IMG/VR virus record: IMGVR_UViG_3300042922_000870
Coordinates: 1 to 47,313 of that record
Length of the DNA: 47,313 nt
Strand: one strand, 5' to 3'
Origin: a virus
This document shows positions 1-47,313 of this stretch, one piece after another. How positions within the stretch are numbered: the stretch's first letter is position 1; every line of letters begins with the position of its first letter. The notes beneath the pieces are model-generated. The model was given only the letters and a program-made list of their open reading frames with translations. It did not search any database and was not told where the DNA came from. Made by a program: the position numbers and the translations under genes.

Positions 1-1098
1 CAGAACGTCCCTGAGATCAATCGTAAACCACTTATTAATGTCTGTACTCAATAATGTAAGTGACTTAAAAACGCTTCCGGGAGTGGGGGTGACTCCAGTA
101 CTCCATGGATTTGTAATCTTGGAAAAGCTAATGCTGGAGGCGGCCGAACCATGCGAATAAGAATATAAATGAAGGTCAGCCCTGTTAATAATAATGCTCC
201 CACGGTTTACAATGTCTTCCTTAACTTTATCTATATTCTTAAAGTAAATGGCACTACGTCCCATGCCATAACCACCTTGATACGCACCCAACCAGTTTTT
301 TGAATTCCAACTCGATGCGCCAGAGCCTTGAACATTGGGATCAAGGTTGTAGAATACAGAACCAGCATATGAATTTTGGGGATCTACCACCACACTCGGA
401 TCAACAAAGATGGGATATGTAGAATTATCAAGAAAATCTTCATCTTCTAGGATTACTGAAAAACATTCGATGCCATTAATATCAGTGTGGAGGCTGTAAC
501 GAACACCATAGCTCAAATTACCCAAGCTATCGACCATATAGGGCTTATCTATGTTCCATATTGTAAATTTATCGTCTTCATCAATAACTTTGAAATTACC
601 TTCGTTTACAATTCTTACACCGCCAGCTTTAATGGTAAATTCAAATTCTCTTTTCGTTGTCTTTTGATTTAAGATAATATTTTCTTTAAGTGAATCGGAG
701 GTGACAATATATTCAACATCAATATTTTCATTTTCAAAGCAGTCTAAGAATTTAAATCTGTTTCCATTATCTCCGTAGATTTCCGAGAATTGTGTAGTGG
801 AATCTTTTAGTTTGAAGTTGATCCACTTACTTTGTGAATCTTTAAAATATTCAATTCCGAATAGATGATTATTATTGTCTGTTTTGTCTCCAAAATATGC
901 CTTGAATATATTATCCGTTACACCATTAGTAAATTCCCACTGCTCAAGATTTTTTACTCTTACATCAATGTCGTTCCAAGTACCGTCATCTTTTTCATAG
1001 TGGATGGGAGCACTAAACATCTCAATTCGAAATTTTCCTTGTCCATCACCATATGTCTTAGAACATATGCTCCTTTGCTCGACTATCTCATTATCCAT
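1..1098 (-). CDS. WapA-like/DNRLRE-type tail fibre protein, N-terminal part (runs off the left edge)
   Basis: Open reading frame of 366 codons without a stop, starting at ATG 1098 behind a strong GGGAGGTG site 8 nt upstream and continuing past base 1. The N-terminus (about residues 10-50) has the pattern seen in WapA/RHS wall-associated and fibre proteins: SKTYGDGQGKFRIEMFSAPI then HYEKDDGTWNDIDVRVKN. Around residue 245 the motif STYPIFVDPSV ends the first domain, as in those families, and the following part (SWNSKNWLGAYQGG..., RSAIYFKNI) resembles a DNRLRE/CBM96-like beta domain. It overlaps the preceding gene by 16 nt, so the two are probably translationally coupled. Role inferred: host-surface-binding fibre or tip protein of the virion. 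The C-terminus is outside the window, so any enzymatic or toxin domain cannot be judged. Confidence 0.75.
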   Translation of the reverse strand, partial: MDNEIVEQRSICSKTYGDGQGKFRIEMFSAPIHYEKDDGTWNDIDVRVKNLEQWEFTNGVTDNIFKAYFGDKTDNNNHLFGIEYFKDSQSKWINFKLKDSTTQFSEIYGDNGNRFKFLDCFENENIDVEYIVTSDSLKENIILNQKTTKREFEFTIKAGGVRIVNEGNFKVIDEDDKFTIWNIDKPYMVDSLGNLSYGVRYSLHTDINGIECFSVILEDEDFLDNSTYPIFVDPSVVVDPQNSYAGSVFYNLDPNVQGSGASSWNSKNWLGAYQGGYGMGRSAIYFKNIDKVKEDIVNRGSIIINRADLHLYSYSHGSAASSISFSKITNPWSTGVTPTPGSVFKSLTLLSTDINKWFTIDLRDVL

Positions 1099-1706
1099 GT
1101 AATTTCACCTCCCACACTCTTTACAAGTGGCGCTTCGAACTCATCAACCACAACATTGTTCCTTCGAATTACCAATCTTCCATTCAAATCAGTGTCCGAT
1201 ACTATGGTCAATTCAACCTGAACTCCTTGATTGAGAGGGAATTGTGCGATTGCTTTGAAGTTGAAATTTACACCATTTATGTTTAATTTTTGTTTGAATC
1301 CAAAGTTAAACTGCGTAATCCTATTGACACCTGAATTCTGAACGCCAGGATCAAATAAATACTCAGCATTGTAATATGTAATCGCATCTTTATACATTAG
1401 TGGCTGACCCATTAAATCGTACTGTTGATCATCGGTTACGTAAGATACTTGAATCATCTGACCCACAATTTTAAAGATCCCGCCATACACCTCATAGTAG
1501 GATTTCGTTCCTGAGCCGAAAAGACCAAATCTAAGCAAGTTATCTTTCTGAATATGTGCAAAAGTATTCTCCTGTAACGTATTTAAGTCCACCTCGCACA
1601 AGGATGTGCCGTCTAAATATTCAGCGCACCAAATGAGTTGCTGCGAGGTGGGGGAGTATAGATTATCCTTGATAAATATTTTGAAAACCTCCATTGTATT
1701 GGACAT
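1083..1706 (-). CDS. Tail fibre/baseplate-associated protein, unassigned
   Basis: 207 residues when started at ATG 1706. A second possible start is ATA 1679 (protein beginning M-F-I-K-D-N-L-Y-S-P), which has GGAGG exactly 8 nt upstream, whereas ATG 1706 directly follows a hairpin and has only a distant GGGGAG. The body is beta-rich with motifs such as YYEVYGGIFKIVGQMIQVSY and a C-terminal stretch ending in EAPLVKSVGGEITWIMR. No signal peptide or membrane segment. It lies between two fibre-type genes and overlaps the downstream fibre gene by 16 nt, so a tail-fibre accessory or baseplate role is inferred from position only. Confidence 0.7.
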   Translation of the reverse strand: MSNTMEVFKIFIKDNLYSPTSQQLIWCAEYLDGTSLCEVDLNTLQENTFAHIQKDNLLRFGLFGSGTKSYYEVYGGIFKIVGQMIQVSYVTDDQQYDLMGQPLMYKDAITYYNAEYLFDPGVQNSGVNRITQFNFGFKQKLNINGVNFNFKAIAQFPLNQGVQVELTIVSDTDLNGRLVIRRNNVVVDEFEAPLVKSVGGEITWIMR

Positions 1707-1709
1707 AGT

Positions 1710-1734
1710 AAAATAGGACTCCCCAAGAGAGTCC
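1710..1734 (-). terminator. Weak intrinsic terminator or hairpin
   Basis: On the minus strand a 6-bp stem GGACTC/GAGTCC with a 7-nt loop is followed by TATTTTA. It sits between the genes ending at 1761 and starting near 1706. The stem is short and the T tract interrupted, so efficiency is probably low; it could also modulate the downstream ribosome binding site. Confidence 0.45.
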
Positions 1735-1760
1735 CTGATAAGTAGTTATTGAAATGTTGA

Positions 1761-2231
1761 TTAAGCTGTATATTGATAAGCTACACGAGTTAAAAATGTG
1801 AAATTGCCAGCGGTTGCGGTTGCAGGGACATTTGCATGTAAGGTGAACTTGGAATAGCATGTGACATCTGTTAAAGCACCGCTGTTAATCGACCCCTTAA
1901 TATGACCAGCATCACCCGCCGTCAAATTACCCGCCTGAATCAACTTTGTTACATTGCCTCCAACCGGAGTATAGAGCGTTTCGCTGAGTGAATCAATTTT
2001 TGCTTCAATCCACTTGTTTAAAACAATCTCTCCTGTATTTCCACCCAAACTATCCTTGGTTGTGATTGTGCAGTTTGTCATATCAGCTACCACAGAAGTT
2101 CCGCCTCTATTGTTCCAGACCAAAAATGTTTTGTCGGTAGATACACTACCTGCATCCCATGTACCGATTTGCCAATCGGATAGTTGTGTTGTATTTGTTG
2201 AGTCATACCATTGTACTAAAGGTGCTGCCAT
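1761..2231 (-). CDS. Tail/baseplate protein, unassigned
   Basis: 156 residues from ATG 2231, with TTAGGAGATG upstream. The N-terminus (APLVQWYDSTNTTQLSDWQI) followed by an Ala/Gly/Thr-rich beta-type sequence and GNFTFLTRVAYQYTA at the end looks like a small structural protein with a beta-sandwich fold; phage baseplate and receptor-binding accessory proteins look like this. No cysteine-rich or catalytic motif is seen. It follows the 389-residue coiled-coil fibre gene by 17 nt, in the same late operon. Function inferred from position. Confidence 0.7.
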   Translation of the reverse strand: MAAPLVQWYDSTNTTQLSDWQIGTWDAGSVSTDKTFLVWNNRGGTSVVADMTNCTITTKDSLGGNTGEIVLNKWIEAKIDSLSETLYTPVGGNVTKLIQAGNLTAGDAGHIKGSINSGALTDVTCYSKFTLHANVPATATAGNFTFLTRVAYQYTA

Positions 2232-2248
2232 GATGAATCATCTCCTAA

Positions 2249-3418
2249 TTATGTATGTGTTTTAATATTTATTTGAATTCCAATCGCCTTCATTGTTGCA
2301 TCTACTGCAGAAACATTTAAACGAAAATATGTATTTTTAGTTATTACTTTTGCAGCGTTGTTTAAATTGGCCGTTTGAGATTTGTGATCACCTGTTTGAA
2401 TCTTTAAACTCTCATTAAGCAATGGAGTCCATATATCACCATTGTCGAAATTTGTCTGAGAGATTTTCTCGACTTGTATATCAAACACATTGGCCGTAGG
2501 TGGCTCAATACAATAAATTTTTATATCTGTTATGGTTCCATCGTAGGGAAACTGAATAATGTGGTTTTGAATACCAATTTGATAAATCGATGGGATGGAG
2601 AAGGTAATGGAGCGAGTGATAAAGTTGCTATAGTCATTATTTCTTAATAAACCTGATGTTGTCTCGCTGACAAACGGAAGAGCTCCACCAGTCCAGTTAT
2701 CAATCTTTTTCCAGTCATTGTAGTAAGAACTATAACGATAAATATCTCCAGTGCTTTCTATCATTACACGCCAACCGTTTTCAGGAGACGGATAAGCGGT
2801 AGTTATATCTGCATAGGTTTTAACTGGTTCCTGGTAAATAATGAGGGTACTTTCAGCTGCTTCTTCAGCTAGTTCGGCAGCATCTTCTGCGCGTATTGCT
2901 GCATCTGTTGCGTGATCCGCAGCCACATTTGCGTTACTTGCTGCAATGTTTGCATTATTAATCGCTATTTGGGCTTCGTTAATTTTAATGGATATCTGAT
3001 TGAGTCTATCGTTTGCTTGGTCAATTAAATCCTGAAGAGTTATTACGATATCTGGTTGCCTACTAACCATAGCGTATACACGGCTAGCAGCCAGCATAAT
3101 CAATCCGCGACCTTTGTATTTGACCAGCATAGATTTTCCTTCATGTATTGCGGTAAACATAATGACACCAGTCGCGTAATCAACCAAGAATTGATTATCA
3201 GTTAGTCGACCTAGGTTTTCGTATACTTCGCGGCTGACTTCAGTAAATCCCTCGATGATGACACGGTCTGAGAATGAAGGGATTTCAAGCAGAGTAATCT
3301 TCCCATTGATAATATAAAGATTGTCAGTGCGGTCAATGTATTCATCTCCAGGTTGGCCTGTTCTCCATATAACAACATTGGGATCGTTATATTCTAGATA
3401 AGTTTTTAATTCAGGTAT
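2249..3418 (-). CDS. Tail fibre/baseplate protein with central Ala-rich coiled coil
   Basis: 389 residues. The nearest conventional start is GTG 3427, but that GTG lies inside the ribosome binding site itself (AGGAGGTG), so the likely start is ATA 3418, eight nt after GGAGG, giving M-P-E-L-K-T-Y-L-E-Y. Residues about 1-120 form a globular domain (NDPNVVIWRTGQPGDEYIDR), about 130-185 an alanine-rich coiled coil (AQIAINNANIAASNANVAAD) typical of phage fibre trimerisation segments, then a linker containing YRYSSYYNDWKKIDNWTGGA and a C-terminal beta domain. Such architecture is that of BppU-like or fibre proteins that attach receptor-binding domains to the baseplate. Four nt separate it from the upstream gene. 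Confidence 0.75.
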   Translation of the reverse strand: MPELKTYLEYNDPNVVIWRTGQPGDEYIDRTDNLYIINGKITLLEIPSFSDRVIIEGFTEVSREVYENLGRLTDNQFLVDYATGVIMFTAIHEGKSMLVKYKGRGLIMLAASRVYAMVSRQPDIVITLQDLIDQANDRLNQISIKINEAQIAINNANIAASNANVAADHATDAAIRAEDAAELAEEAAESTLIIYQEPVKTYADITTAYPSPENGWRVMIESTGDIYRYSSYYNDWKKIDNWTGGALPFVSETTSGLLRNNDYSNFITRSITFSIPSIYQIGIQNHIIQFPYDGTITDIKIYCIEPPTANVFDIQVEKISQTNFDNGDIWTPLLNESLKIQTGDHKSQTANLNNAAKVITKNTYFRLNVSAVDATMKAIGIQINIKTHT

Positions 3419-3430
3419 ATTTCTCACCTC

Positions 3431-4066
3431 CTACAAACGAAACTGGTATCGAAAACGTATTGTTGCATTGCCTGTAATCTTTAACACATTCATTCCTGGT
3501 GGAAAACTTAAGTAATTATCATTAAAATCTTCATATCGGTAGATGACTGGATTACTTGATTGAATGTCCTGTCTCTCATTGTTAACATATATGGTCTCAC
3601 CATCTACCAAAGATGTAAATTTGAACTCTTCGTTATTATCTGAAGAATTCACAATTGAAAAATCTCCATTTCCAATCTTCGTGATCCAAATCTCTGGAAT
3701 GCACGTTGTATTACCTTTGTTGTTTAAGATTACTATTGGACTAATGTCGAAGGTTATACTTAATAAAATAGGAGATGAAGTAGGGGAGTTAGTTTCTAGT
3801 GTTACCCTATACTTTACTATTGTTGATTTTAACGAGGTTGTTGGCTGTATTTGCGGGATAGAGCCTCCATTGACACATACAGTCCAATCAGTCCAAGAAC
3901 CTCCTCCATTAAAAGACACGGAGGTTTCAATTACTATTTCTGTCCCTGTAGAAATATCGCTCTCCCAACTTATTTTAGTTATTGCTCCATCTCCAGCAAA
4001 TGAATAGGGGATATCGTTTGAAATGTAATGACCTTTGAATCCAGCTAGTTCAGCCCAGGTTTCCAT
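3431..4066 (-). CDS. Distal-tail-type protein (resembles the C-terminal domain of Dit proteins)
   Basis: 211 residues from ATG 4066. The C-terminal half (FSIVNSSDNNEEFKFTSLVD, GETIYVNN, LSFPPGMNVLKITGNATIRF) has the layout of the C-terminal beta-sandwich of Siphovirus distal tail proteins, where a disordered-loop/duty segment is followed by PGxNxLxIxG. The N-terminus METWAELAGFKGHY repeats the TWADLA motif that ends the Dit-like protein two genes upstream. Together this suggests that what is one protein in many phages is here carried as two separate genes with another gene between them. Role: hub of the tail tip. The domain match is by eye. Confidence 0.65.
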   Translation of the reverse strand: METWAELAGFKGHYISNDIPYSFAGDGAITKISWESDISTGTEIVIETSVSFNGGGSWTDWTVCVNGGSIPQIQPTTSLKSTIVKYRVTLETNSPTSSPILLSITFDISPIVILNNKGNTTCIPEIWITKIGNGDFSIVNSSDNNEEFKFTSLVDGETIYVNNERQDIQSSNPVIYRYEDFNDNYLSFPPGMNVLKITGNATIRFRYQFRL

Positions 4067-4077
4067 ATTTACTTCAC

Positions 4078-4713
4078 CTAACCAATCAATCCAAAGGGAC
4101 GAAAGTTAGCTGCTGTACCAGCCTCTTGCCATCTGGCAATAACATAGCAACGCCACCTCGTAGTATTGTCATCTAGAATGGCTCCTGCCGTTGTGGGCCA
4201 GTTAGGTTGAATGGTTGCTGTATTTCCTGCTTGAACACACAGATAAAACCTGCCATTGTCTGAGGTTGGCAACACAACATCGTTCAGATTGTAATGTTTG
4301 CCTGTTTCCCAAAAGACTGATCCTGCAACCTCTCGCACTGTGGCTCCAGAAGTAAGGGGCCATGTTGGTTGATTAAAGCCTGTGCTGCCAGCTTGAGTAC
4401 ATATATAAACATGTAAATTATCCATGGTTGGGACAATATATGCTCCCGCTGACACAGATGTTAGACTGGACCAAGAGGGTGCAGCTATACCAGCACGGAC
4501 ATTATACCAACCAAACGAGTCTCCAATACTACCGCTTTCATTAATATAGAATTTTCCTCGGGGATGAGTTCCGCTATTAGGTTTGCCCGTAGAATAAAGC
4601 AAGGCGGCATCGTCCAGCAGTTGGAAATTCAAAGCTAAATCACTCAATGAGGAATAGATATTGTCACTCAATTGAGGCTTTTTTAATCCTAGATTAGTTG
4701 TTTCTGTTGGCAT
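4078..4713 (-). CDS. Tail protein with tandem carbohydrate-binding-like (CBM5/12-type) modules
   Basis: 211 residues from ATG 4713 behind AAAGGAG. The N-terminus (TETTNLGLKKPQLSDN) is a typical phage fibre beginning. Two or three repeated units follow, each with a pattern of aromatic residues and the sequence AGxTGxxQPTWPxTxGA: one at about residues 105-125 (AGSTGFNQPTWPLTSGATV) and one at about 160-182 (AGNTATIQPNWPTTAGAIL). This unit is frequent in phage adhesins and chitin-binding-type modules. The gene is inserted between the Dit N-terminal-type gene and the Dit C-terminal-type gene. Inferred role: binding of cell-wall polysaccharide by the tail tip. Confidence 0.7.
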   Translation of the reverse strand: MPTETTNLGLKKPQLSDNIYSSLSDLALNFQLLDDAALLYSTGKPNSGTHPRGKFYINESGSIGDSFGWYNVRAGIAAPSWSSLTSVSAGAYIVPTMDNLHVYICTQAGSTGFNQPTWPLTSGATVREVAGSVFWETGKHYNLNDVVLPTSDNGRFYLCVQAGNTATIQPNWPTTAGAILDDNTTRWRCYVIARWQEAGTAANFRPFGLIG

Positions 4714-4729
4714 GTTATCTCCTTTCTAA

Positions 4730-5332
4730 TCATGCTAAGTCTGCCCAAGTGAAATGATCGGGTAAATCAGACCATTTTGGTTTGGTTGAGGTGAGCTGAA
4801 GTTTATTATTTACAACTTGCGTATTTAAGTGTTCACCTGAGAATGTATTAATTGTTGTTAAGCTCGGAGTCTCTGTCCATTTAAATTCGTTTGGAAAGTA
4901 GATGGGGGAGTAAGCATTAGGGGAATCACAGCGAAAAGTAAGTGTAATGTATCCTTGTCGTAAGCAATTGTGAACTAAATTAGAGTCCTCAACTACTAAT
5001 GCATAGTAGATTTTTTCTGGATTCACACCAAGTTCATTTGTAAAATATAATTCTTGATAATATTCTTGCCCTGTTAGCCATCTTGTTATTTCGTTTATTT
5101 TGTCATTATCAAAAGTATCCATAAATGCAAAGTTTACTGAGAATTTAAGTGGATTTTTTTTAATTCCTTGAAAATAAGGTCGATCTCTACCACGAACTGT
5201 TTCTTCTAATATCTCAGTTGAAGATACAAATGGTTCTTCTTGCATACCTCCAGAGAGATTGACATTGTAAATTCCATAGTCTATTGACTTATTACTAGCG
5301 TAAGAGAAGAAAAGGGAGTCTCGAATTGTTAT
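4730..5332 (-). CDS. Distal tail (Dit)-like protein, N-terminal domain; likely AUA start
   Basis: 200 residues when started at ATA 5332. The first ATG in frame (5245) would remove 29 residues that are clearly part of the family: T-I-R-D-S-L-F-F-S-Y-A-S-N-K-S-I-D-Y-G-I then YNVNLSGGMQEEPF, matching the conserved beginning of Siphovirus tail (Dit) proteins. No ATG, GTG or TTG exists between the in-frame TAA (5335-5333) and 5245, and the ATA is preceded by AGAAGGTG with 6 nt spacing. Further family marks are RDRPYFQGIKKNPLKFSVNF, RWLTGQEYYQELYFTNE and QGYITLTFRCDSPNAYS. The protein ends in the linker motif KPKWSDLPDHFTWADLA. ATT two codons on is an alternative start. Confidence 0.75.
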   Translation of the reverse strand: MTIRDSLFFSYASNKSIDYGIYNVNLSGGMQEEPFVSSTEILEETVRGRDRPYFQGIKKNPLKFSVNFAFMDTFDNDKINEITRWLTGQEYYQELYFTNELGVNPEKIYYALVVEDSNLVHNCLRQGYITLTFRCDSPNAYSPIYFPNEFKWTETPSLTTINTFSGEHLNTQVVNNKLQLTSTKPKWSDLPDHFTWADLA

Positions 5333-5351
5333 TTAAATCACCTTCTTTCCA

Positions 5352-5840
5352 TTACATATTCATTGAAGCAATTCCGTCTTCAATTGTAGTTGTGTTACCC
5401 AAACAGGTAGTGACTTGCGATCCTACAACAGCGATCAACTCCCCATTAAGTTTTACATTTTTAGTATTACCTCCAGTAACCGACCCTTGTCCACTGCCCG
5501 AAATCGGAGTAGTTGCTGTGTACCTCGTTGAGCTAGTACTTGAGGGAATGGGAGGGTCGGCAATCCAAGTTTCGTTCGTTCTATCTCCTACGACTGCGAT
5601 ATTCAATCCATTGATTTTCATTTTTGAGTTTGTTGTAATGGTGCCTATTATTTTTACACCTGTTGTACCAGTTCCCCCATCATTCCAACCATAATGATCG
5701 ACTACAGGAATATGATTCCCCTCTGAATCAGTTCCACCGCCTGTAGAATATTGCCACTCCCAATTTTCAATTGAGTAAGTAACGTGATTGCTTTTTGTTG
5801 ATTCAGTGATGTTTCCACCGTTTACCGCGACTTGAGCGAT
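5352..5840 (-). CDS. PAAR-like spike/tip protein; likely AUC start
   Basis: 162 residues if started at ATC 5840; the first ATG (5621) would leave only 89. The extra 73 codons are open, follow directly after an in-frame TAA, and encode plausible protein (I-A-Q-V-A-V-N-G-G-N-I-T-E-S-T, then IENWEWQYSTGGGTD, VVDHYGWNDGG). No ATG, GTG or TTG occurs in frame in that stretch. AAGGATGTGG, close to a full anti-16S match, precedes the ATC with about 10 nt between its AAGGA core and the start. The C-terminal half carries PAAR-type repeats: KINGLNIAVVGDRTN and GSVTGGNTKNVKLNGELIAVV. PAAR proteins cap spikes of contractile and some siphophage tails. The fold assignment is by pattern only. Confidence 0.6.
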   Translation of the reverse strand: MAQVAVNGGNITESTKSNHVTYSIENWEWQYSTGGGTDSEGNHIPVVDHYGWNDGGTGTTGVKIIGTITTNSKMKINGLNIAVVGDRTNETWIADPPIPSSTSSTRYTATTPISGSGQGSVTGGNTKNVKLNGELIAVVGSQVTTCLGNTTTIEDGIASMNM

Positions 5841-5862
5841 TTATACCACATCCTTAAAAAAT

Positions 5863-5897
5863 GGAATAATAAAAAACCCTTTGTTTATAAGGGTTTT
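5863..5897 (-). terminator. Intrinsic terminator upstream of the PAAR-like gene
   Basis: Perfect 9-bp stem AAAACCCTT/AAGGGTTTT with a 7-nt loop, followed on the minus strand by TTTTTTATTATT. A nearly identical hairpin stands at 42195-42221 between the RNA polymerase and HU genes. The stem is A/T-flanked on both sides, so it may act in both orientations. Confidence 0.75.
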
Positions 5898-5944
5898 GTG
5901 CAGTGCATTTCCTTATGAAATTGTTATTTTATCTGTATGACACT

Positions 5945-5974
5945 TTGTATTTTCACTAAATTGAATAGTACAAT
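5945..5974 (+). promoter_or_regulatory. SigmaA-type promoter for the zinc-ribbon cargo gene
   Basis: TTGTAT (5945-5950), 18-bp spacer, TACAAT (5969-5974), 39 nt before the GTG start at 6014. Both boxes differ from consensus in one or two bases. Plus strand, against the direction of the surrounding late operon, as expected for an independently expressed cargo gene. Confidence 0.5.
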
Positions 5975-6013
5975 GTTACAATAGATCTACTACCAAATTT
6001 AGGAGATGGGTTC

Positions 6014-6340
6014 GTGAAGTGTAGCAAATGTGGTTATGAAATGAAACGGAACAATAGATATTGTTTCAGTTGTGGAAATGAGATTGATGGTTCTGCGAGT
6101 ACAATAGATTTTAGTAAAGCGAAAAACAAAAGATCAATGCATGATTACTTGGCCTACGCTGGGATGATTGCTTTAATTCCAATTTTTCTAATGTTGTTTA
6201 GTTCGGTTTTTAATTCATGCGACATCAGTCCAAAACCAAAGGCTGTAAAAGATTGGACCAACAAGGATTACAACGATTTCATGAAGTGGAAAGAGAAGGA
6301 GTATCAAAAGAGAATGGATGATAATACAATTTTTAATTAA
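6014..6340 (+). CDS. Small zinc-ribbon membrane protein (cargo gene)
   Basis: 108 residues from GTG 6014, preceded by AGGAGATGG. The N-terminus is a zinc ribbon with two CxxC pairs (MKCSKCGYEM and YCFSCGNEI, residues 3-6 and 18-21). Residues about 45-70 (YLAYAGMIALIPIFLMLFSSVF) form one membrane span, and the rest is a charged Lys/Glu-rich tail. Such zinc-ribbon plus single-span proteins are common in Firmicutes and mostly of unknown role. It has its own promoter, runs opposite to the late genes, and is fenced by terminators on both sides, so it is probably expressed from the prophage (moron). Confidence 0.75.
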   Translation: MKCSKCGYEMKRNNRYCFSCGNEIDGSASTIDFSKAKNKRSMHDYLAYAGMIALIPIFLMLFSSVFNSCDISPKPKAVKDWTNKDYNDFMKWKEKEYQKRMDDNTIFN

Positions 6341-6393
6341 GAGCTACATACTAGTGAGCTGATTGAAGTCGGAGAGTTAAATGGATAAACAAT

Positions 6394-6425
6394 AAAAAAA
6401 GCATCTGAATTGATGCTTCTTTTTA
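6394..6425. terminator. Bidirectional intrinsic terminator between two convergent cargo genes
   Basis: Stem AAGCATC/GATGCTT with a 6-nt loop, flanked by A7 on the left and TCTTTTT on the right. It lies between the plus-strand zinc-ribbon gene (ends 6340) and the minus-strand gene ending at 6446 and fits as terminator for both. Confidence 0.8.
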
Positions 6426-6445
6426 GTATAGTTTTAAATGAGACA

Positions 6446-7147
6446 TCACATCATATACGCCTGTAGTCCATTATATGTTGAGGTTCCCTTGGTGGCATAA
6501 TCCAAAGCGGTTTTCCCAGAACTGTCTTTCAGAGTGGCATCTGATTTATAAGTGTTTGTTAGTTCTCCAAAATAGAAGATGTTTTCATTAATTACACTTA
6601 GCATAAGAGCAGTTTTTCCATTTGCGTCCTGCAGATTAGGATTTAATCCATTAACTTTTATAACCGAATATAGAGCGAAATTGTCCTCAAGAACCACGTA
6701 ATGTAACAATGACTGCTTGGACTTACTGTCTTGTGCATTTACTGAGAATTCTCCAGCAGCAATAGCTAATGCGATTTTAGTTGCATCTATTTTTCCGTTT
6801 GTAGAATATTTATCGTGTAAATCTGACACAAACTCTCCTCCAGTTGAATTGACACTTGCTTTAGTTGAAGATGGGGTAGAAGAGGGAATCTTGGTTCCCA
6901 CACTGAAGGTAACAGTGGAGGATGTTACTCCAGTTACTTCATACCCAAAAGAGTTTCCAGCATCCCTTACTGGAATATACAGTTTATTGTTTACCGTCAT
7001 AGCTTCAATCGAAGTTTGATTGCTACCCGTTACTAATTTAACTGTTTTAGGTGTGGCTTTAAGATAGGTAGCAGCTCCAGCGACACCGCCAGCAGTTACA
7101 CATATCCCAACAACTAACCCCAAAGCAAAAGTTGATATTTTTCTCAT
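6446..7147 (-). CDS. Exported protein with copper-amine-oxidase-N-like and ankyrin-repeat segments (cargo gene)
   Basis: 233 residues from ATG 7147 with GGAGGTAC upstream. Residues 1-27 are a signal peptide (MRKISTFALGLVVGICVTAG followed by GVAGAA). Residues about 30-85 (VKLVTGSNQTSIEAMTVNNK, LYIPVRDAGNSFGYEVTG) resemble the copper-amine-oxidase N-terminal domain frequent in Paenibacillus surface proteins. A Ser/Thr/Pro linker follows, then two to three ankyrin-like units from about residue 140 (NAQDSKSKQSLLHYVVLEDN, NLQDANGKTALMLSV, LKDSSGKTALDYA). A TATAAT lies about 20 nt before the ribosome site, but no clear -35 box is seen. With the neighbouring zinc-ribbon gene it forms a cargo island inside the tail module, likely a lysogenic-conversion gene whose product acts at the cell surface. 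Confidence 0.75.
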   Translation of the reverse strand: MRKISTFALGLVVGICVTAGGVAGAATYLKATPKTVKLVTGSNQTSIEAMTVNNKLYIPVRDAGNSFGYEVTGVTSSTVTFSVGTKIPSSTPSSTKASVNSTGGEFVSDLHDKYSTNGKIDATKIALAIAAGEFSVNAQDSKSKQSLLHYVVLEDNFALYSVIKVNGLNPNLQDANGKTALMLSVINENIFYFGELTNTYKSDATLKDSSGKTALDYATKGTSTYNGLQAYMM

Positions 7148-7226
7148 CTATTATGTACCTCCAAAATGACTATTATAATATACCTTATACTACCATATAT
7201 CGGCATATTATCGGAGATTGTTAATA

Positions 7227-10200
7227 CTAAATATTCTCAAATAGGAATTCGGTTGCTTTAAAAGCAATCTTATTGTCAGGCCTGATTTCAATAAGTGCGC
7301 CTGACGTATTCCCGATTTTTACAGTACCATTATCGGATGATATTGTGAAATCTTTGGTTGATATAATTGTTTTACCGCTTGTTGATGTCAAATATACTCC
7401 GTCATCACGTAAATCTAAACCTCTCTCTAAGCCATAGTTACTGTTGCCATAATTAATTTTCAACCCGCCGTTATATTTATCAAACCGTCCGATTCCACTT
7501 GTACTAGTGGCTCCATCCCCCAAACCGAGTCGGATATAAGGCTGTGCGGAGTCCGCTGTACCCTCAAATCCCATCGCTGCTTTAATTTTCTTATTGTTTG
7601 GATCAACCGAATATTCATAAACAGGCCATGCGGTTGTCTCTGTTGTCATTTGTCCGGTTTGAGAGGAATTTACCCAATAAAGAAGTCGGCCATCTGACAA
7701 TGCTTTTTGTGAACCCTGAGTAGCAATACCTGTTATCCATTGAATGTAGTTATCTTCTACTACAACAAAGTTCGACCAACCTCCGATAGCTGAGCGATCC
7801 ATTGTTACGACTTTCTGAGCTGTTAGGTCCGAGATAAATCCCCATTGTGCAGATACCAGATTTGCAGAAATTAGTTCAGCAGAAATAGCCCCAGCACCCT
7901 TTAAATCCCAAAAATTCATATCAATGAATTTGTTTACACTGTCGATCATAAGTCCACCATTAACGCCATTCTTAACGATTAGTTTCTTAAATATTGCTTC
8001 ACCATCGGGCTTAATCCAAGTGGGTGCGTCACTGGCATTTTCAGCCCCTGCCCAAAAGCCTGTTGATGGATAGAGTTTCATTATACCGCCAATGTCATCA
8101 CGAAGAATGATGTAGGCACCTTCAATACCACCTTCTGTGATGATAGAATTATTTATTTTAATTCCTTCCGCATGAATTATGCCACTCGTATCAGCCCAGA
8201 ACTGATCTATCCAGTTGGGCGAAGAAACAGAGCCGATGTTTTTTTGGATAGCAAAACCTTTTATTGCATTCATGATTGACCGATACATATCATCAGATCG
8301 AGTAGCCATGACACCATTTTCACTGTCTAGAATAACTTTATTGTACATCTGACCCAATTGGACGCTACTCCATTTCACAGCATCAGTAATTTCGTTAATG
8401 ATTCTTTGAGCTTGATCATAGTAAGTTTGGAACTTGGTTTTGAAAACATTACGGTCAATTTCTGTAGTGGCTGACATGTCTGCAAGCAATGGTAGCACAT
8501 ACGCAGCAAGGTCATTGAAGGAAGAGGTGAAAGGAGGAATATCTATCAGTACAGTCTGATAATTGTCTCTTACCGATGTTTTATATTGATTGGCTTGTTG
8601 TAGCAGTTTGGTATATTCAGTTTGAATTGTTTGCCATTCTTGGAGTAAGGATAGTTTTTCAATTGAGGTTAATTTATTATCTGTGATGATCGTAGTAAAA
8701 CGTCCGATATCTAAGTAGCTTGAATCAATATCCATGAACACATCGTTGAGACTGGAGACAATTTTCAAGGATTTGGCAACTAACTCTTCAGCCCAAAGTC
8801 TCGCGTCTTCTACATTTACCCAAAAGCGTTTTACCCACTGGTTATTTATCTTTTTTTGAATGGAAATGCCATCTGTTGCATTTAAACGAGTACGATATAA
8901 TTCATCTGAACGAGTTACAGTAATCCCGTCAATGCTATCGAGCAGAACATTGTTATATAACGAACCAAGCTGTAAGCTACTATACTTAATAGAATCATTG
9001 ATAGCATTTACGATAGCAACTACTTGATCATAGTACAATTTAAAGCATTGGATAAACTCATTACGATCGATAGCTGATGTTTCAGTCATGTTAGATAGAA
9101 GAGGGGAGAGGTAGGCGATTAAAGCATTGTAGGCTGCAGTAAATGGAGGGATGTCAATCCGTACTGTATCGTCTCTGCTTGTGGTTTTATAAATGTTTGC
9201 TTGATCCAGCAGTTTAGCATATTCTGAAATTATCCTTGTACGTTCACCAATTACCTGCAACTTTTCAATAGCAGTCAACTTACCGTCAGTTATGATATTA
9301 TCAAACTTACCGATATTCATTTCCTTCGTGTAACTGTCTAGTAGCAGTTCGTTCTGATCAGATATGATCTTTAATCGCTTAGCAGTAATATCTTGACCAA
9401 ATATATTGCCATCTGTGTCTAAATGAAGCTTATCATCAAAAGAATGTCCATTCCAGCGTTGAATTTTAAATCCGTCTTCACTGTTTGCGATGACTTTATT
9501 GATAAGAGTGGAGTTTACATCATTTCCATTATACCGATTGATTATCATTCCGAACTTATCTGGATTTTCTTCATAGAGTCCAAGCATCATAGCAATTCGA
9601 CCATGACGATCCTTTATTGTTGTACGTGGACCTTCCATTAGCCAGATTCCTGCGGCATCACCCACAATTACTCGCTGAGAAAGGACGATTTTACCATATA
9701 GCGTTTCGGCAATAATTAGATTTGGATTGAAGTCTGTATGTAACCTTAAGATTGTATCTCGATCTGTAATTTTATTATTGCTGAGTAGGCGAGGTTTATC
9801 TTTAAACTCATAAATTTTAAGATAGCCGCCTATAGTTTCACAAGAAAGGTAGTTAAATAGTTTTGTGAAAATATAGGATGCATTGACTATTTCGGATTTT
9901 TCTATTTCTCTATGTATAAACTCTAGAGATTCCCCTGTCTTTATCCCACCTGTGAAAATTCCAATTCCTTCTGTAACAACATTTTCTTTGATAAAAAAAT
10001 CATTATAATGAGATATCTGGGTGTTACACATCTTACCATTGATAGATTTAAGGACAACAATCTCAAGTGAGGGGTTTAGATATTTATTTTTATTTTCATT
10101 AAACACAACTTTGGCAATTTCAGATAGTGCACTGTTAGACTTTTCAACACTTACTTTGTACTTCCTGATCACTTCATAAGATATATCCATAGTTCCAGAG

Positions 10201-10346
10201 CAGAATATCACTGTATCTTCAATTTCGAATAGTTTTTCACCGAAATCGTTTATACGATATGTAATGTCATCAATAATAGTTGAAACGGCAGAGTCTGAGG
10301 CGATCCATGCAGAGGATGGTGTTTGAATAATCGCTACCGAACTAAT
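7227..10346 (-). CDS. Large tail protein with N-terminal proteasome/HslV-like Ntn-hydrolase domain; likely AUU start
   Basis: 1039 residues if started at ATT 10346, which abuts the stop of the upstream gene (TAA ATT) behind GAGGAAGTGG. The nearest ordinary start, GTG 10211, would cut 45 residues. These encode S-S-V-A-I-I-Q-T-P-S-S-A-W-I-A-S-D-S-A, the first strands of a proteasome/HslV-like fold: numbering from the Ser after the initiator, Ser1, Asp17 and a Lys at 37 (GEKLFEI) correspond to Thr1, Asp17 and Lys33 of that family, and GIGIFTGGIKTG at 126-137 to its GSGG segment. Two tandem homologous units of about 190 residues follow (about 328-525 and 530-720; each with LTxIEKL, IDIPPFT and WSSVQLG/YSSLQLG-type motifs), then a beta-rich C-terminus (TTTIKDRHGRIAM-type repeats, SALIEIRPDNKIAF end). 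Position after the tail endopeptidase gene indicates a tail-tip/central-fibre protein. Confidence 0.7.
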   Translation of the reverse strand: MSSVAIIQTPSSAWIASDSAVSTIIDDITYRINDFGEKLFEIEDTVIFCSGTMDISYEVIRKYKVSVEKSNSALSEIAKVVFNENKNKYLNPSLEIVVLKSINGKMCNTQISHYNDFFIKENVVTEGIGIFTGGIKTGESLEFIHREIEKSEIVNASYIFTKLFNYLSCETIGGYLKIYEFKDKPRLLSNNKITDRDTILRLHTDFNPNLIIAETLYGKIVLSQRVIVGDAAGIWLMEGPRTTIKDRHGRIAMMLGLYEENPDKFGMIINRYNGNDVNSTLINKVIANSEDGFKIQRWNGHSFDDKLHLDTDGNIFGQDITAKRLKIISDQNELLLDSYTKEMNIGKFDNIITDGKLTAIEKLQVIGERTRIISEYAKLLDQANIYKTTSRDDTVRIDIPPFTAAYNALIAYLSPLLSNMTETSAIDRNEFIQCFKLYYDQVVAIVNAINDSIKYSSLQLGSLYNNVLLDSIDGITVTRSDELYRTRLNATDGISIQKKINNQWVKRFWVNVEDARLWAEELVAKSLKIVSSLNDVFMDIDSSYLDIGRFTTIITDNKLTSIEKLSLLQEWQTIQTEYTKLLQQANQYKTSVRDNYQTVLIDIPPFTSSFNDLAAYVLPLLADMSATTEIDRNVFKTKFQTYYDQAQRIINEITDAVKWSSVQLGQMYNKVILDSENGVMATRSDDMYRSIMNAIKGFAIQKNIGSVSSPNWIDQFWADTSGIIHAEGIKINNSIITEGGIEGAYIILRDDIGGIMKLYPSTGFWAGAENASDAPTWIKPDGEAIFKKLIVKNGVNGGLMIDSVNKFIDMNFWDLKGAGAISAELISANLVSAQWGFISDLTAQKVVTMDRSAIGGWSNFVVVEDNYIQWITGIATQGSQKALSDGRLLYWVNSSQTGQMTTETTAWPVYEYSVDPNNKKIKAAMGFEGTADSAQPYIRLGLGDGATSTSGIGRFDKYNGGLKINYGNSNYGLERGLDLRDDGVYLTSTSGKTIISTKDFTISSDNGTVKIGNTSGALIEIRPDNKIAFKATEFLFENI

Positions 10347-11624
10347 TTAAACCACTTCCTCTGCGTTGAAATTCACCCAATCTTTTAAAACTAATTCTTT
10401 GTACCGATAATCAGAGGAAACTAAAGACTCGATACACTCGCATAAGTCTTTGAAATCAGGTAACATATGACCACTTTTAATACGAAGGACTTTCCATCCT
10501 CTACTTTTTAAAAACTCGTCTCGTTTTCTGTCTTGTTTTTGATCTTTATGAAAATAGGCTGCATCATATTCAATATCGATTTTAATATCATCGATGTATA
10601 ATGCGATATCAAGGATCGAACGACTAATTGGTTCATTTAATACTACATTAAATCCGTGATCTAGCAATTGCTTATAAATTGATATTTGTTGAGAGGAGGT
10701 AGGAACATTTCCATTTTCTTTTAATGTTCTATTTCTCTTTTCGATGAACGCCGGAACCTCTCCAGCATATTCAAACCCATATCTATTAAGCATAGTGGCT
10801 CTTGATTTTTCTCTAATTCTAGCATTTGAAAATGTATATTCGGCACCATATCTAGCAATATTAGTTTTCTTGATTTTTTCTTGAATAGTCTTATTTAAAG
10901 CAGGGGATTTAAAACCATATCTTATCAAATTGGTATTACATCTACGATTGCTCAGATATCTGTTTTTCATTGGGTGCTCAACTTCATACTTCATTAAACA
11001 AGATTTCTTTATTTTATTTTTAATATTTTCATCTTGAAAGACACATTCTACACCGTATCGTTCTAGATTAGTTATTTTTACTCTTTCTTTGTATTCATCG
11101 GTTTGGGTATAAAAATCAACGCCATATTTTTCTCTATTTGTTGTTTTTATTTTTTCTTTAAAATCATTTAACAACATAGGGTTCTCTACGCCATAATTAT
11201 CGATAAACTTATTTTTTATTTTGTCTTTTACTTCTTTTACTTGGAATACATTCGTAATTTCCTCACCATATTTTTCTTTTATGGTATTTAAGCATTTATC
11301 TCTAACCTCGGGCAATCTTAAAACACATTCAACTCCATACTTTTCAAGCGTTGATTCTCTCTGTTTTTTAAATCTGCAATCTTTACAACAATCTTTAGAA
11401 GTCAATGAATTCTCACGCTCTTTGAGTAGTGCTTTATAACTTTTCGTTATTATGTTTTTACAATAATCACACTCTACCAAGACTCTAGAAACGCTTCCAT
11501 AATGTAGATGAGCGATATCAACCTCAAATTTGCTCCTAAAGGAGGAGAAAACATATCCTTTCTCTTCGTACCAAACCTTATTATTAATGTGCCAAGAAAC
11601 AGGAATCGTTTGTTGTAACAGCAT
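10347..11624 (-). CDS. Free-standing homing-endonuclease-like protein (zinc ribbon, YGVE repeats, Vsr/DUF559-type nuclease)
   Basis: 425 residues from ATG 11624. Residues about 50-90 carry a zinc-binding set (CDYC ... CCKDC). Then come about seven repeats of 25-30 residues with the core KYGVE/RYGVE (TLEKYGVECVLRLPEV, DNYGVENPMLLNDF, LERYGVECVFQDEN), a DNA-binding repeat type of phage endonucleases. The C-terminus has a Vsr/very-short-patch-like nuclease pattern: DIEYDAAYFH, then RDEFLKSRGWKVLRI. It separates two tail-tip genes and is preceded by a terminator, as is usual for mobile intron-less homing genes. Its stop codon directly adjoins the proposed AUU start of the next gene. Free-standing endonuclease role inferred from domains and position. 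Confidence 0.8.
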   Translation of the reverse strand: MLLQQTIPVSWHINNKVWYEEKGYVFSSFRSKFEVDIAHLHYGSVSRVLVECDYCKNIITKSYKALLKERENSLTSKDCCKDCRFKKQRESTLEKYGVECVLRLPEVRDKCLNTIKEKYGEEITNVFQVKEVKDKIKNKFIDNYGVENPMLLNDFKEKIKTTNREKYGVDFYTQTDEYKERVKITNLERYGVECVFQDENIKNKIKKSCLMKYEVEHPMKNRYLSNRRCNTNLIRYGFKSPALNKTIQEKIKKTNIARYGAEYTFSNARIREKSRATMLNRYGFEYAGEVPAFIEKRNRTLKENGNVPTSSQQISIYKQLLDHGFNVVLNEPISRSILDIALYIDDIKIDIEYDAAYFHKDQKQDRKRDEFLKSRGWKVLRIKSGHMLPDFKDLCECIESLVSSDYRYKELVLKDWVNFNAEEVV

Positions 11625-11658
11625 AAGACTCTTAGCGCTCCTTTTTTACAGATATAAC

Positions 11659-11699
11659 AAAAGAAGTAATTGGATTAATTTGACCCAATCACTTCTTTT
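11659..11699 (-). terminator. Intrinsic terminator at the end of the tail endopeptidase gene
   Basis: Long stem of 15 positions, AAAAGAAGTGATTGG against CCAATTACTTCTTTT with one G-U pair, loop of about 11 nt, followed by TTTTGTTATAT on the minus strand. It overlaps the last codons of the gene ending at 11675 and precedes the homing-endonuclease-like gene. Confidence 0.8.
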
Positions 11700-13846
11700 A
11701 ATGTGTATATTGATTTTAATACAAGATTATTACGACAAATTCCATCGGCAGTAATGGCTGTCTCGTATCTTTGTCCGCCTGATTTTGTTACACCCAAACT
11801 TCCCGCCGTCAGACGAAGGAAGCGCAATGGATCATTAGGATCTGTAATCGTAATTCCCCGATTGTCAGTTGTTACAGTGTTATTAATACTCATATTGATT
11901 TGATTCGTAACTTTATCCCAGAACTCATCAAACAACAAGCTCATATCTGATATATCTGTTACAGATTTAAGCCAGTCTTTTTTGTTTGCATCGATAGTAG
12001 TAGAAGTGTTATTACTCTTCTTCATGAACTCGTTCATTTTTGAAGCAGCACTGCCATCATTTTTAACATTAGAGAGAGTTATGGATATCTTTTCGCCTTC
12101 AAAATCATAATTAATCTCAATAATTTTTGCCTTAACATTAACCCCTATACGCTCATATTTAATAGATACATAGTCACCCTTATTAAGCTTGTCCCACTTA
12201 GATTGTTCTTCTAAAACACTCAAGAAGTAAACTAAGTCAATTTCCATCGACATTTGAGGGACTTTTACTTCTGCAAAATTCTCTTCGCCATATTTAAGTA
12301 GATCTTCTGCGTCAATACAATTGCTATTCTCATAAGTCCCAATCTTTACAAAACGCTGCAGTTCAATTAGTTGATCTGGTGTGAAATTATTTGAGCTGGA
12401 GAGGATGGACTGTAAACTAGCTATTTGAACTAAAACAGTATTCAAATAACCTGTTTGTTCAGTGATTTCATTTTTCTTTCCATCAATCAGCATCTGTTTA
12501 TTGTTTGGGCAGTAACGGTCAATTATAACAGTATCGTTCGATGAAGTATTATACTCTGACTCATTGATTGCTGTAACTTGTATATCTACGTTAGCTGATC
12601 CACTACCAGCAATCAAAACGCTCGATGTAGTCAATCCGCTCACTTTACCAAGCAATGTCCAAGTATTAGAAAATACAGTTTTTAACGCTCCATTAAGGGA
12701 TACTTGGACATTAGTTGCATTCGAAACTTTAGCCATAACTGCGTATGGGTACATTGTCTGTAGAGAGTCGAGGTTGATTGTTTTTGATGAACCATTGTAA
12801 GAAACCGATTCAAAGAACATTGTAGGTTTATTATTGTTACCCAATTGATAATTGTCAACGATGTTGTATATCACTTTTAACTGGTTTTGAAGATCAACTA
12901 ACTCAGATTGCTTAGTTGAAAGTGTAGTAATATATCCATCACGAGCTGTCTTAAGAATTGAGAATTGGTCTTTATTTGCCCCAACAAGTTCCTGGTAATC
13001 CAATATAGCATGACAAAGAGAGTCTGACATCGAATAACTATGCTCAATGACATTTTTATCTTCATCTCTTTGGAAAGGATACATAAAATAGCTATAGTCT
13101 TCAAGGTAATCCTTGCCCGTTGGGTGAATTGCATTTATGGTTAATCCATCTTTTCCTTTGAGATGAAGTCGAGTAACAACTTCATTTGCATCAGACTTTT
13201 TATCAAAATTCTTAAGTAGACTCTCATAGGAAAATGTTAGACCCATATCGATGCCGAACAATTCGGGTTTCTTCAGGTTTACAGTTTGAAGATCGGTATC
13301 AAATAGAACAATCGCATTATAGGTCTCAGCAACATCATAAATGGAACCAAGTAATTTATTATCCAGAAACTCAAAAGTCCGCTTAGATAGTTCAAAATCG
13401 GGATCGATATCCCCGACAGTCCATGTGGTTTCATTTAGCATTTCTGTTAAGACGGTTCTTGCACCTTTTGATTCTGCCGTATACCCTTTAAGCGCGCGCT
13501 GTGCTAACTCGAACTCTAATCCTAAAAGGGTGAGCTTTTTATAACTTGAATCCTCACTCACAACCTCATTGATGGCTGTGATTACGTACCACTCTGATGT
13601 CTTACCGAAAACTAATTTAATCAGGTAATTTTCTTTAATTGTATCGATATGTTTATTGAGCATTAGTACGTGATTGACATCTATAAAGTAGGGGATGCTT
13701 AAAGTTAATTCACTTGTTTCGCTAACGGGATCGTTTAGACTATCCTTATATGCTTCACTTAATTTTCCGATAATATGTTTATCAGGTTTTGCAAGAAAAT
13801 AGTTAGGCCTATAAGCTTTTTTTGTGTAATCTATATCTCCTAACAT
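11675..13846 (-). CDS. Tail-associated protein (prophage endopeptidase-tail/Tal-like)
   Basis: 723 residues from ATG 13846 with ATGGAGGTAAT upstream. The N-terminal third (YFLAKPDKHIIGKLSEAYKD, ELTLSIPYF, YLIKLVFGKTSEWYVITAI, LTLLGLEFELAQRALKGY) follows the pattern of Tal/gp27-like tail hub proteins. A middle region (residues about 320-470) contains a carbohydrate-binding-like beta domain (SVSYNGSSKTINLDSLQTMY, LLGKVSGL). Toward the C-terminus YVSIKYERIGVNVKAKIIEI and ISITLSNVK are the usual hub-closing strands. The last 80 residues (TDNRGITITDPNDPLRFLRL) link to a downstream fibre. Placed directly after the tape measure gene, as in siphophages. Acts at the tail tip; peptidase activity is not evident from motifs. 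Confidence 0.8.
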   Translation of the reverse strand: MLGDIDYTKKAYRPNYFLAKPDKHIIGKLSEAYKDSLNDPVSETSELTLSIPYFIDVNHVLMLNKHIDTIKENYLIKLVFGKTSEWYVITAINEVVSEDSSYKKLTLLGLEFELAQRALKGYTAESKGARTVLTEMLNETTWTVGDIDPDFELSKRTFEFLDNKLLGSIYDVAETYNAIVLFDTDLQTVNLKKPELFGIDMGLTFSYESLLKNFDKKSDANEVVTRLHLKGKDGLTINAIHPTGKDYLEDYSYFMYPFQRDEDKNVIEHSYSMSDSLCHAILDYQELVGANKDQFSILKTARDGYITTLSTKQSELVDLQNQLKVIYNIVDNYQLGNNNKPTMFFESVSYNGSSKTINLDSLQTMYPYAVMAKVSNATNVQVSLNGALKTVFSNTWTLLGKVSGLTTSSVLIAGSGSANVDIQVTAINESEYNTSSNDTVIIDRYCPNNKQMLIDGKKNEITEQTGYLNTVLVQIASLQSILSSSNNFTPDQLIELQRFVKIGTYENSNCIDAEDLLKYGEENFAEVKVPQMSMEIDLVYFLSVLEEQSKWDKLNKGDYVSIKYERIGVNVKAKIIEINYDFEGEKISITLSNVKNDGSAASKMNEFMKKSNNTSTTIDANKKDWLKSVTDISDMSLLFDEFWDKVTNQINMSINNTVTTDNRGITITDPNDPLRFLRLTAGSLGVTKSGGQRYETAITADGICRNNLVLKSIYTLKEVIGSN

Positions 13847-13860
13847 ATTACCTCCATATA

Positions 13861-13888
13861 AAAAGGACTGCCAACATTGACAGTCCTT
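13861..13888 (-). terminator. Intrinsic terminator after the tape measure gene
   Basis: Perfect 8-bp stem AAGGACTG/CAGTCCTT, 10-nt loop, followed on the minus strand by TTTTTATA. Lies between the tape measure gene (ends 13898) and the tail hub gene (starts 13846). Confidence 0.8.
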
Positions 13889-13897
13889 GATACTTAT

Positions 13898-16800
13898 TTA
13901 CCATCCACTTTTTGTTTTTCTTTTCCATAGATCTTCAATGGCATCTGTCACGACTTTTGCACCTTGTTTATCTCCAGTGACATTGTCTATATGGACACTT
14001 AAACTATTGTCTACGGATTGAGGTTGAAGTGGAGACTTAAAGATTTGAGATACGTTGAAGTTTGATAGCATATTACTGAGATTGCTCATAACGTTCCCTG
14101 CAATCTCTTTAAAGAAATCACGCGGTTTGTCAATAATCCCTTCACTTTTCTTCAAAATTGCAGGGACTTCAACATCTTCCAGCAGACTCTTTGTCGTTGT
14201 TCCTTTTTCGCCTACAATACCACCCGTATGATATTTAGTAAGTTTATTAAGATCGGCATAGCTTCCATCAGGAAATCCATATTTAGACCTATAAACATCA
14301 TTAGCCGCTTTCAACTTCTCGAACTGAGCTTGTTTATTTTTATAATCAGCAGAGTCTGTCAAGAGGGTTTTCATGTCTGTTTTTAATTGTTCGGCTTTTT
14401 GCTTGTTAGTGAGATAATCTTTCCAAGCAGTGTCTTTTTCGCTTACCGAATTAGAAGAGGATGAACCAGAAGACGGAGTCGAAGTTGTTGAGTCAGAAGG
14501 ATTCGAAGAACCAGTAGAGTCATCGCTTAAGAATGGATAATTCTTTAAATTCTCTTCGTTCAAACTAAAGGCATATTTAAGATTTGATGCAATTTTCTCG
14601 GAATAGATACCAAAGTTTTTCTCTAGTTCTTGATAGAATGCAGTATAAGCGGACTGAATCTTTGTGATTTCATTTTGAATCCTAACAGTATCATCGCTCA
14701 TCAGAGCTTGTTTCATATTGTAGAAATACTGTTCGTCATTCAAAAGCCCTTCATAATACTCATCGTTTAACTTCTCTAATTCCTCAAGATTGTCGATAAT
14801 CACATCATGCTTGGAGTCCTCAAGTTTTTTCTCTTTATCGATAGCATTCTGACGGTCTTCTAATTGATCAGTTAGACCATCTTTACGAATGGTTATCTCA
14901 CGATCTCGTTGCAGTTTAGTTATCTCTTCAGACTTTGCAGCAATTTCTTTTTCTAAATCTGCACGTTTAGATTTCGCCTCTAAAGAGTCATCCATAATCC
15001 ATTTACTATAACTTACCTCAAGTTCAGACTTTTCCTTCTGTAGCTTTGCTAGTTGATCCTGGTAGTCTTCCTCAGCGACTTCCCGGTCTAAACTCTTGGT
15101 TTGAGCATTGATGATATCTTGAAAAGCTGAAAGTTCATCATCCAGATTATCCATCTTGGTTTCGTGACGTTTGTTTTCAAGTTCTTTTTCTTTATCATAA
15201 GCAGCTTTCTGAAGTTTTTGCTGCTCTTGTAGAAGATTCTTATAATCTTCAATTACCTTGTCAGCATAAGATTCTTTTAAGGAGCGAATGGAATCTGAAT
15301 AATCGTAAAGACTGAGGGTATACTCCTGGAGTTTTTGTTTGTGCTCTTCTCTGGCTGAAGCAGTGAGTGCTTCATTTTTTGATTGAATTTCTTCAAAAGC
15401 AATCAACTCTCTTGTAGCTGCAATCTTCTGCTTGATAATCGCTACTTGATTGCTTATTTCCGCAATATATTCACGTGACCCATCAGTAAATCCCTTTAGT
15501 TTACCTTCCGAAATTTCAAGTTGGTAGTTCAGGCCAGATAGCTTTTTTTCTAGAGGGATTCTTGTGGAGTTCACAAGGACATTATTGAGTTCTTTGATTT
15601 GAGTTGTATAATCAGTCGACAATAGATCATCAAGGACAGACTTCAAATTCTTCTTGGTCGCTGTGTCTAATGCTTCGCTCTTAATAAGATTCTGAATTGA
15701 GGAAACAAGTTGCGTATTCTGCTCTTTTTGCTTCTTTTTGAGATCAAGTTGCTTATTTAATTCCTGATTATACTCAGGAGTTCCCTCAACCAACTGACTC
15801 ATCGCCTGTTCTGAAAGAGATAACTGACGATCTAGTTCAGAAATGCCTTCTTTAGTTGCCTCGATTCCAATGTTAATATTCTCGACAAGTTTCTGATACT
15901 TCCCAGATTGCAAGTCCATGCGTTCTGTTTGAAGTTGTTTAATCAACTCGTCGTATTCGTCAGATTCAATGCCATATTCTTTAATAGCTTTTTGTAGATC
16001 TAATGATTCTTGGTTTTTAATACCTTGAATTTTAGATCGAATATTAACCTGAACCTGATTTTCCTTCTGAAATTCCTTGCTGGTGGGATCAAGCTTTTCT
16101 TGTCTCTTCTGTGATGCTGCTATAAGACGTTCTTGTTCTTCAACTTGTAAATCTGCTAAGTACTTTATTTCTTCAAGATATTTAACTTGTGCATCATAAA
16201 TTTCATTTTGAGTATTAAGAATATCTTGTCTGTTTTTATCGGCTGCATCTGCAATTTCCTTAGCTGTTGGCCCATCGGTCTTAACTTCAACAGTAGCATT
16301 TTCAGATTTATTGATTGTTTTAGTTTTACCATTGGATGAAGAAGAGATAGGCGAAGAAGAAGAACCATTATAGGAGTTGTAATAACCAAGAACCTTGGAG
16401 GCGTATTGTTGGGTTTCTTTGGGGAGCGCAGAAATATCCTTACCCGACTTAAGCCATTTATCTATACGTCCAGGACCACCATTGTAGGCCATTAAAGCTA
16501 GTTCGGTATCACCGTTATACTTTTTCAGCAATCCAGCAAAGTACTTTGTGCCACCCGCTATGTTTTGGTCAGGATCATAACTATTTGTTACCCCAAGTCC
16601 TCTTGCTGTCCCGTCCATGAGTTGCATGAGACCCTTAGCTCCTGCAGATGATGTAGCTTTAGAATTGAAGCTGCTTTCTTGAGCGATGATTGCTTTGATG
16701 AGATTTGAATCTACGTTATTAGTAGAAGCATATTTATTAATGATGTCTGAGTAAGAACCATTGCTCCCCGATCCAATAAAGGAGGAGGTTGCTGTATTAA

Positions 16801-19800
16801 CTGAACTCTCGGATGTTGTTTTTGTGGTAGATGTTACTTTAGTTGAAACAAGTTGAGAGGGGTTCTTAGAGCCCTTTTCGAGGAGTGCAAGTTCTTGCTT
16901 CTTCAAATCAATAGTTTTCTTAAGGGAGTCCTGGTATTCTTTAGAACTTTGACGCATTCTTTTACGTTTGTTTTCTTCTTCTTCCTGGAGCTTCTGAACA
17001 TTTTTAAGTTGTTTTTGAAGTCCGGTAAGAATTTCTATTGTATCGGAATAGGAGTCGTTCAATTTATCTGTTGAGCTTTTAGAATCGTCAGCAATAGTAT
17101 TATAATCATTCTGAGTTTGAGTCAGAATACTATATTTAGTTTTTAATAAACTTAATTCCTCTTGAGCTGCCCGATACGGAGCGGTTTGTTGAAGAAAGAT
17201 TTTTTCTGCATTTAGATCTTCGACTGTGGCATTGTCAATTTTGGCATTTAATATATCTACTAAAATATCGTATTCTTTCTTGAGTTGCTTGAGGCGTTCT
17301 TCGGAATTTGCTATAGCTTTCTGAGTTGTGTTAATGTCTGCCCCAATTGCAGTATTCTCTTGATCTTTGATAGCCTTAATATACTTATATATACCATCTT
17401 TGCTCAAACCAGTTTTCTTGATAAAATCTCCGTACTTATCATTTAAATCCTTGATTGTTTGAGCAGACAGTTGGCCGTTATCATCCAATTCTTTTTGGGC
17501 CTTATTTAGCTCATCAACATTGTCTTTTGAAGTGGTTATGTACTTTACAAACTTATTCAGTTGTTCACTTGAACCATTAAGGCCTTTATCCAGCGCGATT
17601 AGTGCGTCATGCATAGTCAGTACTTCACTTGCGCCTTCGGCAGCTTTTGCGGCATCAATATAGCCTTGTTTCAAATTTTCAAAAGATTTTAATGTATCAG
17701 GATCTGCTTTAATTTGAGGGATTTTTTCGATTTGATTGATTAAACTCGTCGCATTATCGCCAGTGAACCATTCCGCATACCCAGCTAAACCCTGAATATA
17801 TTTGCCGTAATCTTCAAATGACTGTTTTGATGCAATATTATTTACATCATCGAAGAATTTCTTCTGTTCATCATTTAGCTTTACAAGTCTAAGCTCTTGC
17901 TCCTTCTGACTTTCTTTCTGCAAATCCTCGTAATTAAGAATTTTTTTGTAACTTGGTTCGAGTTTTGCCATTTGATCAGATACCGCGTTTAGAGCTAATT
18001 CTTTCTCTTTCCACGTATTCGGTATCAGTTTTTCGGAGGCATAGATATCAGTGTTTCCATTGCGAATTTTATCCTGGACAACCAACAGTTCTTCGTAATA
18101 TTCTTTTAGGCTAAGGTCGGTTCCTTGTCCGCCGCCGTCTTGGACCGAATAACCGTCTCCGATTAGTTTTGCTCCAAGTTGAGGCTTGCTATATCTTGTT
18201 TCATTGATAGAGTTAACAACTATCTGATTATCCTTAAGCTCATCTGCTAATTTCTTTTTGCTTAATTCTTCGAGTTTAGCAATCTGATCTTCATATTTTC
18301 CATTAACCAGATCTAGGCCCTTGGCTTCAAGACCAAAAGAATCAATAAGTTGACTTTGCAACTGAAACATTCTGTCTTTTACATCATTATTGGTTGAAAT
18401 ATCTTTATAATTTTGTTTGTAGTAGTTGCTGGTCTCAGATAGAGATTCGTTTAAATCACTATACTTTTTATCCGTTTTTTCAATTAGATCATTTTGTTTT
18501 TCAATTGCTTTGCTAGAACTATTGATAAGATTATATAGTATGAAAAAGGTTCCAGCTGCAACTCCAATCCAACCAGCAGTAATTGCCTTTCCAAGTAGGT
18601 TTAATGCCAATGTAGTACCATTGGTCGTTATTGTAGTTACGACTAAAACTCCAATAAAATCATATAGTGACGCAATAGCTGAAACAATCGCCTTTTGCTT
18701 AAAAAGAATGAAGGCTGCACCAGCAATTAACAAAGCCTTGTTAACGCTACCTATATGAGTAACAACACTGGTCAGTGCGTTAATTATTGTTTTAACAGTT
18801 GATGATTCAATACTCTTACTCCAAAATTCAGAGATGGCATTTTTAAATAAATTCATACGACCTGCAATAGATTGAATATACTTTTCATTTTCTCTCGCTG
18901 CAGAACCAGTAGAATTAAGTGCAGTATTCAGTGAATCTTGAGCATCTTTAAAATTGTTGATCAAGGAAGCAGCAATATTACCTTGAAGTTTTCCTGCCAC
19001 AGACTCCAGGATATCTGCACGTTGAAAATCTGATAAATCAGACCAAACAGAGGATAAATCTTGAAAAATATCATATGTACTTTTAAAGGTATTGTCATCT
19101 TTCTTGAGTGTAAGTCCTAATGCAGCAAATTTCTTTTCAAGCGAAGGAATTAAATCGGTTAAATCTTCCCCTTCATCTGAGACACCGCGAAGACGCATAC
19201 TGACTGTCTTCAACATTTGACCTACACGGGCTGGATCTTGAATGGTAGAGTTAGCAGCAGTCGCTAGAGCAACGGACTGCTCTATGCTATTTCCTGCTTC
19301 AGAAAGAGAGGCCGCGCTACGTCTTAGTGCTTCACCAATGCCAGCAGACGAAATGGCAAATTTATTACCCACTTCATTATAAATATCAACAATTTTGGTG
19401 ATATTTTTACCTTCATTGTCAACTTCAATCCCAAATCCCTTAATGGTAGATATCAATGATTTTGAAGCGTCTTCAGCACTCTTGATATCTCCAACATTTT
19501 GATATACGAGTGTCTGTTTTGCAAGACTTTGGGCTTGTTGTATTGTGTAACCTAATCTTGCCCACTCAGTAGTAGACTTTACAACGTCAACAGTAACGCC
19601 ACCGATGGCATTTGCAGTTTCATTGGCTGTAACCAAGAATCGATTATATGTTGATGTGGTTTCGTCAGTAACTTTTCGCAAATCGGTCATGGCAGCATCG
19701 ATGTCAAAAATATGTTGAATTCCTGATTTCAAAGCATTGATAGCACCATAAAAAATGCTTCCAATTCCAGAGTACATTAGCATATTGGAAAATGTTTGCT

Positions 19801-20962
19801 TTAGTTTATCTCCCAATCCTTGAGCATGCATAGATACTCTCTGAGCTTCAGAGCCCATTTTAGATATTTGATCAGTTAATTCTCTCGCTCTAGTCTTATA
19901 GTTATTGCTAGTAACTTCAAGTTGTTGTAATTGAGTTAGCAACCCGCGAAGTTTTGTCGTATCATCATTTGAAAAATGTCTGCTTGATAGTAAATTATTT
20001 ACCTGAGTCTCTGCACGGAGTTGAGTGGAGGCAAGTGAGGCAGCATCTCGTTCTTGAGTCCTCTGTCTAGTTGCTAGACTATTCAAAGCTTGAATTCTTC
20101 GGTTTATTCCGTTTAATTCACTATCTGTTAATTGTCTACCAGATGATTGAAGGGAAGCTACCTTTTGATTAATTTCTGAATATTTTCGATTCAGTAAATC
20201 CAAAGCTTTTGTATCTTGTATTCCAACAATAGAAGATGAGCGACCATTTGCTATTTTATTATTTAAACTTGTATAAGTTTTAGAATCTTGTATTTCACGC
20301 TCTTTAATGGCCTTAAGATACCAATCTTCATATGTTTTACGAGATTGTTGAGTCTTAGCGATTTCAGTTCTTTCAATTTCAGCATTTGCTTGAATGGCTT
20401 TTTGCTGATTTTCATTGACTTGACGATTGAAGTCTCTAACACGAGTTTCAGAGGCTATTCTGCCTTGTGCCATCTGCTCGGTCAATGACTTCAATTCATT
20501 CATATCTTTTAACTGATTTTTTATATTATCAATATTTTTAATTGATCCATCGGGCAGATAGGTAACTGTTTGTTTTGAGTTATCAACGTTATTTCCTGAT
20601 GTGACAGTCTTAATACCCTTACTATTTGTCTTCTCACGTTCAACTTGCCACTTTTTCTCTGCTTGAATTGCTTCATTAGTAGCCTTAGTCTGATCTTGAA
20701 TAGACTGTGTTGTATCTTTGAGACCTTTATTCACACTATTATTTGCAACGCTTTGTTGTTGAAGTTGAGATGTGATCGTATTTAAATTTTGAGAGAGAGA
20801 AGATAGATTTGATATAAATGATTTATCAATACTTATTTTTAAATCGATTTTTTGTAGGGAGGGATGCTTGGCTAGAGCTTTGATTGATGCATTTAGGTCT
20901 CTAAGCGCTAACCCCGAATTAAGCTTCGCGCTTATGAGTATTGATAATGGATTATTTGCCAT
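13898..20962 (-). CDS. Tail tape measure protein with lytic transglycosylase (SLT) domain
   Basis: 2354 residues from ATG 20962. Residues about 30-390 are coiled coil. About 400-640 is the TP901-type tape measure core (DIDAAMTDLRKVTDETTSTY, YTIQQAQSLAKQTLVYQNVG, AISSAGIGEALRRSAASLSE). Membrane-like segments follow at about 730-815 (LLIAGAAFILF, AGWIGVAAGTFFILYNLI). A complete SLT domain sits at about 1404-1527: NLIKAIIAQESSFN with the catalytic Glu, AKGLMQLM, and LALMAYNGGPGRIDKWL. About 1560-2230 is charged coiled coil, and the end has the usual KYHTGGIVGEKGTTTKSL motif. SPbeta YomI (CwlP, about 2285 residues) is the analogue as I recall it, with an SLT domain plus an M23 peptidase; no M23 motif is visible here. 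It sets tail length and degrades peptidoglycan during DNA entry. Confidence 0.95.
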   Translation of the reverse strand: MANNPLSILISAKLNSGLALRDLNASIKALAKHPSLQKIDLKISIDKSFISNLSSLSQNLNTITSQLQQQSVANNSVNKGLKDTTQSIQDQTKATNEAIQAEKKWQVEREKTNSKGIKTVTSGNNVDNSKQTVTYLPDGSIKNIDNIKNQLKDMNELKSLTEQMAQGRIASETRVRDFNRQVNENQQKAIQANAEIERTEIAKTQQSRKTYEDWYLKAIKEREIQDSKTYTSLNNKIANGRSSSIVGIQDTKALDLLNRKYSEINQKVASLQSSGRQLTDSELNGINRRIQALNSLATRQRTQERDAASLASTQLRAETQVNNLLSSRHFSNDDTTKLRGLLTQLQQLEVTSNNYKTRARELTDQISKMGSEAQRVSMHAQGLGDKLKQTFSNMLMYSGIGSIFYGAINALKSGIQHIFDIDAAMTDLRKVTDETTSTYNRFLVTANETANAIGGVTVDVVKSTTEWARLGYTIQQAQSLAKQTLVYQNVGDIKSAEDASKSLISTIKGFGIEVDNEGKNITKIVDIYNEVGNKFAISSAGIGEALRRSAASLSEAGNSIEQSVALATAANSTIQDPARVGQMLKTVSMRLRGVSDEGEDLTDLIPSLEKKFAALGLTLKKDDNTFKSTYDIFQDLSSVWSDLSDFQRADILESVAGKLQGNIAASLINNFKDAQDSLNTALNSTGSAARENEKYIQSIAGRMNLFKNAISEFWSKSIESSTVKTIINALTSVVTHIGSVNKALLIAGAAFILFKQKAIVSAIASLYDFIGVLVVTTITTNGTTLALNLLGKAITAGWIGVAAGTFFILYNLINSSSKAIEKQNDLIEKTDKKYSDLNESLSETSNYYKQNYKDISTNNDVKDRMFQLQSQLIDSFGLEAKGLDLVNGKYEDQIAKLEELSKKKLADELKDNQIVVNSINETRYSKPQLGAKLIGDGYSVQDGGGQGTDLSLKEYYEELLVVQDKIRNGNTDIYASEKLIPNTWKEKELALNAVSDQMAKLEPSYKKILNYEDLQKESQKEQELRLVKLNDEQKKFFDDVNNIASKQSFEDYGKYIQGLAGYAEWFTGDNATSLINQIEKIPQIKADPDTLKSFENLKQGYIDAAKAAEGASEVLTMHDALIALDKGLNGSSEQLNKFVKYITTSKDNVDELNKAQKELDDNGQLSAQTIKDLNDKYGDFIKKTGLSKDGIYKYIKAIKDQENTAIGADINTTQKAIANSEERLKQLKKEYDILVDILNAKIDNATVEDLNAEKIFLQQTAPYRAAQEELSLLKTKYSILTQTQNDYNTIADDSKSSTDKLNDSYSDTIEILTGLQKQLKNVQKLQEEEENKRKRMRQSSKEYQDSLKKTIDLKKQELALLEKGSKNPSQLVSTKVTSTTKTTSESSVNTATSSFIGSGSNGSYSDIINKYASTNNVDSNLIKAIIAQESSFNSKATSSAGAKGLMQLMDGTARGLGVTNSYDPDQNIAGGTKYFAGLLKKYNGDTELALMAYNGGPGRIDKWLKSGKDISALPKETQQYASKVLGYYNSYNGSSSSPISSSSNGKTKTINKSENATVEVKTDGPTAKEIADAADKNRQDILNTQNEIYDAQVKYLEEIKYLADLQVEEQERLIAASQKRQEKLDPTSKEFQKENQVQVNIRSKIQGIKNQESLDLQKAIKEYGIESDEYDELIKQLQTERMDLQSGKYQKLVENINIGIEATKEGISELDRQLSLSEQAMSQLVEGTPEYNQELNKQLDLKKKQKEQNTQLVSSIQNLIKSEALDTATKKNLKSVLDDLLSTDYTTQIKELNNVLVNSTRIPLEKKLSGLNYQLEISEGKLKGFTDGSREYIAEISNQVAIIKQKIAATRELIAFEEIQSKNEALTASAREEHKQKLQEYTLSLYDYSDSIRSLKESYADKVIEDYKNLLQEQQKLQKAAYDKEKELENKRHETKMDNLDDELSAFQDIINAQTKSLDREVAEEDYQDQLAKLQKEKSELEVSYSKWIMDDSLEAKSKRADLEKEIAAKSEEITKLQRDREITIRKDGLTDQLEDRQNAIDKEKKLEDSKHDVIIDNLEELEKLNDEYYEGLLNDEQYFYNMKQALMSDDTVRIQNEITKIQSAYTAFYQELEKNFGIYSEKIASNLKYAFSLNEENLKNYPFLSDDSTGSSNPSDSTTSTPSSGSSSSNSVSEKDTAWKDYLTNKQKAEQLKTDMKTLLTDSADYKNKQAQFEKLKAANDVYRSKYGFPDGSYADLNKLTKYHTGGIVGEKGTTTKSLLEDVEVPAILKKSEGIIDKPRDFFKEIAGNVMSNLSNMLSNFNVSQIFKSPLQPQSVDNSLSVHIDNVTGDKQGAKVVTDAIEDLWKRKTKSGW

Positions 20963-21003
20963 GCTTTTTGAGTCACTTCCTTTTTATATTTAAAGAGAAA
21001 AAT

Positions 21004-21032
21004 AAAAAAGAAGAGATTCAAAATCTCTTCTT
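21004..21032 (-). terminator. Intrinsic terminator before the tape measure gene
   Basis: Perfect 11-bp stem AAGAAGAGATT/AATCTCTTCTT with a 3-nt loop, followed by TTTTTTATTTT on the minus strand. It overlaps the stop of the 139-residue gene. Confidence 0.8.
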
Positions 21033-21450
21033 ACTGTTCTTCGTATTCAATTTGTTCAACAATCTCAGCCAAAGAATCGTAGATGTCTGCTTCTTTGCCC
21101 TCTAATTCAGAGGGGCCACGATTAAGCACAGATTCTTTGATTGAGAGGAGCATTTTTTTATTTTCTTCGTTTTGGTCGATAATGATTTCTTCATTTGACA
21201 ATTCAAGGATTTCTTTAAGCCGATCATTGTTATTCTCAAAAGACAACTTATCATTTTCTACAATGACTTCACCATTTTCATCCTTAACTGCATAATTGCT
21301 ATTAATTTCCTCAAGCTCATCGGTAAAGTCTTGATATTTCTCGATCAGGATCTTTTTGAAACGCGTTCTCATACGCGAATCAGTTCGTTCAAGCTTGAGC
21401 GAGTGGAGGAAGGAAATCATTGGTTCAAGTTCATACTTTTTAATTTTCAA
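21031..21450 (-). CDS. DUF1617-like phage protein
   Basis: 139 residues from TTG 21450, with GGGAGTG 7 nt upstream. The beginning KIKKYELEPMISFLHSLKLE and the following SRMRTRFKKILIEKYQDF correspond to the small phage family DUF1617, found just before tape measure genes in siphophages of Firmicutes. Mostly helical, acidic, with no membrane segment. Its place in front of the tape measure suggests a tail assembly chaperone role, but that is by position only. Confidence 0.65.
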   Translation of the reverse strand: MKIKKYELEPMISFLHSLKLERTDSRMRTRFKKILIEKYQDFTDELEEINSNYAVKDENGEVIVENDKLSFENNNDRLKEILELSNEEIIIDQNEENKKMLLSIKESVLNRGPSELEGKEADIYDSLAEIVEQIEYEEQ

Positions 21451-21520
21451 TTATTTGCACTCCCATGATTAAATTAAGTTATGTATTTTTATTTTGATAA
21501 AAGGATAGTTTTATGTGGTA

Positions 21521-21790
21521 CTACCAACTAAGTGTGCTATGATTTTTAATGCGATCAGATAATGCTTTTACGATTAGATCTTTATCGATTGAAGGGAGGG
21601 AGGTGACGCAAGTATTTATGGTGATTGAGCTTCCGCTGTCACAAGTAACCTTATTTACTTCCCAAAATGGTACATAAGAAGGGGGTGTAGTAGGGGACGC
21701 TTGATTGGGACTTTGATCAAAAATAGATTTAAGCATTGCAATTTCATGAGGTGTTCCTTCAACTTTAATTCCTTGAATTTTAGCTTTCAT
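21521..21790 (-). CDS. Small tail-region protein, unassigned
   Basis: 89 residues from ATG 21790, chosen because TTGGAGGAATC lies 7 nt upstream; a longer frame to 21826 lacks such a site. It overlaps the end of the recombinase gene by 11 nt, so the two are coupled. Sequence: KAKIQGIKVEGTPHEIAMLK with a proline/serine-rich middle (SPNQASPTTPPSYVPF) and a C-terminal helix. No family recognised. The equivalent SPbeta stretch (yomK-yomL) also has small unassigned genes. Confidence 0.6.
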   Translation of the reverse strand: MKAKIQGIKVEGTPHEIAMLKSIFDQSPNQASPTTPPSYVPFWEVNKVTCDSGSSITINTCVTSLPSIDKDLIVKALSDRIKNHSTLSW

Positions 21791-22832
21791 TAATTGTAGA
21801 TTCCTCCAATTCATCTTTGTTAGCATGTTCCTTCAATTTCCCCAAACCCTTCCACTTGCGGTCTTTTGCTGTCAAATCATTATAGATTTTAAACATATCG
21901 GAGGAAGACCAGCCCATAAGTTCAATAATGAAATCTGACTCTAGCCCAATTCTAGTTAAGTTCGTTACTATATAGTGACGAAGCGAGTGAAAGTAGAAGT
22001 CAACCCCAAGGAACTTTTCCCATTTGTCACTCCAACTTCTAATTGTCCCAAGCTCTGCGGGTTCACCATTAGATTTTATAAAGATATAATCATGATCTTT
22101 ATTGTTTTCTTTCATAATCATTTCACGTTCATTCAGCCAATTCTGGTAATGAGGCCAAAACTTCTCTTTATATATGTATTTATGCAAAGGCTTTCCTTGC
22201 TTGCCGAAGCCCTTAGTTTTTATCATTTTGGTTGTCTCCAAGAACATATCGTCGAAAGCAGTATTTTTTTCATCAATCAACTTTGTAGTGAATCTCAATA
22301 GTTCGGATGCTCTTGCGCCACTGTTTGCAGCCAAAGCAAGTAAACAGGCTTCTTGTGGTTTTTTCAAATCATTAGTTAAATGATTGAGTAGGGCATCCAC
22401 TTGTTCTTCAAGCAAAATAGTCTTCTCTCTGACTGGATTATTCATGAGATTATCAATTGATTTGAGTATGACGTTGCGAAACGTGGGGTAAACATCGTCA
22501 AAATAATTCTCAATAAAGTTGGAGAAACTGCTCAAACATGATTTCATTCTGCCAAACCGTTTAGGACTCCATTTTAATTCCTCAATGGCGTAACTGAAGA
22601 AATCGGAGAATTCAATCTTTCTGATGTCAACAAAGAACTTATTATCGTTATTAAGAAGGTTCCAAGTAAAGAAAATGTTTAAGTCGCTCTTATATCCGTT
22701 AATTGTTCCGTCTGAACATTTCATATTTTTATCTTTAAGAAATCGATTAATCATTTTGGTGTTTTCGGGATTAATTTCTTTGGTTAATTCATTACTTGTA
22801 ATGATTTTCTTAAATGTTGCTCTGCTCATCAA
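21780..22832 (-). CDS. Tyrosine recombinase within the tail operon (YomM-like)
   Basis: 350 residues from TTG 22832 (ATG one codon later). An N-terminal SAM-like core-binding region (about 20-130) is followed by the catalytic domain. All catalytic positions can be seen: Arg174 in NSGARASELL, a Lys in GFGKQGKPLHK (211 or 214), His282 and Arg285 in FHSLRHYIVT, Trp308 in ELMGWSS (replacing the usual second His, allowed), and Tyr317 in FKIYNDL. So it could be active. SPbeta carries a recombinase-like gene, yomM, in its tail region; I infer this is its counterpart. A role in integration is not shown by the context, since no attachment site is next to it; a regulatory or other recombination role is possible. 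Confidence 0.85.
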   Translation of the reverse strand: MMSRATFKKIITSNELTKEINPENTKMINRFLKDKNMKCSDGTINGYKSDLNIFFTWNLLNNDNKFFVDIRKIEFSDFFSYAIEELKWSPKRFGRMKSCLSSFSNFIENYFDDVYPTFRNVILKSIDNLMNNPVREKTILLEEQVDALLNHLTNDLKKPQEACLLALAANSGARASELLRFTTKLIDEKNTAFDDMFLETTKMIKTKGFGKQGKPLHKYIYKEKFWPHYQNWLNEREMIMKENNKDHDYIFIKSNGEPAELGTIRSWSDKWEKFLGVDFYFHSLRHYIVTNLTRIGLESDFIIELMGWSSSDMFKIYNDLTAKDRKWKGLGKLKEHANKDELEESTINES

Positions 22833-22842
22833 ACCACACTTT

Positions 22843-24228
22843 CTACTTTATAAATTCAAGTTCTCTTACTTCAAATTCCTCACCAACACCACAATAGATT
22901 TCTTCATAGGTCAGCCAGTAAGGACGTTTAATTTCGAATAAAAAAGAAAACATCTCATTCAAGGTTTTTTCTTTAAAATCTCGCGGATATAGAACCTTGT
23001 AATTAAAATTACTCAAGAGATTATTAAGTTTATGATCAAACCTCTTTTTATAATCTAGTTCCATATTGCTACTTTTTTCGCGGTATGGATAAAGACCTGC
23101 AATTTCTAGCCAAATTATTTCTCCATTATGTAAGATTAAATAATCACAATCTTTCTTGCCTTCATAGTCTTGAATCCATTCAGAGTATAATACGTTTCTG
23201 AGATAAGATATTTTATTTTTACGCAACCAATTGGAGACATCGAACTCATAATGACTCTTACAAAGTTCTCCATTGTCAAATTCATGATGCGAACCGGAAT
23301 TGCCAACGCTGACATCAAATCCATAAGTGATAAGGGTTTTATTCCATGATCCATATCTATTTTGAAAACACCAAAAGGATGGATAGTCAGGGTTATTGTT
23401 GAACTCATGAAGTTTTGGAGGTCGTCCGTTTAATCGTACGAAATTCATAAACCTATCTTTTAACTCTTCGTCGGAATAACTGCTGACATGCTCTTTTAAT
23501 CCCGCAGCTTTAATTGCGTTGTTCCAAGATCCAAATGATTTTTCAAAATGTCTTTTACCTGGATAACCATCGAAAGAATCCATATCTTTAATGGATGGTT
23601 GTCTTTTATGCTCTGTAACAAATCTGTGTATTTCAGCCAGAAGTATTTCTTTGGTGTATGTAATTTTGCGAGGTATATCAAATCCTGCAGCTCTCAAAGC
23701 ATCATCAAATGTAGGGAAATAATTAGTGAATGTTCTTCTTGAAGGATACCCCTGTAGCCCTTCAAAATCCTTTTGAATTGGTTGTCTACCAAATTCATTA
23801 ACGAATTTCTTTAAATGATTAATTAGTACATCTTCCTTTGAAAGATTTGTGTGTCCATACATTTTATCTATATTTTCTATGCTCTTAAACCTATTTATGT
23901 AAGTGGTTATCGATGGTCCAGATATTTTGTTTAGATGTAAGCGGAAATTGAAAAGGCTTGGAGTTTTGTCAATTTCTCTATAATGAAAATATATTGAGAG
24001 TAAATTTTCAACCGTGTATTTTTGTGGTTTTCTATTAAATTTTAAACTTGTTGTATCATCGATTATTTGGCGAAGCGTTTTACCAAACTTTTTGAGATAG
24101 AATTCATGTTTTGTGGGGATATCGGGGTTCTCCGTCTTAAGTCTGCGAGTCGAGGGTGATTCTCCATTTACTTTAACAAAATTGTTTATAATATTTTCTA
24201 ACTCTGCTTCAGAAATATCACTGGCTAT
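22843..24228 (-). CDS. Homing-endonuclease-like protein with HNA-type repeats and C-terminal nuclease-like domain
   Basis: 461 residues from ATA 24228, or 464 from TTG 24237. The TTG touches AAAGGAG with no spacing, while ATA (codon 4) is 9 nt from it; I prefer ATA but cannot exclude TTG. The first 350 residues hold five or six repeats of about 55 residues of the kind associated with homing endonucleases: (LLAEIHRFVTEHKRQPSIKD, YPGKRHFEKSFGSWNNAIKA). The C-terminal 130 residues (CKSHYEFDVSNWLRKNKISY, KDCDYLILHNGEIIWLEIAG) look like a PD-(D/E)xK nuclease: D in KKDCDYLIL, and ExA in LEIAG. It stands alone between tail genes. Mobile endonuclease role inferred. Confidence 0.75.
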   Translation of the reverse strand: MASDISEAELENIINNFVKVNGESPSTRRLKTENPDIPTKHEFYLKKFGKTLRQIIDDTTSLKFNRKPQKYTVENLLSIYFHYREIDKTPSLFNFRLHLNKISGPSITTYINRFKSIENIDKMYGHTNLSKEDVLINHLKKFVNEFGRQPIQKDFEGLQGYPSRRTFTNYFPTFDDALRAAGFDIPRKITYTKEILLAEIHRFVTEHKRQPSIKDMDSFDGYPGKRHFEKSFGSWNNAIKAAGLKEHVSSYSDEELKDRFMNFVRLNGRPPKLHEFNNNPDYPSFWCFQNRYGSWNKTLITYGFDVSVGNSGSHHEFDNGELCKSHYEFDVSNWLRKNKISYLRNVLYSEWIQDYEGKKDCDYLILHNGEIIWLEIAGLYPYREKSSNMELDYKKRFDHKLNNLLSNFNYKVLYPRDFKEKTLNEMFSFLFEIKRPYWLTYEEIYCGVGEEFEVRELEFIK

Positions 24229-24272
24229 AGTTATCAACTCCTTTCTGATAAAATAACTCTTTCATTGACTAT

Positions 24273-24716
24273 TTATCTCTGAACATCCAATCCTTGTTTC
24301 TTCAAACCATTCATTAATGCATGCTCAACGCTACCATCATTCATCAACTCATCCCTGGTCACTTCCGCAAACGGTCTTCCCTTATTAGTATAGGGAAAAG
24401 GCCACTCAGGATTGTATCCAACACCAGTTTCAACGACAACACCGACATTGCGGCCATCATCCATTCTATGCGATTCAATGGAAACTGTATTTGAATCAAC
24501 CATATCTACGAGAATATTAGCATCATCAATTAAACCACCATGCTCACCTTGACGTTCATAGATAACTGGATCATATTTGTCATAAACCTCAGACTGGATA
24601 TTCTCTTTTAATCTTTCTCTGGCAATTCCATTGCCAACATCATTTTTAAGAGATTGTGCAATCTGCTTATTTAAGTATTTCTCTAAGTCCTTGAAGTTTT
24701 TAAAGTCCATCTTCAT
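24273..24716 (-). CDS. Tail component, HK97-gp10-like
   Basis: 147 residues from ATG 24716 behind GAGGAGAAAG; overlaps the upstream gene by 17 nt. The start (MDFKNFKDLEKYLNKQIAQS) and the C-terminal VETGVGYNPEWPFPYTNKGR with PFAEVTRDEL resemble HK97 gp10-type minor tail or tail-completion proteins, which act at the tail terminus. Assigned by pattern. Confidence 0.6.
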   Translation of the reverse strand: MKMDFKNFKDLEKYLNKQIAQSLKNDVGNGIARERLKENIQSEVYDKYDPVIYERQGEHGGLIDDANILVDMVDSNTVSIESHRMDDGRNVGVVVETGVGYNPEWPFPYTNKGRPFAEVTRDELMNDGSVEHALMNGLKKQGLDVQR

Positions 24717-25182
24717 CTTTCTCCTCTAGAGAGGAAAATGTTTCTTTGAGAGCCGCCTCACCTAAAAACTTTCCAGATTCAGCACTTACCTTATTAAGCT
24801 TGTCATAGACTTTCTGTTTTTCATTTGTATCAAACTGTTCCAGTACTGCATCCATGATTCCAACATTGTAGAGTGCATCTACAACATCAATGTTCTTCTG
24901 CAAGTCTTCTGAATTTTTAGGAATCATAGGAACATCCGAAAATTCACGCAGAATAAATAGGTTGAGCAATCCGATAGAGCCAATCACTAAATCATTGTCC
25001 AATTGATCTGATGTACTGACTCGCTGCAAAACCGTAAGATACTCCATTACGATACGATTAATAACTGTCTCTTTAAACTTGATGTTGATGATGACTTCAT
25101 CGTTATCTTCAAGGATATAAATCTTACGCTTCTCATCTAAACTCTTATTAAGCTTGTTAATTTTAGCTGCAGTTAATTTCAA
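24700..25182 (-). CDS. Putative tail assembly protein
   Basis: 160 residues from TTG 25182 with GGGAGTG and 6 nt spacing. Begins KLTAAKINKLNKSLDEKRKI; helical and acidic, ending in SLEEKDEDGL. Size, acidity and place (after the tail tube and before the tape measure) fit a tail assembly chaperone. I looked for a -1 slippery site near the end; the following gene has its own ATG and ribosome site, so separate translation is more likely. Confidence 0.6.
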   Translation of the reverse strand: MKLTAAKINKLNKSLDEKRKIYILEDNDEVIINIKFKETVINRIVMEYLTVLQRVSTSDQLDNDLVIGSIGLLNLFILREFSDVPMIPKNSEDLQKNIDVVDALYNVGIMDAVLEQFDTNEKQKVYDKLNKVSAESGKFLGEAALKETFSSLEEKDEDGL

Positions 25183-25203
25183 TTAAATCACTCCCGAATG
25201 ATT

Positions 25204-26172
25204 TTATTGACCGTGGAACACCTCAATTACTCTGGCTGCTCTCAAGTCATAATTATGATATTTGTATACATATTTCTGTGCCTTTTTAGCCCTTAATTGT
25301 CTTTGATTTTTCGTCATTCCTAAAATCTCATCAATCATATCAAGCATTTCCTGCCCCGATTTAGGGAGATAGATGTGATCGTTGAAAAGAAATTCTTGAG
25401 CCTTGGTGTACGGAGAAATAAGTAACGCTCCTCCGATTCCCATTACCTCTACCATGCGCATAGAAGACTGAGTTACAGAATCTCCATTTAAGTTTTGACC
25501 TAATGCTATCTTAGAAGAGGAGTAGAGGAGAGGAAGATTTTCGTACGCCATATAACCTTTGTATATCTCACGATTGCATAAGTTAACTTCTTTTGAAGAA
25601 TCAATCCACCACTCATTACCATATATCTCGATATTGTAGTTACTATTCACCACAGGCATTATAAACTCTTTAGTTTGCTGAAATCTGCGCTCATAGTTAT
25701 TAGCAACTAAAACTATATCTTTGTTAACTTCGGAAAATGCTGATTTATGGAAGGAGGGATTGCAACCAAATAACATTAGTTCTGCTTGCTTTCCTTTATT
25801 CCAATAGTTAGGTAAGCACTCTGCTGTAGTCGTGAATATGTAGTCGGCATAGTCAGACCAATAGTCACCAATCCAGTGGTCATGAGGAGTGTCCTCGATA
25901 CTCCAGAAGAAATGGGGAATTCCTTTTTCTCTTGTATGATTAAACAGCCCTTCAGAAAAGTTGGCAAAACACTCTGAAAAAACAAGGGAAGGTCTGAATT
26001 CCTCAACGTCTCGTTTGAAAAGTTCAACTTGCTGTTCCTTAGATTTATCCCACAGCCGATGTTCGCCATCCATAATGAACACTTCATGTCCAAGATTTAT
26101 AAATCCTGCTGCTAGACCATTTTTAATCAACATCGAATTATTAGTAAAAAGCACCTTTATCTTTCTGTTCAA
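25204..26172 (-). CDS. CgeB-like glycosyltransferase
   Basis: 322 residues from TTG 26172, with GGAAGGTG upstream; overlaps the preceding glycosyltransferase by 4 nt. GT-B type: N-terminal half with FFWSIEDTPHDHWIGDYWSD and FTTTAECLPNYW, C-terminal half with GIGGALLISPYTKAQEFLFN, DHIYLPKSGQEML and a terminal YKYHNYDLRAARV, the layout of the CgeB/Glyco_trans_1_4 family (spore maturation glycosyltransferases). Third of three glycosyltransferases directly after the tail tube gene. Inferred role: sugar transfer to virion protein or to host surface polymer. Donor and acceptor unknown. Confidence 0.85.
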   Translation of the reverse strand: MNRKIKVLFTNNSMLIKNGLAAGFINLGHEVFIMDGEHRLWDKSKEQQVELFKRDVEEFRPSLVFSECFANFSEGLFNHTREKGIPHFFWSIEDTPHDHWIGDYWSDYADYIFTTTAECLPNYWNKGKQAELMLFGCNPSFHKSAFSEVNKDIVLVANNYERRFQQTKEFIMPVVNSNYNIEIYGNEWWIDSSKEVNLCNREIYKGYMAYENLPLLYSSSKIALGQNLNGDSVTQSSMRMVEVMGIGGALLISPYTKAQEFLFNDHIYLPKSGQEMLDMIDEILGMTKNQRQLRAKKAQKYVYKYHNYDLRAARVIEVFHGQ

Positions 26173-27182
26173 TTAGAAACACCTTCCAGAGAAACACAAT
26201 ACTCTTCAATTGCATCGTTGATTTGTTTAAAACGATCATCCCAGGTGTTGTTAGAAGCTACATTCTTGGTTATTTTTTTGATGTGATCAGGATCAGTCAT
26301 CGACATCTTAACTGCAATGTCTACTTGACTAAGAAACTCCTCATCTGTATCTGCAGTTAAAACTGCATCTGGGTAAATATCGGTTTCGTGCCATTTGGTT
26401 GCAACAGACAGAGTTCCAGCCGCCATTGCTTCAAACAGCTTCAATGGGCATGAGGACTGTGTTATACCATTTTGAGTGTTGAATGGAATCAACGATACAT
26501 TTGCGTGTTCATAATATGAGTGCAGTTCCTTGTGAGTTTTAACACCGAGATTTATTACGTTTCTCGGACACTCTTTACCAAACTCTTTTCCAACAAATAC
26601 AGTTGTATATTTATCAGCAACTTTTTTGAGAAGACTTGTTGAAATCCAGGAACCTATCGCGCCCGAAAACAAAATAATTGGCTTTTTTAAATCCTTATAC
26701 TCTTTCGGTACTTCAGATGTTTTATCAATATATGATTGAGGACATGCATTTCTTATCAGGTATGTAGGCTTTGACTCATGAGTATTGTCATAAATCAATT
26801 TACTAGTAGTAAAGATAATATTGGCTGATTCCATGGCTTGTTTCTCAAAAGGAGCCCAGTCTGGAAACTCATCAACTCTATTATAAATATTAACTTTGGC
26901 TTTAATTTGATTAGCAAATTCGGCTGATTTTGCCCATGTGTAATAAAAAATATCTACTTTAATTTGATTATGTTTTATCTTATTCAATACCTCTTGAAAG
27001 TTATGGTATACATACACATGAGGGTAAACCTCCTCATAAGGTAAATCTGATTGAGTATTGTTGCAGAATATAACATCATAACCGTTATCAGCAAATTTCT
27101 CTGATATTTGTTGTGGAGTTTGCTTCAAGAACGACCAGTTAAGGGTGGGTGGATATAATACTATCTTCCTTTTTTCTTTCAT
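26169..27182 (-). CDS. GT4-type glycosyltransferase
   Basis: 337 residues from ATG 27182 with GGGAG upstream. GT-B fold enzyme: N-terminal LYPPTLNWSFLKQTPQQISE, and in the C-terminal half ILFSGAIGSWISTSLLKKVA (donor-binding domain start) and QSSCPLKLFEAMAAGTLSVA, the Ex7E-type nucleotide-sugar binding motif of family GT4. No membrane segment, so cytoplasmic. Same operon as the two neighbouring transferases, with a 4-nt overlap downstream and 16 nt upstream. Confidence 0.88.
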   Translation of the reverse strand: MKEKRKIVLYPPTLNWSFLKQTPQQISEKFADNGYDVIFCNNTQSDLPYEEVYPHVYVYHNFQEVLNKIKHNQIKVDIFYYTWAKSAEFANQIKAKVNIYNRVDEFPDWAPFEKQAMESANIIFTTSKLIYDNTHESKPTYLIRNACPQSYIDKTSEVPKEYKDLKKPIILFSGAIGSWISTSLLKKVADKYTTVFVGKEFGKECPRNVINLGVKTHKELHSYYEHANVSLIPFNTQNGITQSSCPLKLFEAMAAGTLSVATKWHETDIYPDAVLTADTDEEFLSQVDIAVKMSMTDPDHIKKITKNVASNNTWDDRFKQINDAIEEYCVSLEGVSN

Positions 27183-27198
27183 TTTTTTCTCCCTGCGA

Positions 27199-27930
27199 TT
27201 AATTATTACTCATTACATGTGAACAGAATGTACCTGTGTCACACCAAAGTTCAAATCCATTATGTTGAGCCATTGCACAGAAATAAGCATCTTCGCCTTG
27301 AGGATGATACCCAAATTTAATCTTCTTATAGACTGCCTTATCAAGCATCCATACTGCACCTGTAAGATCTACTTTAATTAGATTTTGATGTTTATTATAT
27401 GCAGCATTCCTAATGCTTCTATTAGTTATATGCTCATAAGTATTTCGCTCATTAAGTCTCATTACATTGGGGTATCGATACGGATATTCTGGATCAACTA
27501 AATACCCGTTGTATATTAATCCCGAAATAATATCTTTTTCTGATTTAAGCAGATTATTAATTACACTATTGGGTACTAAAATATCAGAGTCGATAAAGAG
27601 TAGTTTTTCGGTCTTAACTTTACGCATAATGTAATTCTTTAATATACTCAAATGATTGTATATATGCTTATTTCTGATATCTGTGGTGCGAGTATCAGGA
27701 GGGACATTTCGGTTGTAGGTTTCGATGGTGATTCGATTATATTGAGCGTGATAGTGGACTTTGAATTGTTTTAAAATTGACTCGCTTTGATCAGTTGAAT
27801 CGTTGAGTATAAAGAAGAGATTAATTTTATTTTTCGGATAATCAATATTGAGAATGTGTTCAAGATATTGATTGAGGATAAAATCCCTATTTCTAATAGG
27901 CGCTGCAATTGTTAAGGTCGGCAATGTCAT
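27199..27930 (-). CDS. GT2/Anp1-like glycosyltransferase
   Basis: 243 residues from ATG 27930 with CAAGGAGAATA upstream. GT-A fold: starts LPTLTIAAPIRNRDFILNQY, with the metal-binding DxD at residues 114-116 (LLFIDSDILVP) and GEDAYFC near residue 220. Resembles Anp1/mannan polymerase-type and GT2 enzymes. First of three transferase genes, 69 nt after the tail tube gene and its terminator, so probably expressed at lower level than the tube protein. Confidence 0.85.
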   Translation of the reverse strand: MTLPTLTIAAPIRNRDFILNQYLEHILNIDYPKNKINLFFILNDSTDQSESILKQFKVHYHAQYNRITIETYNRNVPPDTRTTDIRNKHIYNHLSILKNYIMRKVKTEKLLFIDSDILVPNSVINNLLKSEKDIISGLIYNGYLVDPEYPYRYPNVMRLNERNTYEHITNRSIRNAAYNKHQNLIKVDLTGAVWMLDKAVYKKIKFGYHPQGEDAYFCAMAQHNGFELWCDTGTFCSHVMSNN

Positions 27931-27950
27931 ATTATTCTCCTTGTAAAAAG

Positions 27951-27987
27951 TAAAAAAATGCGGTTAGGCATATTATCCTAACCGCAT
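27951..27987 (-). terminator. Strong intrinsic terminator after the tail tube gene
   Basis: Perfect 11-bp stem ATGCGGTTAGG/CCTAACCGCAT, 8-nt loop, followed by TTTTTTTAC on the minus strand. Separates the highly expressed tail tube gene from the glycosyltransferase cluster. Confidence 0.9.
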
Positions 27988-27999
27988 ATATGCCATTCA

Positions 28000-28794
28000 T
28001 TATGTGAAATCTGCTTCATCAAAAATGTACATTGTATACAAATCTTTGGAGCCTGGAACTGCTAGAGCTTCCATTGCAATATCTTGTACAGCTGGATCAC
28101 CATCTGGTGCCATTGCCATGCTCCAATTGTCTTCAATCTTTGCTGAAGGAATTGTAATCTGAGCGGCATAATCCTTTTTCGTCAAAATGTCGCGCACCAG
28201 AACATCAAGCACAAGCTCGTAACTTCCAGCAAATCTATCTGTTTGTGCCCTAATCCCTTTTGTATCTGGACCAGACATAGTGTTGTAATATACGATAACT
28301 TTTTCGTCATCAACAATGTCACCTGATGCAAATGTGACAGTCTTTCCAGTTACGCTATATTCTCCGGTAGATGGGTTAGATACTTTAAAGTCAAAACTCT
28401 CACCAATGGTGCCATCAGGAAGATACTTATTTACACTGATTAGTTTGCCAGCGCTAACAGGCGTATGTTGTAAAGTTACAGCCCCACTTGCAACAGTTAG
28501 AGTGTCATTTGTTCTTACTGGAGTTGCTGCCGTAATGACTTCCGTTCCAAGCAACATTGCAATCAATTCATTAGTAAAATGAGCATCTTGAAGCGTAAAC
28601 TTCGCTGCTCTATTCCCAGAAAAACCAACAGTTTTTGGGTTCCCGCTGCCGCCTTGAGTGTAAACGGTATCGGACGTATTTTCTAGACCAGATTGCTTCA
28701 ATGTATCTAGTCTAGCTTTGAGTTTCTTCGTGACCTGATCAAAGAATGATGCAGTAGCAACATCTCGGATCGCCCAACGATTTGTAACTGTCAT
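28000..28794 (-). CDS. Major tail (tube) protein candidate
   Basis: 264 residues from ATG 28794 with GGAGGAAAT upstream. N-terminus TNRWAIRDVATASFFDQVTK, then beta-rich domains (FTLQDAHFTNELIAMLLGTE, YSVTGKTVTFASGDIVDDEK) and C-terminal YELVLDVLVRDILTKKDYAA. The size, beta content, place between head-tail connector genes and tape measure, and the strong terminator right after it all fit the tail tube subunit. SPbeta has its tube gene in the same relative place. Confidence 0.75.
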   Translation of the reverse strand: MTVTNRWAIRDVATASFFDQVTKKLKARLDTLKQSGLENTSDTVYTQGGSGNPKTVGFSGNRAAKFTLQDAHFTNELIAMLLGTEVITAATPVRTNDTLTVASGAVTLQHTPVSAGKLISVNKYLPDGTIGESFDFKVSNPSTGEYSVTGKTVTFASGDIVDDEKVIVYYNTMSGPDTKGIRAQTDRFAGSYELVLDVLVRDILTKKDYAAQITIPSAKIEDNWSMAMAPDGDPAVQDIAMEALAVPGSKDLYTMYIFDEADFT

Positions 28795-28809
28795 TTAAAA
28801 TTTCCTCCG

Positions 28810-29529
28810 TTATATAATTATTTTTGTCCAAGTGTTTTCTTGGATTTTTATTTTCGTTGAGTCAACATTCCCAGTATATATTCCTGTCATGATATTGTTA
28901 TAATGGTCGATATTTTCCATTCGGTAATATCCATCATATAACTGATATATCGTTAGTTTATCAATATCAAGAATAGAGATGTTGTGTGATTTCCAGGAGA
29001 GACCAGATATTAAACTGTGCAAATTGCTGGCTGGCTTTTTCTGAGGTTTTTTTGCTCTATCACCTTTGATTTTCTCAATGAATTCTCTAGCCTTAGAATT
29101 AGCAGGGTTAAATTCCTCTTGTGTTGACGTATCTGGAATCTTGTTGGCAATTTTGATTAAACTTTGTACATCAGGAAATATCTCAGGGGTAATAATGTTA
29201 TCTCCTACTTTTAAATGGGGAATTTCACCTGAAATTCCAGCAGAGATATCATTTTCAAAAACCAAACGAGAGCCTAATTCTATGGCATTTCTAAAGCTGT
29301 CATCATGTGAAAAGAAATGAATTAATATTTCAAAATTTGTTTCTTTGAGATTTTTTAATTCGGGGTGTCTATTCTTATCAAAAAGAAGAGAAGATAGAGC
29401 ATGATTATATTTATCATAGCCAATAGATACAACATGTTTTAACAATGGTGATGAAACCTTGATGCCATTCAGACTTACAGATTGACCCAGTAAAAACTTA
29501 AGTTCAATACTTTCATCAATTTCAATCAT
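28810..29529 (-). CDS. Structural/connector-region protein, unassigned
   Basis: 239 residues from ATG 29529, whose ATG overlaps the TGA of the upstream gene, so translation is coupled; no good ribosome site of its own. N-terminus EIDESIELKFLLGQSVSLNG, middle PEIFPDVQSLIKIANKIP, C-terminal QLYDGYYRMENIDHYNNIMT. Soluble, mixed. No family recognised; position between tail terminator-type and tail tube genes suggests a connector or assembly protein. Confidence 0.65.
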   Translation of the reverse strand: MIEIDESIELKFLLGQSVSLNGIKVSSPLLKHVVSIGYDKYNHALSSLLFDKNRHPELKNLKETNFEILIHFFSHDDSFRNAIELGSRLVFENDISAGISGEIPHLKVGDNIITPEIFPDVQSLIKIANKIPDTSTQEEFNPANSKAREFIEKIKGDRAKKPQKKPASNLHSLISGLSWKSHNISILDIDKLTIYQLYDGYYRMENIDHYNNIMTGIYTGNVDSTKIKIQENTWTKIII

Positions 29530-30002
29530 CAGTTAAAATCCACTGGCCTATATGTCAACGCATATCCCTGGAATTTTTCATTTACAACATACTCGTTCAA
29601 TGAATTGAAATTCAGTTCACCAATGCCAATACCTCGTTGAGAATTCATCAACTCTTCAACCCTACTCAAAATATAGTCCATACGTGTGTATCCATAGTCA
29701 GTCTTGAAGTTGTTTTTATCTGTGAACATGTAAATACCAAGAATTCCATTTTTAAAGCTAGTTCCTGATGGTCTATAATCAGTGCAGGAAATGGTTATGT
29801 ATGTTTTTGCGGTGTCTGATGTATCGGGGATAAAACGATGTGGATAAATGTTTTTGTAAACGAGTTCGTCTGTATTATTGATATCATCCTGAGCAAGAAA
29901 GTCTTTGTGTCCATAAAAGACAGCTTTACACAAATTCTGGTCGGACAATAATCTTTTAATCACAGTTTTTTTGTATTCTGTTATTTCTTCTAGGAACGAC
30001 AA
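29529..30002 (-). CDS. Tail completion/terminator-like protein
   Basis: 157 residues from TTG 30002 with GAGGTGATTTAC upstream. The sequence (YIFTDKNNFK-type strands, TDYGYTRMDYILSRVEELMN, YALTYRPVDFN at the end) is that of small minor-tail/tail-terminator proteins, which have one alpha/beta domain that ends with strands reading the neighbouring ring. Position directly before the tube gene pair supports this. Assigned by position and pattern only. Confidence 0.6.
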   Translation of the reverse strand: MSFLEEITEYKKTVIKRLLSDQNLCKAVFYGHKDFLAQDDINNTDELVYKNIYPHRFIPDTSDTAKTYITISCTDYRPSGTSFKNGILGIYMFTDKNNFKTDYGYTRMDYILSRVEELMNSQRGIGIGELNFNSLNEYVVNEKFQGYALTYRPVDFN

Positions 30003-30013
30003 AGTAAATCACC

Positions 30014-30526
30014 TCAGCTTACTACAAAATCTGGAACAACCTCACATCTCAAATATCCACCTGTGTCAATCTGACGAGTATCATTAAACGTTGAAATTAC
30101 AGTAGTGACCTGGGTGAGAGACATAGGTGTGGTTCGGTGAATTTCTTCGCCCAAGGAGTTACGGAAAATTGCAACATACAATCCGCCATTAGGAGTAAGA
30201 TGTCCTAATTCATATGTAATGCTAATACATTTCAATGCCTCTAGAGCGCTTCCCTTATCAGGATGCTTTGTTTTATCAAAAGCAAGCTTTAGTTTATTGT
30301 CTGTAGCAATACTGTAGACATAGGTAAACTGTGGATCAATTGCCACATCCAGATCGGCATCAATGATCTCTTGAGTGGGAGTTGCACCAATTACAACATC
30401 TCCGTCTAGGCCGCTTGAGTGCTGCTTAGAGTAAGGAAGAGGGCTATAAATTAGCCAGTTATTAACCAAACCTTGAACAAATGTATCTACTTTGAGTTCG
30501 CCAAAACGAACAATAGCTTGACTCAT
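30014..30526 (-). CDS. Virion-region protein, unassigned
   Basis: 170 residues from ATG 30526 behind GGAGCGTG. Starts SQAIVRFGELKVDTFVQGLV and contains LGEEIHRTTPMSLTQVTTVI; beta-rich, no membrane segment, no catalytic motif. It is 11 nt from the gene downstream. Head-tail joining or decoration role is possible from its place among connector genes. Confidence 0.65.
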   Translation of the reverse strand: MSQAIVRFGELKVDTFVQGLVNNWLIYSPLPYSKQHSSGLDGDVVIGATPTQEIIDADLDVAIDPQFTYVYSIATDNKLKLAFDKTKHPDKGSALEALKCISITYELGHLTPNGGLYVAIFRNSLGEEIHRTTPMSLTQVTTVISTFNDTRQIDTGGYLRCEVVPDFVVS

Positions 30527-30538
30527 TTTTCACGCTCC

Positions 30539-31729
30539 TTAATATAATGGTTTAATTCTTATTCTGATTCTGGATTCGGATAATCCATTATCATTTCTAA
30601 CATGCAAATAAACATACCCGATGGAGTTACCAGCTACGATACTGCAGGTGTTCATTTCTTCGTCTTGAACAGATACACTCGCCAATTTAGTAGGAGAGAC
30701 ACCATCATCAGAAGTTAATAAAAATCTACTTTTATCGGGATACTCAATGCCATTTCTGTAGAATTTAGCAGTATAGGATTGAGTTCTGCCAACCTTGATT
30801 TCGTTCGAACCAATGATTTCACAAGTGTAACTAAAAGCGGTTGAGTCAGTAATACTAACTTCAATCTGCGCAGAAACATTTTTGTATGTAACTGTAATAA
30901 TAGCCATACCCGAGGTGATGGGGGTGATTATTCCATCAAGTGATACCTTAGCAATTAATTCGTCACTTGAGGCATACGATAAGGAGGGAGAGAAAAGAGG
31001 GGAATTGTTATTTGTAACAACCACATTTAGCTGTAGTGATTGGTCATCAGCAATCGTTACAAATGAACCATTGTTGATAGCTATTTTATAATCAGCAATA
31101 CTGCCATAATAATCTGCAATCTCTAATTCTAGATTATCTCTAGATGGGTTCAAATCAGCCGAAGAGTTCAATGTTAAATGAACAATTCCATCAGTGCTAA
31201 CATAGTCAACATCAGTAACCTTGAATGCTTCTTTACCAATAATGAACCTCTTGTCTCTTTTAAGAGATAGTGTAGAATTATTCCTTTGCACTAGTACTCT
31301 TCTATTCCCATCAGGCAAAGACATTACATTTCCCTCTGAGATATTAATATTTGAATTATTGGACGATAAGACTGCTGGATGTGATTCTACCTCACCTAAT
31401 CCATCAATCCATTTCAAGTCAATATTACATAGTTTAGATACCCATTTCTTAGTCAATTTATTCTCAGTATCATAAGAAGTAATTATCCAACGTTGTCGGT
31501 TCGGCAGCTCCAAAATATCTCCGTTTGATAAAGTATTAAATTCATCAGTAATATACTTTAGGGTCTCTGATGAAGAGGTTTTATCATTCATTAGAACCTT
31601 TATATTTCTTCCATTGACAATTGCATCTTCAGAATCAAAACCATAGTTAATCTGATAGCTCAGCAACTTTTGCGCATCATGAATAATTTTATCTGATTGA
31701 CTTGTATGGTAATTCTTAAAATTTTTCAT
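30539..31729 (-). CDS. Structural protein with bacterial Ig-like (BIG2) domain
   Basis: 396 residues from ATG 31729 with AAGGTGATTA upstream. Residues about 215-300 form a BIG2-type domain (LSYASSDELIAKVSLDGIIT, PITSGMAIITVTYKNVSAQI), followed by another beta domain (SYTAKFYRNG, NSIGYVYLHVRNDNGLSESR). The N-terminal 200 residues are of mixed type with LPNRQRWIITSYD. Ig-like domains in phage structural proteins usually decorate capsid or tail and bind cell-surface sugars weakly. Here the gene sits among head-tail connector genes, so a surface-exposed connector or head-fibre role is inferred. Confidence 0.75.
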   Translation of the reverse strand: MKNFKNYHTSQSDKIIHDAQKLLSYQINYGFDSEDAIVNGRNIKVLMNDKTSSSETLKYITDEFNTLSNGDILELPNRQRWIITSYDTENKLTKKWVSKLCNIDLKWIDGLGEVESHPAVLSSNNSNINISEGNVMSLPDGNRRVLVQRNNSTLSLKRDKRFIIGKEAFKVTDVDYVSTDGIVHLTLNSSADLNPSRDNLELEIADYYGSIADYKIAINNGSFVTIADDQSLQLNVVVTNNNSPLFSPSLSYASSDELIAKVSLDGIITPITSGMAIITVTYKNVSAQIEVSITDSTAFSYTCEIIGSNEIKVGRTQSYTAKFYRNGIEYPDKSRFLLTSDDGVSPTKLASVSVQDEEMNTCSIVAGNSIGYVYLHVRNDNGLSESRIRIRIKPLY

Positions 31730-31764
31730 TAATCACCTTGTTGTCCAGCGGATTTAAATCTTAC

Positions 31765-32160
31765 TTAGAGAAAATCATCCAATGTATTAATGATAATTGA
31801 ATCAATTTCATCTTTTTCTGTTGCCACGAGCAATTCTTGTGATTTTAATTGAGCTTGAAAATTCTTTAGACCTATATCTTTAGCAAATGGTTGCCATGTA
31901 GATGAAAAGTAAATTAGCTGATTCTTTAAGAAGTTGAGGCGTAGGAAATGAGAGAGGATCAGAATTTCATCGTCATCAAGAGTCTTGTTTACAAGTTCAC
32001 TTTCATCATTACAAACAATAGATGTTCTCAGTCTATTATTGTAATCTCGCACAGCAGTTTTAATGAATGCGTAAATCCTTTCATTGGTATTTGGGAGGTC
32101 TATGTCGTCTACTTTACATCTACTAAGAAACTCTTCATATATTTCATCATAGGAAGTCAT
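31765..32160 (-). CDS. Head-tail connector-like protein
   Basis: 131 residues from ATG 32160 with ATCGGAGAACC upstream. Helical, with EEFLSRCKVDDIDLPNTNER and a long helix LILSHFLRLNFLKNQLIYFS. Size, helix content and the place soon after the capsid gene match small adaptor (gp6/gp15-type) proteins that join the portal to the tail. Pattern- and position-based. Confidence 0.6.
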   Translation of the reverse strand: MTSYDEIYEEFLSRCKVDDIDLPNTNERIYAFIKTAVRDYNNRLRTSIVCNDESELVNKTLDDDEILILSHFLRLNFLKNQLIYFSSTWQPFAKDIGLKNFQAQLKSQELLVATEKDEIDSIIINTLDDFL

Positions 32161-32176
32161 GAGGTTCTCCGATCAG

Positions 32177-32647
32177 TTAATCAAAAAGAATATCTTGAGG
32201 GATATTGATCCATTCAGAGATGAATTTAAGTTTTCCACCAGTCAGATCGGCACTTAATTCTTTGGCGATATCGACAACGAATTTCTTCTCAGATGCTGAA
32301 TTGATTTTTTCAAATTCACTTTTCATCTTAAGATAAGTGCCTTCCAGCAAATCAATAATCTCAGTTCTTGAATGAGTATTGCTCACATAGTCTTCCAAGT
32401 CTCCACCAAGATTACTAGTGAGTTCTTTAGAATCATCGGAATCTTCGACTATAACAAGTTCACCATTTTTAAAACAGACACTATTCATAAGCAACCAATC
32501 AACTGCTTCAATTGGTAAAGTCTTAACATCGTATTTGTCTCCCTTACTGCCTGCCCACTCATACCTTTTACTTCCACCATTAGTGATGAAATTAAAGATA
32601 TAAGGAGTATTCCGATATCTTGCGATTTTAATCATTGAATTCTCCAT
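32177..32647 (-). CDS. Virion-region protein, unassigned
   Basis: 156 residues from ATG 32647 behind GGGAGTAAT. The N-terminus (IKIARYRNTPYIFNFITNGG) looks like a short beta structure and the C-terminal half is helical and acidic (LEGTYLKMKSEFEKINSASE). First gene after the major capsid gene and its terminator. No family recognised. Confidence 0.6.
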   Translation of the reverse strand: MENSMIKIARYRNTPYIFNFITNGGSKRYEWAGSKGDKYDVKTLPIEAVDWLLMNSVCFKNGELVIVEDSDDSKELTSNLGGDLEDYVSNTHSRTEIIDLLEGTYLKMKSEFEKINSASEKKFVVDIAKELSADLTGGKLKFISEWINIPQDILFD

Positions 32648-32666
32648 TACTTATTACTCCCTTTTT

Positions 32667-32697
32667 AAATAAAGAGAGAGGAAGACCTCTCTCTTTA
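32667..32697 (-). terminator. Intrinsic terminator after the major capsid gene
   Basis: Perfect 11-bp stem AAAGAGAGAGG/CCTCTCTCTTT with a 4-nt loop, followed by ATTTAAAAAG on the minus strand. The T tract is short. It lies 12 nt past the capsid stop. Confidence 0.75.
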
Positions 32698-32708
32698 TTA
32701 GATTTATA

Positions 32709-33725
32709 TTACAAAGTTACTGCTGCATCTTCACGGATATATCCGATTGCCTCACCGTACAAAAGTTCAATGGCTGCTTCTTGAACTAGTTTAATCTTTA
32801 CTCGCTCATCACTAGCATCTTGTTCGGTAAACTGGCGCATTCCACCATATTCGACAACGATGAAAGGTTTCTGAGAAACGCCTCCAGCAAGCATATACCC
32901 CTCATTAACTGGAAGTTCGACTTTACTGTTTGTCTCATCAGTGAATGGATTAACCAAGTTAACCGCAGTTGTACGACCAATAGAGGTTGGATTCAAAGCG
33001 GTACGCAACTCATCGCGAAGTTCATCTGTAAGCAAGTCCTTAGCAGCTCCTGTGGTTTGCTGAAGAGCAAAATAATCAATCAAGAGTGTATCTGCCACAA
33101 ACAATGGGCGGCCACCATAGCGCTGTAGAGTTGAGGCTACTTTGTTATAATCTGCAAGAGCAACATTGTTTCCGGTTTTAACATTTGCGGCTGGAACAAC
33201 ACCAGAAGTAATTGCAGCTCGGAAAAGTTTGGAGATTTGCTCCATGTAAAGGCGAATCTTTGCATCGCTGATGTCTTCGATCAATTTCCGGAAGTTTTCA
33301 ACCGAATCTGTAACAAGATCAAGTGGATCGTAACTAAAGCCTGTTTGGAATACCTGTGGAGTAGCTACTTTGGACTTTTTACCATCAACGCGAGTCAAGT
33401 CCACTCCTGTTCCCAGTGCAGACCATACAACCTTTGCCTTGCGATCCTGTGGGATATTGTATTGATATATATCGCCTCGATTTCGAGGTGTCATCTTTGC
33501 CAGCAGTTCAATAACTTTCGTTGCTTTTGGTTTTGCAATTTTATCTGCTTCTTCAACAATCAGATTGTTGAATTGGTGTAGCATTGACGGATCAGGCGTT
33601 TTAGAGCCGTCACCGAATACTTTTTCACAATATGCTTTAATATCCGCTGTATCATCGACAGTGGTAGTCTTTACATCGACAATCCTGCTAAATAGTGCTT
33701 TAAGTTTGTTGTTATCGTAACGCAT
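32709..33725 (-). CDS. Major capsid protein
   Basis: 338 residues from ATG 33725 with AAAGGAGAAT upstream. N-terminus RYDNNKLKALFSRIVDVKTT; then residues such as QTGFSYDPLDLVTDSVENFR, QISKLFRAAITSGVVPAANV and GGRPLFVADTLLIDYFALQQ, and a late VSQKPFIVVEYGGMRQFTEQ, in the general order of HK97-fold capsid proteins (N-arm, long helix, P-domain, strand with a YGE-type C-terminus: AIELLYGEAIGYIREDA). The size is normal for an unprocessed capsid protein. Position after the portal, protease-scaffold and decoration genes, and the terminator behind it, support the call. Confidence 0.8.
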   Translation of the reverse strand: MRYDNNKLKALFSRIVDVKTTTVDDTADIKAYCEKVFGDGSKTPDPSMLHQFNNLIVEEADKIAKPKATKVIELLAKMTPRNRGDIYQYNIPQDRKAKVVWSALGTGVDLTRVDGKKSKVATPQVFQTGFSYDPLDLVTDSVENFRKLIEDISDAKIRLYMEQISKLFRAAITSGVVPAANVKTGNNVALADYNKVASTLQRYGGRPLFVADTLLIDYFALQQTTGAAKDLLTDELRDELRTALNPTSIGRTTAVNLVNPFTDETNSKVELPVNEGYMLAGGVSQKPFIVVEYGGMRQFTEQDASDERVKIKLVQEAAIELLYGEAIGYIREDAAVTL

Positions 33726-33755
33726 TTAAATTCTCCTTTAAATTGTGGTTTTAAT

Positions 33756-34283
33756 TTATTGAACTTCCAAACGAACAGTATCTTTACCAAGGCTGTAATC
33801 AGAATCTTCAACTGTCCGCACTACAGTGAATTTGGTGGTTGAAGTTGCATAGCCAGAGTGGGGTGCAGAAGCCGCTGAGACAATATATTTCTTAGTAGCT
33901 GGGTCAAAGTGTGCAACATTACCAACTGCCATTTCAGTCAATGTGGAATTGAGAGAAAATGCAGAAGTTTCAAAGCGCAGTCCCGTTTCAGGAATGACGA
34001 TTCGAGCACGTTCGCCTACCGCATTGAAATATTCAGCTAAACTTTCGCCAAGGTATCTTCGTTCAACTGCTGCGATTAGGTATTGTTTATTAGTCACAGC
34101 AGACAATTGCGTACAAATGCGTTCACCTTCAGAATCAAAACTAAGTTCGACCATAGTGAAATTGTCAATAGGGGTAGAAGCTACTTTGGCTCCATTCGCA
34201 ATATCGCGTACTTTCCATGAAGAAATCATGCCTACTTCATGAAGTACTGGAGTTGTTAGTGCATTAAATTTTTGAGTTGCCAT
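33756..34283 (-). CDS. Capsid decoration/head protein candidate
   Basis: 175 residues from ATG 34283, chosen because GAAAGGTGAT lies just upstream; a GTG nine nt earlier lies in that site. N-terminus ATQKFNALTTPVLHEVGMIS, beta-rich throughout, ends TVEDSDYSLGKDTVRLEVQ. Located between the scaffold and the major capsid gene, the usual place for decoration (head-stabilising) proteins of lambda-like arrangement. No enzyme motifs. Confidence 0.65.
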   Translation of the reverse strand: MATQKFNALTTPVLHEVGMISSWKVRDIANGAKVASTPIDNFTMVELSFDSEGERICTQLSAVTNKQYLIAAVERRYLGESLAEYFNAVGERARIVIPETGLRFETSAFSLNSTLTEMAVGNVAHFDPATKKYIVSAASAPHSGYATSTTKFTVVRTVEDSDYSLGKDTVRLEVQ

Positions 34284-34303
34284 TTTTATCACCTTTCAAG
34301 TGT

Positions 34304-35815
34304 TTATTTATATTTACTATCAAAATCAGTCTCATCAGGAAGAAGATTCTCGGTGCGCGAAGAGTATTCCCGAATGAAAGACTCGGGAGTAATATTATTT
34401 TTTTGGCTAATACTTGGTACTAGATCAACAACAATACTATTCAATCGTAATTTTGCATTCTCAGAAGAATCATCATTTTTAGCACAAAGTGCAATCAGAC
34501 CTTGGACTTCTTCAGAATTAAATTTCTCTAAAGCAGAAAAAGCATTGAATTTTGCCAAATAAAATTCTTGCTGTTCATTCAGAACCTTCTTATATACTTC
34601 TTCTTCATATTTAGTTTTGAAAACTTTTAATTCATTAAGTTGCAGACTCAAATCATCTACTTCTTTTTGATTGTCATTGTATTTAGTTTGATTTTTAGTC
34701 AATGCTTCTTTTGATTCATTCAGAGAGGATTCCAATGAAGCCAATTCCTTCTGTACCTTTTCATTTTCTAAAGTTGCATCGATAAGTGAGCTTTCTTTTT
34801 CTGAAAGAACCTTCTTAAGTTCCTCATGTTTTGTTTCCAGTTCACTTAACTTACCTTGAATTTGATTGTTTACCGCAACCCATTCTCTTTTTTCTTTCAC
34901 CTCTGTCTTACTGTCAAAGTCAATAGAAATATTATCTTCACCTTTTGAGTATGTATAATCATAGGTCTTATATGAATTTGACTCATAAATCTCAACGACA
35001 AAATGATTATCATATACCTCATAGATATATGTATAAGATTCTTCTGGAAGTGTAGGGTCCAGAACTTGATAAATCTGAGAACGAATGTCGTCATGCGATA
35101 ATTCAAACATCTTTTTATATTTCACTTTTTCACCTTCATCGATTCGATTATTTTTTTGCTCATACAGTGCTTCAGTAATAAGCAAGTTAAAATGCTCTCT
35201 GTCATTGAGACTAATCAACTGCGAGGAATCATATGCAGGGAGAACCACACCTTGCTGACCTCGATTTTCGCTTGCTAAGTGACAGTGACCATCAAAATAT
35301 ACAGGAGAGTTAATATACTCTATTCCATCTTGAACATTGAAGTTGGAGTATAAAAATTCACAACTGGTATTAATTTTAATCCCTCTATTAAACCATTCAA
35401 CCAACAGTTCACATGCATCACTAAAGCGAGATTTCCATAATATTGCATCGGCAGCTATTACTTCTTTTTCTTCACCGTCAATGTCTAAAGTTAATAAATA
35501 TCCCTTCGTTGTGAATACACCAATGGGAATAGTATTTGTTTTAACTATATCTTTGCCATGCTTGTTTTTCTCAAGTGTTGCTTCATGTCCGGTAAAGTTG
35601 TCAGTGCTGGTGTTTATCTCAGTGACTGGTATGTAGTTGGCAACAATTGGTTTATTGATTATTGTTTCACACAGTTCCAAACCGATGTCTTTAGTTACAA
35701 TTGCATTATTCCAAGACTTTTCAAAGTCTAAGATAATATAGGTTGCTTTTAAAACGGTAGGGTCATTGCTGCTCTCAAAACTATTAAGGATAAAATTGTA
35801 GCCTAAGCGTTTTAT
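34304..35815 (-). CDS. Prohead protease-scaffold fusion candidate; likely AUA start
   Basis: 503 residues from ATA 35815. The only conventional start in frame near it, GTG 35824, is inside AAAGGAGGTG itself; ATA 35815 is 8 nt after the GGAGG. Residues about 1-250 form a globular domain (IILDFEKSWNNAIVTKDIGL, WFNRGIKINTSCEFLYSN, YFDGHCHLASENRGQQG) that has the outline of a phage prohead protease; a Ser/His pair cannot be assigned by eye. Residues about 320-430 are coiled coil (LSELETKHEELKKVLSEKES), the normal scaffold part. It is between portal and capsid genes, so a self-cleaving scaffold is likely. The protease call is an inference from position and domain layout. Confidence 0.65.
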   Translation of the reverse strand: MKRLGYNFILNSFESSNDPTVLKATYIILDFEKSWNNAIVTKDIGLELCETIINKPIVANYIPVTEINTSTDNFTGHEATLEKNKHGKDIVKTNTIPIGVFTTKGYLLTLDIDGEEKEVIAADAILWKSRFSDACELLVEWFNRGIKINTSCEFLYSNFNVQDGIEYINSPVYFDGHCHLASENRGQQGVVLPAYDSSQLISLNDREHFNLLITEALYEQKNNRIDEGEKVKYKKMFELSHDDIRSQIYQVLDPTLPEESYTYIYEVYDNHFVVEIYESNSYKTYDYTYSKGEDNISIDFDSKTEVKEKREWVAVNNQIQGKLSELETKHEELKKVLSEKESSLIDATLENEKVQKELASLESSLNESKEALTKNQTKYNDNQKEVDDLSLQLNELKVFKTKYEEEVYKKVLNEQQEFYLAKFNAFSALEKFNSEEVQGLIALCAKNDDSSENAKLRLNSIVVDLVPSISQKNNITPESFIREYSSRTENLLPDETDFDSKYK

Positions 35816-35829
35816 ATTTATCACCTCCT

Positions 35830-37374
35830 TTACGTATCAGGGTTCCCATTCCCGTTAGAGGCCTTAGACTTGATAGTATTTTCGGACTCAACGTCATTTG
35901 TTTCGATTTCATTTCTTCCCGAAGATGAATCTGAACTGCTGCTTGTATAGCTTGATAAATAGGGTTTTATTTTCTCTTGTAGCTTCATTTTGTCGATTTC
36001 ATATACGGATTGGTTAATATAATCCTCGAAATGAACACCTTCAAGAGAGTCAACGATAGCCTTGACGGAAAATCCTTCAGAGTGAAGTTTATGCAATGAT
36101 TCCAAACGTTTCTCGCCAGAAATTGGCATCGTCTTATCATATTCCATAACATAGTTATCTTTATCTTTATTTGTAAGAATCAAATTGAAGAGCTTGCCAT
36201 ACACATCACGTTCAATTTCTTCCAAAAGGACACCTATACGTTTGTAGAGGGTTTCCAGATTGAGTTTGGCGGACGCAAAAGTACTGCCGCTACCGTTCAT
36301 TAGGGCAGAGGATAGGCCATAAGCAGATTGAATGTCTTGATTGACGGAATTGAATTTATCGGGGTCAAGAGCATCGGAATTCATATCGGGGAAGGTTAAT
36401 TTTGCGAATTCTGGGATAGCAATAACTGTAACGCCATTGGAATCGTTCTTTTCTAATGCTTCTTTAACACCACTATGAACTTTTTTCTTTACAGAGGATT
36501 TGAGCTTTAGACTAGAATAATCCTTTTCTTGTTCGCTACCTATAGTTAGTACTGCTAAAGCATTAATGATTTTATTAGCTACCGACTTTTCCATGTTCTT
36601 GAGTTTTTCTTTGTGAGTGATATCAAAAAGGCCTGTTGTTCCCCAACTAACTCCTAAGTTCTGGTTTCTTTTAGTTGTGTGAGTGCGCAAAACAAAAGTC
36701 CTGTCAGTTGGCAATTCAATGTACTTTAGTAGTTTATTACTCTTGTCGGCTTGATATTTTTCATACTCTGCTTGATCAATTATCCCTTCGAAATTAGAGA
36801 ACTGACTTAATCGTTCTGCTTCGTTCATCTTTTCAAACCAAGACAAATCAACAACTGCTACCCATTCGCCGTTTTTTCTGTAGGCAGGAAATACTAACTT
36901 TAAATCATCAAATATATAAGGATAATAATTTTTCTTTTTCCCTAGCCAGATTCCAATCAGTGTTCCGGCAGTGATTTGTTGAGATAGCATATCTCTTGTT
37001 AAAGTTTTATGTTTGACCTGAAATAAGATCTTATCGCAAATCGCTAGATTTTTTTCGTAATTCGTAGTCTTATCGAATGCATTGATCTTATAATTGAGCG
37101 AAGGAAGGATTTTCACCATTTCAAAAAGTTGAAATAGTTCAGCGTTTGCAATATAGAAATACTGCACTATTTTTTCTATTTCTTTTTGATATTTATCTGG
37201 ATTTGATAAATACTTCTTAATCTTTTTGGAATCAATACTATCAATAATTCCTTGAGAGAAAAGATTACTCATAAACCCTTCAACATAAGTTGATAGATAC
37301 TCATCATAAGAGTTAAGTTGCAATTCCAGATCATCTTCTTTATTGACTGAAGAGAAGGAAGATGTATTACTCAC
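35830..37374 (-). CDS. Portal protein
   Basis: 514 residues from GTG 37374, with AAAGGAGAC about 11 nt upstream. It contains helical segments and the sequence PDKFNSVNQDIQSAYGLSSA with LMNGSGSTFASAKLNLETLY, which matches the stem-helix region of portal proteins where NQDI..A.GL......G..SF.. is frequent; the Ser/Asp-rich C-terminus is typical as well. It forms the dodecameric gate for DNA. Placed directly after the large terminase gene and before the protease-scaffold gene. SPbeta YonE is the likely counterpart. Confidence 0.85.
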   Translation of the reverse strand: MSNTSSFSSVNKEDDLELQLNSYDEYLSTYVEGFMSNLFSQGIIDSIDSKKIKKYLSNPDKYQKEIEKIVQYFYIANAELFQLFEMVKILPSLNYKINAFDKTTNYEKNLAICDKILFQVKHKTLTRDMLSQQITAGTLIGIWLGKKKNYYPYIFDDLKLVFPAYRKNGEWVAVVDLSWFEKMNEAERLSQFSNFEGIIDQAEYEKYQADKSNKLLKYIELPTDRTFVLRTHTTKRNQNLGVSWGTTGLFDITHKEKLKNMEKSVANKIINALAVLTIGSEQEKDYSSLKLKSSVKKKVHSGVKEALEKNDSNGVTVIAIPEFAKLTFPDMNSDALDPDKFNSVNQDIQSAYGLSSALMNGSGSTFASAKLNLETLYKRIGVLLEEIERDVYGKLFNLILTNKDKDNYVMEYDKTMPISGEKRLESLHKLHSEGFSVKAIVDSLEGVHFEDYINQSVYEIDKMKLQEKIKPYLSSYTSSSSDSSSGRNEIETNDVESENTIKSKASNGNGNPDT

Positions 37375-37400
37375 TAATTAATTCAGTCTCCTTTCTTGGG

Positions 37401-39173
37401 TTAATAGTAAACAAGGTCATCGTCATCATCAACGTCATCATCACTTTGCATGTTTCTCTCTATCTCTGAAGCGATGTAATTCCCATATGAAACTGAACTG
37501 TATCTATCTTTACGTTTCCCAGATGGCTCCTTCAGTTTTACCAGACCACTATCATTTCGTTCGCCTTCAAGATTGATCATTTCATTTACCAGCAAGGTTG
37601 TTTGGATAAATGTATTCTCAAATTTAGCTTGAGACTCCAATGGTAATGAACCATAACCTTTTAAGTTTTTTAGATTTTCTCTACCCTCGTTATCGCTGAT
37701 GAGTAAACGGACTTTCCCACGTTTTAAATTGTCTCTTAGCCCGATTGCTGCATCACTATTAAGTTGTTGCCCTGCTTTTATGCTATAAATGATTTTTGGA
37801 GCAGAAGAATATATGCATCTTGCTGCCATTTTTTCGTCATTTATACAACTCCATGGTTCGTATTCAATTCCTCGTTCTTTATCAGCCAGAGGAATAACTA
37901 GGTTATCAAATATCCCAGTACCAGCGCTTTGCGTGTCGAGAACTAAGTAGTCACAATCTAAATCATCATAAAGCTGACGGATACGAATTGCTTGAGTAAC
38001 AGTATGACCACCAGTCATACTTTCAATGTAAGAGATGTGTCTATCTAACCCCTTGGCATTCGGAATAAGTCGAAGCATACTATAAGCAGAGGCATCATTT
38101 TCTTTGCCCTCCATTGTTGCAATATCACAACAGAGCAACCGCATCTCGCCTTCTTTTTTTGGTGTATATTTAAAAGAAGCATCTTTTATTAGGCCGTAAT
38201 ATGACTTAGGATAAACCGCTTGATATATCTTTCTATTTTTCTCAAGGTCTTCGTATTTATAGAAAGCCTTTTCTGACTCGCCAAAAAATAAACAACCCAT
38301 TTCTATTCCAAACGCGATTTCATCGAAGTCATCTTCGGACATTTCATCAAGGACTTGTTCTTTCATTAGCAAATTTTCTTTAACTGCGAGTTGATAGGGG
38401 AGTCCACATATAAAGTAATTCTTACCTGTTGTCATCGCTTTGACGTAGGCTTTTAATTTTGCCCATGACCAGTGGAACTGATACCAAGCAGAAGAGAGGT
38501 ATATTTCTTTGTTTCTTTCCTGGAGATGTGAATATTTAGGATTGTTTAAGAATTTTGGCTGTCGGGGAGCTGTGAGGAACTTTCTAAGCACTTTATTAAT
38601 GATATCTAAGTCAACCATGCGAAACTCATCAACTATGATACAGTTTGCTCTTTTACTTCTAGCTCCATCATTCGATGCAACTACCTTAATCCAGCTACCA
38701 TTGTGGAAATCAACCTTTGGATCATTAGCAGAGGTAGACAAATCACTTATTTCTCGTGCTAGGTTTGGAGAATTCTTTTTGATATCATCTATTTTTTCAA
38801 TGACTTCTCGTGCTTGCTTCATATTACCTGATGCAACGACTATCTTCGTCTCAGGCCAAAGAATGCAACGAATACAGCAGTATACAGCAGTTAACCAAGT
38901 CTTCCCTTGGCCTCTCGAAGCTAAGTACATAAAATAGTTAGAGTAATTCATCATATAGATCAGAATTACCTGAAATATCTTTAAGGTTATCCCTAAGTAT
39001 TCACTGGCAAAGCGATGAGGGTTTGCACGATAATAACTAGCCCAAACGCCTATACCAGTCATTAACTTTTCACTCTTGTCAGTACCCTTATTAAAGTTTC
39101 TACCCTTGTTAAATATGTTGTTGCCCTTGTGTTCTTTGTTTCTAGAGACTTGGAAGTTAGAATATCCACTCAT
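37401..39173 (-). CDS. Terminase large subunit
   Basis: 590 residues from ATG 39173; the ATG overlaps the TGA of the small-subunit-like gene, so the two are coupled. ATPase domain: Walker A SRGQGKT at 86-92 and Walker B IIVDEF at 179-184. Nuclease domain: [19 protein letters not shown] near residue 345 (first catalytic Asp) and [11 protein letters not shown] near 405. Ends in an Asp-rich tail ([13 protein letters not shown]). It cuts and packages DNA through the portal. SPbeta YonF is the counterpart by gene order. Confidence 0.95.
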
Positions 39174-40090
39174 AATGTACCGTCTTCAACATCGACAGCA
39201 TAATCAGGAGCATCGACAGTGTGTTTGCTTAATTCTTCCTCGTACATTTTGGAGTAGTCATTATTGATATTAAGCATTTTACAAAGATGACCAAAAAACC
39301 AAACTTGGATATAATATTTGATTCCGTCAACATCTTTCCAGGCTTCATCGGGCTCAGGAATTGGTCTTTCGTTCTCATATTTCTTTATAAGAGTTCCAAA
39401 AGTAGCTTGTTCGGTCGCATTTGCACCAGTCTCCTGAACAGGTTTAATATTTGATGATCCCAACAGATCTTGAAGTGTCTTCATTTCTTTGTCAGTGGGC
39501 TTTCCATACTCCCTAAGTTTCTTTATCTCAAGGCGCTTATGGGAAATCTCCTGGAACAACATCTCCATTGCGTAAGAGTCACATTCATACGAATTGATCC
39601 ATGTGTGATATTCATTCTCTAAGAACATGTAATCCTCAAATTCAAAACCTTTTTTACCCCACTTCATTTGAAGATGTAAGAGCTCTTCTTCCGAAGTCTC
39701 AAATTCTTTATCAAGGGATTCGAGGTAGTTAAATTGAAAAGAGTTAGATGTTTTAAAGACACTATCTGCAAATTTCTTTCCTTTGTTTTGCTTTAATGAA
39801 GATACTTGTGTAATATATTTGGACCAATCTGCGCCAGATGTATCCCAGGTTTCCTGAAGGAACGGCTTATCCATTGTTGCTAGGACTTGCACGGTTCTTT
39901 CAAGGTAGCCTTCTGAATCTTTTTTACCAATCTGACTCTGTAGACAATCTTTACAGACTTCAAATTTATCTGAACTAAATAATTCATTTGTATTCATATA
40001 AAATAAACTTGGAACTTTGAATTTTTTACAGTTCAAACACTTGATTTTGAGATCAGGTTCCTTTTGTTCTTGTTGCTTTTTAATTACCAA
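39170..40090 (-). CDS. Terminase small subunit-like zinc-finger protein
   Basis: 306 residues from TTG 40090 with GAAGGTGAG upstream. Residues about 18-48 form a zinc finger (CLNCKKF ... CKDCL). The rest is helical ([36 protein letters not shown]). It immediately precedes and overlaps the large terminase gene by 4 nt. SPbeta YonG has the same place. Function as DNA-recognising small terminase is inferred from position and zinc finger. Confidence 0.7.
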
Positions 40091-40154
40091 TTACTCACCT
40101 TCTTTATAGAAGAACACTTTTAATAAAACTCCCATTTCATATATAAATTAAGAA

Positions 40155-40215
40155 CCATGGGGTAGGAGGGAGTGGGGGCCTGTTTAAAGATCCTTAAGGC
40201 AGAATCTCCCCATGG
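40155..40215. repeat. G-rich element inside an 8-bp inverted repeat, upstream of the terminase genes
   Basis: CCATGGGG (40155-40162) and its exact inverted copy CCCCATGG (40208-40215) enclose 45 nt. From 40157 to 40178 the plus strand is nearly all G (runs of 4, 2, 3 and 5 G), which is unusual in this AT-rich sequence and could form a G-quadruplex. The minus-strand transcript would be C-rich and could fold into a long hairpin. It lies 65 nt before the small-terminase ribosome site. Confidence 0.55.
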
Positions 40216-40226
40216 ATATATTCAGT

Positions 40227-41411
40227 TTAAACTCGAATCTTATATGTACATTCAATCTTCGAACCGTCTAGAACTATGTATTTTTGCATTGGAGAGGCAT
40301 AATACCTCTTAGAGATGGCATAGTCGTCCACGCCCATCAAACTGCCATTCACTATGGACTCAGTTTTACCGAATTCTTTTTCGTAATTATGATGAATATG
40401 CCCAGAATAGATATAAGAGGGTACATATCCCAATAACTGAGGGAGGTTCTTCGCGGAAGTTGATACGGGGTCTAAATCTCCATGACAAAATACATGCTTT
40501 TCGCCTTCAATATCTTCAACATAAATCCCATCTTCATCTTTTACAATCTCAATATTAGCAAAGTCTTTAAGTCTTGCTTCAAGGAACCATGGAACAAGAT
40601 ACTCAAGATTTTCTCTGAAAATTGATTCATGCTTATTAGCGATAAGGCGGCTATGATTGCCAATAATGTTGATGAATTTAATTTTAGAATGACACTTCGA
40701 TAATTCGACTAAAGCTTCGGCAATACTTTCTGCAGCAATCTGAATCTGCTTAATAACATCTTCGCCGGACTGAACTCGTGCTGACACATGAATTGCTCCG
40801 TGCAACATATCGCCCAGGTTGGCTACGGTTAGTTCTGTGATATTATTCTTTTGACTGTATTCAATTGTTTTAGAAAGGAGAGTAGATAGACGATCTCGGA
40901 ACACATCGACATTGTAAGTGTTAAGGCTGTTTTTGAATTCACTACCGATATGCCAGTCAGACCACAAGGAGATTGCACGTTTTACGGTGTTATCATTAGT
41001 TACAGGAGGGGAGGAGAAGAGGGGTTTCAATGATTGCAATTCTAATATAGATTCATTGATCTGATCCTTCAAGTTATCGAACCGAGCTTCTTTGTAAATG
41101 AGTTGATTATACTCTCTCTTTTGGTCTCGAAGGCGAACAGTCTCTTTCTGGAGTTCAACCGTTGCATCTCGTACTTCTTGCACTACTTCATTACTGCCAT
41201 ACTTAGCTAGAACAATTGGCTTAAACTCAATGTAACTATTGTAGCGTTTTCTCCAGCGAGATTCGGAGTATTCTTCATCACACTCATTATTCAAAAGTTT
41301 GGCTACTTGAGTCCAGGTAAGTCCATACGCTTCTAAATTATCGCCAAGACGAATCAAAAAATCGTCTAATGTAGTATCAGACGATTCGCGTTTAATTATG
41401 ATAGGAGTCAT
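40227..41411 (-). CDS. Calcineurin-like metallophosphoesterase (YonJ-like)
   Basis: 394 residues from ATG 41411 with GGAGTAAATAA upstream. Residues about 12-65 resemble a helix-turn-helix (LTWTQVAKLLNNECDEEYSE), followed by coiled coil. The phosphoesterase domain has all metal-ligand blocks: D152 and H154 (WSDWHIG), D201 (NLGDMLHG), N252-H253 (IIGNHSR), FCHGD near 311, and GHIHH near 340. Such enzymes hydrolyse phosphodiesters or phosphoproteins with two metal ions. With the N-terminal domain it probably acts on DNA or RNA. SPbeta YonJ is the likely counterpart. Confidence 0.85.
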   Translation of the reverse strand: MTPIIIKRESSDTTLDDFLIRLGDNLEAYGLTWTQVAKLLNNECDEEYSESRWRKRYNSYIEFKPIVLAKYGSNEVVQEVRDATVELQKETVRLRDQKREYNQLIYKEARFDNLKDQINESILELQSLKPLFSSPPVTNDNTVKRAISLWSDWHIGSEFKNSLNTYNVDVFRDRLSTLLSKTIEYSQKNNITELTVANLGDMLHGAIHVSARVQSGEDVIKQIQIAAESIAEALVELSKCHSKIKFINIIGNHSRLIANKHESIFRENLEYLVPWFLEARLKDFANIEIVKDEDGIYVEDIEGEKHVFCHGDLDPVSTSAKNLPQLLGYVPSYIYSGHIHHNYEKEFGKTESIVNGSLMGVDDYAISKRYYASPMQKYIVLDGSKIECTYKIRV

Positions 41412-41415
41412 TTAT

Positions 41416-41598
41416 TTACTCCTTTGGCTGCACTGGCAGATCTTCCTTAATAGAGATTGTCACATTTTTCCCATCATATGATTTCAATTCTTCAAGAAGA
41501 TCATAAATAAAAATGCCACTTTTATCTTCCTCAGTTACTTCCATAACTTCTGTATTGAGCAAACCTTTGAATTGAATCGAGTTGTTGCGTTTAGCCAT
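41416..41598 (-). CDS. yonK: YonK family protein
   Basis: 60 residues from ATG 41598 behind AAAGGGAGAT. The sequence MAKRNNSIQFKGLLNTEVME, then YDLLEELKSYDGKNVTISIK, corresponds to the small SPbeta YonK protein (about 63 residues, structure known, function unknown), as I recall it, including the GKNVxIxxKE end. Its 5' leader contains the folded RNA at 41636-41733. It precedes the phosphoesterase gene by 4 nt. Confidence 0.8.
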   Translation of the reverse strand: MAKRNNSIQFKGLLNTEVMEVTEEDKSGIFIYDLLEELKSYDGKNVTISIKEDLPVQPKE

Positions 41599-41635
41599 AT
41601 CTATTATATCTCCCTTTACAATTTATTTTACTGTG

Positions 41636-41733
41636 AGTCGATAGCAGGGCGGCGTATCCTGCATTTCTGATAACTCAGAACGCACCCAACGTGCGGTCTG
41701 AGCGTGTAGAGAACCTTTTCTACCTTATCGACT
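41636..41733 (-). ncRNA. Candidate structured RNA, cloverleaf-like four-way junction
   Basis: Minus-strand transcript of 98 nt. P1: AGUCGAUA (41733-41726) with UAUCGACU (41643-41636), 8 bp. P2: GUAGA/UCUAC, 8-nt loop containing GG. P3: CUCAGA/UCUGAG plus CGCAC/GUGCG with one C-U mismatch and loop GUUGG. P4: GCAGG/CCUGC, 9-nt loop. All stems are perfect by complementarity. Located between HU stop and YonK start with no ORF. It is not a tRNA: P3 is too long and there is no TTCRANYC loop. UUCUGAG can also pair with UCAGAA just downstream, giving an alternative hairpin. The GC content is well above the neighbourhood. Function unknown; riboswitch, attenuator, RNase target or stable RNA are possible. 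Confidence 0.65.
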
Positions 41734-41771
41734 ATCTAATTGAGATATTACATCTCTTGAATATGTATATG

Positions 41772-41789
41772 ATAAAACTATTGTTTTAT
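41772..41789 (-). terminator. AT-rich hairpin after the HU gene
   Basis: Perfect 7-bp stem ATAAAAC/GTTTTAT with a 4-nt loop, 5 nt past the HU stop codon on the minus strand. Without G/C-rich stem or T tract it is a poor terminator; it may protect the mRNA end. Confidence 0.35.
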
Positions 41790-41793
41790 AAAA

Positions 41794-42114
41794 TTATTTA
41801 ATTGCCTTTTTCAAAGCAGATGCTGGCTTGAATGCTGGGGCTTTTGATGCTTCAATTTGAATCGTTGCCTGTGCTTTTGCTGCTTCTGGATCGACACCTT
41901 GTTCTTTAAGATCTTTCAAGAGTTTTGGATTTACACCTGGACGAGCTGCACGATCACGTACTTCGAAATTACCAAATCCATATATACCAACCTTATCTCC
42001 TGCGGATAGTGCTCCAGTAATTGTTTCAAATACAGCATCTACTGCGGCTACTGCTGCTTTCTTCTCTAGTCCTGTTTTGTTAATTACTTCAATCGTCAAT
42101 TCCTGTTTATTCAT
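41794..42114 (-). CDS. HU family DNA-binding protein (YonN-like)
   Basis: 106 residues from ATG 42114 with CAGGGAGATT upstream; a longer frame to 42189 has no site. N-terminal NKQELTIEVINKTGLEKKAA, then DKVGIYGFGNFEVRDRAARP and KAPAFKPASALKKAIK are the HU/IHF helices, saddle and C-terminus. The arm is longer than in HU (about 90 residues), with an insertion NPKLLKDLKEQGVDPEAAKA between the strands. Histone-like architecture protein. SPbeta YonN is an HU homologue beside yonO, so the pairing of RNA polymerase and HU is conserved. Confidence 0.92.
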   Translation of the reverse strand: MNKQELTIEVINKTGLEKKAAVAAVDAVFETITGALSAGDKVGIYGFGNFEVRDRAARPGVNPKLLKDLKEQGVDPEAAKAQATIQIEASKAPAFKPASALKKAIK

Positions 42115-42147
42115 TTTTTTTAATCTCCCTGTAGTTTTAATTTTAGC

Positions 42148-42172
42148 TGATAGAGGTTTTATACCCCTATCA
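42148..42172 (-). promoter_or_regulatory. Hairpin in the HU leader
   Basis: On the minus strand UGAUAGGGG pairs with CCUCUAUCA (9 bp, one G-U) over a 7-nt loop UAUAAAA, 34 nt before the HU start and after the terminator. Could control HU mRNA stability or be part of a phage promoter; no activity is shown by the sequence. Confidence 0.4.
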
Positions 42173-42194
42173 TATGTATACCTTCGCACCTCTT

Positions 42195-42221
42195 AAAAAA
42201 GCCTTTGTTTATAAGGGTTTT
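42195..42221 (-). terminator. Intrinsic terminator between the RNA polymerase and HU genes
   Basis: AAAACCCTT/AAGGCTTTT stem with one C-C mismatch, 7-nt loop, followed by TTTTTTAAG on the minus strand. Nearly identical in stem and loop to the hairpin at 5873-5897. Confidence 0.7.
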
Positions 42222-42236
42222 ATGACTATTTTTATT

Positions 42237-44819
42237 TTAAAGTGTGGCATTTTTGCTTAAAAACGCCCTAAAAAACGTCTCTTTTTGAGTAGAATGGAGG
42301 GTGCTCAGTAATCTCGAAGCAATATTTTCTTTCTTATTTTTTGTTAATTTGCTTATCATTGAATACATAGTGTCTTCTCCAATAGTCAATTTCCGAATAA
42401 AAAAACTGTAATACTTAATAATATCATCAATTTTTCGTTCTCTTTCTTTGTTTGTCATTTGTTTTGCGTATGTATTGTTAATCTTCATGTTCATATTTTC
42501 AATATAATTATATATTGTTTGTTCTTGCTTTCTATTACTCTTTCTCATTTCTTTTTTAATGAGCAAATCTTCAAAAGGAGTGTCATTTCTAATATTCCCT
42601 TTAGGGAGGCTTTGCATCTCGTGGAATAGAAAATCCATCGGACATTTATAACTGACTGTTGCGATGTTTTCTGACTGACTTACGTATTTCCAAAAAAGTG
42701 GCTTTTCTTTTTTGAGCTCTGTATGTCTGGAGATACTTTCAATCTCCTTATTGATATTAATATCAAACATCTTTTTAGCTAGATCAATACATACGCCAGA
42801 TAAAACTGTAACAACATCGATTTTTTTCATTAAATTATTTAATCGTTCATTACTAAGGTTGTGATGGTACATATCCCAATACCTAGACATACATAGTTGC
42901 CCAGTGTTAACTGTCCTTCCTATATACTTTTGGCTGTTTGATAGTTCATTATCAATTACAGCCATGTCTTCATTGCATACTTTATATTGCTTCTTACTAC
43001 TGGCAACATTGTTTATACAGACGTTATATTTTCCAAAAGAATCCCTAGCAATGGATAATAGCTGCTCATTGTCGCTCAGAAGAACTGTATCACTATCATA
43101 ATCGCAACCTGAAAGAATATCCTGAATAGGGAACTTGATTGCATTAACGCATACAATATTATCGCTGAGATTGAAGTACCTATCAATTTCAGGAGATAGA
43201 ATGTTATTTACAAGCAGTACGTTGCTGGGACTTGTATGGGGATTTCTAAAGCCAGTCAACTCCTTATTGTCAAACAGTTTTGTATAAACTTCATTGGCCT
43301 GCAATGCTATTGGCTTAAGATCATTGGTGTTCAACAACCCAATAGAATGATGTAGGAACTCCAGGGGGTTGCCCAGCATCACACAATAATCACCGGATAA
43401 ACGAACCTTTCCATTTTTTATATGGGTAACATAACTGCTAACAATATTCTTTCTGAAATTTCGAAATATCTTGGTGTTTACTATATCGTGATTGATATTA
43501 TATAGATCTGTGAACATTTCATTAGCATTCATGTCGTTCGCACTATCTCTTATGTATTCAATAAAAAAGTCATCATTATTTTTAAGCTTATCAATATATG
43601 CTCTCTCAAAAAATGTTAATTTTCCAATGTCCTTTTGAGTAAGGGGGAGGGAGTTTAACATTTGATAACTTATTTGTTGCAATACATTGCCATTCTCATC
43701 GTAGCCACGCTTTGATCTTTTCTCACTTTTGCACACTCCAAATATGCACCTATCAAACGATATGATCTTTTTCCAATGATCCCACATCTTCTTTTCCGTC
43801 CCTAAAATCGAACTGAATTTTAAGGCTTTGAGACTACTTGGAGTGATTATTAAGTGAATATCTTTTGCGAAGACAGAATCATTCTTAAACATACTAGGTA
43901 TTTTCCAATCGTTGAAAGATACGCCCTCGGGACAATGATCTTTTAGGAAATTTTGAATTTTACAATTAAAGGCTGCACTTTTAAACATATGATTTCTTAA
44001 GAGGATCATTGATTTCCCATCGTGAAAGTATCTCTCATCAAGTAGCGATTCGCCATCAAAAAGACTGTTTTTTATATTGGACTCTTCCTCAAAACTATCG
44101 AGAAAACCATCGGCACCAGTCCTGACTACGCTTGTCTTCTGACGAAATATGCTTTCAACATCATTAACGATAAGAATATTTTTAGGATTTATTTCGATTA
44201 TGCTCTCAATAGAAGATCCGACTAAACTTTCATAAGCAAGAAGTGAGGGGTAGTCAATTTTGTGCTCTTCTGGTCGTCCTCTAAATTCAACTTTCATTCT
44301 AGACCACTTTATCATCGGTTCGTAGAGCTTCTCCTTTATGAAAAGAACTTGACCGATTCTTGATTTTGCGCTAGATCGCTTATAGGGCAAATACTTAATA
44401 CTATTGAATATAAATCCTTCAGAGTATAGTTTCATGCGTAAATCACTGTTTGAGACCCCTGACCACTTTTCGTCATCAAATTCAGATTCAATTACTTCAA
44501 TGAAGTCTTCAAGTTTTTGCTTGTAATCGTTCTTAGTTTCATCTAGATTAGATATTTTAACTTTAAGTCTCTTAATGATTTGAGGGCCAGAATCAACTCT
44601 TTGTTTAAATTTAACATTAATAATGTCATTTGATAGAAATTTATCGTTTGTTTTCTTTTTAAATGTTTTTATGCCTAAGCTAACAAGTTTGTTAAGTTCT
44701 AAGCTGGTGGGAATCATCCCTATGTATTTTATATCTAACTCTCTACCTCTAAACATATGATTATATATGTCACTCGCTTCGATGGAAGGAATGTATACAG
44801 GCTTGTGTAGCTCAATCAA
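42237..44819 (-). CDS. yonO: YonO-like single-subunit two-barrel RNA polymerase
   Basis: 860 residues from TTG 44819 with TGGAGGTAAC 9 nt upstream. In the second half, FPIQDILSGCDYDSDTVLLS carries a DxDxD set (Asp573, 575, 577) of the kind that binds the catalytic magnesium in double-psi beta-barrel RNA polymerases (YonO, QDE-1); the usual Gly is a Ser here. Nearby are IGRTVNTGQLCMSRYWDM and the first-barrel candidate region with NPLEFLHHSIGLLNTN. SPbeta YonO (about 900 residues) is the single-peptide DNA-dependent RNA polymerase for late genes, and it too stands next to an HU gene. Transcribed from a sigmaA-type promoter at 45.2 kb. The role as late-gene polymerase is by homology; specificity is unknown. 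Confidence 0.85.
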   Translation of the reverse strand: MIELHKPVYIPSIEASDIYNHMFRGRELDIKYIGMIPTSLELNKLVSLGIKTFKKKTNDKFLSNDIINVKFKQRVDSGPQIIKRLKVKISNLDETKNDYKQKLEDFIEVIESEFDDEKWSGVSNSDLRMKLYSEGFIFNSIKYLPYKRSSAKSRIGQVLFIKEKLYEPMIKWSRMKVEFRGRPEEHKIDYPSLLAYESLVGSSIESIIEINPKNILIVNDVESIFRQKTSVVRTGADGFLDSFEEESNIKNSLFDGESLLDERYFHDGKSMILLRNHMFKSAAFNCKIQNFLKDHCPEGVSFNDWKIPSMFKNDSVFAKDIHLIITPSSLKALKFSSILGTEKKMWDHWKKIISFDRCIFGVCKSEKRSKRGYDENGNVLQQISYQMLNSLPLTQKDIGKLTFFERAYIDKLKNNDDFFIEYIRDSANDMNANEMFTDLYNINHDIVNTKIFRNFRKNIVSSYVTHIKNGKVRLSGDYCVMLGNPLEFLHHSIGLLNTNDLKPIALQANEVYTKLFDNKELTGFRNPHTSPSNVLLVNNILSPEIDRYFNLSDNIVCVNAIKFPIQDILSGCDYDSDTVLLSDNEQLLSIARDSFGKYNVCINNVASSKKQYKVCNEDMAVIDNELSNSQKYIGRTVNTGQLCMSRYWDMYHHNLSNERLNNLMKKIDVVTVLSGVCIDLAKKMFDININKEIESISRHTELKKEKPLFWKYVSQSENIATVSYKCPMDFLFHEMQSLPKGNIRNDTPFEDLLIKKEMRKSNRKQEQTIYNYIENMNMKINNTYAKQMTNKERERKIDDIIKYYSFFIRKLTIGEDTMYSMISKLTKNKKENIASRLLSTLHSTQKETFFRAFLSKNATL

Positions 44820-44851
44820 TAAATGTTACCTCCAGTGAGTTTGTGTTTTAT

Positions 44852-45088
44852 CTATGCATTTTGATTTTCGAATTCTTGCTTCTTTAGTTTTGAATAATAG
44901 TTGTCATATGTATAGTTATCTTTGTCGTTCCAATATTCAACGTCATCATATGTACTCAAATATTCCAAACAATCCTCAATTCCCTCGAACATATAAGATG
45001 AAACATATCTTTCATCAATATATTCAGCTTCTCCATCATAATACATCTCCTGCAGCGTCTTCTCTACACACTTTCTTTTTACCATCAA
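44852..45088 (-). CDS. Small acidic protein upstream of the RNA polymerase gene
   Basis: 78 residues from TTG 45088 (ATG one codon on), with AAGAGGAG 6-9 nt upstream. Rich in Tyr, Asp and Glu (MYYDGEAEYIDERYVSSYMF, YDDVEYWNDKDNYTYDNYY). No family recognised. Co-transcribed with the RNA polymerase gene, 32 nt apart. An accessory or inhibitor protein of a polymerase could look like this, but that is only position. Confidence 0.6.
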   Translation of the reverse strand: MMVKRKCVEKTLQEMYYDGEAEYIDERYVSSYMFEGIEDCLEYLSTYDDVEYWNDKDNYTYDNYYSKLKKQEFENQNA

Positions 45089-45181
45089 CCAATTCTCCTC
45101 TTATGTATGTTTTATTATTATCCAGAAACATCGCCTCCAATATATTTTTGCTAAATGTTGTATGTGTGCTTCTGTGGTTAA

Positions 45182-45210
45182 AATATAACACTTCAAATTA
45201 TCTAAGTCAA
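45182..45210 (-). promoter_or_regulatory. SigmaA-type promoter for the RNA polymerase operon
   Basis: Minus strand TTGACT (45210-45205), 17-bp spacer, TATATT (45187-45182), about 95 nt before the first start codon at 45088. Host-type promoter, expected for early expression of the phage polymerase. Confidence 0.7.
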
Positions 45211-45224
45211 CAAAAATTATTATA

Positions 45225-45253
45225 TTTACTTTGTAAGGCGTATAAACTATAAT
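45225..45253 (+). promoter_or_regulatory. SigmaA-type promoter for the regulator/initiator operon
   Basis: TTTACT (45225-45230), 17-bp spacer, perfect TATAAT (45248-45253), 46 nt before ATG 45299. Its -35 box overlaps the small palindrome TTACTTTGTAA (45227-45237), which could be an operator. The divergent promoter's -35 box is only 14 bp away. Confidence 0.7.
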
Positions 45254-45298
45254 AAATGTATGGTTAAGAGCCTATAATATAAGTAGGGGGAAGAGAAA

Positions 45299-46354
45299 AT
45301 GAGTACGTTACATAACATAGTTTCGCTGAATACAGGAAGAGTATATGAGAGCATTCAATCATATCTAATGAAAGTGGGGCTTAAAAGTAAAAATACCCAA
45401 TATAACTACGAGGTTGCTATCCGTAGGTTTTTTATGTGGCATGTTAACAAAACAATTGAAGACATTGATAGCAATGATTTAGACATTTTAAATGAGAAGA
45501 TGATCCGGTATCAATACCACTTATTAGATGATTGTGATTATTCCAATAATACCGTAAATGCATTGATTGCACCAATAACGAAATTGTATGAACACTTTGC
45601 TCGAAATCGTTACAATGTTAAGGTTGACGATGTCAGAGTAGACAAATTGCCGGATGATGGCGAGAGATATGGTGAGCTTACTCATTCTGAAGCTGAGATG
45701 ATGGCCGTCTTATCCGCAAAGCAGAAGAAAGGGATTGAAAAATCTAATTTGATTCGCCTAGCTTATACAACCAGTTTTCGTAAGGCAAGTTTGCTATCTA
45801 TTGAGTGGACTGATATTATTTTTGACTCTAAGAGCCAATTATATTTAGTTACGGCCATTGGAAAGAGAAATAAAAAACACACGAGACCTATTCCAATTGA
45901 GTTATACAATGAATTGTTAAAGATCAAGGAACAAAAATATTATGCTCGGTATAATGATAATAAGGTGTTTCACCTGTCTGATCATACAATACAAGATATG
46001 ATGGACAACTTAAAAAAGGAGATGGGGATTGGAGAAGAAAGAAATGTAGTATTTCACAGCTTAAGAAACGTTGCAGCAGGTTTTATTCGTTTTAGTGGTG
46101 GAAGTATCGAAGAGATTCGGGAGCAACTAAATCAATCCGGTTATGGATCTCTGAAGCACTACATGCACGAAGATAAGAATTACTCAAGTATGGCTGGTAT
46201 GCGAATGCATGAGACTTTTGAAGACAATTGTCTTGAGCAGTTGAATAGAGAAGAACTTTTACGTTTAATTGAACAGCAAAGTGAATCGGTTAAGACGTTG
46301 CTGCAGCGTGAAGCGAGAAAAATGGTTTTACATAAAAAGGAGAGTGGAGAGTAA
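45299..46354 (+). CDS. Tyrosine-recombinase-fold protein, MrpR/YopR-like candidate regulator
   Basis: 351 residues from ATG 45299 with AGTAGGGGGAAG upstream. N-terminal core-binding domain (NIVSLNTGRVYESIQSYLMK, KNTQYNYEVAIRRFFMW) and catalytic-type domain with Arg161 (FRKASLLSIEW), Lys189 (IGKRNKKHTRPIPI), His253 and Arg256 (VFHSLRNVAAG) and Tyr288 (GSLKHYMHED). The His usually found in LGH is Gln279 (QLNQSGY). In SPbeta the lysogeny master regulator MrpR (YopR) has this fold without recombinase function; the same is inferred here from fold, the missing residue and the place at a divergent promoter pair. A functional recombinase is not excluded. C-terminal 45 residues are charged helix. Confidence 0.8.
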   Translation: MSTLHNIVSLNTGRVYESIQSYLMKVGLKSKNTQYNYEVAIRRFFMWHVNKTIEDIDSNDLDILNEKMIRYQYHLLDDCDYSNNTVNALIAPITKLYEHFARNRYNVKVDDVRVDKLPDDGERYGELTHSEAEMMAVLSAKQKKGIEKSNLIRLAYTTSFRKASLLSIEWTDIIFDSKSQLYLVTAIGKRNKKHTRPIPIELYNELLKIKEQKYYARYNDNKVFHLSDHTIQDMMDNLKKEMGIGEERNVVFHSLRNVAAGFIRFSGGSIEEIREQLNQSGYGSLKHYMHEDKNYSSMAGMRMHETFEDNCLEQLNREELLRLIEQQSESVKTLLQREARKMVLHKKESGE

Positions 46355-46534
46355 TTGAGTGAAGTTATTGAATTAAAGTTGATTCCTGTGTGCATGAGTA
46401 AACCTGAAGATGATCACAGATGTATGTTCTTAAATATAATTGAAACTCTAAATTACCCCATTCGCAAAGTTTACAGAGTGTGGGGAAATACCAATCTTTG
46501 TGATTTGTTAAAGACGGTGTTTGTTTGTGACTAA
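46355..46534 (+). CDS. Small protein between regulator and initiator
   Basis: 59 residues from TTG 46355, which directly follows the TAA of the preceding gene; GAGTGGAGAG provides the ribosome site. Sequence SEVIELKLIPVCMSKPEDDH, RCMFLNIIETLNYPIRKVYR, with four Cys. It overlaps the next gene slightly (8 nt). Tight packing on both sides suggests a real gene. No family recognised; in SPbeta a small gene (yopQ) likewise follows yopR. Confidence 0.6.
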   Translation: MSEVIELKLIPVCMSKPEDDHRCMFLNIIETLNYPIRKVYRVWGNTNLCDLLKTVFVCD

Positions 46535-47177
46535 AGAAATGTCTACATCAAAACAATTTATTCAAATGCCTAACTCAATTATTAGAAATCCGAATCTAAG
46601 TTCGATTGAATTTCTGATATTAATCAAATTAAAGCAATTGCAATTTAACAATGGATCATCAAACTTCAAGTTTAACTCCAAAGAACATTTGAAGGTCCCC
46701 TTATGCATAAATGATAATCGCACACTTCATAGGGCGCTAAATAATCTTTACAATTACAAATACATATTGGAACAAGTTAAAATTGATAGCCATTCTTTTG
46801 GAACAGTATCGTTGAATGAAACTCTAATTAAATCAAAAACCAAGTTCACCCATATCTACATTTCACTTTTAGATAAATTGCCAATAATACAGGCGAATGG
46901 CATCAGGCTGCTTTGCTACTATGAGAGTAATATTAACAGAAGCGACAGAAATAAACCCGGTAGTCATTTTTGTTTTACTAGCATTGATACAATATCGCAA
47001 GAGACTGGTCTCTCTCGTAAGACAATTATTAAATACAATCTTATTTTAGAGAGGGCTAAATTATTAGATATTGATAAACACAAATTAGGTACAGACTATA
47101 GATACGATGATAAAGATGGGATTATCTTCAATAAATATAACAATCATTATTTTGTGAGACTGGAGAATATTCTCTAG
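46527..47177 (+). CDS. Winged-helix protein resembling a replication initiator
   Basis: 216 residues from GTG 46527, chosen because GACGGTG is 9 nt from it; TTG 46521 and ATG 46539 are alternatives. Two helix-turn-helix-like regions: residues near 10-85 (SIIRNPNLSSIEFLILIKLK, VPLCINDNRTLHRALNNL) and near 150-185 (TSIDTISQETGLSRKTIIKY, ERAKLLDIDKH). Two winged-helix domains plus iterons directly behind the gene are the layout of theta-type Rep initiators of plasmids and some phages. The role in replication is inferred from this combination. A transcription regulator cannot be excluded. Confidence 0.6.
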   Translation: MTKEMSTSKQFIQMPNSIIRNPNLSSIEFLILIKLKQLQFNNGSSNFKFNSKEHLKVPLCINDNRTLHRALNNLYNYKYILEQVKIDSHSFGTVSLNETLIKSKTKFTHIYISLLDKLPIIQANGIRLLCYYESNINRSDRNKPGSHFCFTSIDTISQETGLSRKTIIKYNLILERAKLLDIDKHKLGTDYRYDDKDGIIFNKYNNHYFVRLENIL

Positions 47178-47187
47178 TCTTTTTTTA
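47157..47187 (+). terminator. Intrinsic terminator of the regulator/initiator operon
   Basis: AGACT-G-GAGA/TCTC-T-AGTCT stem with small ATAT loop, followed by TTTTTTTAC. It overlaps the last seven codons of the initiator-like gene and lies before the iterons. Confidence 0.85.
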
Positions 47188-47211
47188 CACTTAAAACAGT
47201 AGAATTAACCT

Positions 47212-47308
47212 AAGTGTAATTTATGCAAGTCAGAAGTGTAAAACATGCAACTCAGGAGTGTAAAATATGCAAGTCAAAAGTGTAAAACATGTCTGCATAA
47301 ATTACACT
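47212..47308 (+). repeat. Iteron array: four 22-bp direct repeats plus inverted copies
   Basis: Repeats start at 47212, 47234, 47256 and 47278, exactly 22 bp apart, with core RAGTGTAAWWYATGCAAGTC-type sequence (first copy AAGTGTAATTTATGCAAGTC). The first copy's AGTGTAATTTATGCA occurs inverted and exact at 47294-47308 (TGCATAAATTACACT), and TTTTACACTT at 47184-47193 is an inverted half copy in the terminator tail. The window ends 5 bp later, so the array may continue. Candidate binding site of the adjacent winged-helix protein, i.e. part of a replication origin or an autoregulatory operator. Confidence 0.8.
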
Positions 47309-47313
47309 GTAGT

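Follow-up and report, generated by a model that had tools for sequence, protein, structure and literature searches.

Several described systems bear on the locus considered here. Fuchs, Alva and Lupas (2021; PMC8665760) listed Firmicute Cluster 4 (FC4, representative WP_076223917.1), a group of proteasome-like proteins in which the C-terminal part is similar to proteins of phage tails, and reported for it no phages, no informative genomic context or function and no trusted model. The connectase of methanogens, a related monomeric proteasome homologue, is a ligase which forms a peptidyl bond between its Thr1 and the substrate (PMC11745163; PMC8665760). As to phage genes, homing endonucleases are known to leave some of them in pieces, as in Aeh1 nrdA/mobE and T4 gene 60/mobA, and the proteins split in this way assemble and function as separate polypeptides (PMC2988022). 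Finally, the capsid-forming PICIs (cf-PICIs), as defined in PMC10690885, are satellites that take only tails; their mean size is 14 kb (PMC10803314).

The window, by which we mean the whole analysed stretch of 47,313 nucleotides (IMG/VR virus record IMGVR_UViG_3300042922_000870), contains a tail-fibre gene whose product begins with a proteasome-like Ntn domain (Table 1). We refer to this product and its relatives as Ntn-fibres.

Table 1. Features of the Ntn-fibre locus, with positions in the window
Feature	Coordinates	Strand	Basis or remark
Whole Ntn-fibre protein	7227..10346	-	1039 residues; N-terminus homologous to Perkons ORF185
Proposed ATT initiation codon	10344..10346	-	abuts TAA of the endonuclease gene; ATG in Perkons and ATC in L033 at the same codon
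Ntn domain and linker (residues 1-211)	9714..10346	-	AlphaFold, Foldseek, profile match to proteasome beta
Ser1 nucleophile codon (mature numbering)	10341..10343	-	Ser 32/33, Thr 1/33
Asp17 codon	10293..10295	-	33/33 homologues
Lys37 codon (proteasome Lys33 equivalent)	10233..10235	-	33/33; aligned to HslV Lys33
Gly50 codon (oxyanion-hole Gly47 equivalent)	10194..10196	-	33/33 homologues
Fibre half	7227..9713	-	collinear with residues 721-1492 of the continuous L014 protein; 67% identity
Insert carrying the new hub C-tail, the endonuclease gene and the Ntn domain, and lacking in close relatives	9714..11737	-	comparison with L014 and L003
Homing-endonuclease gene, 425 aa	10347..11624	-	DUF7487 repeats and MTES_1575/DUF559 nuclease; phrog_12131; homologous endonucleases at the Perkons and L033 site
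Hub half (YOMG_N, Prophage_tail)	11675..13846	-	native part to 11738, then 20 new residues CRNNLVLKSIYTLKEVIGSN
Downstream exported protein, Cu_amine_oxidN1 stalk and ankyrin repeats	6446..7147	-	often beside Ntn-fibre genes, also beside the unsplit L014 gene

The frame of the Ntn-fibre gene is open from the codon right after the TAA of the endonuclease gene, and no ATG, GTG or TTG precedes the domain in it, so that ATT 10346-10344, and not GTG 10211, is with high likelihood the start. This choice is further supported by the start codons found at the same place in two relatives and by the conservation through the first 50 residues. In Psychrobacillus phage Perkons the corresponding codon opens an ATG-Ser-Ser sequence, and Asp17, Lys37 and the Ser-Gly are conserved; in the relative L033 it is an ATC behind a perfect Shine-Dalgarno sequence (AAGGAGGTGA), with an in-frame stop three codons upstream, and the first 51 residues are, by eye, about half identical to those of the window protein. 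The window ATT is preceded by a weak Shine-Dalgarno sequence only. The initial annotation, made from sequence alone, had claimed that 45 additional upstream residues complete the first strands of the fold; the conservation in Perkons and L033 shows these residues to be coding, and this claim held. Its numbering, with Ser as residue 1 after removal of the initiator, Asp as 17, Lys as 37 (HslV Lys33) and GIGIFTGGIKTG at 126-137, held as well, and Gly falls at 50. Non-canonical starts are thus proposed for the Ntn-fibre genes of both the window and L033 (L033:8001-8003), and the L033 endonuclease starts with ATT (L033:7588-7590); both L033 codons stand behind strong Shine-Dalgarno sequences.

Residues 1-195, modelled with five homologues (AlphaFold pLDDT 81, pTM 0.82), are predicted to have their strands and helices arranged in the order seen in proteasome subunits and to form an alpha-beta-beta-alpha sandwich, with helices at 53-65 and 71-88 and just a beta hairpin after Asp17. 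The top Foldseek matches in the PDB were all 20S proteasome subunits (probability 1.00, E 2.7e-9, TM 0.55-0.60), the best of them beta subunits, and a search of viral models retrieved HslV-like and proteasome-like phage proteins. Any other fold would have refuted the assignment to proteasome/HslV-like hydrolases fused to a tail protein, made in the initial annotation, which is supported by the fold, the active site and the 33 homologues. Sequence profiles agree with the fold weakly but independently: the family profile matched a proteasome beta subunit among PDB sequences at E 1.5e-4, and 27 of the 33 homologues, though not the window protein, matched phrog_1040 ("peptidase HslV family"). The window protein alone did not reach Pfam PF00227 and matched no Pfam family of the proteasome kind. 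The Asp and Lys align with HslV Asp17/Lys33. Since the hhalign comparison with HslV alone was not significant, the assignment rests on the fold, the active-site positions and the profile matches.

Across the homologues, position 1 is Ser (32) or Thr (one), and Asp17, Lys37, Phe47, Gly50, Gly172 and Gly173 are invariant. In all 33 the start codon immediately precedes the Ser/Thr, many of them having an in-frame stop at most three codons upstream. A pseudoenzyme would not be expected to retain residues so conserved together with a Ser/Thr beside the start codon. Residues 1-195 are a proteasome-like Ntn domain with a complete Ser1/Asp17/Lys37/Gly50 site and the nucleophile at the very N-terminus, the fold being predicted by modelling and the removal of the initiator in vivo being inferred.

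What the initial annotation overlooked is the origin of this arrangement. In the close relatives L014 and L003 (about 67-83% identical, varying by part) and in Brevibacillus phage Sundance, hub and fibre form a single continuous protein without an Ntn domain. At the site where the window carries its insert of 2024 bases, L014 and L003 are unbroken (...GAT GGG AT(A/T)|ATT GCA GAG...), and the alignment places the insert between the codons for TADGI and IAETLYGK. The window gene corresponds to the second half of a protein which close relatives make in one piece, and its Ntn head arrived in one insert with the homing endonuclease that split the hub-fibre protein. The tail assignment is in line with the match of the Ntn-fibre to phrog_6211, minor tail protein (E 1.5e-79). 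In Perkons and L033, the hub, an endonuclease of the same family and the Ntn-fibre follow in the same order at the same joint, and the split hubs of all three continue for 18-20 residues beyond the joint, with a sequence resembling the native downstream sequence that was lost.

Other types of mobile elements were considered for this site and rejected. A group I or II intron around the endonuclease is not supported, as the Rfam scan found no intron family there; an intein was rejected in the absence of any HINT or intein family among the Pfam matches of the hub, endonuclease and fibre; and the Cys that follows TADGI in the hub tail was not taken as an intein Cys1 because it is not conserved, being Ile in Perkons and Val in L033. 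The protein with the Cu_amine_oxidN1 stalk was rejected as a functional partner: since it also adjoins the unsplit L014 gene, we regard it as a common neighbour of tail genes, and similar genes come after many tail-fibre genes in related phages, prophages and satellites. Several further observations were made at these loci. L033:7588-7986 is an in-frame mini endonuclease with an internal deletion, in which the N-terminus and the nuclease are kept and the DUF7487 repeats are lost; a hub-fibre gene in L009 (4510-9391) is broken into two frames; and a Skipping-rope RNA (RF02924, 62.7 bits) lies elsewhere in the window, at 41636-41733 on the minus strand.

The Ntn head takes the place of the tail hub, and the exchange falls precisely on the hub-fibre joint. 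In every long-class Ntn-fibre that was checked, the domain is attached to the fibre at the very residue to which the hub is attached in other phages, with the motif (I/V)|(V/I)(G/A)E-x-x-(Y/F)-G-(K/R). On the tree of the fibre part, the head type (hub or Ntn) switches at least six times over well supported branches, and nine times in the best tree; the window is nested within a hub-fused clade (support 99/95), while L033 forms a long branch whose placement is unsure. Whether the endonuclease-linked Ntn heads make up one lineage, as would be expected of a co-mobile cassette, was neither shown nor rejected (p-AU 0.24). The short-class Ntn-fibres have other tail domains and carry the joint motif only in faded form.

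Relatives were collected by searching with the fibre part first and then by searching genomes with the domain profile, single-sequence and pattern searches of viral contigs with the Ntn domain alone having given no matches. The profile detected the domain in 38 of 396 Paenibacillaceae genomes but in just 3 of 398 when genomes were sampled evenly across the phylum. Approximately nine genomes harbor orphan copies, mostly of about 1010 residues, with fibres at most 69% identical to that of Sundance, and such orphans are present in genomes that lack an unbroken gene of the corresponding type. Some 40 Ntn-fibre genes were inspected for tail genes within 12 kb: a tape-measure gene was present for about six, five of them recognised by PF10145 and one by eye, and a Prophage_tail hub for none, it being understood that these two families miss some tape measures and hubs. 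Orphan genes distant from tail genes were noted in L030 and L066-L074; those of L030, L070, L071 and L074 are immediately preceded by a small HTH-like gene, an AbiH-looking gene (by eye) was seen in L030 as well, and the orphan L070:9105-12136 is broken into two frames.

Satellite-like elements that possess only a few tail genes, or none, also encode proteins of this kind. One of them is L151/L082, where PHROG matches and the map of open reading frames give the order integrase, repressor, DnaD/DnaC loaders, portal, head protease, major capsid, adaptor, HNH, terminases, head closure and, at the end, the Ntn-fibre, all in a stretch of some 14 kb that is flanked by host genes. The element has no tail genes, and PF10145 and PF06605 matched nowhere in that genome. 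On gene content, it meets the definition of a capsid-forming PICI, its mobilisation with helper tails being inferred. Another element, L152, occupies 12.4 kb between 43-bp repeats, one of which is the end of a tRNA-Val gene, and encodes an integrase, a repressor, a primase and an Ntn-fibre. Directly upstream of this Ntn-fibre there is a second, stand-alone proteasome-like gene (L152:14646-15251, identical to L079:8146-8751), whose product matches PF00227 at E 1e-7 and has Thr after the start codon. L146 contains an integrase, a tape measure, an Ntn-fibre and a TerS-like gene, and L080, L081/L147 and L148 are likewise small elements in which a tape-measure gene is followed by the Ntn-fibre and TerS-like genes; PHROG evidence is available for L146 only, the others having been assigned by eye. 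It is possible that these four are satellites remodelling the tail of a helper.

As to the function, we suppose that the Ntn head is an active enzyme which works on the hub-fibre junction and mounts the fibre on the tail hub, a reading that falls short of an even chance (about 0.4); both catalysis and action on the hub are inferred, and no substrate has been shown. The tail fibre would thus bear an active single-subunit proteasome-like enzyme as an exchangeable head. During assembly, this head would recognise the conserved hub joint T-x-D-G-I|V-G-E-R-x-Y-G-K, or the similar C-tail of split hubs; Ser1 would attack the joint, and either cleavage or a connectase-like transpeptidation would mount the head's own fibre on the hub, the latter being provided by the phage itself in split phages and by the helper in the case of satellites. 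Action on the hub is inferred because the free N-terminal Ser adjoins the very joint that the head replaces, because general proteolysis is unlikely in a single-subunit setting, and because the carrier elements have a fibre but no hub. The residues flanking the joint that split hubs retain, and the lack of a Prophage_tail hub near the Ntn-fibre genes, speak for mounting, as do the fold and catalytic residues, the precise substitution of the hub, the repeated head exchanges, the insert, the satellite contexts and the ligase activity of the connectase. Against it, the model lacks the hallmarks of connectases, the retained residues possibly serve only folding, and one common substrate is not obvious, since the short-class fibres have other tail domains and a faded motif. 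That satellite fibres are mounted on helper tails is inferred from gene content only, and the AlphaFold model of the continuous joint region (pLDDT 38) was set aside.

One alternative is that the N-terminal extension is not translated, in which case GTG 10211 would be the start and the protein would lack a functional domain. The lack of a conventional start codon ahead of the domain and the weak Shine-Dalgarno sequence at the ATT could be taken in its favor, but conservation at the protein level spans the entire extension, the relatives have ATG or ATC at the same codon, and a GTG start would delete the first strands of the fold, which all but excludes this explanation. If the domain is made, it could still be a docking module, held to the hub by non-covalent contacts, for which catalysis is of secondary importance or plays no part and the halves assemble unjoined. 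This remains possible, as phage proteins split by endonucleases are known to work as separate polypeptides (PMC2988022) and the joint residues retained on hub and fibre could let both halves fold; however, the nucleophile, Asp, Lys and oxyanion Gly are kept in 33 divergent homologues, unlike in the inactive proteasome alpha subunits, and the position of the start codon invariably leaves the Ser/Thr exposed.

Also possible is a protease acting on other proteins, either in virion maturation or as a means of interference, in which satellites or prophages would cut the hub-fibre protein made by their helper or by a superinfecting phage. The complete active site and the satellite-like contexts favor such a role, and a target in trans is plausible because orphan genes occur in genomes that have no continuous gene of their own type; yet subunits of the proteasome type have no activity unless assembled into the complex (PMC8665760), ring formation by a fibre is not obvious, and a pure protease would need no full fibre. 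The initial annotation had offered autoprocessing, a maturation protease or a peptidase of the cell wall or surface, and the function remains inferred, with the surface role the least likely of these because the domain lies at the hub-proximal end of the fibre. A tail-tip enzyme hydrolysing a host surface or cell-wall peptide at adsorption would agree with the presence of a hydrolase fold in a virion fibre; nevertheless, it is hardly probable, given that the head lies, as the fused relatives show, at the hub-proximal N-terminus, far from the receptor-binding end, and that it is conserved across fibres with unrelated distal parts. A bolder reading, which we find unlikely as a whole, would make the endonuclease and the Ntn head a non-intein protein-splicing element joining the hub (...TADGI|CRNN...) to the fibre (...NLI|IAET...) and restoring TADGI-IAETLYGK, or else leaving the head in the product as hub-Ser1-Ntn-fibre, in which case satellites would replace the helper fibre by the same chemistry.

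Should the mounting reading prove correct, phages, and especially tail-stealing satellites, would have a new way of changing receptor specificity, by protein chemistry and not by gene recombination; proteasome homologues of a group so far without a function would receive one, and the enzyme might be a new protein ligase. The presence of the same head on the fibres of tail-stealing elements makes it possible that it is a tool for mounting or swapping fibres.

Compared with the described systems, the Ntn-fibres most probably are FC4, although membership is inferred and does not come from a sequence match. Both are proteasome-like proteins of Firmicutes (the Ntn-fibre hosts being Paenibacillaceae) with phage-tail-like C-termini, lack a propeptide and belong to group II of the proteasome-like proteins; the statement of the initial annotation that no described case was known therefore failed in part. 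What differs from the description of FC4 is that the window protein lies in a phage tail operon, is parted from its hub by an endonuclease insert and has been traced to satellites. In the literature searched, mostly without subscription papers, we found no report of a tail operon whose fibre bears a proteasome-like head, of the link of such a head to an endonuclease insert or of its carriage by satellites.

With HslV and the 20S proteasome beta subunits, the domain shares the fold, the residue at position 1 and the positions of Asp17, Lys33 and Gly47, but the identity is very low, the Lys stands at 37 instead of 33, the domain is fused to a fibre and a ring is not expected. The connectase is similar in its proteasome fold, single subunit and N-terminal nucleophile, and the location of the head at a broken joint would suit a ligase; in contrast to the connectase, the Ntn model keeps the H1/H2 helices and has no two-helix insertion between strands 3 and 4. 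As these structural hallmarks are absent, the head may work like a connectase but is not called one. The L151/L082 element resembles cf-PICIs in its integrase, repressor, replication, capsid and packaging genes, its size and its lack of tail genes, and differs in ending with an Ntn-fibre gene, for which we found no report in cf-PICIs in the literature searched. Finally, as in Aeh1 nrdA/mobE and T4 gene 60/mobA, an endonuclease gene parts two halves that are continuous in relatives: the halves are collinear with the unbroken L014/L003 proteins, the endonuclease lies between them and no intron family is present. Unlike in those cases, the insert in the window also supplies an enzyme domain, with which the second half now begins.

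Follow-up and report, generated by a model that had tools for sequence, protein, structure and literature searches.

Among the described systems most similar to the one studied here are the type III toxin-antitoxin (TA) systems ToxIN, CptIN and TenpIN, in which an endoribonuclease (in our case a predicted one) is accompanied by a structured, loop-paired RNA on plasmids and prophages. In type III systems the RNA inhibits the protein toxin by binding to it; it is a series of short tandem repeats and lies upstream of the toxin gene, in one operon and with a terminator between the two. The ToxN toxin has a MazF-like fold, and escape mutants of phage TE carry pseudo-ToxI, a toxin-less phage RNA antitoxin that neutralises the host toxin (PMC5086642). 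A precedent for an orphan Rfam motif beside a toxin gene is the AbiF/RCd22 pair of Clostridioides difficile, where motif RF03085 belongs to RCd22, an antitoxin RNA that binds the toxin protein and acts in trans (PMC12373285). PBECR proteins, encoded by phages and mobile elements, are predicted to be RNases, and two residues are named for the family (PMC5512222). The RNA family skipping-rope (RF02924) is depicted in Rfam 14 with a covarying pseudoknot (PMC7779021); neither Rfam nor the readable papers give a function or a partner for it.

The RNA gene described here is a skipping-rope RNA, and many of its relatives adjoin genes of PBECR2 or PBECR3 nucleases. In contrast to type III RNAs it lies 3' of the putative toxin gene, whose strand it does not always share; it usually has a promoter of its own and is followed by the terminator, and its fold is tRNA-like. 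Unlike the type III repeats it is a single unit nearly everywhere; tandem copies, sometimes of two sub-types and standing by one toxin gene or alone, were seen at L097:74-363, L116:5663-5855, L139:10001-10202 and G322:C70:15355-15680. The linked toxin is, by assignment, of the BECR fold and not MazF-like. The AbiF/RCd22 pair differs in having an unrelated toxin (Abi_2, Cas13-like) and an upstream RNA with two repeated motifs, and pseudo-ToxI is a short repeat found in escape mutants, whereas skipping-rope is a conserved RNA gene in several large phages.

In the window (the whole 47,313-base virus record) the RNA occupies positions 41636-41733 of the minus strand. The initial annotation had delimited an unassigned RNA at exactly these positions; cmscan returned identical bounds but assigned the RNA to RF02924, with 62.7 bits against a cut-off of 36.7. 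The match spans the complete model (positions 1-80 of 80), and RF02924 was the only Rfam family above its cut-off in the record. The 98-nt RNA thus matches the family at full length over the curated cut-off and has the same stems and pseudoknot, its P3 arm being about 18 nt longer than that of the consensus. The strand on which the RNA had been described had to be corrected, since Rfam scored the minus strand only, and this is the coding strand of both flanking genes: the gene of an HU-type DNA-binding protein (yonN equivalent; 41794-42114, PF00216, 6.6e-24) upstream, and yonK (41416-41598, PF09642, 3.6e-23) downstream. A fold beyond chance was confirmed on both strands (z about -4 against 200 shuffles): predicted energies were -38.4 kcal/mol for the plus strand (z -4.39, none of 200 shuffles as good) and -39.1 kcal/mol for the minus strand (z -3.97, one of 200 as good). 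The near-palindromic nature of the stems accounts for the good fold of both strands; a plus-strand RNA was rejected, as the Rfam match is confined to the minus strand and the plus-strand fold mirrors the same palindromic stems. The earlier description held good in that the RNA is structured, non-coding and of cloverleaf-like shape, and that it belongs to the late region of an SPbeta-like phage, where HU, YonK and a polymerase of the YonO type are encoded nearby. ARAGORN found no tRNA gene in the whole window, and identity of the segment with a tRNA or tmRNA was rejected, since the same program detected neither there. The sequence TATACATATTCAAGAGATGTA, considered as a possible promoter motif specific to the phage ahead of the RNA, was uninformative because it occurs only once in the window.

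Analysis of the structure was based on 55 RNA copies. To obtain them, viral contigs were searched by pattern twice and contigs of bacterial genomes once, and covariance models were then applied. The pattern of the genome scan was drawn from the P4 region, and therefore conservation of P4 is partly by construction; second copies found in the same genomes by covariance model are exempt from this. Another pattern, GARATGNNGGAAAGGCNGCCNNC, hit seven viral loci, all without a skipping-rope match, and these were dismissed as chance hits. The RNA is a four-way junction closed by an 8-bp stem, as had been proposed, and RF02924 has a pseudoknot feature in addition. In the window copy (minus strand) the closing stem P1, in acceptor-like position, is formed by 41726-41733 (5' strand) and 41636-41643 (3' strand); it follows the Rfam structure line, and two-sided changes were seen in all eight pairs. 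The P2 arm (41706-41723, D-arm position) has a 5-bp stem and the loop AAAGGUUC, and the P4 arm (41644-41662, T-arm position) a 5-bp stem and the loop AUACGCCGC, both according to the Rfam structure line, the fold and covariation. The P3 arm (41667-41704, anticodon-arm position), whose length varies throughout the family, was placed by the fold, by covariation and by compensatory changes in close relatives.

Among the 51 distinct sequences 96.0% of the pair cells held standard pairs, as compared with 68.8 ± 0.8% in shuffles, and two-sided changes occurred at 26 of 31 pairs; shifting the pair partners by 1-3 columns abolished the covariation signal. Compensatory stem changes in related phages, the absence of which would have spoken against the RNA, were present also at short distance: in the two nearest phages (L003, L004) two P3 pairs differ from the window copy, C34-G58 being replaced by U-A and A35-U57 by G-C. 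The P2 and P4 loops are mutually complementary (290 vs 231.6 ± 9.0, reached by none of 2000 shuffles; 26 distinct loop pairs). Their pairing is 3-7 bp long across the family, the common form being GGC or GGU with GCC, and in divergent copies it extends to 5-7 bp (CGUGGCA/UGCCACG, CGUCCC/GGGACG, CGUAG/CUACG). In the window copy this complementarity identifies GGU in the P2 loop (41713-41715) and GCC in the P4 loop (41651-41653) as kissing partners; one of the three pairs is G-U. As to the alternative pairing (a switch) suggested by the initial annotation, covariation across the family supports a single fold plus a P2-P4 loop-loop contact.

The junction linkers, read on the minus strand from closing stem through P2, P3 and P4 back to the closing stem, are 2, 1, 4 and 0 nt long, as in tRNA. 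The tRNA structure line obtained from the same program has identical linkers and a 5-bp last arm. Skipping-rope thus shares with tRNA the 5-bp last arm and a contact between the loops of the first and third arms, but its closing stem is of 8 bp instead of 7, its P4 loop of 9 nt instead of 7, and its P3 is highly variable; what the structure lines have in common is the junction plan only. The resemblance is a topological one, and mimicry of tRNA would be a possible interpretation of it.

Several features indicate that the RNA is transcribed independently of its neighbours. An intrinsic terminator follows 62 of 87 copies (1.3% in shuffles), and an exact TATAAT was found within 36 nt upstream of 45 of the 83 copies that are not from large phages (6.7% in shuffles). 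At six loci (L216, L217, L218, L228, L246 and L247) the RNA immediately follows the 3' end of the toxin gene but is on the opposite strand, and must therefore be its own gene. No common upstream gene was present among 26 prophage contexts, and an upstream gene lay within 40 nt in only three of them, which led to rejection of a conserved protein antitoxin for the prophage loci; for one subgroup a caveat applies, as some plasmid PBECR2 genes have an HTH-like gene just upstream.

Inspection of the 20-kb neighbourhoods of the RNA revealed one recurrent gene, coding for a protein of about 125 amino acids directly upstream of the RNA and on the same strand, which was identified as PBECR3 (PF18812) or PBECR2 (PF18810). 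A profile scan of 52 neighbourhoods and, in addition, the window found PBECR in 30 of the 52, in every case as the gene immediately preceding the RNA in the same orientation, and at no other place. The linkage also held when the search started from the protein, which is the stronger test. In 291 Clostridia genomes 28 of the 31 standalone PBECR3 ORFs (up to 200 amino acids; one of the 28, G185, came from a second scan) had the RNA 75-198 nt downstream on the same strand, with a chance expectation well below 1, against only 2 of the 12 long or fused PBECR3 ORFs. The three exceptions were G292, with a degenerate RNA copy at the expected place, G294, a 24-bit PBECR3 fragment, and G111 (L156:1435-1878), an apparently intact gene with undetectable skipping-rope. 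Four more Clostridia RNAs adjoin PBECR2 genes, so that 33 of the 52 RNAs were PBECR-linked and 19 had no detected PBECR. The association is thus asymmetric, the toxin lacking the RNA in 3 of 31 cases and the RNA lacking a detected PBECR in 19 of 52. In 250 Bacilli genomes all five PBECR3 genes over the cut-off had the RNA at their 3' end. All 17 plasmid PBECR2/3 loci chosen by protein similarity alone, several near-identical pairs among them, had it as well; they came from Brevibacillus, Priestia, Enterococcus, Streptococcus thermophilus, Sporosarcina, Macrococcus, Fusobacterium, Treponema, Azospirillum (L216, where the RNA scored only 30.9 bits), Bacillus velezensis, B. subtilis (pTA1060) and Planococcus. 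The RNA was found also at both Streptococcus phage PBECR loci whose record runs past the gene. At two loci (L109:4394-4843 and L120:5949-6343) the PBECR gene is split by a frameshift and the adjoining RNA is intact.

All six proteins tested against Pfam scored above the cut-off of PBECR3, PBECR2 or both, with up to 113.9 bits vs 30. H36 in the N-terminal helix and a T or S at position 99 were present in 23 of 23 sequences; because these are the residues described for PBECR, their conservation suggests that the standalone proteins are probably active enzymes. A structure model of one member (pLDDT 94.0, pTM 0.87) was compared with known folds using Foldseek and VIA-align. The nearest were BrnT (Z 7.0), the Salmonella RelE-type protein 7vd7 (Z 6.6) and CdiA-CT of E. 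coli NC101 (Z 6.3), and many RelE, HigB and YoeB toxins were also among the top matches; all Z values were below 8, and the matches, which agree with the Pfam assignment, are only suggestive. PADLOC and NCBIfam have no model for the toxin, and a sequence search of the PDB with it gave no significant match. Some Streptococcus phage PBECR3 proteins adjoining skipping-rope are annotated as 'spbA protein', and related plasmid proteins as 'plasmid-related protein'. According to Lereclus and Arantes (1992), spbA is reportedly a locus securing the segregational stability of the Bacillus thuringiensis plasmid pHT1030. By transfer of the annotation carried by some of the proteins, SpbA would be a PBECR3 protein. 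The pHT1030 locus resembles the module studied here through this annotation; an RNA is not reported for it in the readable sources.

The large phages carry the RNA alone. It stands just after the HU gene in the window phage, in its 164-167-kb relatives (L003, L004) and in SPbeta, where the copy, at NC_001884 60719-60828 in the yonN-yonK gap, scores 29.6 bits, below the Rfam cut-off; the deposited record of Bacillus phage Goe14 already labels skipping-rope at the same locus. In a 122-kb phage (L104:8412-12010) it is embedded among 16 arrayed tRNA genes, the next of which begins 10 nt further on, and in another large element (L099) beside two tRNA genes. The PBECR3 profile matched neither the window nor the other phage records, some of which are partial; as control genomes were likewise silent, absence of the gene is likely rather than proven. 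The window copy has kept 21 of the 22 bases conserved in toxin-linked copies. Plasmid pTA1060 of B. subtilis carries a PBECR2/skipping-rope module, and the host species of SPbeta therefore meets such modules.

A nuclease rarely found without the RNA, an RNA that often stands alone and has its own promoter, carriage by plasmids and prophages, and the association of the name SpbA with plasmid stability together form the signature of a toxin-antitoxin system. We consider it fairly probable that skipping-rope is the RNA antitoxin, type III-like but of a new architecture, of a two-gene addiction or abortive infection module whose toxin is a standalone PBECR2 or PBECR3 (SpbA-like) ribonuclease, that it acts as a tRNA-shaped decoy and that the solo copies of phages are protective. 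According to this model the RNA would be a free-standing, abundant transcript that neutralises the toxic nuclease by binding it directly and blocking its active site. To a BECR-fold nuclease acting on tRNA, an RNA with a tRNA-like plan could pose as tRNA; judged from its topology and from the fold of the protein, it may be a tRNA-shaped pseudo-substrate. If the plasmid or prophage were lost, or if an infecting phage stopped transcription, the RNA would decay and the toxin would be freed. Phages making the RNA alone, from their late region, would be protected against the PBECR modules of the host. That the window phage is probably shielded in this way by a solo antitoxin is the simplest reading, and the least certain step, of the proposal. 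In more general terms, and only tentatively, the modules may constitute an unrecognised, widespread class of TA systems, in which BECR-fold (PBECR/SpbA) ribonucleases are controlled by a tRNA-mimicking RNA antitoxin and large phages keep solo copies of the RNA for counter-defence, either in tRNA arrays or at a non-coding site of the late region.

Exactly the same linkage would be seen if the RNA were not an inhibitor but a cofactor or guide needed by the PBECR nuclease in a ribonucleoprotein effector, and a strong promoter of its own would suit such an RNA too. An activating partner appears improbable to us, as a constantly needed cofactor would seldom be kept alone, yet 19 of 52 RNAs are without a detected PBECR, the frameshifted toxin genes at L109 and L120 retain an intact RNA, and large phages maintain solo copies with 21-22 of the 22 conserved bases. 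For a guide one would also expect a variable targeting stretch, but here it is the single-stranded segments that are conserved. Regulation of the toxin mRNA as in type I systems, by antisense pairing or by the RNA serving as 3' element of the toxin transcript, is very improbable. At the translation start, duplexes of cognate pairs were indeed predicted to be a little more stable (residual -2.0 kcal/mol, p 0.005), but an equal excess was found outside the gene, at -300 (p 0.004) and at -200, so that it must be attributed to base composition; antisense pairing was rejected since the signal is unspecific to the translation start. Moreover, copies 3' of the gene are found on both strands, and in phages the RNA stands alone.

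A different question is whether the copy in the window phage has ceased to be an antitoxin and has adopted a function of the phage's own, such as control of the late operon, a processing signal or a packaging-related RNA. It would fit this view that SPbeta, Goe14 and the two relatives of 164 and 167 kb all have the RNA behind the HU gene, and that these copies have no terminator of their own, but we regard it as rather unlikely, because the window copy retains nearly all bases conserved in toxin-linked copies, and in Geobacillus virus E3, which has the same gene order, the gap between the HU and PhoH-like genes is only 64 nt, too short for the RNA. The L104 and L099 phages, which have the RNA in or beside tRNA genes, make a fixed cis role in the phage unlikely. 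The same applies to the control of yonK suggested by the initial annotation: in most genomes the RNA has a promoter and a terminator of its own and stands as a separate gene next to an unrelated nuclease gene, whose strand it may or may not share. Of the roles offered there, a separately made, stable RNA species fits best, in agreement with the antitoxin reading.

The RNA family and its occurrence in an SPbeta-like phage are already known. A link of skipping-rope or PBECR to an RNA antitoxin was not found in the searchable literature. Relative to the searchable papers both the antitoxin reading and the association of the RNA with PBECR/SpbA nucleases are new; the original family description may mention the neighbour gene. 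If the proposal is true, an orphan RNA family acquires a function, and a large nuclease family of phages and plasmids, together with the plasmid-stability locus of 1992, its missing partner. RNA antitoxins would then reach the BECR/RelE fold, by means of an RNA built on the plan of tRNA, and the model phage SPbeta would possess an RNA-based counter-defence gene open to deletion tests in Bacillus subtilis.

Some further observations concern the surroundings of the RNA. The Bacillus-plasmid RNA (RF01691) comes next after the PBECR2/skipping-rope pair on plasmids of B. velezensis (L217:1990-2045 and L218:1881-1936). In the yonN-yonK gap that holds skipping-rope, a second orphan Rfam RNA, DUF3800-VIII (RF03075), was located in SPbeta (NC_001884; L219:4410-4475), Goe14 (L222:3454-3519) and phi3T (L223:3673-3738). 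This 1.7-kb gap of SPbeta-like phages may be an island in which RNA partners of mobile-element genes occur without these genes. In two large relatives of the window phage (L096:8647-9840 and L100:10259-11452) a PhoH-like gene with a PIN-like N-terminus is inserted between skipping-rope and the next gene, which in L096 is yonK; the window phage is without a PhoH-like gene at this place, and Geobacillus virus E3 has the PhoH-like gene there and no room for the RNA.
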